A stretch of 64,000 nt of DNA from positions 186,001 to 250,000 of the forward strand of contig NBIV01000063.1 of NCBI GenBank assembly GCA_003194525.1. Direction: 5' to 3'. The translations under genes and the position numbers were made by a program. Of this stretch, positions 1 to 64,000 are shown piece after piece. Source of the DNA: Gracilariopsis chorda (Eukaryota > Rhodophyta > Florideophyceae > Gracilariales > Gracilariaceae). Below the pieces are notes generated by a model that had not been told where the DNA came from, ran no database searches, and was given only the letters and a program-made list of their open reading frames with translations. How positions within the stretch are numbered: the first letter of the stretch is position 1; every line of letters starts with the position of its first letter.

Positions 1-279
1 TCGGAAGCAGGCTGGCGGTTAACGGACGATGGTATGCTAGTTGGGCATGAAGAAGGGAAGCAACATGTCCGTGAAGACGAGCATAGAGCTATGAACAGCG
101 AAAAAGTGTACCTGTCGTACTTTTTGATGAACGCTGCACAATTGTGCGGTAATGATAGGGCTCTTGTTGTTATTAAACTTGCAGGTCTAAAGAGAAAGGC
201 AACACCCGTGAGCGATGCAGATGCAGCTATGGCACGAGTCACTGCGAAACTGGGCCCAAGGAGGGTGGCAGGACTGTGA
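1..279 (+). CDS. Partial hypothetical ORF cut by the window start
   Basis: The frame is open from base 1 to a TGA at 277-279, with an in-frame ATG at 34. The product is about 92 residues as seen, with no recognisable domain. The C-terminal part is basic and Ala-rich. It may be the 3' end of a gene or a transposon gag remnant whose start lies outside the window. No codon pattern or neighbour settles this, so chance openness cannot be excluded. Confidence 0.25.
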   Translation, partial: SEAGWRLTDDGMLVGHEEGKQHVREDEHRAMNSEKVYLSYFLMNAAQLCGNDRALVVIKLAGLKRKATPVSDADAAMARVTAKLGPRRVAGL

Positions 280-1404
280 CCCCGCATCAAGGTGCATAGT
301 TTGATCGATGCAGGAATGGCAGAGTACATTTATCATACCGAAGCTTGTAGATTGAACAAGTGATGTCAAAGTAATACTATTTGCCTTGTCAACGGAGCTC
401 TGCAACAATAGCTTGACATATGATGTTTTGGAGTTGTATATGTGGAGCAACGCTTTCCCGTCGGTTGGGATTTGTTCCTATTCATAGGAGTATCCACTGG
501 TGGATTGGTTCGATACCTCATTTATGAGTTGATCCCTCGCGGGATAGTGATGAGGTGGCACTTGAAGGACCTGGACAGGTGTTACTAGTGGCATTCTGGT
601 GACAGATGGTACGCTGTATGCGTGTGGTAATTTCGGTTCCAATTTTGGATATTTAATTTTATGGTTATCGCCATTTGTGGCCCAGAAAGTGGAAACTCCA
701 CGTGTATGGACCTCAAGAGGTGTGCACCAAATTAGTTAATTTATTTAGTTTATTGTGGTGCAAACCAACTTAGGTAATCACGGCTTCGCCGTCAGCACCA
801 CCAGTAAATGGTAACCTTGGTTCTCTTTCGAGATATACTCTTTGCAGAGTAAGGCTCTGGTAAGAAAGGCCCTCGTAGGGATTACGAATCCTCGCGGAGA
901 TTATCCACGAGTGGATTCCGTCTACCATCCCCTTGGGAACATTCAGGCGTCACTACTGCTACAGTATCACCGTGTTCGGTATTGGTTATTTGTTCCACTG
1001 CCAGTCTTGGATTCCGCCCCAGTATTGGGTTCTTCGTCGTGGTGTTTACCACATTCCCGTTTGGGATTCGTTCTTTATTTTGATTCGCCCCATCGCCGGG
1101 TCTGTTGCCGCGTGTTGCACGCCCCGTCGCCGGTTCTCTTGGGTTTTCCCTTTTTACTTTTGATTTCCTTCACAGGATATCGTGTCATTATACACTCACG
1201 TGTGTACCATCCGTCCCTGGAGTTTACCCTTTTTCTGGGCCATTCCCGAACCTCTGCAGGTATAGCCAGAACCACGTTGGTCTTATAAGCCAGCCTTTAC
1301 GTGGCGCAGAGGGCTCTCTCAACTGAGACACCTTCCCATAGGGAGTGAGGTCTCGAACACCTTGAGGGTACTTCCCGCTTCCGGGTTTTGCTTTGCTCTA
1401 CAGT
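280..1404. other. Gene-free stretch, possibly LTR-like
   Basis: No supported gene. Several overlapping short frames at 842-1326 have no ATG-led coding character or known motif. The T-rich composition and a motif near 1170 resembling the CTTTACAGG block at 46.9 kb faintly suggest an old LTR, but I could not define ends. Confidence 0.3.
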
Positions 1405-2764
1405 CTACATCACAGGAAGCAAGTGCGATGCGAAAAGTGGGAGGTTGGAAGGTCGCGACGATTGCTTGGGGAGGGAAACATGGTGCTTGAGAACAGTGGG
1501 GTGGCCGGAACAGCCTGAGAAATGGAGGTCAGAGAAAGAAGGCATGCGGCAACAAAGGCAGAAGCTTTTCGATCGCGCTGGAACGCGACGCCAAAAACAC
1601 ATGGAATAGCAGAACGGAGGCAACTCATGGAGTTGCATGTTGTTGTGAATCTGTCTCTTGCGTACAAAACGTAGTCTGCAAAGTTGTTCAGCAAGAGAAT
1701 ATCTAATCACACTGGGGTCTCTCCTCCACTGTCTTGATCTTCTGTTATCTCTTTCATTGTGTAGTATATCTTGAAAGTGCACTATTGGAGAGCCTCTTAC
1801 ACTGTTCAGTTCATGAGTTGGTATCATATCAAAGAGTGACCTGTCAGCATTTTCGATTATGAAATTGTACAGCTTTACTGCCACCCTAATTATAAGTGTG
1901 TACTTCGAAATGGGATACCGTAGTGCCGACCAGAATATTCCAAAACGAGAAAATAACATGCCAAATGCTTGCTCGGCACAAATCAGACAACAAGAATGAT
2001 AATAATTCAATGCATCTTGCTTCACAGTTAGTCCTTTACCAGAATATGGCGTTAGAAGTCTTCCGTCATTAGAGTACGCGTTTTCTACGACCACGGTGGC
2101 CCAAAGCAGAAGAAAATTACCTTTCAACAAGTCGTAAAGCCGTGTTGCAGCCAAAGCAGTCGAAGCGTGCGTACCCCCCGCGTCGTGAGCGGATATAAAT
2201 GAAAACTTGTAGTTTGCTTTTACTGCTGCTTGTACAACGATGGCAAAGACTCCTTTGCTGTTATAGTATTTTTTTGGATCTGCAGCATCCAATATTGCAG
2301 GCCGATGTATCTCGATAGCAATACCACTCAGAACTGCTATTAAACCATCAAACAGAGATTTTCATAGTGGTTGAAACTGCTTTGCGCCTTATAAGACATT
2401 CTATGTCGGTGTGTGGAAAGTGAAAACCTGGAAGTACTCTATTTAAAGCACACAAGATTTCCTCAAATACACGATAAACAGTAGAAACGGCAATCTCATA
2501 CCACCAATACAGATCCAGATAACTAGCTCTGGCTAATAATCGTAGCCTCACGAACAGCATCAAAGCTGGTGAAACGGCACTTGCAACAGCTGAATCTGAT
2601 CTTTGAGTGCCTTTGAGTTTTTGGTACAAAGCAGAGTGTAAAAGAAGAAATTGCGCCTGCGTAAGTCGGTACATGCGAGCGAAGAGTGCATTTGATATGC
2701 TACGTATGTGTCTTTGGTAATCTAACGTAGGTCTTGGCAGAATAGATTCTGTGTTCCACAGCAA
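1405..2764 (-). pseudogene. PIF/Harbinger (HARBI1-like) transposase, frameshifted
   Basis: A DDE_Tnp_4-type transposase read in two minus frames. The N-terminal part (2764-2348) has the typical helical region of HARBI1 relatives. After a shift near 2350 the frame continues with FDGLIAV, then IHRP, then LLTPYSGKG and CAEQAFGMLFSRF. In this family the triad is D (in the DG motif), D (just before the LLTPY segment) and E (in ErafG). Here the first D and the E are visible. The middle position aligns with VENAY, so Glu seems to replace the expected Asp. No ATG starts the upstream frame, so the 5' end is lost or lies in another frame. The frame runs on to 1405, but homology is clear only to about 1800. 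The frameshift and altered residue mean this copy is inactive. Confidence 0.75.
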
Positions 2765-3113
2765 TATTTGGAGTGTTCAATCGTAAAAACGTTTTAGAAT
2801 TTGGAGCGCTACTCGATGAAGCCGTTGTTGGCAATTTCTTCGTGACGGTGGTTCGCATGAGCAGGACACCTGCAAAGCTTTGACAGCGTCTTGGACTCGG
2901 CGGTCAAGCATAGGGTCTACAAATCATGGACTCGAACGAGGCATATCCAGGGTTGACGGCACCTTTGCTTTCCAGACTGAGAGAATGCTTTTATTCTTGA
3001 AAACTTTGAAAAAACGTTGCCAAAATTTTCTTTCCATCATCAGCGTCAACTCGTTGAACGCCCCTAAGATGCGGACGGATAACGTGTTGCAAAAGCTGCA
3101 CGTGCAATGGAAT

Positions 3114-3457
3114 AGAGGAATTACGCAGCACGAAATTCCTAGCGTTTTTCGTAGAAACGTATGATACGCAGTACAGGGTACGAAAAACAGGTTGAGATAC
3201 AAACTTTGTTGTCGTAGATATCAGAAAGATACTAAACTGTTTTTTGTAGCTGTGCTATAAAAAGATGGCAACTGATTGAATCTTGTAACCTGGTGGGTGG
3301 CATATGGGCAGCCACGGACGACCCGTGGAAAGATTTTCATTCTGTCTAGGGTACGAATTTCGTGTTGCGTAAACTGAAAACAGTACGAAAGTCGTATTTC
3401 AGTTTCCTGAGAAATTATCACGAAAAAGATACAAATTTCGTACTGCGTAATTCCTCT
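3114..3457. mobile_element. 344-bp MITE-like element with 24-bp TIRs
   Basis: Inverted termini begin AGAGGAATTACGCAG at 3114 and end with the complement CTGCGTAATTCCTCT at 3457. The two 24-bp arms differ at one position. AAT flanks both sides (3111-3113 and 3458-3460), consistent with a 3-bp target duplication as made by PIF/Harbinger-type transposases. No coding capacity. A Harbinger pseudogene lies less than 1 kb away, but a shared TIR was not established. Confidence 0.6.
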
Positions 3458-5267
3458 AATCTTCCTGTTTCATGCGTGGAACGGCTCAACGACTGTTGGT
3501 CGCGAAATTGGTAGAATATTTCAGCACTGCTGGAACACACGTGTAGAGTGCTCCAGCAGTGTCTGGAGCATTGTAAGCTTCGCTGGCCCAGCATTACCAC
3601 TGTTTTTCGGTGATGCAGTTGACAGTTGCTAAATTACTATTGGTTTGTGTGCAGCTTCAGAGGCTTCTGGAAGCCAAGGGAGTAACCTAGATGCACACAT
3701 GAGTAAGTAGAAAGTATTAATGCGTTTCTGTGTTGTTTTGCATGCTTTTTGACTCTATAAAGGGCGAGTTGAGTCCCGAACTTCGATCTGGACTCATCTC
3801 AAGGAGAACCACATCTCAAATTCCTCACCCCCGCAACTATCTCAACTATTACTTTCACCCATCAACTCTCAACCGCACTTAGTGAGGCGCTTGCCGCTTT
3901 GTGCATACTTGGGGTGGGGCATTACCGTCGCTGAGACCGGTTGAAGCGCCCTTGGCGTGGACGGGACACAACTAGTGTGTACCAAAGGCGCTTCTGTCGT
4001 CTGTGAGCACCCACCGGAGCTTTGCTCGGATAAAGGTGACGGCCAAAATACCTGGTGGTTCCCGGACGCAAGTGCTTGACGGGAAGCTGTTCGCAGGCGA
4101 CGTGCCATACAAACTCTCCTGCACAGGGCCAGATTGGGTATAGAGTGGAAGCATATCCCGCTGTTAGTAGATCTCCTTTGGAAGCCCTGTAAGGATTGTA
4201 CGCACCTGCTTCTGGTTGGTGCAGAAGTAGATAGGCTGCACAAATCACTTCACATCCGGACTGTCTTACCGGAAGCCGGGAGTCTGACTCCTAGTGACCC
4301 TTGAAATAATTCTTGGGTTGTACGCCGTTTCAAGAAGTATCAAGAAGTTCTTATTTGGATTGAGCCTTGTGCTCTCCTTTTGTATTTGTTGTTATCGTTG
4401 CAGGTTGAGTCCTTTTGGTCCCTGCATTGGATGTTCGTTTGATCTTTTATTCGTGTCGTTACATCTTTTTGGGGCTTCGAGCTACGAGGAATACCCTTTT
4501 TAGGCTAATTTGTCATTTATTTTGGCCCCCTGCGTCACAGTCTCATGATGGCGCCCCACAATTACGTAGGATCCCAATGTTTTCTATATTTTAACAACAT
4601 ATTTGACCACTAATCTCTTACCACGTCGACAACACATCGTTCGTCAATTTCGTTCTTCTCGTGTGCTTTATTCGCTCCCACGCACATGCTCGACGGTCGA
4701 CAAGCAATCCTACATCGTAAAACACTCGAAGGCAAACGTCGCTGTCACCATTGGCACTACGCACCGTCCAGCTTGGAGGCTCAAGATATGGTTAATGCTT
4801 GAATGATTCTCTGTGCGAAATTTGGGCTTACAGACATGTTGTAGACGCCGTCTTATCTTATCTCTCTCGTTCTTACGATCACGTATACACTAAATTCTCG
4901 TAGCGCGGGGGTTTTGTAAGCACCCCGACAACCTATAATACTCAATCCTATAGCGTAGCCGCGAACTACAAACCAATAGCCTTGCTACACTCACTAGGGT
5001 ACATATGATACGAAGAAAGTATTAGGTCCTATAGGTGTCTTCAACATCTAAAGCATTCCGTTTCCGACGACATTTTCTTCTTCTCTGCACTTCTTCATTC
5101 ACCCTCTAGACATCGTCGGGTAAGGTGCTCAACACGAGAAGGGGCTTCGCATGTGCCACGTTGGCCGCCATAAAAACCATTGGCGACGTCTTTTCGCCTA
5201 ATCCTCATATCATATACAAACGTCCCAACGAAGCCAAACACGCCAGCTACAGGACATCTCTGAATGC
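3458..5267. other. Gene-free stretch with TATA-like sites
   Basis: No supported gene. A good TATA-like sequence (CTATAAAGG, about 3756) is followed by CT-rich DNA resembling an LTR R/U5 or 5' leader. I could not find a paired LTR or a downstream ORF with a start. Minus-strand frames at 3869-4248 lack ATG starts. The 4.6-5.27 kb part is probably the decayed upstream body of the LINE scrap at 5268. Confidence 0.35.
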
Positions 5268-5540
5268 ATGAAATTGATAACTAACTATTACCAATGTCAA
5301 ATTGTTTGGATACCGAGACACTGCGGGTTACCGCAAAACGAAGCTCCCGAGAAGCTTGCAAAGAAGAGCCTTGTTCTCCCGTTAGCGCAGCAGCTTTTTA
5401 AAGAGATCGACTTCCTGGAAGTGAAAAAGAGAACGTGCGTCTGTATTACTAGCACAGAGCCAGTAAGCAAAAATCCCAGACACACTCTCAAAGGTAGTGA
5501 CTCTAAGGAGGGCGCATATAGCGCTGTCACAGATATTTAG
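5268..5540 (+). pseudogene. RNase H end of a non-LTR retrotransposon (LINE)
   Basis: The 90-residue frame contains VWIPRHCGLPQNE followed by a LAKK segment. This matches the C-terminal RNase HI signature (WIPgHcGipGNExAD.LAK) of Jockey/Tad-type LINEs. The family has Asp in NExAD; here the equivalent segment is NEAPEKLAK, so that position is altered. Upstream frames at 4.6-5.2 kb are broken, and no reverse transcriptase core was recognisable. This is a small dead fragment. Confidence 0.6.
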
Positions 5541-6397
5541 AGGTCATTTTTCGACGCTACATCCAGTCTCCACTATTCGTAACAACAGGAACTGTTTCTG
5601 CCCGCTCGCATGTAGGCTAAACATACTTTAAAGTATAGACCATTTCGTTCTTAGATGCCGCCGAAGAGCGGCATACTGGCGTTGAGAGCTCCCGCCTCTC
5701 CGAGAGAAAGAGGGCTCTGACTCCGAATCAACAGTAAGGACATGGCCGGAAAATCTGTTGGCATATCTAGAGAGAGCGGTTCTTCTTAATGTAATACTTA
5801 CCGTATTCATGTAATTAGAGGCGCGAGCTCATGTAAACACACACACATATCACGGGCAAGATCCGACAAAAGAACCGGCAAGTAGCTTGTGACATCGGAC
5901 CCAGGCGTGGTCCTCTGAGGAAACCCTGGACGAGACCAGTCCAGAGGCTCCTTTGGAGCTCTTCTTTCGATAGAAAAAATCAGGGAAGCGGCGGTGGATC
6001 TTCTTTTGACAACAGAGACGTAACCGACTGCGTAAGTGCAGTTAGTGTTGAGTGGGTGGTTGAATCTACTCCAGAAAGAACGAGTCTGCTCAGGTCTTTA
6101 TAACCTATGCAAAACCCTGCTAAAATCGAAGGTGCAAGATTGGGGTAGACTTTGACATGGTTGCACCGGAGGATTTTTCTCTGGAGCGCACAGACAGGGA
6201 AACGAGGAGCGATTGAATCTCTGTGCTCTTCTTCCCTTTGCGTCCCCATGCCGGTTGGGTCTCGGCCCAATTTATTGTATAGTAAAGTCACATGCTTGAA
6301 GTATCCTCGGTCAGCAGCGCAAGCAGCCCGCCGATTTCACGGAGCTACGTCTGAGTAGTACCCAATCTTAGTGATAGGATTGCCTAATAGGACAGGA
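5541..6397. other. Gene-free stretch
   Basis: Nothing coding is supported. Short frames in both directions overlap without start context or motifs. Confidence 0.4.
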
Positions 6398-6709
6398 TGT
6401 GACACCACCCTCTGTGGAGAACGGGGCAGAACTTTGCAAGTGTGACGAAGTAGTAGGTACCATAAGCTAGAGTAGCACTTTAGCGTCACTACACTACCTT
6501 CGCGTGACACTACAAGCTAGAACACGCCACGTAGCTCATTACTTTTGCTACAAGCCCTCAACGAGGAGCAATATAAAAAGAGGCACAGGCTGGACTGCTC
6601 CTCCTGAGAGCCCTCCAGCCAGTCAAAAACCGTGACAACCAATTGATTATCTCATCCTCTCCGTTCTACACGGATATATCTCTCTGTATTACACGACTGT
6701 ATTACAGCA
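6398..6709 (+). repeat. Possible solo LTR
   Basis: A block starting TGTGACACC and ending ATTACAGCA (TG...CA) contains a TATA box (ATATAAAAAG, 6571-6580). It is followed by a CT-rich, ACACGACTG-type tail resembling LTR R/U5 regions. No target duplication was seen at the flanks and no second copy occurs in the window, so this is tentative. Confidence 0.35.
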
Positions 6710-7114
6710 AGCACAACTGTACGGAAATTTATGCATTTCGCACATAAAAAATCTGTTAAACGAACAACGCGGTCTGAAACCGTAGAACTGTCGTCAGCGT
6801 TGACCGACACGGCGCGGCAGTGTGAAAAATATATAAGAAGGCGCCGCCGCTGTCGAGTAGTTTACTTTTGCTGTAGCGGCGCCAGTGAATAGCCCACCAG
6901 TTCAGTAACTAGAAGGAGCTTGGAGGCATTGCTTACCGAAGCGAAGCGAGCGCGGCGTAGCGAAGCAGAGCGATCACGACGTAACAGAAGTAAGAGGCAC
7001 TTCAGAGCAATACGAAGCAGCAGAGCGAGAGTGAAGCGCATGATACAGAGACGGAAAAGCTGAAACGATGCGCCACTTGGCATAATTGAAGAATCGGAAA
7101 TTATGTTAACGTTC

Positions 7115-7531
7115 ATGGCGACAGCTGCCAGAGACCAAAGCGGTGTGGTGCTATATGATGATCACGATAATAACCAGTCAAGGCGTACAGGTACACGAGC
7201 GTCGGACGGAAAGTGGGTCATGGAAGAAGTAATTAAAATTGCACGACAAGACTGCAATGGACGTGAAAGCTACATGCCGGAGCATATTTGTGGCTACCAT
7301 TGCCTAGTAAGAAGAGCAGAAATGAAGAAAATCGCAGATAGTGCCATAACCCAGTGGTGTTTCAAACAGCCAGGCAAATATTTGCACCATGATCTGGGGC
7401 TGTGCATGGGATTGTATGAACAGCATCAAAGCGCGGAAGAGTGGGGTGTCGAAAAGGTTATTTTTATCCCTCACAGTACGGTGTTGCGAACTTCAGTAAG
7501 TGTGCAAAGAGTAGTTGGTCCCTTATACTAA
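7115..7531 (+). CDS. Hypothetical protein, 138 aa
   Basis: The most plausible start is the ATG at 7115, with a stop at 7529-7531. An earlier in-frame ATG at 7103 is also possible. The product is polar with scattered Cys and His (CGYHC near the middle), no signal peptide and no membrane segment. I do not recognise a family. A TATA-like ATATATAAG at 6829-6837 lies about 280 bp upstream, farther than in the three confident host genes. A GC-rich hairpin-forming block (GGCGCCGCCGC and its complement) lies just after that TATA. It may be a lineage-specific gene, an ORF of a lost transposon, or chance. Confidence 0.35.
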   Translation: MATAARDQSGVVLYDDHDNNQSRRTGTRASDGKWVMEEVIKIARQDCNGRESYMPEHICGYHCLVRRAEMKKIADSAITQWCFKQPGKYLHHDLGLCMGLYEQHQSAEEWGVEKVIFIPHSTVLRTSVSVQRVVGPLY

Positions 7532-9794
7532 GGGAGAAACCATGATGAACCATGTTATGGTTGGGATGAGTTAAACTTATGTACCCTTAATGGGGAGTTG
7601 AACTGGTAAATGTTTTGGCACATTAAGGCACTTGGATTGGAGGTATACCCTTCAGTATTGAGCACGATTACGTGACGGACTCCACCTCACTACATCCCAC
7701 CAATTGTGTGGATGAGGTAGAATGCCTTGACTACTACTGTGTAACAATACGTTGCAGTACGCTACAGACTCCTCTCCTGTTAGGTTAGAGTTTGCGATCG
7801 TTATCTATCTACTTACAACGGTAGGATAGAAGATATAGAACGTTACCTTTATGTAGAGAAGCTAGCACTACATAAAGGCTTGAACAGCTGATTCTGGCAG
7901 AGCTCGGCCAGACACCTGCCACAAGCACATTCTACACCTTCGTATTTGCTTTTGTGTTACATACTGCTTCCGAAATCCGTTTGTGCGAGTTCGGATCTCT
8001 AGTTCTGTGGCGCGATCTGTGACTGAGGAATCAGAAAGGCTCGTACTAGAGGAGGGGCGTATGGAAAAATTGCCGAACAAGGGATCTATGCTTGCGGGCA
8101 TCATTCGTTAACGGAGGCTTCAGCACTGTTATTGCGGTTTTCAGTGACAAGCACGAGTAGAAGGAGGGCAGTAGGACAAAAGGTTGTTGGGGCTTGGCCC
8201 CTTCGTTTTACTTCTGCGACGCTATTGTACATTTTTATATGGAGGATTTGCGGGTCTAACCACCGCAAACAGGATGGGCTGATCCTGTTTGCTCTTGATC
8301 CGTGGTGGCAAATATTATCCACTTACAAACCTTGATGTCCAGTCTGCAACCACCCGTGATGGTTGCTATATGAACTCTGTGGTGCTAAATGGACTACCTA
8401 TCGTTTGAGCTAGATACAAACTGCTGCTCGCACATTTTCATCCAACTTCAGGAATCACGCATGGCGCCCCGTAGGCGCATATGCGCCCTCCAGAGGGGAT
8501 CACCATATTACTGGAATGTCCATCACAACAAGCACATGCGTCATGTTAAACATGCGAAATTCACCGATTCTGCCGGACGACCTCCGTGCGATGATGAGAA
8601 CGTGCGCTCTTGCAAAGAAGATGGATCTAAGAAACACTGGATGGCCTCCGCGATGTGTTCAACTCCTCTGCTGGTGGATAGCTCAAAACTGGCTTGGTTC
8701 ACCAATTCACGTTAAAACAACTGTAGCTTGCCACTAGTTTTTGAGAGGTAAATACGTGAGAGTTCAAAACAACAGGTGTTTGTGTTCGTCAATTTCAATC
8801 TCGTTCTTGACCTGTGGGATCTTTGTCTGATGCCTGGATTGCTCTAATGAACTAGCCGACACTGCGGCAGGGTAAATCAAACGTCGATTATGAGGAGAGG
8901 TCTCCATTAGGTCAAGTGTGCATGTTTGTTTTTATTGTGCAATTTTGGTTTCTAGCTCTTGTTCTTACTTTCTCGTTGTCGTTTCAATTCTGTTTGTATC
9001 GTCTTGCTTTACATCTGTTGCAGTGACAGAACAAGCTTCTGCGTTAAGATATAGTGGTTCTGCCACTTGTGAGTCGTCCAAAGGACACTCCTGACAAACG
9101 CTTGAAATAAAGGATTTTCTCGAGTTAAAGTGATTGGCAATGGGATGGTGTTGAGCGGGTACATTGCTCTGGCTCTATCCTGAAATGCACCGCTAACACT
9201 CAGTACCGTTCTCCTTTGTCGACACCTGAGTTAATCATTACAGGCTTTTTGTCTCAACCTTTCGCTACTACAACGTCAAGCCCTTCGCGATGGCTGATCA
9301 CAAAATGACTCCCTCTTCACGTTAACGAAACCCCGCAACATCAAACCCATCAACGCCTAAAGCCCATGCCTTGAAGCTTCCTTCGCCTCCCCCACTTTTC
9401 TGCTATCTCCATCAACTTGCTCTACCGCTCATTACTCTACCGCTCCACAACTTCATAGGTAACATTACTGTTTGCACATGTCTTGTGTTTTGGCTTTTCA
9501 GTACTGTCAAGAAACCCAATAGAGACCAGCTCCTAACCCCTCACAAACTGCAAAAATCTAGCACGTAAGACAAACTGCGAGCGATCAAAGTAGACTGCCT
9601 TCGGTTTGAAAAGGTTGTAGGCACAATTGGTGTGCTTTACTGTTCACTCAAAAACGTAAACACAACTTCTATGGCGTACCGTATAGCCACGGCGTGCATC
9701 AGTAAGGGTTTGCCCGATGACTTCGCGATTCAACTATAGTACTGCGCGAACAGTAGGGGTGAGTGCTTCAACATTTGTAAGTTTTGCGAGCTGT
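7532..9794. other. Gene-free stretch with one perfect hairpin
   Basis: No supported gene. An ATG-led 108-codon frame at 8389-8715 has no motif and overlaps another frame of similar quality, so it is not called. A perfect 11-bp-stem, 6-nt-loop hairpin (GCAAACAGGAT and its complement) lies at 8265-8292, inside a wider imperfect CCACC/GGTGG palindrome. Confidence 0.4.
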
Positions 9795-10820
9795 TTATTG
9801 TTGAGGGTGTTCATCTCTCATGTGGGCCCTGAGAGCATTCTTTCGACATACTTTTCCACAAATCTCACAATTCGAATCCTTCTGATGAGTTTTCATGTGG
9901 CTATGATACAATACCCTGTCGTTAGTTGTAAATCCGCACACACGGCATACCCTATCATAATGCGACTTCTCATGCCTAGCCAATAATCCCTGCGATCGTG
10001 CTTGGAATTTGCATTTTGAGCAACGAAGCACCACATTACACTTTTGTCGATGGTTCCTTGCTGCGTATCCACTTTGAAAGGCTTTTCCACATTTACTGCA
10101 TTGCCGTCGACGTTTCTGGTCAGCGGATAGTCCGAGCTGAGAAGCACCAGGTGGTCCTTGTTCAGAAGTATTAGATGGTCCTGGTTCAGGAGCAGCAAAC
10201 AGCCCGGGCTGAAAAACGCCAGATGGTCCGTGCTGAGAAGCACTAGATGGTCCGGGCTGAGAAGGACCCGCGGGCTGAAAAGGGCTGGCTGCACGCAACT
10301 GCTGAATGCTCGGAGCTGGATGTGCCGTAGCTTGGACTGCCCTGGGCGCAGTAAACGGAGTTTCAGGGAGATTCGCCGTGGCTAATGCGTTTTGTTTTGT
10401 AAACTGTTTTGATCCCATGGCTGCCATGAATTCGGCCATCTCCACTTCTTTCTCACTGTAAGCTCTATGAGCTCGTCCATCTGTAGCTTTCCTTCTTTTT
10501 CGGGGAGAAATCTGTGCCCGAGGACTGCTTTGAGACGGAACCGGACCAGATAAAATGTGCTTCATAGAACTCCCACTCCGTCCGCCTTGCCCAGTGTGAG
10601 TTGGAGCATGTTGACTTCTACTCGGGTTTTGATCCTGGGAAGAAGGTCCTCTGGGGATGCTCTTCTGAGAGCTTGCAGAGTGAAATGGCATCTCGACCCG
10701 GACCTCCGCGATTTCTGTTTCTTGATTGTTAAAATGTTTTCGCTTTCTTGCTTTCCCGCTGCCGCTGGATGGTGTGCGGTTTGGAGAACGGTTTGAATCA
10801 GAGCGGTCTCTACGTGTCAT
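9795..10820 (-). CDS. C2H2 zinc-finger protein, 341 aa
   Basis: A complete single-exon frame, ATG at 10820 and TAA at 9795. The N-terminal 120 residues are Ser/Arg/Pro-rich with basic nuclear-localisation-like clusters (KARKRK, RKRRK). The middle (about 170-235) is a run of imperfect Gly-Pro-Ser/Gln repeats, visible in the DNA as repeated GGTCCGGGCTGAGAAG-like units. The C-terminal 110 residues hold four zinc fingers starting CSKCGK, CSKCKF, CRVCGF and CEICGK. The first ends H-x4-C (C2HC) and the rest H-x3-5-H. Such proteins usually bind nucleic acid in the nucleus as transcription regulators; target and partners cannot be read here. A TATA box lies 127 bp upstream. The repetitive mid-region is the likeliest part to vary between strains. 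Confidence 0.85.
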   Translation of the reverse strand: MTRRDRSDSNRSPNRTPSSGSGKARKRKHFNNQETEIAEVRVEMPFHSASSQKSIPRGPSSQDQNPSRSQHAPTHTGQGGRSGSSMKHILSGPVPSQSSPRAQISPRKRRKATDGRAHRAYSEKEVEMAEFMAAMGSKQFTKQNALATANLPETPFTAPRAVQATAHPAPSIQQLRAASPFQPAGPSQPGPSSASQHGPSGVFQPGLFAAPEPGPSNTSEQGPPGASQLGLSADQKRRRQCSKCGKAFQSGYAARNHRQKCNVVLRCSKCKFQARSQGLLARHEKSHYDRVCRVCGFTTNDRVLYHSHMKTHQKDSNCEICGKVCRKNALRAHMRDEHPQQ

Positions 10821-10946
10821 GATTTGATTTTGTTTTGTTTTGTTTTGGACTGGACTCTGTTTGTGCTTGTTGTTACGGTCAGTGGTTTGCGTTTTGGAAG
10901 ACCATTGTTAGATTTGAGTGGTTGTATTCGCTGCGACGACACTGCT

Positions 10947-10956
10947 GTATTTATAG
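10947..10956 (-). promoter_or_regulatory. TATA box of the zinc-finger gene
   Basis: CTATAAATAC on the minus strand, 127 bp from the ATG at 10820. The spacing matches the TATA boxes of the heat-shock and peroxidase genes in this window. The intervening leader holds a TTTTG repeat (plus-strand sense) next to the start codon. Confidence 0.65.
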
Positions 10957-11466
10957 AACTTCAAAGATTTTCTGGTCTGGGCGTGTGAACGAAAATTATA
11001 TGTTTATTTCTACATGATTTCGACGTTAGAGATAGAGCAGTTGTGCACAGGTTTGAGAGTGGCTATATACAGAGTCACGTGGTGATATGACCTGCCTTCT
11101 GTGTTTTAACGGGATTCAAATCTCCACCAAAGATCATGCAAATTGGTAACAACTTACATACGGCTATCATGAAATCAAGCGGGAATGAAAGCTTTAGCAG
11201 AAGCGTTTAATATCTTCATGTTGAAGTAAGAATATTCTCTTAAAACATGGTACAGTAATAGTTGCGTTTTGATTGCAAGTAATATGAAGGTAAGAGATAA
11301 TACTTGACCTAAATTTGTGTTATGCACGGAACCCTTGTCGCGACGATAGGGATGCGAAAAAGAGCACCACTGCTCGTTCACTAACGACGGTCACGCCTGT
11401 AGCAATCGTCTCTGAATGAAGACTGGAGGCGGCTCGCAGCGTCGCCAAAGATCACCCCCTGTGTGT
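10957..11466. other. Intergenic, nothing recognised
   Basis: Upstream flank of the zinc-finger gene. A GT dinucleotide run at 11460-11470 abuts the MITE target site. No ORF with support. Confidence 0.4.
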
Positions 11467-11474
11467 GTGTGCAC

Positions 11475-11655
11475 CAGGGGCGTATTTGTGACTGACTATT
11501 TTGCCATAATGGGGAGTGTGACTGACTGCCTCCGCAAAAGTAGTCATCATCCTATTTTTTGATTATTATTGAAGGGTTTTGACTACCAATTATGGAAAAG
11601 TATTGACTAATGACTATTTCATGTGGCAAAATAGTTAGTCACAAATACGCCCCTG
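11475..11655. mobile_element. 181-bp hAT-type MITE with intact TSD
   Basis: Terminal inverted repeats of about 32 bp begin CAGGGGCGTATTTGTGACT and match with one mismatch. The 8-bp sequence GTGTGCAC occurs immediately outside both ends (11467-11474 and 11656-11663). CAGGGGCG-type ends with an 8-bp duplication are the hallmark of hAT superfamily elements. The interior is AT-rich and non-coding, so movement would need a transposase supplied elsewhere. The near-identical arms and perfect duplication suggest a fairly recent insertion. Confidence 0.9.
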
Positions 11656-11663
11656 GTGTGCAC

Positions 11664-12869
11664 CGTCGCAGCACAGCAGCAGCAAGTGGAGCTCATACCT
11701 TGTACCTCATGTGCCACTCTATCGTTTATAGGCCTGATTCATGATATACAGCAAATAAACCCCTAATTCAAATACTTTCTCCCGGAGACTGCAAGGAGTT
11801 CGCGAGGCCTCATGAACCAGCACCAAACGCACTCCCCTTCAACGATCAAGAATCTGCTTCTTTGTACAAACTTCATAGTCCCATCCCTCGAAAACGAAAC
11901 ACGTTGCCTATCCGGGACTGAGACGAACCACACGCACATCAAAACAGGCCGTAAAAAAGCAATTGCCGGTGGAACATTTCCAGTAAAGACGAGCCGAGGC
12001 TCCTTCGTCACGGAGATCACATCAGTCAGTGACCACTACAGAAAATGGAATAACAGCAAGACAGCACTTCGAATCTCCAAGCTGAGATAATGACCAAGTT
12101 TTTACAAAGCAGATTCATCTGATTGCACGGGAGCAGTATGTTCACAACCCACACATGGTTACTGGCAAATAAATGAAAGGTAGAAGAGCGATCGATGCAA
12201 GTTCGAACCACAGTAGGGGGACTGTGTGTTTCATCTTCATTTTAGATGGAACCGTGCCTGACGAACAGTTCAACGTATGCTGGCACGTGTCGCAGTTGCA
12301 CGCACACGGTCGGATTCCATTTTCCAGTCCTCTCCAATAACATTCGTGAATGCTGTTCTTTGTCAAGGTTGCACGTGTTGCACTGAGAATCTGTTAAGCC
12401 ACCACATATGTACATGTATAAGCCTCAACCGCTGAGAAGGCGCTAGGATAGAGCTCATACACTCTGCCTTGCTCTTTCTTCGTGGGCTTTCTCTAGAATA
12501 CATCAGTGGGCCGTTGTGTCTAGGTCGCGCTCTTATTTTCAACAATGCTCCGAAAAAAATGTAAACAACGCTTCTTCGCCATTCTTTTTTGGTTTTTGAC
12601 GACAGCCTCGAGAACGAGACACGTTTCATAATTTATAATAAACATTAGAGAATTAAGTATTGTTGTTTAAGTGGAAATCACTGTTATTAAACTCATACCA
12701 AAGGTACCGTTGGTACCTGTACTTTTAACAGGGACGCTGTACGTCAATCACAGCGAGTCACCTTGACCACGTGTAAGAAATGCCTCACACGTTTCAAATC
12801 TTGTAATGCTTTTCACGACCAACAAACCGAGGCTGATATAGAAAGCAGATAAATCGAGCCAACTGGATA
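11664..12869. other. Gene-free stretch
   Basis: No supported gene. Minus frames at 12026-12629 and a plus frame at 11812-12090 carry no motif. GTTCGAACC near 12210 resembles a tRNA B box, but no A box or cloverleaf can be drawn around it. Confidence 0.4.
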
Positions 12870-13039
12870 GCCAATTGTAATCATTCATTTGGCGTTTTAC
12901 AGACATATCATTGGTGCTGCAAAGTGCGCAGACCTCTTTGCCAGTAGTATTGCAGCTCTTATCAGATGACAAGAAAACTGCGCAATTCCCAGCACCAATG
13001 ACATGTCTGTAACACGCCAAACGAATGATTACAATTGGC
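12870..13039. repeat. 170-bp element with 50-bp inverted arms
   Basis: Arms 12870-12919 and 12990-13039 are imperfect reverse complements. They start GCCAATTGTAATCATTC and differ at a handful of positions over 50 bp, with about 70 bp between. This looks like a short foldback or MITE element. No clear flanking duplication was found. The TAGAAGCGGCCTTCGGCC module of the neighbouring repeat family begins just outside the right arm. Confidence 0.65.
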
Positions 13040-13429
13040 AACAAGTAGAAGCGGCCTTCGGCCACGGGCGGCGCTGCGCTTCCGCGAAATTAAGATGACT
13101 TCGGGGAACCTGCAGTCCGCTTTTGCTCTCCAAAACTCAGAAACTATTTGAAGACCACTAACGGCCGCAAATATGGGAGTAATATTGTGGCAAAAGAAAT
13201 TATAGACGTTACTCGACCAGAATATGTAGTTCAATGAATGTGCATTTACATATGAATTCGCATTATTGCCTAAATCATGTTTCATAACATGCCTGAATCT
13301 TATTCGCAGGCTTTTCCGTTAATTTTGTGATTCCAGCCACTCAAAATCAGACAGAATATCAATATGAAACAGGAGCAGTCAATACACTATACGCTAAGCT
13401 GCTGCTGCCCAAGCAATTGAGTTTTTACA

Positions 13430-14705
13430 TATAGTAGGGCGAAGCTGCGCTAAATAAAAGTTTTTCATGCGCGTGCAGAAGCATGCAAAGCAATTTATTC
13501 GCGCCCCGCTTTCATCAAATCAAGAGCATCCCCCTCATAAATGCAAAAATGCTTAAAAATGGAGATACAAGAGCAAGTGGCTTTGGGCCACGTGGAAGGG
13601 CCAAACAGTAGGCAGCAAGCATTTTTGATGGTGCTAGTGCTAACTTTTCTAAACTATAGGGAGCTGCTACGTCAAATGAAAGTTTTGCCTGCGCTGAAAA
13701 AAGAGTGCAGTGGGAGTTTTGGCGCACAACATCCATTAAATCAATAATACCCCCCAATTCATGACAAAATCATTAAGAAAAGAGACAAGTTGAAACAGCC
13801 TTCGCCCGTGAACGGCGCTGCGTGCCGCGTTGTTTTTGTAGCTTTGTGTATTTAGTAGCGTTCGGAGGCTCTCTGAGCACTTTATTCGCTTGCGCTCGCA
13901 ATAGCGCTCGTAGAACTTCGATGCGCTGCGGCGCCTAGAGTAGGTAAAGCCGTAGAAGTTTGTTTTTAGGTGCCTAAGTTGACTGCAGTGCCAGCCAATG
14001 ATGAGAAAGCGCGACACGTTGCTTTTTGTAACTGGGTGGCACTGCAGTCTTATGGGAGTGCCAGCCCGTAGGCAGGAGGCTTTGCTGCTGCTGCTGCTGC
14101 TGAATGTTTTAAATGGTAGGGAGGCGTTGCGCCAAATGGCAGTTTTGCATGCGCGTAGAGGAGCATACAGTGCGGTTACTTGGCGCACCCTCTCTATTCA
14201 ATCAAGAACACCCCCCTCATACGCGTGTATATACTTATAGTGGAGAGACAAGTGGAGGCAGCCTTCGGCCGTGGGCGGCGCTGCGCGCCGCGTTGCTTTT
14301 GTAGCTGTGTGTATTTAGTAGCGTTCGGAGGCTCTCCGAGCACTTTGCTCGCTTGCGCTCGCAATAGCGCTCGTAGAACCACGATGTGCCGCGGCGCGTA
14401 GAGTATGTGGAGTCGTAAGGGTTTGTGTTTAGGTACCTAAATTGATTGCAGTGCGAGCCAATGATGAGAAAGCGCGACTCGTTGCTTTTTGTATCTGGGT
14501 GGCACTGCAGTCATTATGGGAGTGCCAGCCAGTAAGCAGCAAGCTTTGCTGCTGCTGCTGCTGCTGCTGCTGAATTGTTTTAATGGTAGGGAGGCATTGC
14601 GCCAAATGGGCGTTTGCATGCGCAAACGGGGGCGTGCAAAGCGAATTTGTGGCGCAACGCCTCCCGTCAGTCAACAACACCCCCCTCATACATGAGCAAA
14701 TCATT
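13430..14705. repeat. Tandem array, ~463-bp units with CTG tract and UUCG hairpin
   Basis: Roughly two and a half related units (about 13540-13996, 13997-14459, 14460-14705), plus a partial unit before 13540. The start of unit 2 (AATGATGAGAAAGCGCG, 13997) recurs 463 bp later at 14460. Each unit holds an ACTGCAG/GCCAGCC inverted motif, a pure (GCT)n tract (five and eight repeats at about 14087 and 14550), a CCCCCTCATA block and a hairpin of the form CGGCCTTCGGCCG (14266 region; a degraded version near 13800). Frames running through the array give poly-Leu or poly-Gln and are not credible genes. The 13040-13429 approach carries a diverged copy of the hairpin module and nothing else. Confidence 0.75.
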
Positions 14706-15219
14706 AAGATTGGGAGTGTTGAGATACATGAGAAGGGTGCCGGCGCTACGTGCAGCTGTGGAAGAGTGATAAAAAGCGTTGAGAAAAACGGGTGGAGAAA
14801 GCAAAAGCAGAAACAGAGTAGTTTAATTCAATGAATGTAGAACGCAAGAAATATGATTAAGGTTGGGGAGGGAGGCAGAACTGAATTGCTTCAGGCATTA
14901 CTGGGTGCAAGATGGCCACAGACATGAGATGAAGTGTATGCGCATTGCGAAATATAAGCTGCGGGCCATGACGGAGCAGCACATGGTCGTTCGTGTGAAC
15001 GCGCGACAATGCCACGTACAACTGACCCGTGCAGAAGATGTCAGACCGTATATCTCCAACCGAGACATCTACCGTCCTTTCCTGTTCTTTGGGAACTTAT
15101 GCTGCAAATGCATGGCAAATGGGAATCTTCCTTCGAATCATGCGAATGTTTGCAAAAGAAAACTCGAAGTCGATACGGTGCAGAAGTTTTAGTTCTATCA
15201 TCTGTACGTTCTAGTCAAA
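14706..15219. other. Gene-free stretch before the Helitron
   Basis: A 109-codon plus frame at 14863-15192 has no ATG start and no motif. The region is more likely the decayed 3' side of the Helitron read in reverse. Confidence 0.35.
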
Positions 15220-18200
15220 TCAAGCCACCTGCATCGTTAACCGATCAACGCACACGACCACGAACAGTATTACATTGACCACATTGAGATGTAGCACGTT
15301 TCGAATGACCATAAGTGGCACACCAATCTTCGAGTCCAAGTTATAAGGCGATACGCCAGTAGGCGCATACTGATAAGCAAACTCAGGAACTATAGTACTA
15401 ACGATGTCGGACTCTGAATTATGTCCAGGATCAGGTTGTAGAGTCGTGGCTGGAGGAAAAGTGAAGCATTCACCAGGAAATAGATCCAGCGGTGCCACAC
15501 AATGTTCATTGACCAACTGATTTGTGGACGACAGGCATTTTGCTGAGATTCATACCCTCCTTGCGTTGGGTTGTAAGCCATTTACATAGGAATCCGTAAG
15601 CGATTTGCGTGCCACCGGTAGATCTGATTAGTAGTGGAGCGTTATTGGATATTGTGTTGCGTGCAATGGAACGTAACAGCGACGCAAATGCCAAATCATT
15701 GGCTTGGCGTTCTTCTTTGGTGAGGTACAGCACTTGAACCGAACAAATTGTCCACAGATCACTCTTTCACGGCAGCTCGTTGGGAATTTTTGTGTACACT
15801 CGTCTAAATTTCCACTACGTTCAGCCTCCATGTATACCTGTGGCAAAACTGGAAGCAGCTGTGAGTAGTTGCCAGATAGAACGATGGTCCAGTGCCCATA
15901 TCGAGTTGGCTTTTCAATTCCAATGCAGAAAAGATCTTTGAGCAACGCATCCATGAGTTCAAAAAGCTTTCGTGAGACCATGGACGCCTCATCGAAGAGG
16001 AGCAGTTGTATTTCACGTCGCAGTTCCGCACGTTGAGATGGGAACAGTACTTCGCCAAAGGGGCTGTAGTGCTGCTCGTACTGTCCTTGTCAGCTACAAC
16101 CAGTCCGAACAGGCTATGTAAAGTGTGGTCACCTTCGTACAACGATGGTACGAGGCCTCTTGTACCAGTCATTTCGGCCAGCATTCCTTTCGAATCAGCG
16201 ATATCGCGAAGGAGGTTGAGCACGTATGTCTTCCCGGTTTCTGCGGATCCTTGCACAAAGAACACCCTTCGAGGAGTGGTGGTTCGCTCGTGCAGCACCG
16301 GCCGTTGTTGCAATGCGTCAATGACTTGTCTTTGGCGAGGTTTTAAGGTGGCGTACCCTAACTGCAACGTTGACACATTTCGCACCACTCGTGTGTCTCG
16401 AATTCTTATAGCTCGACTTGCCTTAGTCAATGCTGCATCATCGTGCTCTAAGTGTTGGGAGAAAAAGCTGTGATCGCTTAGCAGTCTTCCACCATGCCGG
16501 TCCGAGATCTCCACCACATGCGATACATTTTCTGCTTCCGTTTTTGCTCATCGCCTTTATTTATGTCGCTACATAGCGCCTCCCATTTTTTGACAGCCAT
16601 TATCGCTGGAACTGCGGCTTTTCGGTATATTGTGGCAACCAGAAGTCGTAGCTCGGAGGGCGTGCTATAGATCTGCACTGCTTCTTGGAACGCAATATCA
16701 AACTCTGATCCGTCCACAAGCAGTCCGCTTGCAATCGCCGTTTCACTATAAGTTCCATGCTGATCTGCGTTGAGATTCCTTGCGTCAACATAAGAGCTCG
16801 AGTCATGACTCATGAGCAACAAGCAAAGAGCAAACAGTTCAATGTCGGACGGTGAAACACCTCTGATCTTTGCGAAGCACTGGTCGTCCTCCCTGCGCTC
16901 TACCACGTACATGGGCGGATCGCAGTTGTCTGTCGGCCCTTGAGTGATGTCAACGTCGTCTTGAGTAAGCACACGTGCAGGAAGCGTGCAATACAAACGC
17001 ATTTTTTCGAACCAAGAAAGGTAGTCCAGCTTTGCATATGCTCCAGGCCTGGCAAAGTATCTCTCCATTGTAGAAGGCTATGATTCAGAAAAAAGCTGTT
17101 TTGAACCTCTCAGCACAAACTTTCCCTCTCCTTTCAACTGAATGGCCAGTCGTTCTACTTTAGGTACGATGTGAATATGGCCAAACTCAAAAACTCTCCA
17201 AGCTGCGTTGACGGCGCCCATTACACGCGCTCGCATGTATGCACGGATGTCTTTCTGCACCTGTGGCTCTTGTTTCTGCTTGTTCTGCGTGCCTTTCTAA
17301 TTAGCACAACTCAAATCGAGGACCAACTTCTGAGCTTTGGGATGGTTAGAGGCATACTTCATCAGATAGGCCCCTGCACCCCGTCCTTGCGTGCGTTCTA
17401 CGTTGATATGGAAGCGTTATTTCTTGGTCAGAGTTGGTTTGTATGGCACAATCTCTATTTCTTCTTTCCTTCTTCTGCAGTAGATCACGCGATTCGAGCC
17501 TTCTTCAATGTAATTCTCCGGCACAATCATGTTGCTTTTGTATCCAAACGTGATCTGTCCAGCGCCATTCTGGCAATAAGATGAGTGGCGGTGCCTGTGC
17601 ATGGAACGAATGAGGGCACGTAACGCGTCGTCTTCACCAGAAAGGGCCACTTCTGCACGAATCAGGTCATCGATCACATCAACGTCTTCAATTACACCCC
17701 GTCAGCCACAGGAGCATGTGGTGATGAGGCAGGTTGTGTTCTTGAAACAAGCTTTGATGCAAACCCCAAGCACTTCATTACAAAGATGTGCTTCGAGTTC
17801 TTTCCCAAGTCCTTCATGAATTCATTGGTGTACTGGTTTTATACCCTTGCAATCAGATTCGGTCGCTCAAACGGTCGAGGGCGGTTACTCTGTGCCGGAA
17901 ATGCGCTACGATTGCTGGTGTCCATCCCAATGCGCTAGATTTCCTCTTGCCAGATGTTCATGGTGATAATAATAAACAGAGATGGCGGTTATCTCCGTTC
18001 TCTGATCGCCTGTACATCCATGCGATGGTTCTTCCAGTACTCTGCTGAGATGACCTAGTCATTGTGCAGAAAGATCCGTCCCATTGGCGCGAAATAGGAT
18101 GGTGGCATGTGACCGGTTTGCTGTTGTGCTTTCTATATTTCTTGCTCTTGTACAATGCGAGCCCGTTGTTCTCTCTCCAGTAAACGCAGTCGCATGTCCT

Positions 18201-19293
18201 CCATGTTTTTGTGGGCGCAAAGCATCCACCTCTGCATCAACGGTCCACTGTTCAGAAGGATGTTGTCTGAGTACAGTCGTCTTTTCGCGTTCTGAGCCCA
18301 GGTGAGCTCTCGGAGCTTCCACTCGTTGATGCTGAGACCTGAGCTGTACTATATGAAGCCTTCTGGGTCCAGAAACACGCAGATATGAAACATTTCGTGT
18401 TGATCTCCGTACGGGTAGAGAAAAGGCAAAGTGCCTTTCTCTGCCATTTTGGATGCCGGTTTTCGAAGTCGGTACCGCACTTGCGCATTGTTTGCGGCAT
18501 TCACACTTGCCCCATCTCCAGAATCAGTAGCAGCAGCAGCCGTGAATACAGCTTGCTCTTCTGTTACGGTTCCTTCTACCAAGCGCGGTACTTGAAACTC
18601 CACACGTTACAGGCCAGTCGGATTCATGACGAGCGTTCTCATCATGGTTGGCCTCCCACTAGGAGCATCGTCAAGGAGAGGGCCATCACCTGCATGAAAA
18701 GTGCTGACTGTGGCACTTTGCAATCCTTAGTACCCACGTACGACTCCCTCTTCTGCTGCCTGCATGCTGATATTGACGGCGGTTTCTGCATTTTGTTCTT
18801 ATTGTTGCGTGCTAAGCATGGATCGATATCACTCCTGCAAAACATCTGGTTTGGGCAAAATAACGTCGTACAGCTTCGGAAAGATGTCTCGTACGTTGAT
18901 GTCTTGAATGAAAACACGCAAATTAACACGCGCATAGTGAGATGGATCCAGGGAAAGGTGGACCAGTACCCTACAGAAAGCTGTAGTGCGTGTTGTTGTG
19001 TTTCTGCGTTGCCAAACCACGAGCTGTGTTGCCCTTAGGTCTGAGAAAGAAGGGACCGCTTCCTGTCACATAAGAAAATTTCCATGAACGCTTGCATCAT
19101 TGCGTAGAGTGTATTCAAGTTCACGAAATGGCTGTGAAACTCTCTCGGGATATAAAGACTGCGAACAGAATCGGTTCTGTGCCTTGTGCGGAACGTGACG
19201 CCCTATCCTGACATTCTTCTCATTCAACAGCACACCGGTGGTGTCTTTTCCATGAAAAACACAACCGCAGTACGTGCATCTATGAACTTTCAA
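15220..19293 (-). pseudogene. Helitron Rep/helicase protein, multiply broken
   Basis: Minus-strand remnants read in order. A Cys-rich N-terminal segment (HRCTYCGCVF, 19290) comes first. Next is a region resembling Helitron N-terminal blocks (LRVFIQDINVRDIF, about 18930). The Rep conserved block ERPNLIARV follows near 17870, then the HUH motif LPHHHMLLW at 17704-17733 and the Rep tyrosine segment AYLMKYASN near 17370. Helicase pieces follow: GSAETGKTYV (Walker A, about 16240), DEASMVSR (Walker B, about 15990), LSGNYSQLLPVLP (about 15850), and PTGVSPYNL to VPLMVIRN (about 15330). The last helicase motif is absent. Frameshifts and stops separate almost every block. Helitrons replicate by rolling circle from a Rep-nicked end; this copy cannot. 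It is clearly related to the helicase end at 62975-64000. Confidence 0.8.
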
Positions 19294-19451
19294 TGGCCAA
19301 TCCGGGTACGGGTGGGAGACGAGCGTGTGTGAATGTTCGCCGCATCTTCCGAATCGCCTTTCACCCGCAGTGGGAAGCGTCTTAAGTTCCAGAAGCTCTC
19401 AAAAATAGCCGTATTATTCCTGGCTTGGGCTGCCACGGGATTCCACGTATA

Positions 19452-20435
19452 TTACACGGGATACAGTTTTCGATCAGGATGCATGGCAGACTGCATGAAC
19501 GTTGTACCAAGCTGTTGTTGTGGCTGCTGCGGCTGGTGTGAGAAAGTCCGTGTGATCTCATCGTTTTCCATCTCCATCGAAATGGGAATATTTTTCTTCC
19601 TGTTCAGCTTGTGGCGGCGCAGGCTGCTGCGTCGGGTGTAAGGGAGCAGTAAAGATTTTATCCTCTTCCACTTCCATCGGGACTTTATCTGTTCTTCCTC
19701 CTGCTCAGCTTGTGCCATATCAAGCTGCTGTGGTGGCAGTGGTTGCGAAAGAGCAGGGGTGATCCCATGCTCTTCCACGTTCATCGGAACGGGCATCTGC
19801 TCAGCAGGCATCAGTGGGAGAGACGGAGGCATCGGAGGCGGAGGAATCTGACTGGTAAAGCCTCTCACAAACTCCACAAATCCAGGTATTGGGCACGTAG
19901 TTGGTAGACCTGTGATGACACCCACTGGCTACAGTGGGGCTTGTGCTATCTGCAGCTGCAAGCGAAGTAGGTGCAGGAGTAATTTCGTCTCCTTCTACGG
20001 ATGCAACAATAGATCCTTGCACATGTGCTCCACTTCCATTACCTGCCACCTCATCTGAAGCGGGAGGAACTGGTAATCGTTGAGGTCGTCCAGCTTCTGG
20101 CCTTGCACCGCATGAGTTCACTCTGGCTCCTCCAGAATCTGCTCTGGCACTACCAGACTTGGCTCTGGCCACTATTGAATTGGTTCTGCTGCCTCTAGAG
20201 TTGGCGCTGGCACCTCCAGAATTCTCACTGGCACCGCCGGCATTGGCTCGAGCACCCTCGTTATTGGCTCTGGCGCCTCCAGATTTTGCTCTGGCGCCTC
20301 CAGGATTGGCTCCAGCGCCTCGGTATTGGCTCGTGCACCTCCACAATTAGCCGCTGCACCTCCAGAACTCGCCCAAGCACCTCCAGAGATCGGTCCAGAC
20401 CCACCAGAGTTCGGACGTGGACCTCCTCGTGCCAA
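19452..20435 (-). pseudogene. Repeat-rich N-terminal region upstream of the Helitron protein
   Basis: Two minus frames that join by a shift near 20330. The first ATG is at 20435. The product begins with about sixteen 7-residue repeats of the form GGARANS. Next comes a Cys/His segment (CHHRST, then WICGVCERLY), and then, in another frame, a Pro/Gln-rich tail ending near 19452. It lies directly upstream of the Helitron blocks on the same strand. It is probably the N-terminal part of that polyprotein or a companion ORF, but no family match was recognised. Confidence 0.45.
20095..20435 (-). repeat. 21-bp tandem repeats encoding GGAxANS heptads
   Basis: About sixteen imperfect 21-bp units give a Gly/Ala/Arg/Asn/Ser heptad repeat in the minus frames. 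The units differ at several positions, so the array is not freshly expanded. Confidence 0.7.
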
Positions 20436-21060
20436 AGTAACTATAGAAAATAGGACAAAACAATTCTATTTTTCTAGCCCCCTAGAAGCTTTGCCAGAAT
20501 TCCAGAATACTTTCTAAAAGAAAAACGTCGAAAGTGAAAAACTGGGTGCAGTTTGTTGCTTTGCACTTACCAGGCCTAGTGCATGAGCAATTAAAAACAT
20601 TGCCGCAAGACTTATATTTACCCAAAGCAGTCGTGCGAAGCACAGGTACTCTCGACACACTCCTGTTGGATTATGACGGGCGGATTGTGCCCAGCCGGCT
20701 TTCAAGCCGTTTCATGCGTAACCCGCGTTCGGTTGAAAAGATTGGTCTGCCTTTACTCACACACCGAAATTTGCTTTCCGGTCCTAAGGGGTACCACACG
20801 GCGACCTCCCCGGACCCTGCACAGCACGCTGGCATTAGTCCGGGAAACCCTCAGACTTCCTGGATCGCCGTCAAATGACCAATATGTCAGAGAGGAGCAC
20901 CTGACTTTTCCCAGAACCATGGTACTCAGTGGGTTACTCTTGTGGCGACCTGCACAGGAGCTTGGCCTTGCCATGATCCCAGGCCAGCAATAATGCCCAA
21001 ACTAGCAAAAGGTTACGACACTGCACTATTGGCTAAGCCTGAAATGGGAGGTGAGAATAG
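20436..21060. other. Intergenic, nothing recognised
   Basis: The 114-codon plus frame at 20534-20878 has no ATG start and no motif. Confidence 0.4.
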
Positions 21061-21810
21061 TGGTTGAGGTTAGCAAGGGAGATGATTTTTGCACTGCTCC
21101 CGTGCAGTAAATATGCTCTGTGCATTGTTCTCCACTGGTGCAGTGCAAAAATGCATCCACCTGTCGCTCAAGGCAGCTACTGGTACGTGGCTGGCATTGC
21201 AATCATTTTGTGTATTGCCAGCTATTCAGAAGCAGCGGCATTCAACACGAAGCAGCTGCCAATTAGCTTTGAACTTTGCTGCTGCTGCTAATAGTTTTGG
21301 ATAGAAGGGACGCTGATCGCCAAGAGACTTTTTTATCCAGGCTCAAAAGGGCGTGCAGGCTTATTTTCGAAACAACTCCGACCAATCAACAACTACCCCC
21401 TCATACGTCAATACATCTATATAGTGGAAAGGAAAGAAGAAGCGGCCTTCGGCCGCTGGCCGGGCTGCGCGATGCTGAATGATGGGCACGTCGGGGGATC
21501 TGCAGGGCGGTTCTACTCGCTATTGCTGGCAAACGGCCTATCAACCAATTAGGGCCGTGGCGCTGAGAGTTAATACGGAATAGAATTGCAATTGAGTGCC
21601 TGCGCGCTGGATATTGGCTAGCACTGCAGTAGTCCGTGAAGGGTACAGTAGATTGTAATTGGCTGGCACATGCAAAATGACTGCAATGCTAGCCAATGTG
21701 CAGTGCGATGGCTGGCAGTGCTACAGTGCCAGCCACTGAGCAGCTACGGCAGTCAACAAGCAGCAGCACCCAGTAGGCTTTGAGCTTTGCGGCTGCTGAA
21801 CTTTTTCGGC
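21061..21810. repeat. Dispersed copy of the CTG/UUCG-hairpin repeat
   Basis: Shares modules with the array at 13.4-14.7 kb: a GCTGCTGCT tract (21280), CCCCCTCATA (21390), ATATAGTGG and the hairpin GCGGCCTTCGGCCGC (21441-21455). It also has a near-perfect palindrome around GCTGGCAGTGCTACAGTGCC (21711-21730). No coding potential. It abuts the truncated left LTR of element A and may have removed its 5' part. Confidence 0.6.
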
Positions 21811-21969
21811 GTCGAAGCATTATGTTTTTGGTCTTATAACAAGATTAATGTCGTCGGGAAGGGGGGTACTTAACGAACTAGAGAGAGACAAGCAGAGAGG
21901 AAGAACAATATCGACCAGTCAGAGAATAAAATTCTATATCCTTCCAATCATTTTACATACCTTGTCGCA
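21810..21969 (+). repeat. Element A left LTR, 5'-truncated
   Basis: Matches 53796-53961 through GGTCTTATAACAAG, GTCGTCGGGAAGG, AACTAGAGAGAGA, CAGAGAATAAA and the end ACATACCTTGT. The first part of the LTR is missing. TGGTAAGCATCACTG directly after it (21971) is a plausible tRNA primer-binding site. Confidence 0.7.
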
Positions 21970-22215
21970 CTGGTAAGCATCACTGCAATAGAAGCTTCGA
22001 ACCCCTTTCTGTGGATCAATCTCAAGCCGAATAAACCGAAATGCTTAAATGGGAGCCGCGACTTTCTTGTGGTCAACATCTGGCTGTACAAGGTGGAGCA
22101 GTACCCTGTGCTGGTTCAAGTCGCCAATGCAGATGTTGTGCTTTCCGATGCTATTGGCAGATCGTTTGCCACTACGCTTCTAACTGTTATAGCAGCAGTT
22201 TGATGGTTTACGGTT

Positions 22216-22595
22216 TTGATGGCTAATGAAGTCCTACAGTCTTGTGGTAGTTTTATTGCAGCTATTAGAACTAAATTTGTACCAAAAGATCATGAACGCC
22301 AAGCTCGAGATTACCTTAGAGCTTGCAAACAAAGTAGCACGGTCGCCAACTACCTTTCAGACTTTCAAAATATTGTGCTTACCATTTCGGATATGAGTGC
22401 AAGGGAAAAGTGGGACAAATTTTTTTAGTGTTTTTAAGCCAAAGATAAAATTCGAATTCCACAAGTGGAGTTGCGCTGAATTCGAAAAAGCAACGAAAAT
22501 TACAATGCTCATGGGAGCCGCTTTTGCAGGTGTTTAAATTGACTCAAAGTCTTCTGGTTCAGCTTCAAGTTCTTTCTTGACACGAAATGCAGCGT
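22216..22595 (+). pseudogene. Element A gag fragment
   Basis: The frame from 22216 (ATG at 22219) reads ARDYLRACKQSSTVANYLSD, the pattern of the Ty3/gypsy retrotransposon gag domain. It stops at 22426 and continues with a shift (FEKATKITMLMGAAF). It is followed by a Ser-rich linker and then the left end of the inserted DNA element. The zinc-knuckle end of the same gag lies at 40219 on the far side of the insertion. Confidence 0.6.
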
Positions 22596-22620
22596 ATCGT
22601 CGGTGTTTTCGGGATGCTAG
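22596..22620 (+). repeat. Left terminal inverted repeat of the 17.6-kb element
   Basis: Starts ATCGTCGGTGTT and ends ATGCTAG. It is the inverse of 40194-40218 with two mismatches. Confidence 0.6.
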
Positions 22621-22935
22621 TTTGGCATTCAGAAGGCAAAGAATTAAAATGAACGAATAACGACTCTTCAAACCCAATTTTGAATGAATCAAATTCTCAA
22701 AATAATTCCATCCATAGCACAGAGCTAGTTTGTTTGGGACAAAAGACTAGCAGTATACTGTATACTAGACATTTCCCAGTTTCTTTGGAGGCAAAACTAG
22801 TGCCAGACTCCACTAATACCTACCCTCTCAGGTGCAGGTGGAATCCAAATCTTACTGGTCCGGAGCGAGTGCCCCTTCAAATAGCAAAATAGAATAGATA
22901 GAATAGATACATAGCGTTTACATAACCAAATAGCT

Positions 22936-25900
22936 TTGGCTTTCTATCACTCGTTGCCCGACCTGCTCTCTGCATCGCATGCTCTACCCCACGCCTTACG
23001 AAAATACGCTCTGCATCACGTGCACCACCTCATCTACGTGCGCCATAATATTACGCTCCCCGATATCCCACTCCGCCACTACCCTCCCTTCTCTGTTTCC
23101 AAGCATCCCGTTCTCCGTTCTCCTTCCCCCGTCATGATACCCTGTTGCCATCCCCGTTGCACCTTCTATGGCCGCACCGCGTTCTCTTTCCAGAGTGACC
23201 AACGCAGGTGCCCTCATCGACTCACCCCCGACAAACTCCCTTCCTCCTCCGCCAACGCTCCCGTCTAGTTCCCTCCAAGGACCAAGCGACGAAAATCCGT
23301 TCCAAACCTCTCCACCATTCCTCCTCCCACTCCCTCACAACACCCCTCCGACAACGTCCCCCTCGCCGAAGATGAACCCTATCACATCCAACAGGCCTCC
23401 CTTTCCCTCCAAACACATTACGCACACCACATGGCAAGTCACGCCCTCTTTTCAGTATCCTCCTCAAACCCACCTCCCCATACCTCGTCCCAATCCCCCT
23501 CCCCTCTCCTCAACAACCCCCATCTCGAGCAACTCGTCCTCTGCATCTCCTCCATCGCTTCCTCCTTCAGCACATGCAAAGACGACGAACTCATCTCCCT
23601 TCTCAACCACCCGGACTTCTCCAAGTCAGCCTTCCAGAAATCCATCTCCTCTGCAAAGCAGTGCCTTGAACTCCAAGAACACCTCCTCAAGGAATGCATC
23701 AGCTCCACCGGCTTCCTCCCTCTCACACTCACCGACGAGCATAACTCGTTCTCCGCAACCCTCTTCCAAAAACGCGCCACAGACGTCCTGAAACAACAAC
23801 TCGCTCTCGCACACTTCAACATCACCTTCTTCCAACACGTCTCCCATTCGTCCCCTTCCTCCTCTTCCACCACAGCCTTCGCCCATCCTATGGCCGCAGC
23901 CTTTGGAAACAAAGTCGTTCCTGCCTTCAAACAAGCCATCATGCAGTGCCACATCAATGACATCGTCTGGCACACCCCCAAAACAACCGGTATGGAATCT
24001 TTCGTCGGTCTCGTCCAGTTATACTCCGATAAGTCTGCCACCTCACTCAAAAGCTCCTCCATCAACTCATATCCCCTTCACATCACCCTTCTCAACTTCT
24101 CAAACGCATACCGCCGTAAGTGTATCTTCGAAAACCTCACCCTCCTCGGATACCTCCCAACCTCCTTCTCCCCCTCTTCCTCCCCCGATCACGCAGAATT
24201 CATCCCACATTCTTCCTCCAACATCCCACGCGAAACAAGAATGGACCTCATTCAGCGCGTTATCTCTGCAATCCTCAACCCACTCCTCTCTTCCGCCCTC
24301 CTCGGTTTCTCATTTCGTGACGCCCACGGTGTACTCCGCCACTGCCACCCCATCCTCTCCAGCTACTGCGCAGACACCGCAGAGGCAAATGACATCCTCG
24401 CCATATCGCACGGAACACGACCACAGCACCCCTGCCCCAGATGTACCGTCCCCCGCGAACACCTCTCCCTCAACACAAACCCCATCCACTTCCGCACACA
24501 ATCCCAGACTCGAAAAAAACGCAGAGAAAACACACGCCGCTCTTCTTCGCCAGTCCGACGAGACCCAGCTCGCCTGCAAACCAAAAGTCGCTCGCACCAA
24601 AACAGAACAAGCGACCAGAGCCTTCCAGTCCCTCTCCCTCGCAAAGTATCCCTCTCTCTTCGAATCTTACGCCATTTTCAACATCACTCCCCTTCTCTCC
24701 TCTTACAACATCTTCGCCTTCGAACCCCTTCACAACTTCCACCTCGGCGTCTCAAAGCTCATCAAAGCTACTGCCATCGAACGGCTCTGCTCCAAATCAC
24801 TCTTCACCACAGTCGGCCCCAACAACACCAAACGTTCCTTCCATTCCATCCGCAACTCCATCCTCAAACACTCCAACTCCATCCTCGCCGCCATCGAAAA
24901 GGACTCCCCCGCACCCGGCCTCCACATCAACTTCTCCACAACAGACAACTCCCAAGCCCTCAACGGCTTCTTCACCACAGAAGGCTTACGAGGAATGCTG
25001 GAAGCAAAGGATTACCGCACCCTCGACATGGTTTTCCCCTTCATCGGCGCCTTCTTCGACAGATGCTGCAAAGAAACCGACTCCTGACCCATCACTTCTG
25101 TCTTCACCAAGTACACAGATCTCCTTCTCTCCGCTATTCGGTACAACTACTCCCCCGAATAGACAGACACCTCCCTCCTATCTCTCGAAAAACACATCAG
25201 TTCCGTCAAAGTCACAGCTGCATGCATTCTCGGACCATACCACTCCTCCCACCTCGGCACCCTAAAGTTCCATATCCTCGACCACATCTTCGAAAACATG
25301 CGCCGATACGGGGGTCTCCACGTCAACGACGCAGACATGTTCGAGCACCCCCACATCCTCTTCAAATCACATTACTCCAAAACTTCCAAGCGAAGAGCCA
25401 CCGCCCATACAGAAACCATCCGTGCTATAGACCACTCCAATCTCTTCAAAGACTGGAATCCAATTTCCACAGACCCTTACCTATCCTCCCATGCTCGACC
25501 TCAAACTCAACCGCAACAACGCAAACCCTCCTTTGTACGTGACGGAAAACATCTTTCCTTCTACGACATCTTCACAGCCGCAAAGTACCTTGCATCCACC
25601 TCCAACGCAAGTCCAAAATTTCTTCAAGAACTCTTCTCCTCAGACACGCTCTCCATCATCTCACAACTAGGTCACACCACACTTCATTCCTTCGTCTCCA
25701 TTTCCATCGAATATCTCAAGCTAAATCCCTCACCCAACAACCTCCGTCAAACTCGTCTCACCTTCGTCAACTCTGCATACGTCGTCGGCGGTTACATCCC
25801 AACACTACACAATTGCAACCAAGAACGAAACGAACTCGTCCTCCAAGAACTCTCTGTCCCTCTCCTCCAGCGCATCCTCGTCGTTCCATCATTCGGACCT

Positions 25901-26392
25901 TCCAGATCCCCAAAGTTCTCCCATATCCTTGTCGCAGGAACCAACTACTCCTCTCCATCCACACCCACTGTATGGGTCTCCAAGCTCATAGCCCTAGTTC
26001 GCTTCAAACTACCTTCCCCCTCTTCAAGCTCTTCCACCCCTATTACAAAGGAATTCGCTTTCGTACAATTCCTTGAACTCGTACCACCTCGCGACAGTGT
26101 CGATATCACCCTCAACTGCGTCTGCCTTCGGTAGTGAACCAATGAGGAGCGGGACCACACCACCGATCCAGTTCCCATGTCCAAACCTTCCACCGACGAC
26201 AATGTATCTCCTTGGTTCGGCCTCATTCCTTCCACCTCCATTCTAGGTGCAGTCCACGTCATTCGAGAAAACTACCCCGCCCCGCCATTCACTCCTCGTC
26301 TTCACTGGCGCTTCCATCGTTTCTACGTCAACCAATTCTATCATGATACCTCTTCAAAGCCTTACGCCCCACAATCTACAACACGTCAGTAA
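22936..26392 (+). pseudogene. KDZ-superfamily (Plavaka-like) transposase, decayed
   Basis: About 1,150 codons in two frames. Frame 1 runs from about 22936 (no ATG; first ATG at 23134) with a TAG at 23266. It shifts to frame 2 near 24505, then meets TGA at 25085, TAG at 25160, and TAG and TGA at 26132-26137, ending at 26392. Visible features in order: an N-terminal Cys/His cluster (PCCHPRC), LYSDKSA (first acidic catalytic position, 24028), SYCADTAEA (second, 24373), the PCPRC zinc pair, FEPLHNFHLGVSKL, a LGPYHSSHLG segment followed by ENMRRYGGLH, and the C-terminal FGLIPSTSILGAVHVI and FYVNQFYHD segments typical of Plavaka. The coding strand is very C-rich, unlike neighbouring host genes. Transposase identity is from motif memory, not a search. 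Confidence 0.75.
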
Positions 26393-26692
26393 ACCACCCG
26401 TTCCACCAGTAACAGTATTCTTCTTCAACTTGTTCTTCAAAACCTCCCAGACCTTCCTCCCACTGCGCCTACACATGATCCGTCGCCTCACCTCTCCCAA
26501 CATCTCGACTCTCTTTCACCAACCTCTTCATCCACACATCTTCTGGCCGACATGCAGCAACATAACAGTCCAGCACCCCTCCCAGCCGTTTCGTCATATG
26601 TTCCAAAACGTATTCATCCTGCACCGTCAAGTATATCCTCCGCTTCAAAGGTATCTACAGCGCTACTGTCACTTTTCTATCCCCATTGCCAG

Positions 26693-28831
26693 CTATACAA
26701 CGAGGTCACCCTCATCGCAACCTTCATTCTCCAATTCTTCATGATGTAGCTCTCTCACCCTCTCCCACGCCACACCAAGTATATTCTCTACCACGAGCGG
26801 AAGATACTCACCGTACAACGTAGAAAATAACAACTGCCGTCTTCCTCCAAGCTCCACATCTGTGTGTATTGCCGTCAAAACACATCCGATCCACGCATCC
26901 AAACGAGCCAAATGCATCACTCTCCCATCAACGTACTCCATCTTTCCCTCTCTTTCCGTTCCCACCTCATATCCCATGAATTCTTCCAACACTTCCACCG
27001 CAGCCCCGTTCTTGAAGTACATGTCCCCTTCACTAAACTCTCTCAGCCGCCCAGCAACCTGAAATCCAGAATACGTAAGATCTTCGATTGTTTTCATCCT
27101 CCAAGAACACAACCTACCACTTCTCGCCTTTCAATCCCCATGAACTTCGTCTTTACTTCCTTTAACTGCTTCTTCAACTAAATGTCTAGCTCCGTCCCCT
27201 CTCGCAGTCTCACACGTCTGGCTATCAATTCATATCCAAGCAACGAAAACATTTTGTCCCGTGCCGCACGCTTCCGAACCCCAATCACATCACTCAACTT
27301 CTGCTTCATACGTTGCCTCAAACACCTGTCCGCAACAACCTCCCGCACGCATTGATTCTTCCTACCCGCTTCACGAATCGACTCCCATCTCTCCCCTGAA
27401 TATCAACGCCAAACAAGTACTTCACAATATTTCATTACTTCCTCCTCGCGACGAAGGCGTGTACGACCTCATCTCAGACGCAATCTCAAACAGACATTGA
27501 TGTACAATCCCCTTTCCTCCCACAACAAACACAATCCCGTCTTTTCCCTTCCCCAATACTTCGCATCCATTCGTCCAGTTCCTTTCCACACCCTTCGAAG
27601 TAAAACAAAGCTCCGATACCTCCACCTTCGCATAGTACAACAACCTATCATATACTACCCTGGCAAACCCATAAAAACCCTCTTGCACATCAACCACATA
27701 CTTCCTAAGCCCTCGCAATTCCTTTTCACCTTCAGATCCCTTTCTCTCCCCTCCTCTCACCTTCATCCCTTCCCGTAAGCTATCTATCAGCATGTTCTTC
27801 TCGCTCATCTCTTCTCTCATCCTCTTCAGTTCCTCTTGCGTCAGCTTTAGCGACATCTCTAGGCTGCATTGGTCTCCTTTGATCTGCCCGAGTTCTGCCT
27901 TCAACATATAAACCCTCTCAACTAACGAAGATCGACACATCACACCGATGTCTTCATTCCCTGCATCTACCAAAATATTGACAGGCATCCATCGCTCCTC
28001 AGCAGGCTCACTTGGCGACCGATGAACACTTCGTTTCCTCTCTCGCATTCCTTCCGGAGTCCACTGCGTTCTGCTTCCTTCATCAATTTCCAAGTCTTGA
28101 GCCATTTGCACCTTTCGCGCCCGTACCGGGGTGCTCGTACGTTCTCCACTTTTCGATGCATCCTGTATTCCATCCGTCGCTCTGACCACTTCTTCCACTT
28201 CTCGCGTTTCCTTTAAATCAGAGCAGCGTCCCACTCCTTCCTCTATTCTCTCTCTCGTCCATCTCCCCTTCACAATGTGATCCTCTTCGTCCCCATCACT
28301 CTCTACCAAAGGGACAATTACCTCTCCTCCATATTGATTTCCCCTTGGGGCCCCACCTCTCTTCAGCGCAACTGCCTCTTCCATTTGTTTCCTTTCTGGC
28401 ATTCCTTCATCTTCATTTCGGTCTTCGACCCGCGCATTTGCTTTCAACCCTCTCTGATCTGGTACCTCTTCCTTTCTCCGAGCAACCGACCTTTTCTTAC
28501 CCTCCACCGCACCACCAGACCCAGGCATAGATCGCTGTCCCCGAACCGAATCTCTCCCGCATGCTACATGCGCATGGACATCAGCCTTCAAATCCTCACT
28601 CGTCGTGCGCTCACTCGTCGTGCGCTCGGATCCGACGTTCTTTGCCCCATCTCTTCCCCCTCTCTTCGAAGCACCTTCTCCTGACCTCCTCCCCGATAAT
28701 TCCCTCCTGGTAACACATGATTTAGCTTTCGTTCCACTCGCGGTTCGCTCCTCAATAGCCTTTCGCCACGTCTTAGGCGCACTCGCTTCACCACCCCTTG
28801 CCAGGCCTCGCTTCTTTCCCTTCGGCGCCAT
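26693..28831 (-). pseudogene. Basic coiled-coil protein of the 17.6-kb element
   Basis: The main frame starts at ATG 28831 (MAPKGKKRG) and runs 469 codons to a TGA at 27422. A further 139-codon piece in the same frame at 27112-26693 suggests the gene once continued; the segment between has several stops and a shifted readable frame. The N-terminal 330 residues are highly charged and low-complexity (Arg/Glu/Lys/Ser-rich, likely disordered and possibly DNA-binding). Residues about 350-410 form a predicted coiled coil (LVERVYMLKAELGQ and on). A more ordered C-terminal part follows. No enzyme motif. It lies 298 bp downstream of the methyltransferase-SET gene on the same strand, so it may share regulation. 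Function unknown; a structural or DNA-packaging role is only a guess. Confidence 0.55.
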
Positions 28832-29128
28832 TCTTGGAGTCAAACCTCTTGCGCAAGTGGCTAGTGTCGCTCTGGGATGGCGCACGCCGTGTGTTGTCCG
28901 GGAAAATCTCGCCACCCAATGCGCACAAAAATCTTGGTTTTTTGTGAAATCTTGAGAATACAATCCTCCGTGGTACCGAAAATGGACGTTTCTGTATCAA
29001 ATCTATATCGCTTTGTATCTTCTATCCTTACTGAAAATTGATGTTCTCCTAAGTTAGGACTACACATCCGTTCAAATAATAAACGTCACCCTTTAGCCAA
29101 GCTGTGGACAAAGGTTTATAACAGCAAA

Positions 29129-32100
29129 CTAATGAATGACTATCGTTCCATCCTCCACATTCAAATGGGTTTGCCAGTCAAAATCATCACCGTGTCTGGC
29201 AAAGAGTTCTCCTCCTTGCTCTATGTCGGCTGTCGCCTCCATCTTAATAAGTTTGTAGTCCGTTATTCTCCCTGGTGGTCGTCCCACTCCCGGTGTCCGT
29301 TTCATTCGGACATTAGCCTCCCTTTTTTTCACGAGGCCACCCACTATGGCATCTAACTTTTTATCGCCTCCCACGTCCTTTGAATCCTTGATATACCCCG
29401 CAATACAAAAAGGGGCAGGAACCACCCATAAAATGGGGTTTGCTTGTTTTCCATGCCAGTTTGTCAGCTGTTTTCGATGCGGAAGTGATTGGAACTGTTG
29501 ACCGTAGACTTCTATCTCCACCGCATACTTCCGGAAGCGATCCTTCGTCACACCCATGACTCCCTCCCAGTAGGTCTTGTGCACTTCTTTCCGATTCGAA
29601 AGGTCATGGTAAACCAACGTCTCGTAGAAATAGCACACTACCTCGCCTGCAGCAATTTGACGAGTTGCAAACACTCCAACACCAGCCTTTCGTGACGAGT
29701 AGTAGAATTGCCCACTCGCAACCCATATTGCACAGCCTGCATTTCCAATAGAGACTTCATGTTCTCCACATTCATTCTTCCCTGCAGCTCCCTTGGCCAT
29801 CTATCCATAGCTTTCTTCTTTCCCAACTTCCCTAGAATTTCGCTTTGCCACAAAGTGGAGAAAAAGTCGACAAGGTGTGGGGGAAGAATTTGGTACGGTG
29901 GAAATCCGTCGACAGCCCTCCATAACACGGTGTGCCTGCTTCTTCCCATTGGGAATACAGAGGAAACACAATGGGCCATCTTTCGAAGCTCCTGGCTCTT
30001 CTCAATATCCGTGTGTCCTTCCCGTATTATGGAAGCGAATCGAACAATAGTGGCATGCCTGGCGTGTTTAAAGCAAGCTTTGTCCGGTTCACACCCCACA
30101 AACTTCCGATGCTTGGGCAGTTCCATGCACGCCACCGCTGTCGAGAACGTTCCGCCAAACATGTCGACCACGAGGTCTCCTGGCTGACTGAACCTGCAAA
30201 TGAGCTCTTTCAACAGTGCGCTACACTTCTGTTCCAGTCGCACCCTCTTCCTCGTATATTTCCCATCCGGGTTTTTCACAGACCACATGAGTATCTCACT
30301 ATTTGACATCGGCGGCACCTGATCCATGATTGCATGATACGCTGGGTATCGTGAAATAACATAATTGAAGTTCTCATAGTTGACCATCTGGTGCTGTTGT
30401 GCATAAGGAACTCCAGAACGAACAGCATGTACAGCGTATTCTGTCGTCTGGTGCAACTGGAAACTTCTTCTCCCAACTTTACCCGTCGTATTACCTAAAG
30501 ACCGTACGAAATGGAGGGGCTGTTCGTCGACGACAAAGGAGTAACGCTTCGTATCAGAGTCATCCATGTAGGTAACTTTCCGTAGCACATCCCGCCACAA
30601 CGGTACCTGATCCCATGAGCAGAACTTTATAATATGTCCACCAAGACGTAGAAGCTTTAACGACCTCCTCGCTGCCCTGCTCATGCCTTTCTCGGTCAGA
30701 ATATCTTGTTCGTTGTTCTCCAAACGACGCTCAGAACCAGTCCCATATGGCGGATCGGAAATCAGAAACTGTACCCTTCCTTCAATAGATACCTCGCTTT
30801 CGCCAGAGTTGTTGTCGTCAACTTCGATGAGATTTTCCAACTTGCAGTTGTGGAGACGGAAGTGCGGTACATCTCCTTCCCACAATACTTATAAGCTATC
30901 AAATCATCCAAAGTCGTAGGGTACGGTGGTGCACGAATCCCCGTGCCTTCGACATCATACGATAAGTTCTGCGACAAAGCTGTTGTTTGCAGTCCTTCAG
31001 TAGCCTTTGGTGCAGTACCACGTTCCGCAGTACCACTTTCCGCGTCCTCTACCATCTTTATCTCTTCCACTTCTTCCAACTCACCCTGATCAGCACCTTC
31101 CACACGCTCAGCACGTTCGTTCCCACCATCAGCCGTACCAGTTTCTACCGGTTCCATAATGATGTCAACGTCTTCTGCGGGCTCTGGTTTTACAGCTTGA
31201 TGTACTTTGACATTGCTTCCATGCAATGAAATGAGCTTCAGAGCCTTTATTGCCTCTTGAACCGTAGTGACAAGAGATTCACTAAAGTTCTCAAACCGCA
31301 GAGGGAAAAGTCTCGTTCTCGTGATGATGAACCTTTTGAGGGCATCCCATTTGCTGGGAGCAGAGATGTCGAACAGTTTCTCTTGTACCACCACATTAGA
31401 AAGGTCACCAAGGTATTCTTTGGCACAAAGGCAAAGCGCTGTATCCACTGGGTCCGGCAGATTCCATGCCCATTTGGTAACGTTTTCTTCTACGGTGGTT
31501 ACGTTTTTCTCCTCCACAAACTGTTTGGAACAATCTTTGTGTTGGAAGCCCATGGAAAGTTGTGCGATATCGGTAAAGACTACACTGATATATTCGAGGC
31601 GAATGTAAGGCAAGATCATAACCTCAACGTTGGGAAACCCGAGGAATTGGGCGAAACAATCCCAAGCCCTGGTCACCAGCTGCACACCATACCCGACTCT
31701 CTGACTCTGGGTCTTGTCCGAACAACTCACTTTCGAGAACTTCTTAGCTGCCATGCCGCTTTTCCTCTTCCTACCACTTCCTTTCTTATCCATGGCAATC
31801 TGTTGCACCATAGACAACCCAATGACCATTTCAAAGTCGGTGCAAGGATCCGTGTGGAATGCAGAAGATTTCTTGGTTGCTCCCAAAACACGGGAATTGC
31901 AAAAGATAGATAGCAACACGTTACGGGGAATTCCTTTAGGTCCTTCCCTTTTACAATAAACCTTCCAAAAGTCCCTTACACGCCTGTCTTATTCACAGTC
32001 CTTTACGTCCACCACTCTTGCCATAAGATAGAGATGACGTAGAGGGCCTCTGAGAGACATATTACGGAGCTCGGAGTCCGAATACGAGATGTAATCCGGT

Positions 32101-32333
32101 CCGATGAGAGTGAAAAACATTTTCTTGGCAGAGTCATGAACGTTGCGACTTTGTACCGCGAACTCAACAAGGTCGGTGTGCTTCAAACTTCTCGGATAAT
32201 CCAAATTTTGCCTCGTCGCTGCATATTCATCGCGAACTGCAAGATAAGCATCAATAAGCTCTTCTCCGGTTCCGTGCATCTTGAATGAACCCGTTTTCTT
32301 TGCGGGTACAGTGGAGGCTGGGCTAGACACCAT
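29129..32333 (-). pseudogene. DNA amino-methyltransferase plus SET-domain protein, broken
   Basis: Probable single gene of about 1,065 codons from ATG 32333 to a stop at 29129. An in-frame TAA lies at 31989, with frameshifts near 30880 and 29690. Part 1 (32333 to about 30900) is a novel N-terminal region with an acidic low-complexity end. Part 2 is a beta-class methyltransferase: catalytic DPPYGTG (30745-30756 for DPPY), then about 190 residues, then the AdoMet motif DLVVDMFGGTFSTA near 30160. Order IV then I fits N6_N4_Mtase enzymes; Asp in DPPY favours N6-adenine over N4-cytosine. Part 3 is a SET domain: GVGVFATRQIAAGEVV, then NVRMKR where NHS-type motifs sit, then DIEQGGELFARHGDDF. If the domains were separate genes, the SET frame could start at ATG 29800, but that overlaps the methyltransferase frame by 160 bp. 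Confidence 0.7.
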
Positions 32334-32640
32334 GATAACTTCTTCTATAGAGGAGCTTATGAAATAGTGGTGTCGTAAGCGGACGTCACAGCACTCACGG
32401 GAGGTTTCAAGCGGTGAGAAAGGGCGGATAGCCAAAAGGAATTGGTCGTGGTAGCTTCGAAGGAAAGGGGTAAAACTGTTGGAGACGACCACTCTGGTGC
32501 TTTCTTTAACAAGAAAAAGGTTGTTCTTCGGGTTCCATAGAAGTTTTCAATCGCCCAAACCGACGCAACGAATGCGGTTGCGAAGAATGCCCAAGACGCT
32601 TTTGATTTGGTTGCCACGGATTATGTTTCTCTTCGTTTTG

Positions 32641-32788
32641 GGTCAAGGTCCGTGGTTCGAGGTGTCATGGTGCTCCATCGCAATTACGATGGAGCGCCAG
32701 GCATGAATGTTAATTAAAATCTCGCGTCCTGGCGCTCCATCGTCATTGCGATGGAGCACCACGACACCTCGGACCACGGACCTCGACC
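32641..32788. repeat. 148-bp palindrome between divergent genes
   Basis: Arms of exactly 61 bp (32641-32701 and 32728-32788) are reverse complements with only a few mismatches, around a 26-nt AT-rich centre. Each arm contains its own small hairpin: GCTCCATCG, 6 nt, CGATGGAGC (32672-32695 and 32734-32757). The 9-mer therefore occurs four times in alternating orientation. It lies in the 667-bp gap between the start codons of the methyltransferase-SET and dioxygenase genes. A cruciform-forming replication origin, a shared operator or a small foldback insertion are all possible. Confidence 0.85.
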
Positions 32789-32888
32789 AAAAAATTATCA
32801 ACTTCTTTTTGAAATGCAAGTAATTGGGAGGGGAATTGCAGGGATGCTACGTTGACGACAATGGATGTCATGAAACGTCGTGAAAACG

Positions 32889-32896
32889 ATATATAG
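32889..32896 (+). promoter_or_regulatory. TATA-like box of the dioxygenase gene
   Basis: ATATATAG lies 104-111 bp before the proposed ATG at 33000, close to the TATA-to-ATG spacing of the host genes in this window. Confidence 0.45.
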
Positions 32897-32999
32897 TGCT
32901 TACGTCCATCTCTTTGGAACCAAGCCTACGTGATCACGGGAGCATTCGACGTCAGTGGGTGCCAAGAAAACGCAAGCGCGACCTTTGAAGTACTCAGCC

Positions 33000-35900
33000 A
33001 TGGATTCCACTGGGAATAAGATAAACGCGCCATCACGGAAATGGACTCCGAGGAAGCCTGTTTCGCCAAAGAGATGTGTTATCGACATGCCGACCACGCG
33101 AGGCAAAGCGAAGAGCCAGGGCGCCACCCGAACTGCCAGCCACCCTGAGCAATGAATTGGGGGCAATACGGGTCAGGTGCTTAAGGGCGATGCGGAGGTC
33201 AATCTGTTCGTACGAGTTGGGAGTAGTGATGCGAAGGTGAAGGTAGAAGAGGCGAAATTGCGCGGTGTGGGGGTTGCTGGGGGGCCGGGGACGAGATTCT
33301 GTCGTTCACTACACAACCATCCCCTGTCCTCTACGCAGAGACCTGGAGAGGACTTGGTGGTTATCTTTAAGACAAATATTTCGTCACACCAAGATGAGAA
33401 GTACCCTTATGTTTTTGGGGGTACCAAGGAACCACCCGCAACTTTGTAGGAGATGACTTGAGCGGGTTTATATGCATGGGACACTGTGATGATGAGTGTC
33501 ATAAATGAAGGCGGAGAGGGGAATGAGTCGGTTCCACCGCAGTCAGGAGCAAATTTGAAGACTTTCCACAGAATTACAGCTTCCAGGACCACTGCAAGAC
33601 AAGTCAAGCACCTTCCCGCTGTTGCTGGTACACCATCAAGCATTTTGGTGACCAAAGCGCCGTTGAAAAGCCTTCAGAGTGGTGGAGAGGCTCCGGTGAA
33701 AACCCGTCAGAGCGATGGAGGAACATCAGGTGCTCTCGCGGGCGGCTCTGGGAACCAAGGAGGCCCTGAAGTCGGAGCAAACTCCGATGATGACGTCATA
33801 GAGGTGCCTGTACTCTCCAGGAACGATCTTGATCCGGGGGAGAGGGTTATATGATGACGGTGATGCTGTTCCTTCGAAAGAGGTGGATAACAGTTTGGGG
33901 GTCTTAGACATCAATTGGGATGATTAAGACCAGCACAATTGCGTAATTGATATCCACAACATTCGATTTCCGAAGAACATGGTTCGTTCGAAGAATGACA
34001 AACATCTTCGAGATAATTCGAACAAACTGAGGAAATTCGGATGGCTCCTTTCTCTTGGGTCGATTGCCGTGGCCCTGTTGGAGGATGTGCCCGTTCGTGA
34101 CGCTATTGATGCAAGTGGGCGTTTGATTGTTCCTGTGGTTTTGGTGGACTGCTTCCATTGAGTGAATGCTCTACTGGACCTCGAGCAGGATGGTGCAAAA
34201 TGGACACGGATTACTGCTGGTTTGAACGTCACGCTATGGGAACGGAACGACGGCGGGAGACTGACATTGAATGAGGTGTTGTGGCTGGGGAAGACGTTGA
34301 ATGATTTGAGCTCCAATGTTCTGGTGATGTCCTTCGCGGATAAGATTCACACTGCTGTTTCGTTTATTCGTAATGGCGTAGAGCAGGATGGGTATGATTT
34401 GTCGAAGCTTAAACCAAGCCAAATCACGGGGGTGTTGTGGAGCAGTGAGACGAAGGGGAAAGAAGGGAAGATACGTCATTTCAATCGCCATTCTGCTCTT
34501 GCTCTGAAGTTTGCGCGTAATCCCTGTCTGTTAGAGTTCTTCGATGTGGTGTGGCAGGAGACGCCTCAAATTGGAATCACCCATGTGTCTAGTGATATTC
34601 TGCTTGGAAATTCAGGGAATAAGTTTCGTTTTACTATCCAAAGTCTACAGGCGCATGTTCGAGTGAGGTCGGTGGCCACTGTGAAGATGGGACCGTTTGA
34701 GGATTTCCAAAATTACTTCTTCGACTGCGCGTCTTGAACGTATGACATTTGCAGTGAGGTGGGGAGTTCCATGAATGAGAAAAAGAATGTACAGGAAGTG
34801 ATGAATACCACAGTTACCATCGGCGATTCTGACCAGACTTTGTCAGAGTATATCATACCTCGTCTGGGAAAGCGGTATACGAAAGGGAAACGCAGTTCAC
34901 TGGAGTCCAGAGTGAGTAATAAGGTGAAAGAGGTTCATAGGACGTTGTACAGCGCTTTGTCGGGCATGCAGGGACAGGATGCTACTGCTCCTGCTCCCTC
35001 TGCAGCCGATTTGGACGTGATCGAGTTGCTTGGCCTGAATAAGGAAGCTGCTCAGGAGCCTCCGAACGCTGAACAGAAGCCTCGAAGAAGTAAGCGAATC
35101 TCAAAAGGAGCGTAAAGTTGAGGTCCTGGACGAAGATGAAGATGAAGAGTCAGTTGATTTTGAGCCACCGGTGAAGAGTCAGAGACCATCGAATCGTAAG
35201 CCGACTGCACCTGGTGTGAAGCGACCTGGGTTTGGTATCTTGCAGGAGGTGGTGGAGGTGCTGCGTAGTATGGAAAGGAGTGATTTGAAAAGGAGGTTGA
35301 CAGCATCGGAGATCATTGTGCTCGAGTCAAGCGAGGATGAAGCTCAGGAGAACTTTGTGGATAATGAGGAAGACGAGGCAGAGGAGCAGCAAACCGCAGG
35401 CAGCTTTGACGATAAGAATCCTGACAAGCTTCCAGCTGGCTTACGTATGCCAGGAGAGCTGGCTATGGGAGCGGACATGTCTTGGGTGGACCTGGTATAC
35501 TCGTTGCCGAGTGAGTGGCCTGCAAGCGGAAATGCAGTGAAGCATTCCCATCCATGGATGCAGAGGATAAATCTGAGAAAGCACCATCGAGCGGAGTGCC
35601 TATCACCTGATGACTTCCGAATGGTTCATCATGCTGTGTATTGGCGTGCGTCGCACAACATGCACAAAGAGATGGGTACTACGACACGTGCAGAGCTGGG
35701 CGTGAAGATGCCGTCATCAGGAACGGCATCGAATGAAGAGGAAGCGTTATGGATTGCCGCTTTTGAGAGAGAGGACTTGGCTCGTGTTTACTTTGCGAAG
35801 AAGAGAGTGGAGCTGTCGGAGAGAGGGTTTTGTGTCCTGGAGAATTTCGGGACAGATGAAGGCATGGCGAGTGAGGCTTCGAAGAGGGGACTGCAAATGG

Positions 35901-36874
35901 ACGAAGATGTGATAGGAGAACTGATGGACTTCTTCGAACGCGACTTTGTTTCGCAACCGGATCTCACGAACGAAGCGAATCGTTTTTTCTGGAATATGAT
36001 CATCAATACAAGAGGGGTAAAGGATGTTAAGAATGATATCAAGGCGGTGGGGCGTTTCATCTTAACCAAACGAGGGATTGCGGACAGAATTGAGGAGCTT
36101 GAAAACGGTGCGGTTCTTGCTCGAAAGAGAGCCATGTTGGATGCAAAACTCGGTCAGATTGCAGCGGCTCTCGGGTTGTCTGAAAGTGGAACAATGTATG
36201 CCCCTCAAAAGGGTGGCCAAATCCTTTGTACTGGAGAGGATTGTCCGAGGCAGGTGCTACACACGGATTTCAGGGGTTTGACGGAGAATGACAGGATGAG
36301 AAATGTGAACCCGGGGTATTTTGCAATGGCATCGGGACCGGATGCGTTCATGATTTGGGTTTGTGAACGGTCACATACTGTAACAATGACACGGGGTTAC
36401 TTGAAAGAGCTTTCGACTTCTATGATGGTTCGGAAGTTCAGAGTTCCACCGTTTTCTGTGTTAATTGGAAAAGGGGATGTATTTAATGCTGGAGCTGGGT
36501 ACAATGATGCAATAGCGAAAGGCTATTGCATGCGATACCATATGTACTTTGTACCTGAGCGATACAATCTCCTGGATGCGGTGCATAGGCAAAGCGGTTT
36601 CCGCCCTCCCTTTTTTAATGATGAAGAGGACCGTGTCGATTTATCTGAGGTGGGAGGAGGGGAAGAGGAGCGGGGAGATGAAGCTGACGATAGAGATGTA
36701 GTTACGCAAGAAGCAGAACGTGAGAACCCGTCGGATGAGGAGGACGATGAGGATATACTGAAACCAGCGGAAATGAACACTGGTGGAGATTATGAACAGG
36801 AGGATGACTATGAGGGTGGAATGGTTCCTAAAAGAGCAGAGGGTCTGATAGATGAGAACGATGAAAGCGATTGA
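33000..36874 (+). pseudogene. ParB-like plus 2OG-Fe(II) dioxygenase protein, decayed
   Basis: About 1,290 codons from ATG 33000 to TGA 36872-36874. Stops at 33153, 33447, 33459, 33925, 34159 and 34735, and frameshifts near 33850 and 35100, interrupt it, yet the intervening frame reads as continuous protein. At 33930-34230, IHNIRFPKN, then GRLIVPVVLVDCFH, a stop, and VNALLDL resemble the ParB/sulfiredoxin fold. The last 567 codons (from about 35171) are uninterrupted. They have an acidic linker, a helical domain, then VLHTDFRGL (the HxD iron motif, about 36258) and IGKGDVFNAGAGY with RYHMYFVPE (about 36470-36555). Relatives have His-Ala-Gly where FNAGAGY has Asn, so the distal iron ligand seems lost. 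The acidic C-terminal tail is low-complexity. The subfamily is unresolved; TET/JBP, AlkB-like and phytanoyl-type oxygenases share the motif. Confidence 0.65.
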
Positions 36875-37563
36875 TAATGATAAGTAAACTAGTGATATAC
36901 GTTTGTTAAATCTGATGACTGCTTTTTGATCTTTATAGTGAATGTTTATAGTGAATGGGAGAGGTTTACTACGATTGGGATTACTTTTTATGCAGCTTCA
37001 TTCGAATGATGCGTAATAATGAAGGGATGATGTCTACAGAGATTTCGCTTGGTTATATTCCATAAAGAAAGGTCTACAAGTATGAGAAGAAACTTGGGAT
37101 GGGTGTGTTGGAGGGGAGAATGAAGGCGCAGCTCATATGAAACACGAATGGATGTAAAATTGAGTATGGGATTATGTATGAGAATTGAAGGTGATTGTAC
37201 GGGTGTGAAGGATCCCGTTGTTATAGCCAAATACCACGATTTTCCATCCTGTTGATATAGAAAGTACTGGTTCTTTTCATACATGAATGCATTGTGGCGT
37301 GCTTGATGTATGAAGAAGAGTGAAGAGGGTGAAGGCATTATCGTGTAGAGGTTCAAAATATTGTTTTGTGTGCTGGGATGCTGGGAAGGACAAGGGGTGA
37401 GCAAATGAGAAGATGATAAGCTGTGCATTTAAGCACTGACGAAGTTGGTTCAAGTGAAGAGGTTAGACATTAATTATCGACTTTTGAACATTCATTCACG
37501 ACTCTTGAACATTCATTCACGACTCTTGAAGATTCATGTCATTTGAGAACATCCACACGCACC
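36875..37563. other. Spacer within the 17.6-kb element
   Basis: No supported gene on the plus strand. The minus frame at 36988-37428 lacks element-like composition and motifs. A short tandem repeat lies at its right end (37478-37538). Confidence 0.4.
37478..37538 (+). repeat. 21-bp tandem repeat, about three copies
   Basis: Unit CGACTCTTGAACATTCATTCA, nearly three copies, ending 26 bp before the ATG at 37564. It may be a promoter or iteron-like site of the element. Confidence 0.7.
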
Positions 37564-37913
37564 ATGAGTACTATTTCCAATTTTCGGTCCGTGACCGGAG
37601 GACCCGTATACATGTGGACATCTTTCCCAATGAGACGGTGATGAGGTTTGATTAAGTACTTGAAATTCGGTATAAAACGGATACGGAGAAGTGTGTTGTG
37701 CGAGGGGCGTCGAGGTTGCTGACTGCTGGAATTTTAGAGGATGTGACGAAGATATATGAAGTTCTCGACGCTATACCGACACATAATCATATCTTGACGA
37801 ATGCAAACTTTTTGCACGTGCTGTATGGCAGTACGCATTTAAAAGAGTATCTGGTTAGTGCGTCAAACCTTTCTAAAAGCCCTGGACATATGTTCAGCTT
37901 TAATGGGTGGTAA
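37564..37913 (+). pseudogene. Small unknown protein of the element
   Basis: A readable frame (frame 3) runs from about 37569 to TAA 37911-37913. A premature TAA at 37653 sits where CAA would fit. An ATG at 37564 is one frame off. The product is about 115 residues, mixed alpha/beta in character (RIHVDIFPNE, LEIRYKTD, IYEVLDAIPTH), with no recognised family. It lies between the dioxygenase and membrane-protein genes on the same strand. Confidence 0.4.
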
Positions 37914-38243
37914 ACATATGCGTTTATGTTTTCATTAGCCACTGGTGTTCTTTATGGGGTTTTGAAACCAGTTTAAATGCATTATGTGGTGGGTGATGGT
38001 AGGATGTCTTCGAAGATGTTATTTGTGGTGATATTGGAGACGGTTTTGCATTGGCTTCTCTTCGATATTGTGTCCTAATTGCATAGGAGGTACTTTTGTC
38101 CATTGGCGTTTGTACGTTTGAGGGGGAGGGAACGGCTGGAAAGATTTTCTGTGATTCGAAACAGACTACTTGGATTCACAGTGGGACGTCTAGTGCCGTT
38201 GAATGCTTGAATTTTTGTTACCTATCATTTCTTGGGAACGCCA

Positions 38244-38666
38244 ATGTCGCTTAGAACGGAACTTAAGACTGGCGCTGTTGCATTTTTCAGTGGTGGGTTC
38301 ATGTTTGGGGCTCTTTCATATGTTGTGGAGCGGCTGAAGATGTTCTTTGTGACTGGGAACAGCATGAACAATGAGATAGGGCTTCCATATGTGCAGAAAG
38401 GTATTGGTGAGCTGATTTTTGGTGTTTGCGGGACTGTATGCCGGGGTTTGAAGAAGGTGGTGGGGATAACCGATGGTGTGGCTGCTATTAGGCTCTTTAT
38501 TGGAATGGTGTTACCTGTGGTATTTACGTATTTGATATCTACATTTGTGAGGGAGACTTCTTTGCACAATGTAAGGGAACTGTGGCCTGTAGTAGAGAAC
38601 ACTATCTTTTTTGTGTTGTTGCTTTTAGTTATGGCTGTGGATATGGACTTAGAGTACAATTTTTAG
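38244..38666 (+). CDS. Membrane protein of the element, 140 aa
   Basis: ATG at 38244 and stop at 38664, uninterrupted. Three hydrophobic segments are visible: residues about 10-30 (GAVAFFSGGFMFGALSYVV), about 80-100 (FIGMVLPVVFTYLIS) and about 118-135 (TIFFVLLLLVMAV). A charged loop with basic residues separates the first two. No family recognised. It is one of the few frames in the element without a break, though short genes survive by chance more often. A membrane protein is unexpected for a simple transposon and fits better with a virus-like ancestry. Confidence 0.55.
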   Translation: MSLRTELKTGAVAFFSGGFMFGALSYVVERLKMFFVTGNSMNNEIGLPYVQKGIGELIFGVCGTVCRGLKKVVGITDGVAAIRLFIGMVLPVVFTYLISTFVRETSLHNVRELWPVVENTIFFVLLLLVMAVDMDLEYNF

Positions 38667-38956
38667 AGGTATGTTGCGAGTCTGGGAGAGCAACCGAGGC
38701 CTTTTGGGTCTTGTTTTCGACCATTCCTTTAGATAGCATTGTACTTCTACCTCTCCATACTTAGGGTGACTGAGATGTAAAATGTTGTCCTAGATAGGCT
38801 GTTTCTGATCATTGGTGGGACACGTGGTATGGCGGTGGGATATGGCGCGAAAACGGGGGATTGAAAAAATGGGGATGGATAATTAGTTGGAGTGTCCACG
38901 CTTTGTGGTAGGGGGTTGGGAACGGGAGCACCGTTGAGGTGGGGATTGTAGTAGCC

Positions 38957-39740
38957 ATGTCGAGTGGATCCGTCAATGATGAGGAGCTCCTGGCGTTGTT
39001 GGATAAAGCGGAGATGAAAGAGGTGCCGGAGACGCCTCCGGGGAGAAGAGGGATGAGGAAGGGGATGGTGATGGTGAAAGGCGCGAGGAAAAGGCGGTTC
39101 TTGGGCTCGGGGAGCATGGGGTTGGGACGATGATGGGAGGGGATGGTGGGGAGGGAGGTGCGGGCGAGGGTGGTCGAGGAGGAGGGGTAGGGGGAGGTGG
39201 AGGGAGACGAATGGATGGGTTCTACCGCGATGTGAAGGAACTATTGAGGAGCGCTGGGGGAGGGCTTAAGGAGCTTTGGATGAGTGTATTGAGGAGGTTG
39301 TCGTTGAGTTGGGAGGAATTGTTATGAGTGCGTCGGAGGAAGAAGTGGCGATGGGTGCTGTGGCTGAGTTGCGCCGGAGGGTGAGGGAGGCTGGGGTTTG
39401 GGCAGAGCAGCATGTCGATGGGGTTGTGGCGTGTGTGGGAGAGGAGCTGGGGAGGCTGTGGAAGGAGAATGAGGAGTTGCGAGGACCGATTTTGGATTTG
39501 GAGAAGCGGCTTTTACTGGCGGACAGGGCTGTGTATCTATTCGAGGATATGCGGAACAAGATGTATGGAGGTGGAGGGGAAGGTGGGGTGGGAGGTGCTG
39601 TCGAGAGTGGGTCTTCGGTTACTCCTGGAGGTAGAGGGGTCGTGAAAAGGAGGTTGAAGGAGAAGGACGAAGAAGGATTGGAGGTTAAGAGTCGGTTGAA
39701 GAGGAGGCATGGAAAGATGGAAGAGGGAGAAGAAGGCTAG
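38957..39740 (+). pseudogene. Gly-rich and coiled-coil protein, frameshifted
   Basis: Three overlapping plus frames in sequence: ATG 38957 to 39133 (basic, RRGMRKGMVMVKG), ATG 39130 to 39327 (Gly-rich, then MDGFYRDVKELL), and 39276-39740 (Glu/Leu heptads, VGEELGRLWKENEELR, then a Lys/Arg/Glu tail). They probably form one gene of about 255 codons with two frameshifts. The coding strand is extremely G-rich. It superficially resembles the minus-strand coiled-coil gene at the other end (basic plus coiled coil), but no alignment is claimed. Confidence 0.5.
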
Positions 39741-40193
39741 TTATGTTTAGGAGTGTCGTTGAGGCTGTTAGGACGACGGAATGGGTGGTATTGGAATCTG
39801 ATGCGTGGTGCGTCGGGTGTGTGAGAACGGAGAGAGCTGCCCAGATGAGTTCCTGAGGATGAGTTGGAAGTCAAACTAGGGCAGTATGAAGTTTGAAATT
39901 CAAATGATGGAAATAAAAATGTTAGTTTTGGTTGGGTGCTCGAAATTGCGATGGCCGCGCAGCGGCCAGCGCCATTTCGGGATCTGTATCTAGCTTTTAG
40001 TGGAGAATGAACTTGCTCCAAACTTGAAACTAGCGATGCGCGGTGCAGGTGAGGCAAGGCTCTGTAAGATATGGAAGTGTGAATTCCAAATAGATTCTTT
40101 TTTACTTGGCAAGCGCCAGAAACTAGCAGAAGCTATCATTTTCGTAGTATTTTTGAGCTTTTGCCTAAGAAACGTGCGATCTAGCACCTCTAT

Positions 40194-40218
40194 CTAGCAT
40201 TCCGAGAACACCGACGAT
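40194..40218 (-). repeat. Right terminal inverted repeat of the 17.6-kb element
   Basis: CTAGCATTCCGAGAACACCG to the terminal CGACGAT. Inverse of 22596-22620 with two mismatches. CTAGC recurs nearby at about 39989, 40031, 40123 and 40180. Confidence 0.6.
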
Positions 40219-40443
40219 GAGCCAATAGAAATCGGCAGTACTGAATTTCGTGGTACGGAGGGCTCCAAGCAGCGTTTGGTGAACATTCGAAACAATGAAT
40301 GCTTCAAATGTTACAAGCCGGGTTGTCGAACCTGTAAACATCGCTCCAAATTGGCACGAATTGTGAAAGTGGCAAATGTCGATATTACGTTAGCTATGAA
40401 AGAAGACGTTGGTGATTTTAGTTCTGATAGTTCGGAAAACTAA
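40219..40443 (+). pseudogene. Element A gag C-terminus with Cys-cluster knuckle
   Basis: Continues gag after the insertion. The frame contains CFKCYKPGCRTCKH (C-x2-C-x4-C-x2-C), a nucleocapsid-like knuckle differing from the usual CCHC, and ends at TAA 40441. The protease ORF starts 20 bp later in a different frame. Confidence 0.55.
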
Positions 40444-40463
40444 AACGTCCTTTCGGAAATAAA

Positions 40464-41054
40464 ATGAGCACGTTGAAAGGACTTTTATTTAACAACGTGT
40501 TGCCTAGATCTGAATGGAAGAGTTCGCAAATTGTTCGTTTCGTATCGTTACTGGTGCTGTCTGAGACATTCAATGATATCTTCACGCGAATACTCAAGGA
40601 TGATGGATGTACTTCTAATGTTAGGTCGAAAGAATTTGCTGAAGTCCATAGAGAGGAGTTTGAATTCGGTCCGATTCTTATGGACGTGTGCCATTCGAAA
40701 ACAGGTTCTCGTGAAGTTGCTACGGAAATGATCTTGAGCGGCACAATGCGCACTTCGCACCACTCATACCTGGCGGAATGGATTGTGGCGGATGCTCGCT
40801 ACGATGTGCTACTAGGTATGCCATGGAATATCAACTGTAATCCACAAACTAATTATCCACCACGTACCGTCGTCGTTGATACGAGGGAGCTTTTAGCCCA
40901 GTATGTCTCTCGTCTGGATGCCCACGAAGTTCAAACCATGGAGGTGACACAAATTCGTCGCCCTTTGCGTCACCCCAAGGCGGGAATACAACTGTTCAGG
41001 GTGGCTCAGGTGAACAATTCCGAGTTCTTGGAAGAAGATGCAGTCCAACAGGAT
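40464..41054 (+). pseudogene. Element A protease region of pol
   Basis: ATG 40464. LKDDGCTSNVRSKEF corresponds to the retropepsin active site (usual DTG/DSG; here DDG), and ARYDVLLGMPW is the flap-distal ILG motif with the following aromatic. The frame runs straight to the AGGAT target site at 41050-41054, where element B was inserted. Frame continuity resumes at 50741. Confidence 0.65.
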
Positions 41055-41592
41055 TGTAGTACAGTGGGTACTATGTATACTCCTAAGGATGGGCTGTTAC
41101 AGAAGACTCCGAACGGAGTACCTGCATTTTTTGACTGGTGCCACGTAGCACACCACTCCAGAGGAATCGTTTCAGCAGACTGTAGTTCAATTAGGGGGAA
41201 TTACCTAATTTAGATCTTTATAGGGTACAGCAGATAGTTTCCGTCGGGGATAGCATGCGGCACTGAATATAGTGCACTGCTGGAGCTCCCTCGAGGCGTG
41301 TTCTAGTTCGTCTGGTTCATACTCGTCATACTCACCTTCAGGTAAACTATACGTCATCCTCTAGGTGTGGTTTCTAAGCCACCGATACCCAGCACGTCCC
41401 GTAGTAGCGCCTGTACGATTTTCGTCCACCCAGTGATCCCGCTCCTCGCTTGGTACTTGCGTATCTCCTTTCAGGATTCCCCCGGGCACCGCTCCTATAT
41501 TAGGGAGACCACCACCTACTGGAACCCATCTGTTAGGCCGAATCTAAAAGTACCATTTTACGGATGTTGTGCTCACCACTGGCTATACGAAA
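41055..41592 (+). repeat. Element B left LTR
   Basis: 538 bp, paired with 50158-50735. TGGTCTCCTAACC just inside (41594) is the candidate primer-binding site. Confidence 0.75.
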
Positions 41593-41854
41593 GCTGGTCT
41601 CCTAACCTAGAAGATTCGTTTATTAGGGTGTATCTAACAAAGCGCGACAGAAGAGCGCTACACTTGTACCGAGTGGGGCCCCTCTCGTAGTGGAATGTCT
41701 CCTTAGGCTGAGTCGGAAGTGGAAGAAAATCACCTCGACATACTCCTTTATAGACCCCCAAGAACCTACCCCGGAAACACCATCTCAGATTCCTCAGGCG
41801 TCGGACTCCTAAGATAGATACAGCACATGCAGCGCCCCCCAAGGACCCACCGCC

Positions 41855-43797
41855 ATGCTGGATGACCCTGAACGACTCTTACAGAATGCCGGCTCCAGTT
41901 TTGAACGGTTCCAACAACGCCTAAGGAGACTGACTACAAGACCCAGGACAGCGGATACTCCCGGCACGTCTCATGAAAATGCCGCTGTGGAAGTTGAAGA
42001 ACCCCAGGTGGTGTCACAACCACCCCCGCCTCAGGAGATCCAGGCCCAGGGCACTGTAGAACCCGATACATTTATTGAGTCTATGGCTCCACGCTTCACC
42101 GATTGGCTTTCGCAAGAGCTCTTCGAACGGATTCCTGCAGTTGTCGAGGCACATCTTGGATCCCGCCACCATGCCCTAGTGGGGATGATTACGATCGAAA
42201 GTACGCACCGCGTGGCAGACGCCGTCTTTAACTTGAATGCTTTCCAAGAGGTGATTTCTGATGTTACCCGAGCGGAGGATTGCTCCCAAACTACGCAGCT
42301 ACAACCGGTTGCCAGGTTTCAGAGTGCATCTTCCGTACAGGAGAGGTTCCCTCTATCAGTACCTAGGGTAACGCAGGGCAGCGGAGGAGAGGATACTGCC
42401 CAATCCCCGCGCAGGAGAAGGACAGGATACCGCCGCATATAAACGGGGAAGCCTTACGAATACCACTATCAACCGTTTGGACCTGACATCCTACGGAGAA
42501 GGACAGGATACCGGTCGCGACAAAATTCACCTTCGGAGAGGAGGACAGATTACTCCGGTGGTGAATCGCGATAACGGGGACCACTTCAAGCCCCCAGACA
42601 CCACTCAAGCAAGACAAAGCCGAAAACGGAGAGGCAACCGAAGAAATAAAAGACACCGCGATTCTGAGAGTAGTACGGGTTCCCATTCCGAGAAGAGCTC
42701 CGGCTCAGAGAATGACGCGCCTCTGAAGGAGAAACGACCAAGGATCAGGGAGATCGTCCCGTTTAACGATCTATTCGCCAAGTTCGTGGATTCTGAAACC
42801 AACAGGTTGAGTGATGGCTGCACTCTTTACTACATGTTGGTTGCCGAACGATTTACAACGGCTCAGCGCCGAATGAATATTCAAATGAAGAAATACCCCT
42901 CTCCAGGCGAAGACCCATCTCAGTGCTGATCTTTTTTACACGCTTCCGTTTGGCGTGTAACAACAACGGCGTGCTTGAAGGTGTCGCCATGTGCTGCTTT
43001 CATTTCTACCTCACTGGGAGGGGGGCTTTCTTTCGTGCAACCCCGCCTCACAGACGAAAGCGCCAATGGGAATGATCCTGGAACGGAAGTCCTGAGGACG
43101 TATCCTGAGGTTGCCAACTTCGTCCTCAAGCGGTACGCCACAGACGAGGTGAGTGCGGATGCCGACGCTGATGTCACCTCCTACCGGCAGCGCACTGAAA
43201 TGACCGAGACGGAGTTTTCCCAGAAACTCTGGAGCAAGGCCTTAAAGGGGCGGAAACGTGTACTCCGAATGGCGATTAAAGTCGCTGTTCGTCGAGGGAC
43301 TCCTACCTTCGATACGCGCAAGGGTGGGCAACCATTTGACCATGCATCCTCGGGCCATTTATACGGAGTTAGCGTGCTTCCCAGAATCCTATGGGGACAC
43401 CAACCGTGCTGCACGTTGAATCCACGCTCCAATTTCGGACAGATCCTCCCTCTCAAGAAATCGAAGGGCTACGGCTTTTACGTTGGACACCAGCACCTCA
43501 GGAGACGCGGACAATCTAGCAATCGAACATGAGCAGGACGCGCTTGCTCTCAGTTTTGCCTCTCTCCAAAGGGCACCGTCCCGTTCACAGACACCGTCAT
43601 CACTCACCTCATACACCTCAGCGGAATCCCTCAGAAATGTCCGTTTCGCAAATCCTCGATGTTACCTACCAACTTGTAAAATTTGTTTGTCCCGAGAACC
43701 AGTGCACTGCACCACTCTCACCCTGGCAATGAGAGCCGCCATCTTTCAGGAGGCAGAAGAATTTCCAGGCAGCGAAAGACAACTATTTGGAGATTGA
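41855..43797 (+). pseudogene. Element B gag region
   Basis: Frames at 41855-42442 (ATG start), 42477-42929 and 42975-43797 cover a Pro/Gln-rich N-terminus, an Arg/Ser/Glu-rich middle and a segment with PFNDLFAKFVDSE. Frame changes and stops separate them. No zinc knuckle was seen. Assigned to gag by position between the left LTR and the protease. Confidence 0.5.
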
Positions 43798-44109
43798 TAT
43801 TTACCACACCACTTATGGCGACATCCATTACCCTCCAGATCGTTATAGATACCTTACCCTATTAGGAAAAGCCCTTCAACTAGTCCCAGTACCACCTACG
43901 CAGGTACCGGCTGTCCCGGCTGCAGCTCCTATCACTGTGCAAGAGAACGTTGTGGCCCCGGTCGCACCGCCGCAACAAAACGCAGCGCCTGGAACTCTGA
44001 CACCCTCCACTCAGGAAAACCCTCAGGACCGCACGTAGAGGCTCCACGTGGCTCCTTTCCGTCGAGCCTCAGTCCAACAGAAGTCGCGTCTAGGAAAGAG
44101 GGGGAACTC

Positions 44110-47100
44110 TTGTGCCAAATGGTAAGGGAATTGGTGGACCCCCCATTTTCAGCGGAGCCATCCACCACGTTCGAGAAATCAGTATATCTGCTCCGATGCA
44201 ATAACTGTAAAGTGTTTGTTTTCTTAGGATGCTCGCCTCTCGCACCACCCACCGCACGTGCCATCTTGGACACAGGCACTGGTCCAAAACTGGTACATGG
44301 TAACAGGATCCCCAGGTTGGCCCGGAATTCTTGAGAACGGATAAACTGCCAACGGTGCGCGATGCCTCGCGGTGAACGTTAAACATCCTCGGGGATCTGC
44401 ATTTATATCTCCGTGTCCGATCCCTAAAGGTGAGAATGTGGTTACTGGTTTTGACAAACTTGGCCGCACGCTGCATACTGGGGAATTCTTTTATGGACCG
44501 GTGTGTGCGTATCATCTACTCACGCTTGCGGAAGGTGACATTTCATAATGCTGCCCTTGGAGGTATCTTTTCTGCATCTCCGGGACTTGAAGCAAATGCG
44601 CTTCAAGTGGGTAGACTTCCAAATGAAACGCAGTCCAACAAGCTCTGCGTGGTGAAAAATGTTCAGATATCCGCGAGGAGCCAAGCCGAAGTCTGGGTGC
44701 AATCATCCACCTCAGGTTTGTCCTTCTTACAGGGGATCCCTCACCTTACTACGAGGCAACACTCCATTATGGCGAATGGTGTCATGGAAATAGCGGCAAC
44801 CATCCCCTTCAGGATTGTCGTTGCCAACCTTAAGGAGTCTCCTTTAAAAATCCACAAGGGCACCGTAGTGGGGATAGCTCTGCCTGCTCCTACAGGACTC
44901 GCTCAGATCCCGCCAAAGAAGTACCTCGCCGTGCAGGACACTGCCACTGGAATGAAGACTGATTCATCACTCTCGCCTCTTAAGAAGAAATTAGTTGCCC
45001 CATGGCAGGAGAAGCTCCGAGTTGGCAAAGAATTCGTAAAGTATTGCCAAAAGATAATAAAAATTTTATCCGCCTTTTAAGGTATGTGGTCCGGCTGTTT
45101 GGGCCAAGTGAACTTGACCAAGCACCGGATCTATTTAACAACTGAGGCGATACCGGTACATCAACTCCCAAGGAGAGCTGGACCCCATGTACGCAATTTT
45201 GAGCGTGAGAATATCCAGCGCATGTTGTAAAAGGGCGTGATTCAGCCTTCCACCTCAGAATGGGCCTCTCCAGTGGTGTTCGCCAAGAAGAAAGATGGAA
45301 GCCTGATGTGTTGTATCGATTACTGGCACCTTATTGAGGTAAATGTGCGGGGGTCCTACCCGATACCCCACCTGGATGAATGTGTCGACTCTTTAGGCAA
45401 TGCGTCGGTATTATCTACTCTGGATACCAATACTGGATACTAACAAATCGAAATGAACGAAGCCGATAATGACACGACAGCGTTCAACACCCACTGTGAC
45501 ATATTGAGATTCCTAAGGATGCCTTTCGGATTGAAACCCCCCCCCCCCCATATTCCAGCGGGCAGTGGACATAACCCTGTCAAAGGTGAAATGGCAATAC
45601 GCCCTGGTATACATTGAAGACGTCATTATCTACTCGTGCACCGTGGAGGAGCACTTCGCGCATGTGAGATACGTCCCCCAACTCTTAAAGAATGCTGGCC
45701 TAACTCTGAAGTTCTTTCCTAGGTTTGTGCAACTTCTTCCGCAGGTTTGTCCCTGACTTATCCCGAATAGCGGCCCTATTGAACTGCCTTTTGGAGAAAG
45801 ATAAACCTACGCAGATTGGCACCTTAACGGAAGAGAAGTATGAAGATTTCGACGTCCTGAAGAGGAAGCTGATTGAACCTCCGATATTGGTTCTGCCGAA
45901 ACGGCACGGGCACATGGTTGTGGATACGGATGCCTGTAAGTACCAGGTGGGATGTGCTCTCCTACAGGAACAACCGGAAGGTGGACTGCAGCCCAAGGTT
46001 ACTGGAGTCAGAGCCTCTTCCCTGCAGAGTGGAATTACTCCACTTCCGAGCGGGAATGTATCGCTATCGTGTTGGCAGTACTACTACTGATCCCCTACTT
46101 GGAGTGTACGCGCTTCACATTTAGAACTGACCATGCTCCACCGAAGTGGATATTGTCCTTGAAGGGCGCGTCCGGACGCCTAGAACGTTGGAGGTTGCGC
46201 CTGCTGGAGTACTGTTTTAATATCGTCCACCTCCCAGAAGTGAAATACCGGGCAGCGGACGCTATTTCCCGTATATCCACCTATGGAGAAGATACAAACC
46301 CCTTGGGGGACACCGTTACGTGCCTCACTCTATGTGGCATAGATGAAGGAAGCGAAACTGCAGTAGATTCCGTTGAATGTAGTAACCCAATGAAGTGCAA
46401 TTTCCTCAGGGAAGGATTCTTGGTACTTCTTTAATTTTCCGAATGTTTCGGTAATGTGGTCACTGTATGAAATACGACCACTAAATAGTGGACTTGACAC
46501 GTGGGACACGGAAGAGTCACTTGGCGGTTGGCCACAGTAGTGAGCATGAACCACCAAAGTGGAGTAATTCAGTTAATACAATTTATTATTTTTTACCCAT
46601 TTCTGGGATGGTTAGTACTTAATGCTCCTGTGAGTTGCCGTCGCACCAGTAAAAACTTCCCCAAGAAGGGAACACAACCTGGGGAATCGGCTCTAGACCG
46701 GACCGCCCTCGTGGGGTTTCTACTCCTCTTTGGAGGGAAGCACCGTAGCATACGAAACGTCTAACCCCCTTGCCCATCTAAAGGACCCCAGTATTTAGGT
46801 TGTTATTCTCACTCTCTTTGTTTTCGCCTTGTATAAGGTTCATTTACCGGCAATGCCATTAGTGTTTGTCACGACACTCGTGACTCAGCTCCCGCTTTTC
46901 TTTCCCTTTACAGGGTGGCTTTCCCGCTACCCACGGCTCGTGTTCGCACGTGCCACAAACTTGGAAACGTCACCTCTCTAGAGGACGACCACACCCACTC
47001 ACCTCTCCTGCAGATACCTGGTTCTTGTCTCAACCTCTATGCGCAAGTCGTGACGGGTGGCCTTGGCCTTACAACCAGACATAATCGTGCCACTCCTAGG

Positions 47101-48803
47101 AGGGCTCTACCCAACTGGGCTCATCTTCAACGTGGAAAGATCCCAAACATCTTTCGGTGCACTCCCGTCTCTGGGCATTGCACTACAACCTAATGGAAAC
47201 TATGCCGGCATTCCTGGGGTGATGGCCCTTGTTGAGGAGGAGAAGGAAGTACTCCCCATAAACATGGAGGAATTCCTGAAGGAGCGGGGTACGGAAACTT
47301 TCTCTAAGAAGGGCCTCGCCACTGTTGGACACAGCACATCCCTCTTCGAATAAGACCAGGATGGCGTGTTGGTGCCCCGTGCACCCCTTGGCAGCGCACT
47401 CCAAAAGCTGGTTTCGGCCAGACTGTGGGGTAGAATTCTGTATCTTTCGCATTATCCGCGCCTCGCAGGACACACAGGCGGCTCTCGTATGTATTTAACT
47501 ATGAGAAGAGAGTTCTGTTGGGCACGCACGGCCAACGAGGATTTCCAAACAGTGGCGGACTGCCGTTCATGCGCCACCACTAGGGTACCATAAGGAAGCA
47601 TAGCACTCCCATAAACTTGTTTCCTCCTTCATGTCCTTTAGAATTTGTGGCCATGGATATATTCGGCCCTCTACCGAAGTCAGAGGGAGGATACCGTTAT
47701 TTACTGGTTATCGACGACCAGTTTTCGAAGCTCACCCGCGCCATTCCTTTGAGAAGCCCCACGGCTGGAGGTATGGCCGACGACTTTCTGGAGAATAGGG
47801 TTTACCGTATGGGATACCCCTGTACCTCCTCACGTATAATGGTCCCCAATTCGCGGCGAAACTAATCAACACCATCTCAGTAATGCTGGGTATTAAAATG
47901 CTGTTTACCACTGCCTGTCATCCCAAGAAGAATAGTGAAGCGGAGAGGTTCAACAAGACCATCGCCTCGAGGTTAAGACATTATATTGCAAACCAACAGA
48001 AGGATTGGGACGCATACGTGGGCCCGCTCACGTATGCCTATAACCTTCAGGGGCACCGCTCCACAGAGAATTCAACGTTCAATATAGGGCTGTCAAGCAT
48101 CCCGCCAAGTGCCGTGATTGCCATGCGCGCCACGCCACACGCTTCGGGCGGTCCTCAGGGGCCGGCGGCAGCCAATCAAAAACGGCCATAGTCAGGCGGT
48201 ATGAGACCGCACTTGCGCTTGCGAGGGCTAGGCTGACGCTCTCAAAGGAGATACAAACAGTATTTCGACCTGAAGGTGAAGCAAGGCCCACAACTGAAGG
48301 AAAGGGATGAGATCTTCCTCGAAAAACCCCAGGGGACGTCAGAAGAACCACCAGAAGTCACCTGCAAATTGGCGCCAAACATCTTAGTGCTCTACAAGGT
48401 CCTCGCCACCTATAAGGATAAGATCGCTATCGAGGTAGGCGGGCTCCGCCACATCGTCTCACGAGACCGGGTGACAAAAGTCTTAGAGCCTATCCCACGG
48501 GCGCGACCTCAGCAGCCACCCACCGCTCATCCTCCTCCGCAGGGAACGCCAGCGACAAGACCGGGCATGCATCGTTCACCCAAGGGAACATCAGTGGAGT
48601 TGCATAGCTCGTCCATGAATGAAGATGCCCCTCCTTTAGGCAACCCTCCTCGGGATACCCTGGACGTACTCTCGACACCCCAGGGTGGGACCTTATATGC
48701 GGTGGAGCACATCGTGTCGCACCGCCAAACCAGTTCAGGATTCAAGTACTGCGTCAGATGGTACGGCTACACCTCAGCTGGTGATACGGAAGAGCCTCCG
48801 TAA
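44110..48803 (+). pseudogene. Element B pol: protease, RT, RNase H, integrase, chromodomain
   Basis: Protease ARAILDTGTGPKLV near 44265. RT blocks [14 protein letters not shown] (45265), [10 protein letters not shown] then a stop, MPFGLKPP (45520) interrupted by a C10 run, and YIEDVI (45613), where YxDD is expected, so the first catalytic Asp of the pair is Glu. RNase H: VVDTDACKYQVGCALL (45920) and YRAADAISRI (46246). Integrase: FVAMDIFGPLPKS (47647) and EAERFNKTIASRLRHY (47939). Chromodomain: VEHIVSHRQTSSGFKYCVRWYG (48700), which in chromoviruses guides integration toward marked chromatin. The segment 46435-46914 between RNase H and integrase has no pol similarity and may be a further small insertion. 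Multiple stops make this copy inactive. Confidence 0.8.
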
Positions 48804-48992
48804 CACATCCCGGAGAACTTCCTCAGGCGATACCAAGCCAACCTGAAGCGAAACCGCAACCCCTCCTAGGCGTTTTTGTTTAAGAAAGGGGGAGGGAATA
48901 ACAATGGTCTATCTCCGCTTTCCTCACCTACAGGAGACAAACATTTTACTACCCTACAGGTTTCTTTTCGTTTCTTTTCGCGCCTATAGGGA

Positions 48993-49790
48993 CTAATGGA
49001 CGCACTTTAACACTAAACTTAGATGGAACTGCTGTACCACCAAAGGGATAACTTTATTGAAGTTACTAACTGGATCCGTACATGTTATGTCACCCACCCA
49101 AAGGTTCCCGCCCAGGCGCACCGCAAACTCCGCATCTACGCGTGCCTTCGCCACCGTGGCCTGGCTATCAAAGAACTCCTTCAGGCTGTCGCGCGTTGCC
49201 TTCAGGGAATCTCTATCCGTACAAGCATTTCGGAGCTCCAGCACCCAACCACGAGCTTCACGCATAGCCTCAACGGGAGAAGCTGGTGCACTGATGCCCA
49301 CAACCAGGCAGGCTTGCACCAATTCCTGAAAGGCGACTGCCATCGCACCTTCTGGTGACTCGGCTGCAGTAGCAACCAAAGAAGGAGCTGAAGATACCAC
49401 CATTGAATCAGATGCACTAGCATAAATAGGAGAAGCAGGTCCAGCCACCGCAGGCCATGAAGACGGAGGAGCCGGAGAAACGACCACAGGCGCCAACACT
49501 GGGGGTGAGGAAGAAGCCAGCAGTAGCACACTTCTCAATGCGAGATTCACCGCAGGAGACGAGAGACCCGAAGGCGTTGGACCGACTGGAGCAGGAGAGA
49601 TCGCATCCTCCTCCATAGGCGGAACATCCATCCCCACTGCAGGGACCGCAGGAACCGACGCCAGAGTGATAGTGACAGGAGCAGCAGCAGCAACCGCAGG
49701 CGTAGCAGAATTATCACGACTAACTGCATGAGCTACGGCTAATTCTCCAATGAGCCAAATAAGTAGCGTGCAAATCACCACAATCTCCAC
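48993..49790 (-). CDS. Antisense ORF in the 3' region of element B
   Basis: A 265-codon open frame opposite to pol, between the chromodomain and the right LTR. It begins with a hydrophobic stretch (IVVICTLLIWLIGELAVAHA) like a signal peptide or membrane anchor, then a Pro/Ala/Val/Ser-rich linker, and an Arg/Asp/Lys-rich C-terminal third. No ATG exists between the upstream TGA and the hydrophobic stretch (the frame opens at GTG 49790). The start may be mutated or supplied by splicing. A TATA-like CTATAAATC lies about 25-35 bp upstream. No family recognised. Confidence 0.4.
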   Translation of the reverse strand: MEIVVICTLLIWLIGELAVAHAVSRDNSATPAVAAAAPVTITLASVPAVPAVGMDVPPMEEDAISPAPVGPTPSGLSSPAVNLALRSVLLLASSSPPVLAPVVVSPAPPSSWPAVAGPASPIYASASDSMVVSSAPSLVATAAESPEGAMAVAFQELVQACLVVGISAPASPVEAMREARGWVLELRNACTDRDSLKATRDSLKEFFDSQATVAKARVDAEFAVRLGGNLWVGDITCTDPVSNFNKVIPLVVQQFHLSLVLKCVH

Positions 49791-50157
49791 CTTAGGACCA
49801 TAATGTGGAACCGATTTATAGTTGCGCGTTCAGGCGTTCCTCCAAGATAAGAAAGTCGCCCGCACGAAGAATTGTAGAAATGGAGCTGAAATGCACCCCA
49901 TCACCAGAAGAAGCTACACCTGAGTTATGAGTGGGCGCAGATGGATATGCGTGAGGTTAGGGCCGATTCTTTGTCTTGATGGTTCTGAACGGACGCTGCA
50001 CGGAAGGAATGCGTATTCGAGGGCAGCACCTGCGATGGAGGTAACGAGACTCACTGCTACAAGGCGTGCCCCGAGCGGACTCGCAGAATCACTGGAGGAC
50101 GCGAGCACCTAGGCGTGATGCACCTCCAGGACGTGGTGCAATCCAAGAAAGGGGGTA

Positions 50158-50735
50158 TGTAGTACAGTGGTTACTATATATGCTCCTAAGGAAGGGCTGT
50201 TACGGAAGATTCCTAACGGAGTAGTTGTATTTTCCAACTGCTGCTTCTGACTGGAGCTACGTAGCACGCCACTCAATAGGAATCGTTCCAGTGGACTATA
50301 ATTCAACTAGGTAGAATGACGTAACTTAGATTTTTATAAGGTACAGTATATATTTTGCATCGAGGTCATCTAGCAGCACTGTATATAGTGCACCGCTGGA
50401 GGTCCATCTCCGGGGAACTAAACCAAGCACCGTGGAGGCTTGTTCTAGTTTCTCTGGTTCAAAATCGTGATATTCACCCTCAGATACACTATTAAGTCAT
50501 CCTCTAGGTGTGGTTTCTAAGCCACCGATACCCAGAGTGTCCCATAGCACAGCCTGTAGGATGATCATCCGCCCAGTGAACCTTATTTTCGCTCGGTGCT
50601 TGCAGACCTCCTTTCAAGATTCCCCCAGTCGCCGCTCCCATATTAAGGAGAACAAAACCTATTGGAACCCATCTGTTAGGCCCAATCTAAAAGTACTACT
50701 TTACGGACGTTGTGCTCATCACTGGCCGTACCAAA
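50158..50735 (+). repeat. Element B right LTR
   Basis: 578 bp, about 40 bp longer than its partner through small indels. The polypurine tract lies immediately upstream and AGGAT immediately downstream. Confidence 0.75.
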
Positions 50736-50740
50736 AGGAT

Positions 50741-53701
50741 GCTAAAGCAGAACTATTGAACGCTGATGATGTACGGCTACGTTCCATGCTGGGTGAGTGT
50801 GAGGTTTTTTCTTAGGTCGTGTTGCCTCCTGGTCTACCCCCTTCACGCAATGTCGATCATGCTATAGAAGCGGTGCCTGACTCAAAGCCCCCACATCGTG
50901 CCCCTCATCAGCTTTTCCTTACGGAACTGGTAGCTCTCGCAAATATGTTGAGAAACTTTTGCAGTGAGGTAAGATTCGCCATAGCCACTGTCTTTATGGA
51001 GCACCGCTATTTTTCTTGAAAGAGCCAGGTCGTGATTTGCGTGGTGTTGTGGATTACCGAGCCCTTAAACGCACAACAAAGCGAAACAACGCTCCGCTGC
51101 CTCGTTGTAATGATCAATGTGTGTTCGATCGTCTTGGCCAAGCTCGTTTCTTCTCAAAGCTGGATCTGAAAACCGGGTTTGACCAGATCTGCCTCCGCCC
51201 CTTTCATATTGAAAAGACCGCCTTTAACACCAAGTATGGTGAGTTTGAATATATGGAGATGGTCTTAGGCCTTTGTAGTCTTCCTTCGTCATTTCAATCG
51301 CTTATAAACGGCGTTTGACATGACTACATCGACAAGTTTCTCGTGGGGTACATCGATGAATCCTTCATATACAGACAAACACGGAAGGAGCATCTGCAGC
51401 ACATTAACTTTGTTCTGGAACGCTTAGGCCAACATCAGTTATTTGTTTTGCCGTTCCTTTATGACTCCCAAGACGGAATTACCTGGACTAAGAGTTAGTC
51501 ATGAGGGTCTTGCTGTCCAGACACGGTGAAGGTTATCAAGAACAGGCCCCGACCTCTTAATATCACTGAGCTCCGAAGCTTTCTGGATCTCGTCCAGTTC
51601 TTTCGTCGCTTTATTCCCCAGTTCTCTCTGCGTGCCGCTCCACTCACCAGCTTTACTCGGAAGGGCTACAGTATCAGAGATTAGAATTCTAAGTGCGAAC
51701 AAATTTTCATAGGGCTAAGGGAGGCGCTTATAGCTCATCCAGTTCTCGTTCTTCCTGATTGGGTAAAGCCTTTTCGCCTCCCCATCGATGCCTCGCAGCT
51801 GGCAATTGGTGCTACCTACCTTGACTCAGTTCGACGGTGATTGTCATGAACGTTTAATTGCGTACACATCTCGCAAGCTTACATCCTCGGAACAGAACTA
51901 CGCGGCGAATGTACGTGAGCTTTTAGCGCTCGTCCTTTGGTTGCAGAGATTTCGTTGCTACCTTGAGGGATCCACGTTTGACGCTTATGCAGACAATCAA
52001 GTGGGGGAAACGTTTATGACAAAGAAGACATTAAGTCGTCGTGAAGCACGCTAGCTGGATGTTTTGGCTACTTTCAACATCCCAAATGTCAACTTGGTTC
52101 ACGGAAAATTGCATGTTCTTGGAGATTCTTTATTCCGTATTCCCAATCGTTCAATAGTAAAATTAAACTCAGTGTGTGACTCTCTTTTCAGAGCTTGAAG
52201 GAATGTTTTCTCAATATGAAAAAGATCAATTCTTTGGGTCGATCGTCGCAGCGCTCGATGGTAAGTGGCCCGCGGACCCCGAACATCGCAAGCGGCTTGA
52301 GCTTCTGTTGCAGTCTTTTGCGAAGGACGACTGGCGCCTCCTGTAAAAAGGGAAGTTTTGTGTCCCGTCGCATTGTCGTCTTCGAGTTTTAGAAATGGCC
52401 CATGACTCAAAGGTCGGAGGTCATTTTGCATTCTCAAAGACCCTGGAACGGTTTACAGAATTTCACTGGAAGCATAAGGCCAAAGAAGTGAAGCGATATT
52501 GTGAGGTTTCTGTTGCTATAGTATTTGTCAGCAACAGAAAGATTTTCAAGGACCAACTTTGAATGACCCCACTCCTCTTCCAGATCCGACGCGTCGGTAG
52601 GGTATGGTTGCTACGCACTTTATTGTCAAACTTCCGAGAACGAGCCGTAGATTTGATGCTATCGCTACGTGGGTTGACCTTCTGCCTAGAGGGGTTCGCT
52701 TTATTGCATGGAAGGAGACGCGTAAGGCACCAGACGTCGCGAAAGCATTCTTTACAAACATATTTCCGTACCATGGCTTGCCGGACTATCTTCTCCGATC
52801 ATGATCTTCGTTTTATTTTTTCCTTTTGGCAATCGTTAATGGATTTATGTGGAGTGAAGACCCGTATGTCTTCTGCCCGCCAACCTCAGACAGACGGAGC
52901 GTCTGAAGTCATGAATCGAATCGTCGAAAATTATGTACGCTGCTTTTGTTCATTCGAACAAACGGATTGGGATGTACTGATTCCATGCGCAGAGTTTGCG
53001 TACAACTCCGCTATATCCGAAGATATTGGATTGTCTCCGTTTGAAGTTGATATTTGTTGGAAACCGAAGGCCCCTTGGATGCCTTGTTCCAATCTACAAC
53101 CCCGCTTAAAGCTTTATCCGATTTTCGCGACCGTCTACAGGCTGTGGCAGATGATGCAATGTACGCACATCAGCTCGTGAAGGCACGTCAGACCGCGGAG
53201 ACCAGTGTTCATTTTAAGAAGCCTACATATCAAGTCGGGTATGAAGTCTGGGTGTCTCGAAAATTGTTTCGAGATTCGTATTCTAAGGCGCAGGAGTCTT
53301 CGAAGGTGTCAGCACGCAGATTTGGGCTGTTTCGGATCTTGGAGTTGGTAGGAAAGAATGCAGTACGGTTGGAGTTTCCGTCTAAAATACAAACATATCC
53401 AGTGGGTCATATTTCTCATGCGAAACCAAATCGTGTGCAACCTACGGATATTGCACAGCCTACCCGATGTACTCCTTCGCCAGTTTCCAGGTCATCTGCA
53501 AGAGAACTCTACAAGGTGGATCGCATTCTGTCGCATTGTAGGAGAGAGAGAGAGATTACCAGTGGCTCACACTATTGGAAAATTCTAACACGCACGTCGC
53601 GCAATGGCAGCCCACACGAGACTTTGTTGATGAAGATGGTACACTCACCAAAGCGCTTCGTGACTACATCGTGAACAATAATATTCTCACACATTTGCAT
53701 T
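50741..53701 (+). pseudogene. Element A pol: RT, RNase H, integrase, chromodomain
   Basis: Continues the protease frame from 41054. RT: LPPGLPPSRNVDHAIE (50821), GVVDYRALKRTT (51040), FSKLDLKTGFDQI (51151), an in-frame TGA at 51316 and VGYIDESFIYR (51346), where YxDD has become YIDE. RNase H: TSRKLTSSEQNYAANVREL near 51868. Integrase core: VSHFVVT-like ATHFIVKLPRTS (52607), FSDHDLRFI (52793) and SARQPQTDGASEVMNRIVE (52872). Chromodomain-like end: ELYKVDRILSH (53506), then in another frame TRDFVDEDGTLT, ending TGA 53701. Stops and frameshifts throughout. It has the same domain order as element B but a different sequence family. Confidence 0.75.
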
Positions 53702-53734
53702 GACGTGGTCGTCAATAGTCAGGGAGGACAATGG

Positions 53735-53961
53735 TGCAACAATAATTAATTGCAAGGAGCGCAATCGAACGCGCTCCTATTTGTAATTGAGCGTAGAAGC
53801 ATGCAGAATTATGTAATTGGTCTTATAACAAGAGTACTGTCGTCGGGAAGGGCGGTATTTAAGCGAACTAGAGAGAGAAGAACAGAGAGGAAGACCACCA
53901 TCGACCCGTCAGAGAATAAAGCTTCTATATCCCTTCCAATCGTTTCACATACCTTGTTGCA
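53735..53961 (+). repeat. Element A right LTR
   Basis: 227 bp beginning TGCAACAA and ending TTGTTGCA, a perfect 8-bp terminal inverted repeat. A purine-rich tract (AGGGAGGACAATGG) precedes it. Confidence 0.75.
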
Positions 53962-54983
53962 ATGATGTTGCCTTGTATGCTATGCCTCTGCGTTACGCTT
54001 CTCCGCAGACTCTTGGTATCGTATATGAGCACTCAAAAATGCGGTCTGAGCGAGGAATAACACGGTGTGAACATGCGGAAGTCTGCGTTGATGGCGCGAG
54101 CAATTTTTGAGAGCAATAAGCAAGTATATCGCAAATAAGTTAAGGGGTTGAATTGACGACAAATTGGTTTACAGATTACGAAGCCGTGCTTGCCTGATCA
54201 CCGCTAAATAGCCCATTAAGTAACAGAACCTGATTGAAAGGCAAAAATAGTTGATTGGAGCTAAACGTGGGCACGCAGATCACGAGCGCATTTGTGCGGA
54301 GGCGTTTTTCAAAAGTTACCTTCGTCTACGGTACAAATTCGAGCAGCTACTAACGGGCAAATCAATAGAAAGTTGCTACAAGACGTCGCTACTCTCTTGT
54401 CATGGAAAACCATAGCTTCTACAACAATACGTTGTTTTCAATGCCCTAGTAGCCAAAGATTATCCTTGGTTAAAAAGCCGACTTTGGGAGAAAAAAGTCC
54501 GCAGGAAGGAGCAGACCCAGTCACCGAACGAATGCTCACGGCTGTGGCTCGCTTAAGGATGAGAGGGGAAACATATCTTAACTGCCAAAACTATACAATG
54601 TGTTATCGGCAAAGAGCTGGGCAGGTCCTCGTGATTCTTCATCACAGTACATCCGTACCCAGCACTCCTGACCTTCACAGGCCAGGTCCGTCACAAACTT
54701 GACACTCCGAAATCTTCAAACCATAAATGCCCTCGGAGCAGCACACGTGAAAATGGTTAAGTCTGGGTCGGGTCTGCATGAGAAAGCGCAAGCGAATTGC
54801 TTTGTAAAGCAGTGGTAACAACACAAGCTGGGATCTAGTCTTTCGAATGAGAGAGTGTTTACTTAGTTTTTCTCTTCTATCAAAGTGCTATCCGTCTAGG
54901 TACATACGAAGCAGTACGTTGTGAGTGACACGTTGGCGTAAGCGGGCTCGCAAACCTCATCTGCGTTACATGAAACATCAGCA
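53962..54983. other. Spacer between element A and the sHSP gene
   Basis: The 136-codon plus frame at 54292-54702 starts at TTG, without ATG, and has no motif. It is not called as a gene. Terminator signals of the sHSP gene would lie near its right end, but none is distinctive. Confidence 0.4.
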
Positions 54984-55481
54984 TTAATGTTCAGTTATGG
55001 CGATCGTGCGAGCAGAAATCTTCTTTAGCGGGATGACCATGCTCAGTACTCCATGATTGTAGTCTGCCTTGATCGCGTCCTCGTCAACAGTACTGCCGAC
55101 CTCCACCTGCATCTTGTACACATGACTGGGTTTCGGAGATTGAGTTACGTCCGCATCGTTCTCTGCTGTGACTTGTGTACTCTGTTCCGGTTTCTGAGAG
55201 CCTGATTCAGCCTGAGATGGCCTGAAGCGACGCGCGATGATGGTGAGATTTCCGGTGTTGATCTTGACGTCTATGTGTTCCTTAGCTACACCAGGTAGCT
55301 CCACTTGCAGGTGAAAGTTGTCATTGTCCCGTTGGTATTCGTAGTTCGGGACTTGGTAGGTCGTTCCGTCGGCGTTTGGACGTACATTGATTCGATTGGC
55401 GAGTCGCAAGAGCGAGTCCATGTCTCTGTCGAAGGACGAGAGCGGGAAGAGAGGGTCGTAGACATTGCGTGAAAGAGCCAT
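54984..55481 (-). CDS. Small heat-shock protein (HSP20 family), 165 aa
   Basis: Complete single-exon frame. The ATG at 55481 is preferred over upstream alternatives because the product then starts MALSRNVYDPLFPL, a normal class I-like N-arm. It also leaves a 125-bp leader after the TATA box. The alpha-crystallin domain spans about residues 44-155: FHLQVELPGV, HIDVKINTGNLTI, then a Gln/Ser/Pro-rich insert (about 88-120) longer than usual, then YNHGVLSMVIPLKK with the conserved GVL. The family forms oligomeric ATP-independent chaperones that hold unfolding proteins; no targeting signal is visible, so cytosolic or nuclear is likely. A C-terminal IxI-type motif is weak (ARTIAITEH). The heat-shock-element-like sequence upstream fits heat or stress induction. 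Confidence 0.95.
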   Translation of the reverse strand: MALSRNVYDPLFPLSSFDRDMDSLLRLANRINVRPNADGTTYQVPNYEYQRDNDNFHLQVELPGVAKEHIDVKINTGNLTIIARRFRPSQAESGSQKPEQSTQVTAENDADVTQSPKPSHVYKMQVEVGSTVDEDAIKADYNHGVLSMVIPLKKISARTIAITEH

Positions 55482-55605
55482 TTGAGATCGAATGTAGAAG
55501 AGCGGGTGAAACGTTATGCACGGTTGATGCTGTGTGAAGCTGACGTTAGATTTTTGTCGTTGGGTGCAGAGAGGAAGGGCGAGAGAAGAGGCCGAGTGAG
55601 CATGG

Positions 55606-55615
55606 CCTTTTATAG
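55606..55615 (-). promoter_or_regulatory. TATA box of the HSP20 gene
   Basis: CTATAAAAGG on the minus strand, 125 bp from the ATG at 55481. Confidence 0.75.
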
Positions 55616-55747
55616 ACTTCACGGTTTGAGGTATGGTTGGGTGATATCTCAGTACCGATCATTCTTCATGTGATTTGGATGGAATTGGGGACATCTGGAA
55701 GTGTGTAGAAGTGTGCATGAGGAGTATAGCGATCGTGAAGGGAGCTC

Positions 55748-55768
55748 GAAGATGTTTCTCGAGAGTTC
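55748..55768 (-). promoter_or_regulatory. Heat-shock-element-like site
   Basis: GAA, TTC, GAG and TTC pentamer cores at near-regular spacing (plus-strand core TTCTCGAGAGTTC), about 135-150 bp upstream of the TATA box. One core deviates (GAG for GAA). Heat-shock factor sites are alternating nGAAn units, so this is a reasonable candidate. Confidence 0.45.
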
Positions 55769-56302
55769 CCGGAGGATAGTGGCGAGAAGAATGTGCGGAG
55801 AAGGTGGTTGGACTGGACGCGACGAGGAGTTGTCCTGGTGTGGCATTCTGGATTTTTCGAGATGTTCCCAGCCAATCCCGTCACTTTCCGCAGTCTCCAG
55901 TGTGTATGGTCACGCATTGCTCAAGCGTGACGTTTGATTTTTTGCTTAATCTGAGGTGCCGGAGGCAAATTGTACAAGTTGCTTCATTTCGAATGCGGTC
56001 AGAAGTCACCCCGAGGGTGCACCCCGGCGCTGAGAGTTTCTCGATGACGGCCCGCAGATGATACACATATTGGCGCCTGCGTCATAACTTAAAGACCGAA
56101 GCGGGGATTTGAGACGGCCTAGGTTTGCCTTGACGCAATATTGGCTTTCATAAAATGAAGTAACAGATAGGCTGCATGTAACGCAGACGTACCTGTGGGG
56201 CCACGGAGCTCAGTCGAAGACAGACTACAAGCTCTGTCTCCGACGTGAGTGTCCCGTACTGTAGTGTTAGGATCTTCTAGATGTATCGATCGTAGGCACT
56301 AG
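55769..56302. other. Intergenic, nothing recognised
   Basis: A second weak heat-shock-like sequence (TTCGAGATGTTCCC, about 55856) is the only notable item. No ORF with support. Confidence 0.35.
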
Positions 56303-56390
56303 ACTCTATAAAATAAGATGAAGTCTGGCGTTCTTTCCTCAGAACCAACTAGACCTTCCATCGTACCGCTTCTCCAGTTTCAGCGTTACA

Positions 56391-56653
56391 ATGCAGTCAC
56401 ACTTCGGGCGATCTATTGACATAACCATACGCGCCGCATGGTAAACGTCTTCATTCCTTGAAATGTGGAACAATCCAGTAGCAAGCAAGGTATGACATCA
56501 TCTTTCATCCCCGTTACAAATAAGCAAGCATCGCCGGTTAGAGCCACAGAAGTTCTTGGCCTTCCTGAAGAGAGAAAGCTCTTACTGAAGGCTCTCCTGC
56601 AGCTTAGTAAAGGAAAGCTGTTGACCACAATAGAGAGGAAGATCGCTGGTTAG
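56391..56653 (+). CDS. Possible small gene, 16 + 58 codons across a 38-nt intron
   Basis: A TATA-like CTATAAAATAAG (about 56307) lies 84 bp before ATG 56391. The ATG frame stops after 17 codons. However, a GTAAAC...CCAG segment (56441-56478) would, if spliced, join in phase to a frame ending TAG 56651-56653. The product would be about 74 residues with a helical, Lys/Leu-rich end (LPEERKLLLKALLQLSKGKL). Alternatively the ATG at 56492 starts a 53-residue ORF. A 38-nt intron is very short, so this is speculative. Confidence 0.3.
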
Positions 56654-57290
56654 CACCTTTTCAACCGACCAGCAAACGTTCAAATGCTCTTTCGTCTGGG
56701 TGCATAGTTCATATGAGGCGTGCTGATTTGCAGCACACAAATATCCAACCATAACTGTAACACGGTTGAGCTATTACTAAAGCTCTGTGCTAGTTCAGTG
56801 TGCTGCATTGCCTATGTTTTGTATTAGAAGATACTCCTTTGATAAGAGGACCTGCGCCTGAACAGCAGATAAACTGTGGAAATGCCGTGAAAGTCATGTT
56901 TCCGCCAATCACGCACATGCAAGTAAAACGACTGAGCAAAAGACTGCGAAACTGGCGCTCTGTTTCTCATCTTGAAAGATTTAGCACTGGCGATTCTTGA
57001 AGACCTGTTTGCGATGCTGCTGTCATTGTAGATACGCTGTGAAGGTTTTCACTATCAACTTCTACAACTACAGAAAAGCAAAGAACGGCAAGCCAGTTCT
57101 TGAAAAACTATTCCTTTGAGGTGGTTTCATCAGATGTTGTTTGTGCACATTGTCAGAGCATATGGGTTTATAGTTCAGTGTTAAATGTCAGAATACTTAT
57201 TAGTATTGAAAGTCATTTCTGCTCACACCTTGCACTTCAAACGGGTAGAGGAGAGTAAAGGGTTACCTCTGTACTGCTTAGGTTGCCAAG
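56654..57290. other. Intergenic, nothing recognised
   Basis: Downstream flank of the peroxidase gene. No ORF with support and no repeat found. Confidence 0.4.
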
Positions 57291-59060
57291 TTAAGTCCTA
57301 AAAGCGCTGCGGCGGTCGTTGAGGTTTCGGGATGCAATGGAAGTGGTTCGTAGAATAATTGAGTTGAACAGAGGACGGTTGCCGAAGATATCTCGCTCCA
57401 CATCGCTCAGCTCTTGCAGCACTTCGGATGGAATCTGGTTGCGCCTCTCGTAAAAGAACCGATCTCCATCGCGGAGACGGCCAAATTCTACCTTCAATAA
57501 TTCTGCGAGAGTTCGACCGACTCCTACACCTCTGTTCTTGTCTTCAGCAACGAGCCCAATCCAAGCTTCGACGTTGTCCACGTCGCCGTACGCTTCTTCA
57601 AGGTTTGCCGCAGTTGTCGGGTCGCTGGAGATATCTCGGAAGCTTCTCGCGGGAGAGCCGAGGAAGAATCGTCGAAGCTCGTTGAACTTGGGCACATTGT
57701 GATCCCGGCTGCGTTGCAAGTTGAGCGCGACGAGGTCAAAGCCTTCTTCCTCCTCCACATTCTCGAACAAAAAGTTGCGAAGAGTGTCCACAACCTTCTC
57801 GTCGAATTCTTGAGCTCTGGTCACGGAGGCGGCGCGAAGCACGTTCTCGATTTCATCAGAGCTGATTTCGGAGCTCGGGAGGAAGAACATATCTTCGGCT
57901 GGGATAGAACGAAGTGCTCTTCCATTGTTGTCGACGCGAGGCACGTCTTCGCTCACCAAAGTGTGTCCAAGGCGGAAGCCGGCTGTTGTGAATTCCAAAC
58001 TGATGGTCGGGTTAACACTCGGGTTGTAGCCTCTGTAACCTGGGAGCCTTTCGCTTCCCAGAATAGCCGGCAGCCATTCTTCATATATGATCTTTTGGTA
58101 CTCTGCAATGTTGATGGCTCGTGCCGCCTCGTACTGCTGTTCCGGGCTGAACTCTGGGAAGGATTCCTCGAGAAGACCGCAGATCCTGTTGTGCTCACGA
58201 AGCCAAATGGTGTGCATGGCCGTCAACATAGGGGTTTCGTTAGCTCGAGGATCTCCAGCGATGAAGAGGTTCGCAGATGTGGACGGCGCGTTGACGAAGC
58301 CTGCTGTGTTGAGCGGTAAGAGGTTATCACCAGATGTCTTGAGCAGACATGAGTTCGGCACCCTCAAAAATTCATTGAGATCCTCATTACTGCCGTACAC
58401 ATTGCTCAGATCGAGGGCAGAGGTGAGAATAGTAATGGGACGAACAACTGGTGAAGAGGTGCTCACTTGGGCACGCTGCGATCGGACGAACTCGAGGAAC
58501 CGAACGGAAAGCTCGGGGTCATCCTCCGGTACTTCGATTTCAAAGCTCTCCTCGGGATCACTGAACGGCGATAAGGCAAAGTCGTGATCGATGAACTGTC
58601 CAAAGTAAGTAAACATTTCGTTCAGACCTTGGGAATTAGACGTGCGACCACCCTGATCGCTGACAATGTTGGAGATAGCTCGGGCACTTTGCAAGCCCGC
58701 ATCTTCCGGCTCTTCGTTGCTGACTCCGAGGTAGCTGAATTGCGGGCGACGGGCCTCACCGAGGGTTGGATCCACTTCGGAGGTGCATCTTCCAGTTATG
58801 GTACGAATGGTAATCGCGGCACACTCTGGGCTGACGTCCCCCACTTCGTCTCCGCCGGCACTGTTGCCACGACCTCTGCCATTGCCTCGGCCTCGACCGT
58901 TGCCGCGGCCTTGACCACGACCTCTGCCGCTGCCGGAATTACCACGAGGCGGAGCAAGTGGATTCATGTTATTGCTTCCTCGACCCCGGCGTCTGGGGGC
59001 TTGTGCAACTGCCGAAGAGACCAGTGCGGCGAGAACGAGAAGGAAAAAGAGCTTGAACAT
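57291..59060 (-). CDS. Secreted animal-type heme peroxidase, 589 aa
   Basis: Complete single-exon frame, ATG 59060 to TAA 57291. Residues 1-20 are a classic signal peptide (MFKLFFLLVLAALVSSAVAQ), so it is exported. Residues 23-70 form an Arg/Gly/Asn-rich linker (GRGRGQGRGNGRGRG) not typical of the family. The catalytic domain follows: FGQFIDHDF with distal His159 and calcium ligand Asp160, DLSNVYGS, GDPRANETPMLTAMHT with distal Arg272, FRLGHTLV with proximal His366, and ALNLQRSRDHNVP (about 445). All key residues of the peroxidase-cyclooxygenase superfamily are present, so it should bind heme and use hydrogen peroxide to oxidise halides or phenolics. A wall-modifying or defence role in the cell surface or apoplast is inferred. 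It shares promoter architecture with the neighbouring HSP20 gene. Confidence 0.95.
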   Translation of the reverse strand: MFKLFFLLVLAALVSSAVAQAPRRRGRGSNNMNPLAPPRGNSGSGRGRGQGRGNGRGRGNGRGRGNSAGGDEVGDVSPECAAITIRTITGRCTSEVDPTLGEARRPQFSYLGVSNEEPEDAGLQSARAISNIVSDQGGRTSNSQGLNEMFTYFGQFIDHDFALSPFSDPEESFEIEVPEDDPELSVRFLEFVRSQRAQVSTSSPVVRPITILTSALDLSNVYGSNEDLNEFLRVPNSCLLKTSGDNLLPLNTAGFVNAPSTSANLFIAGDPRANETPMLTAMHTIWLREHNRICGLLEESFPEFSPEQQYEAARAINIAEYQKIIYEEWLPAILGSERLPGYRGYNPSVNPTISLEFTTAGFRLGHTLVSEDVPRVDNNGRALRSIPAEDMFFLPSSEISSDEIENVLRAASVTRAQEFDEKVVDTLRNFLFENVEEEEGFDLVALNLQRSRDHNVPKFNELRRFFLGSPARSFRDISSDPTTAANLEEAYGDVDNVEAWIGLVAEDKNRGVGVGRTLAELLKVEFGRLRDGDRFFYERRNQIPSEVLQELSDVERDIFGNRPLFNSIILRTTSIASRNLNDRRSAFRT

Positions 59061-59170
59061 TGTGGGATGTTGAAATCAGGGAAGCACTGAACGGTGAATG
59101 AGTAGATTGCCAGTCAGATGAGTTGGTGCGGAGGAGAGTGGATGAAGCAAGAACAGAAATGTATCGACGA

Positions 59171-59180
59171 GCTTTTATAG
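59171..59180 (-). promoter_or_regulatory. TATA box of the peroxidase gene
   Basis: CTATAAAAGC on the minus strand, 111 bp from the ATG at 59060. Confidence 0.75.
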
Positions 59181-60129
59181 TGTACCATGAGGCACAGACT
59201 GCGAAAGATGTAAAGGCACATAGGAAGCAATGCATGAAATGCTTCGCCACCGAGAGCGCACAGTGTCACTCAAACAGGAAAGCTCTTTCCTTCCATGGGA
59301 GAACATGGTTTCGGCACGCATGTAGTCGGGCAACATATTCTGCGTCGCAATACCCTCGAGTAGCCTAATTCATGACTTGGACGGTTTTCTGCGGTGGAAT
59401 TCGTAAGCTTTGAAAACTCTCAACTGTACCATCGGTACAACAAATCAGAGCTTCGTCATACCACTCAAAAGGATAGCAATCTACTCTTGAATATCAACTG
59501 CCAGCAACAATAATGTTCCGCTTGTACCCTTCCTGTTTTACGTGGTGTATTGGATACTTGACATGGTCAAGAACAAATCAATGGTTCACGTGAAGTTTCG
59601 CCATCACGTGCTCGTTCTCTGTCTCTTATTGGACCACATATGGCAGTACAGCAATGTACACCTACCGTATAATATTATGCGGTAGGAGTACATTGCTGTT
59701 GTCCAATTGTAACCAAAATTAGGTAATATGATAGACGTCAGTGATGATTCCGCGCAGCACGAAGGTGTTCATGGTTTAGCTTGACAACGAGTTTCACCCG
59801 TGCGCTCATCAGTATCTTGATAACAAGGTACAGAGAACGTCAATCTTGTACTTGTACAGTTATGTGGATAAGGGGATTGAAGGCTACCATGCGCTCTCCA
59901 GGTAGCCTTTATAGTTGTTGGAGCAACTCTCGGCACGCGATGATGAACAAGTCAGGTCACGGCGCTCCTTCGGCGAATGGAGGTGCCACTGTACCAAGGG
60001 TATGAAGTGCAGACCAGCTTCCTTTTCTCCGTCCTTGGATGGAGCACAATTCTAGGTATATGCTATTCTTAGGCAGAACTTGCAACAAGATTGCTCGCTT
60101 CAATGATATCTATGCTTTGCAGCCAGATG
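59181..60129. other. Upstream spacer with a foldback repeat
   Basis: No supported gene. Holds the foldback described separately at 59629-59710. Confidence 0.4.
59629..59710. repeat. Foldback/MITE-like hairpin
   Basis: ACAGCAATGTAC-acCTACCG and CGGTAGgaGTACATTGCTGT form about 18-20 bp arms around a TATAATATTATG centre. Partly paired outer GGAC/GTCC and ATTGG/CCAAT flanks extend it. Confidence 0.55.
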
Positions 60130-60799
60130 TTTTAGCTTGGTTTTGTTTTGGCAGAAACTGATATGCAGAGCATACAGCTGCAGGAAAGAGTGGTGGGACA
60201 GACGGCCCTTTCGGCTCTTGTTAACACACTACCAACAATGGGTAGCGGGATCAATACCAACAGCGGTAGGTGTAGCGAGAAGACAACGCCGCTGATGCGT
60301 CCATGCGTGCTGGTAATTGCTCCAATGCACTGATGAGCTGTGAATTTCTTTACGTTTTAGCTGCAGCAGCAGCAACAGCAGCAGCAAACCTTGAAGCTGA
60401 TGAGCTGTTGCTGGACCTTCTGCTGCCGCTGGGCACATTGGCTTTGTACTCTTTCAAGTGGCACAGTGCAGTACAAATTATTTTCGTAATACCATAGCCA
60501 TTTAAAGAGTGCCGCAATACATGCCGTGGCGCGAAGCGCTGCTTACGCAAGAAGATGCAATACGGCGATCGAACACCGCCGTAGTGCAACTCCACGAACT
60601 CGGCCCGCAGTTACGCTTGCTGGCCAGGACATCTGCTTCTGTTGAAATCCTACCAACTATTGTTACCGGTTTTAATACAAAAGGCGGTCGGTGTGGCGGG
60701 AAAAATGTCTCTAATGCTTCTGCGTGTGTTGTAATTGATGCAGTACACTGGCGACCTGCAAATGTTTCATGTTTTAGCAGCAGCAGCAAAAGCCACTGA
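60130..60799 (+). repeat. Diverged tandem duplication with short ORFs and CAG tracts
   Basis: Two related blocks (about 60130-60390 and 60540-60799). Each encodes a short plus-strand frame with a matching pattern: LPTMGSGINTNSGRC then CVLVIAPMH in the first, LPTIVTGFNTKGGRC then CVVIDAVHW in the second (ATG starts at 60148 region and 60521). Each is followed by GTTTTAG and a CAGCAGCAG tract. The protein-level similarity is better than the DNA identity, hinting at an old coding repeat. No family recognised. Confidence 0.4.
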
Positions 60800-62974
60800 G
60801 AGCGAACGCAGCATAGGCAGTCAAAGAGCGCAGCACAACGCGCCACGGCGCAGCGGAGCTGCCTGCGCAAGATTTTTCTTTAGGGGGGGCTTTAGAGGCC
60901 GTATAACAACTCTTTCACTGCAGCGCACAGCGATCAAAGGCCGCTGTTGTTGTAACGATCTCCCTAAGGAATCGATAAGACGAGCGGAACAGAGGGGCTG
61001 GATCCTCCTGTAGGGAATCCTTAATGGCCAATGGGAGCATCTGTGCTGCTGCCCCCGTGTCCTGCGGTAAATGCAGCGCCCGAGTGGCAATTACAGCAGC
61101 AGCGGCATCCGAGTGCGGTGCTGATTGGCCGCTGTTGTCGTGTCTGCTGCGGCTGTCAACCATTGACTGTGCATTTTGCCACGGCGCATAGATCAAAGCA
61201 AATGTTTAATGCGATGTCCGCATTATTATTCAAGTCATAGTATCGTGGTATATATCCCTAACTTTTCGCACGCCTACCAGAAACCGTCGCAATCACTTAT
61301 AAGTTTAAAAAGAATAAACAAAGCATTCGATCATGTATTGTTCTGAGTAGTCACAATTAAACATTTTACCTTTTATAAATTAACAGAGCTTACATGAACC
61401 GGTTCACTGTTTCAGTCATTATTTATCAAAAAAAAACACAATCAAAAGGGATTTCAAAATCACATAGTGCAAAACATTTCAGGTTTCTATCGTTTTAATA
61501 TGACAAAATTGCATTTTCTACACTCACAAAATATTAACAAATTATACACTAACAAAACTCTTCCAGTTTGTTCTGTGCATGTTCCTATGTACAGGCCAAA
61601 ATGTCGTCAAAACTACACCAGTCATTATAATATTCAATGTATTTAACAAAGATAGAAAACATAATATCATCACAGTTGTCTACACATTTTCAAGACAAAA
61701 AGTTTTTATTCTCTCAATTTATCACAACAGTATTTAAAACTGATGAATTTTTAATTGATACGGTTTAAAAACGTACTTTTCAAACAAAAAAGGATTAAAT
61801 TTGTACTTTGAGGCATGTAAAACAATTGCAAATTTATATACATCGTTTTAAAGCCTACAAAGTAATAGTTTTGCACTTTAAAATATTATGCGACTGAGAA
61901 AAATGAAGCTATTATTTTGCAAAGAATTATACCTTTCAAACAAATTCCTGAAAAACGCAAACGTGCACAAAATGAGTTTTGAGAAAGTGCTGGACGCTTT
62001 TCTTCTCATTCAAAATTGTTTGGGTTAACCAAGCACCCTATGTTGGACGCCAAAGTCAATTTTGTGCCAATGTCTTTCGAATTCTTATGTTCGAACTGTA
62101 TTGCTGCGTCTTAATCCTCTGATCATGTTGGAAGTGTTGATCATACTAGTATGAAATTTATACCACTGCACTAGGCGAACGAAAATATTATTGTAGTACC
62201 GCATTTAGGTGTTTTAGGGCATGAAATAAAAATGTTAGATGATGAAACTAGCGTCCTTATGGACTATATATAATGCATTGTATAGACGTGAAGGTCAAAT
62301 TGTTTGACGTAACCAAAATGTTCAGGCAGTTTCCGCACCGCGTATGTTTTACAGCCATTTTCTACAACGATGTAGGCAAGAAATCGTTTTACTTCATGAA
62401 TTCATTGTAGATTTAAGGCGCAAACTTTAAGGGTGCACGACAGCTGAATATAATGATTTGAGGGCTTTCAAAGTGCAAAAAGATATGAAAGGCTCATGTA
62501 ATCGAGGCAATGGTTTCAGATGTGGCGGTGTTTTGTGCTACTACAAAGCCTCTTCAAAGCTCAATTTTGCAACAGGTGATGAATTCATGCAATATCTCAA
62601 ATGATGCTTTCATCACAAACAAAAAAGCTTAAGTGCTTTAAGTTCTCTTTGTATAACTGTAAATGAGTGGTTTCAATACTCAGTTTCACAACAACAATAA
62701 CATGTTTACAGTATAAGACAAGGAGAATGCTCGAGTCTCCTTCTACAACAACACAAGGGGAAATATTCTTGCCTAGACATTTTACGGTTGCAGTTTGAAT
62801 TCGTAGTTCCAAATGAGATACTGTCGGAATCTCATCCCGTCCGTACTTAAATTCATTATGGTACAACAAAGAAAAGCGCCTTTTGGCCGCAGGTGGCGCT
62901 TTACGCCATGGCCGAGAGTTTTCATAAGATATCCGCACAAATTTTAGTCTACGCATAAAATAAACTATGTTATA
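60800..62974. other. Gene-free, strongly AT-rich from 61.2 kb
   Basis: The part before 61.2 kb is GC-rich with GCAGCAGCGGC motifs of the local repeat family. From about 61240 the DNA is markedly AT-rich without ATG-led frames of note. The minus frame 62597-62956 has no motif. It may be the non-coding 3' side of the Helitron at 62975. Confidence 0.4.
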
Positions 62975-64000
62975 CTAATGTTGCCCCTCTGAAAAGTCTA
63001 TAGCTTCTTTAAAGGCAGTGCTTTTGATGCTTACTGGCATTGGATGGAAAGTATACGCATTTTGGGGCGTCTTGTCTTCACTATCATGCAGTAGCACATC
63101 ATCAGATGTTTTCACACGCAAATGCTTAACATAGACCTGAGCAGGCAAAAAACATTTTGTTCGAAAGTTAATTATCATTTTCTTCAGCGTTTGCCCTTGC
63201 GCTTTATGCAGAGATACTACAGATGCCAATATGATGGGAAACTGTCGACGTTTTATTTCACATCTGCAGATTCAAAGACAAAGTCAATGCAGTGCAGTGA
63301 AAGGCTTTGCTGAATTTACTCACGTTCATCAATGCCCAAAAGTCGAATCACTCTGCAAGAAATGCCGGTAACGATAAACAAATTTCCATTCATCAATTGC
63401 AGATGGAGTAGATTTCGAATCACCATAACAGGAACACCCAACTCCAGTTTCAAATGATGGTGCAGGACTCCAGTAGGAGCATAATTATACGTCTGTTCAG
63501 GTCTAATGATACTATCTGTGTGAAATTTTTCACCGTTTGGCCTTCAATTGGGAACGATCGTCATTGCAGACTTCAAATCAAACATCCTTCCTGGGAAATA
63601 CTACAATGCGTTCTGGTTATACTCCCCAACTCATTGATTGGTTCGCACGACAATCAATCGATTAAGCTTGACATCTTCCTTCTTCCGTGTTGTAAACCAT
63701 TTCCACAGCAACTTGTATGCTTCGTGTAAGTCTGATGTAGACATGAATGGAAGCCTTGCAGATTCATTAAACGTCCCACAACCAAGACTAAGCAAACGTT
63801 TGAAAAAAACTGGATCATTGTTGTTGACGAGCTTGTTCTGTAAGGCGAAGAACTTTGACTCTTCTGTCCCAAAGTTTGCCAGAGTACTATGGAAGCTCCC
63901 GTAGGATACTCACTGGAATAACACGACTTGTTCCATCCCTTTTGGATACTTTTCTCGTTCTTGGAACCACTGAAAGCAGTTGCATATAGTCGCCGGCCAT
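62975..64000 (-). pseudogene. Second Helitron, helicase C-terminal end (runs off window)
   Basis: Minus-strand Pif1-like helicase blocks in order from the window edge: GDYMQLLSVVP (63990), LWKWFTTRKKEDVKL (about 63700), YNYAPTGVLHHHLKLELGVP then VMVIRNLLHLQLMNGNL (about 63430) and ASVVSLHKAQGQTLKK with YVKHLRV (63230-63120). The last block is the final helicase motif missing from the copy at 15.2 kb. Matching blocks in both copies (YAPTGV, VMVIRN/LMVIRN, W.TTR/W.TTQ) show they belong to one Helitron family. Stops and frame changes between blocks make it non-functional. Its Rep domain would lie beyond base 64000. Confidence 0.8.

Follow-up and report, generated by a model that had tools for sequence, protein, structure and literature searches.

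Boundaries and class of the element

The window analyzed here, a 64,000-nucleotide stretch of Gracilariopsis chorda DNA, contains a DNA transposon that forms a single mobile unit at positions 22598-40216. A repeat search of the window returned an inverted repeat at 22596-22620 and 40194-40218 (25 nt, 92%). On comparing the flanks among copies and with an empty site, the outermost two nucleotides on each side, AT (22596-22597 on the left, 40217-40218 on the right), were identified as the target-site duplication (TSD). The inverted repeat proper is 23 nt long, and both arms were placed by the repeat search and by copy comparison (left, 22598-22620, forward strand; right, 40194-40216, reverse strand). 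Flanking dinucleotides were equal in 9 of the 14 copies with both ends read (CA, TA, AT, CT, AT, AA, CG, AT, and AT), where chance would give about one match (14/16), and unequal in the other five (C7, two C212 copies, C347, and C32). An empty site was preserved in C131, a repeat related to the one hosting the element, and was restored exactly at the element ends. With the 23-nt repeats, the AT duplication and this empty site, the claim of an earlier note that one element lies within one pair of terminal inverted repeats was borne out.

The transposase gene (23134-26371, forward strand) is broken by a frameshift near 24515-24534 and by stops. As the same note had proposed, it is Plavaka-like: the Pfam Plavaka transposase domain PF18759 was matched in the window (E=3.2e-20) and in the intact homologue of copy C53 (1087 aa, E=2.5e-21). 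Protein P0002 reads CPRC at residue 437 and HLLDH at residue 715, candidates for the C(2)C motif and the H(3-4)H motif that Plavaka transposases have between the second D and the last E. The 2-bp duplication, found in 9/14 copies and at the empty site, agrees with the 2-3 bp TSD of Plavaka (CMCT/CACTA-like) transposons, a group classed with CACTA/EnSpm (PMC12730594). The element is, then, a copy of a large Plavaka-type (CACTA-like) DNA transposon that moves by cut and paste. The note had also called the transposase KDZ, a label that we reject on account of the PF18759 domain and the 2-bp TSD, as against 7-8 bp in KDZ (Kyakuja 7, Zisupton 8; PMC12730594). In copies with both ends read, the element starts and finishes with CGTCGGTG..CACCGACG, unlike the termini given in that source for fungal PlavakaA and PlavakaB (TGT..ACA or CATCA..TGATG), which are absent from the element. 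This difference argues against membership in those two subgroups and not against the Plavaka transposase family.

A DNA methyltransferase fused to a SET domain

A DNA methyltransferase-SET gene occupies 29135-32360 on the reverse strand, as judged from Pfam matches and intact copies, and is broken in the window, where the frame shifts twice, once near 30861 and once near 29689. Its methyltransferase ORF (29641-30885, reverse strand) matched N6_N4_Mtase (PF01555, E=1e-13) and has the features of beta-class DNA amino-methyltransferases, namely this domain and a DPPY that precedes the SAM-binding F-x-G motif. Its SET ORF (29132-29800, reverse strand) matched PF00856 (E=1e-5), with 26.0 bits in the window and 23.3 bits in protein P0001, both above the cut-off of 22.4 bits. 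The earlier description, a DPPY methyltransferase adjoining a SET domain, was right as to both domains, but in intact copies they form one protein of 1060 aa. The fusion also recurs in families that have diverged from each other and among relatives from metagenomes, which yielded 31 homologues.

The catalytic motif of SET domains is NHxC. At this position, 13 of 14 copies read IND and the window reads IKD, so that the histidine is replaced in all 14; the motif is missing in some homologues too. This makes catalysis by the SET domain uncertain. When the MTase-SET protein was compared with known structures, the match list was taken up by the methyltransferase domain, which shares the fold of the beta-class N6-adenine enzymes CcrM and M1.HpyAVI (PDB 6pbd, 5hfj). 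These are short bacterial enzymes, about 20-27% identical in the aligned part, without a SET domain or a large N-terminal region. DPPY favors N6-adenine as the substrate (PMC8885841), but N4-cytosine enzymes have the same fold. Scans seeded from the methyltransferase motifs returned 25 relatives among viral contigs and 24 among prokaryotes, with alignments that stopped at or before query residues 775 and 778, respectively. On these motif-seeded scans a viral origin was rejected, the alignments of the 25 viral relatives falling short of the SET part.

The ParB-like gene and the remaining genes

A gene in pieces at 33087-36874 (forward strand; start placed by eye), whose longest piece in the window is a 611-aa stop-to-stop ORF (35039-36874), corresponds to open frames of 1417 aa in copies C550 and C204. 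In better copies, we picked out by eye a ParB-like motif (VDGFHR or VDGRHR) and a motif resembling 2OG-Fe(II) oxygenases (HTD...GDVFH...R). The pattern of the latter enzymes, HxD...H...R, fits: among the nine copies with the region, HTD was found in eight (DTD in C212a), the histidine of GDVFH in eight (asparagine in the window; RDVFH in C212a) and the arginine of RYH in all nine. Protein P0035 has the pattern as well. Pfam returned neither ParB nor any oxygenase family for P0003, P0035, and the C46 piece; NCBIfam returned only low-complexity matches for P0003 and P0035; and a sequence search of the PDB gave no convincing match (best E 0.22). A weak PHROG ParB match (E 0.027) was obtained only in homologue P0026, and the predicted structure of the 2OG part (pLDDT 32) was unusable for fold comparison. 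Of the ParB-like/2OG-Fe(II) protein proposed in the note, the motifs stand, but family or structural matches do not back them, and the gene is a putative oxygenase at the level of motifs.

A hydrophobic, membrane-protein-like gene, in pieces, lies at 37915-38666 on the forward strand; its family-2 counterpart in C144 has five windows over a Kyte-Doolittle value of 1.6, in agreement with the membrane protein previously announced. Two charged genes, both in pieces, are coiled-coil-like by eye: CC1 (26693-28963, reverse strand, with a 513-aa ORF at 27422-28963), intact in C53 as a 775-aa frame, and CC2 (38957-39740, forward strand, start placed by eye). The genes described as coiled-coil proteins are thus present, but that character is an assessment by eye, profile matches being weak and below cut-off.

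Copies, families, and gene order

The assembly, at 91 Mb and with seven phycobilisome-linker matches, is in keeping with a red alga; it contains at least 40 left ends and at least 40 right ends. Copy C46 is colinear with the window element over 17.6 kb (94%), and the gene order is identical in a second, younger family (C745). The note had expected several copies with the same order and ends, and these were found at tens of loci; the opposite pattern, transposase and enzyme genes always at separate loci, was looked for and is not what is seen. The window copy, its genes interrupted by frameshifts and stops, is an old, decayed representative of a kind of transposon whose additional genes form a stable set. 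Genome-wide, SET lies just downstream in 91 of 150 N6_N4_Mtase matches. Seventy-three of the 150 are within 15 kb of a Plavaka match, and 71 of these 73 pairs are oriented tail to tail. Conversely, 40 of 114 Plavaka matches have no N6_N4_Mtase match within 15 kb, a few of them at contig starts (e.g., C803 and C628), and copy C32 entirely lacks the methyltransferase.

The window element itself lies within another repeat, showing that nesting does occur in this genome, and one could imagine enzyme genes of another element or of the host merely caught between the repeats. Yet the order is common to two families and tens of loci, the pairing is tail to tail and the empty site is exact at the ends. 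For the MTase-SET and ParB/2OG genes this rules out chance nesting, to which we attach a negligible probability.

Selection on the genes

Between families, MTase-SET had a dN/dS ratio of 0.17-0.18, and the 2OG half of the ParB/2OG gene had one of 0.17-0.22; the SET domain was under the same selection as the methyltransferase domain. The C347 transposase had a value of 0.333. Between families, purifying selection acts on the transposase, on MTase-SET and on the 2OG half. Within family 1, MTase-SET changes looked neutral (private, 0.91 of expectation; shared, 0.98), indicating that selection does not maintain individual copies. It follows that finding the methyltransferase in copies whose transposase is deleted does not mean that it is needed there, and we rejected selection for it in such copies, which drift.

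Bacterial-type methyltransferases can protect genomes, and the 150 N6_N4_Mtase matches would suit passenger genes kept because they benefit the host and not the element, for instance by warding off viruses or other elements. However, family-1 copies decay neutrally and selection operates between transposon families, not between copies, making this a very improbable account.

A possible role in marking the element

Since the enzyme genes were maintained by selection during the divergence of the elements, the transposon may control the chemical marks on itself. Judging from domains and motifs, we give roughly even chances to a Plavaka transposon with a self-encoded writer of DNA and lysine methylation, perhaps accompanied by a ParB/oxygenase antagonist. 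The methyltransferase domain would write N6-methyladenine (or N4-methylcytosine) on DNA, and the SET domain, if catalytic, would methylate lysine, probably histone lysine. Together they may label element copies or their chromatin, and labeled copies might become expressible or mobilizable, or be shielded from host repression. More tentatively, the ParB/2OG protein might bind element DNA and oxidize the methyl mark, forming a writer-antagonist pair.

In bacteria, Dam methylation regulates transposition of IS10/Tn10, and the enzymes could similarly act as a timing switch, with no part in chromatin protection: methylated or hemimethylated ends, or the central palindrome, would control transposase expression and copy number. 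The methyltransferase domain is CcrM-like. The palindrome (32636-32793, 66-nt arms) lies at the point from which the MTase-SET and ParB/2OG genes diverge, is a candidate shared control site for the two, and occurs twice in several copies. Such a switch would leave the SET domain superfluous, which fits poorly with its conservation between families. We regard it as possible, though rather unlikely.

The self-marking reading also has to be weighed against anti-silencing of the fungal TET+ type, in which the oxygenase would strip host DNA methylation, helped by the other enzymes, and copies would escape repression. Many DNA transposons of fungi, including some of the Plavaka group, do carry TET/JBP genes (PMC12730594), and the HxD...H...R motif of the ParB/2OG gene is suggestive. 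However, C5 DNA methylase (PF00145) had no match in this assembly, where an intron-split or unassembled gene could escape the search; 10 of 14 control genomes were matched, all 10 being prokaryotes. With controls of this kind, the absence makes TET-style escape from 5mC less likely. The ParB/2OG proteins also lack a Pfam oxygenase match. Furthermore, among the three family-2 copies fetched, the oxygenase region is gone in C53 and C144 and in pieces in C745, although long frames persist in C550 and C204. The TET/JBP parallel is thereby weakened, and this explanation appears improbable. As for host MT-A70, no match was found in the assembly, but no control genome matched either.

Relation to known systems and significance

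Among the closest systems in the literature, TET+ fungal transposons including TET+ Plavaka (Kojima 2025, PMC12730594) share a Plavaka-type transposase, a 2-3 bp TSD and an enzyme whose targets, in their case, are DNA marks. They carry an eraser, whereas this element carries a DNA methylase domain fused to SET and the ParB/2OG gene. HarbingerS and oomycete MuDR elements, cited in the same work, are likewise DNA transposons that carry a gene for a SET methylase but have other transposases, and the passages at hand make no mention of a DNA methyltransferase. Retrotransposons of dinoflagellates and charophytes bring their own DNA methyltransferase too (PMC5890265); these are retroelements with host-derived C5 cytosine methylases, and SET does not figure in the available part of that account. 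The N4CMT of bdelloid rotifers, with its proposed SETDB1 loop (PMC8885841), is similarly a bacterial amino-methyltransferase in a eukaryote linked to SET, but it is a host gene with an SPPY motif and a chromodomain, and its SET lies on a separate protein. The Plavaka giant repeats of Amoebidium (PMC11244446) contain tyrosine recombinase genes, and MTase-SET goes unmentioned in the excerpts of that article.

Transposons with erasers (TET), with SET enzymes and with C5 methylases were thus already known singly; a single protein joining an amino-type DNA methylase and SET inside a DNA transposon was not found in the literature searched, Plavaka papers included, as far as the accessible portions of these sources go. 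Two questions thereby become testable: can a eukaryote receive a DNA-modification system from mobile elements, and can a transposon owe its persistence to writers instead of erasers? A bolder and doubtful reading is that a whole transposon clade maintains an epigenetic layer of its own in a eukaryote that lacks C5 methylases, one protein writing DNA amino-methylation and chromatin lysine methylation and the ParB/oxygenase removing it, with this transposon family as the principal origin of DNA methylation in the host. If true, the non-CG methylation reported in Gracilariopsis chorda, as a review relates (PMC8566409), could partly be transposon-made N4-methylcytosine.

A single mobile unit carrying the gene set

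An unguided repeat search returned terminal inverted repeats at 22596-22620 and 40194-40218, and the outermost AT at each side is the target-site duplication, which places the element, a Plavaka (CACTA-like) DNA transposon, at 22598-40216. The element's flanks joined with one AT gave an unbroken match to C131:52146-52332 (83%, query 18-204, junction 97/98), on another contig of the 91.3-Mb, 1081-contig assembly in which the window is C63:186001-250000. This is the empty site within a related repeat, and 22598-40216 therefore arrived as a single unit. Both ends were read in 14 copies, and the dinucleotides on the two sides were identical in 9 of them and differed in 5. The sequence hosting the element (about 22501-22597 and 40219-41210) looks like an LTR retroelement, with a Cys-rich motif recognised by eye and an RVP_2 (aspartyl-protease) match under the cut-off (E 0.016). 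GC skew was mirror-imaged over the element (22001-40000), the left half being C-rich (to -0.52) and the right half G-rich (to +0.50); outside, its size was at most about 0.15.

The earlier note had assigned the transposase to KDZ. This was not borne out, as PMC12730594 groups Plavaka with CACTA/EnSpm and corrects the same author's former KDZ placement. It had also described a methyltransferase adjoining a SET domain; both domains are there, yet the two ORFs are pieces of one broken gene, here called MTase-SET.

Genome-wide pairing of the domains

Pfam scans of the genome (E up to 0.001 for Plavaka and N6_N4_Mtase, up to 0.05 for SET) gave at least 114 Plavaka, 150 N6_N4_Mtase and 125 SET matches. 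Plavaka lay within 15 kb of 73 of the 150 MTase matches, against about 3.7% expected at random places, and 71 of these 73 pairs were tail to tail as in the window. In such counts, members of the same family are not independent cases. Conversely, an MTase match lay within 15 kb of 74 of the 114 Plavaka matches and was missing from 40. A same-strand SET match began no more than 1.2 kb downstream of 91/150 MTase matches, mostly at a spacing of 374-430 nt; 34 of the 125 SET matches had no MTase partner. Outside the list of window-MTase protein matches, SET was still downstream of 36/55 MTase matches, and these divergent sequences suggest an architecture common to several families. One MTase homologue (P0030) and one Plavaka homologue (P0052) carry names from Bacteroidota MAGs, possibly mis-binned eukaryotic contigs.

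Two families of copies

The first and the last 600 bases of the element each matched at least 40 places at 92-100% identity, window counted (best 40 of 142 and of 133 candidates, respectively). Among the matches listed, an MTase match lay inward of 31/40 left and 32/40 right ends, in the expected place and orientation, family-2-like rows of the MTase protein search being excluded. The 17 ends without one include C51:4019, 4 kb from its contig start, and C32, truly without MTase. We took 11 more copies of this family (family 1) that had both ends among the listed matches, a choice that biases the sample to better-preserved copies. C46 was colinear with the window element along its full length (93.9% identity), and others had internal deletions. 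Of the 12 copies, window counted, 6 had a deletion of the transposase core (about 24276-26635) in common and 11 contained MTase-SET, which was absent from the 6.5-kb C32. Genes of the window copy are broken. C212:30901-61349 holds two copies in head-to-head orientation, separated by about 4.8 kb; the left flank of one is nearly the reverse complement of the left flank of the other, a pattern resembling an inverted duplication.

With the window MTase as a protein query, 102 matches fell into two groups. The large one was of family-1 type, at best 80-89% identical and with stops in many. The other, near 71% identity, had near-identical scores and long frames mostly without stops; it is a second, younger family. 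Its exemplars, C144 (an 8-kb deletion derivative), C53 (11.9 kb) and C745 (truncated on the right by the contig end, about 16.8 kb left), have long stretches in common that are about 99% identical. C53 has an intact transposase (1087 aa), MTase-SET (1060 aa) and both coiled-coil-like genes, CC1 (775 aa) and CC2, and is missing the gene joining ParB-like and putative 2OG-Fe(II) oxygenase motifs, recognised by eye (ParB/2OG). The gene regions of C745 are colinear with the window element, but the C-terminal part of the C745 transposase is missing and ParB/2OG is fragmented. Full-length stop-free transposase frames occur at C386, C31, C259 and C550, and 1417-aa open frames span ParB/2OG in C550 and C204; none of the fetched copies had all genes intact together. 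The sequences adjoining copies at C144:67767-71497 and C53:98412-101462 contain PIF1-helicase-like ORFs in tandem as well as a large ORF, part of which resembles an Ulp1 protease (all by eye); these are possibly other mobile elements.

Selection between families, decay within

By Nei-Gojobori counting, only approximate where dS >1, dN/dS of family-1 copies against C53 or C745 was 0.165-0.183 for MTase-SET (11 copies), with 0.155-0.185 for the MTase and 0.155-0.171 for the SET domain (4 copies), and 0.168-0.223 for the 2OG half of ParB/2OG (9 copies, one short). The transposase gave 0.173-0.204 (C230, C46 and the window copy), 0.200 (C35), 0.333 (C347) and 0.224-0.310 in 7 shorter comparisons. 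Values were 0.214-0.368 for CC1 (12 copies), 0.265-0.444 for CC2 (11 copies) and 0.382-0.572 for the hydrophobic, membrane-protein-like gene (6 copies). Within family 1, ratios were 0.76 for MTase-SET, 0.65 for the transposase and 0.92 for the 2OG half. Relative to neutral expectation, MTase-SET there stood at 0.91 for private and 0.98 for shared changes, the 2OG half at 1.00 and 1.13, and the transposase, over its first 377 codons, at 0.71 and 0.55. These values indicate that the modifier genes were constrained in jumping lineages and that inserted copies decay.

Between the families (window element against C53, C144 and C745), divergence was uneven. The transposase, hydrophobic gene and CC2 had a dS of about 0.4-0.7 (C347 transposase, 1.06). 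In MTase-SET, CC1 and the 2OG half it was about 1.05-1.55, with 1.98 in one short comparison. The pattern is what an exchange of the central cassette, or homogenisation of the outer parts, might leave.

A possible writer and a possible antagonist

DNA transposons with a SET gene (HarbingerS and MuDR) are named in PMC12730594, together with many TET+ ones, and C5 methylases are already known from retrotransposons (PMC5890265). In the open-licence literature searched, we found no amino-type DNA methylase fused to SET inside a transposon.

No C5 DNA methylase (PF00145) was matched genome-wide, against 150 N6_N4_Mtase matches; of 14 control genomes 10 were matched, and all of these 10 were prokaryotes. 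This makes a TET-like explanation less likely in this genome. The review PMC8566409 gives about 8% methylation, mostly non-CG, for Gracilariopsis chorda, which, if this is the organism here, would count against a host without DNA methylation.

MTase-SET and ParB/2OG are divergently oriented, and the palindrome that separates them (66-nt arms, 92%, at 32636-32793) is a candidate shared control site of the two; the segment around it (about 32617-32947) is doubled in C10, C3, C230, C35 and one C212 copy. The gene set, the fusion, the mobility and the selection between families are shown by these data. We propose that MTase-SET may be a writer that modifies the DNA and chromatin of the element itself, its substrate, marks and benefit being presumed, and that the ParB/2OG protein could be its antagonist.
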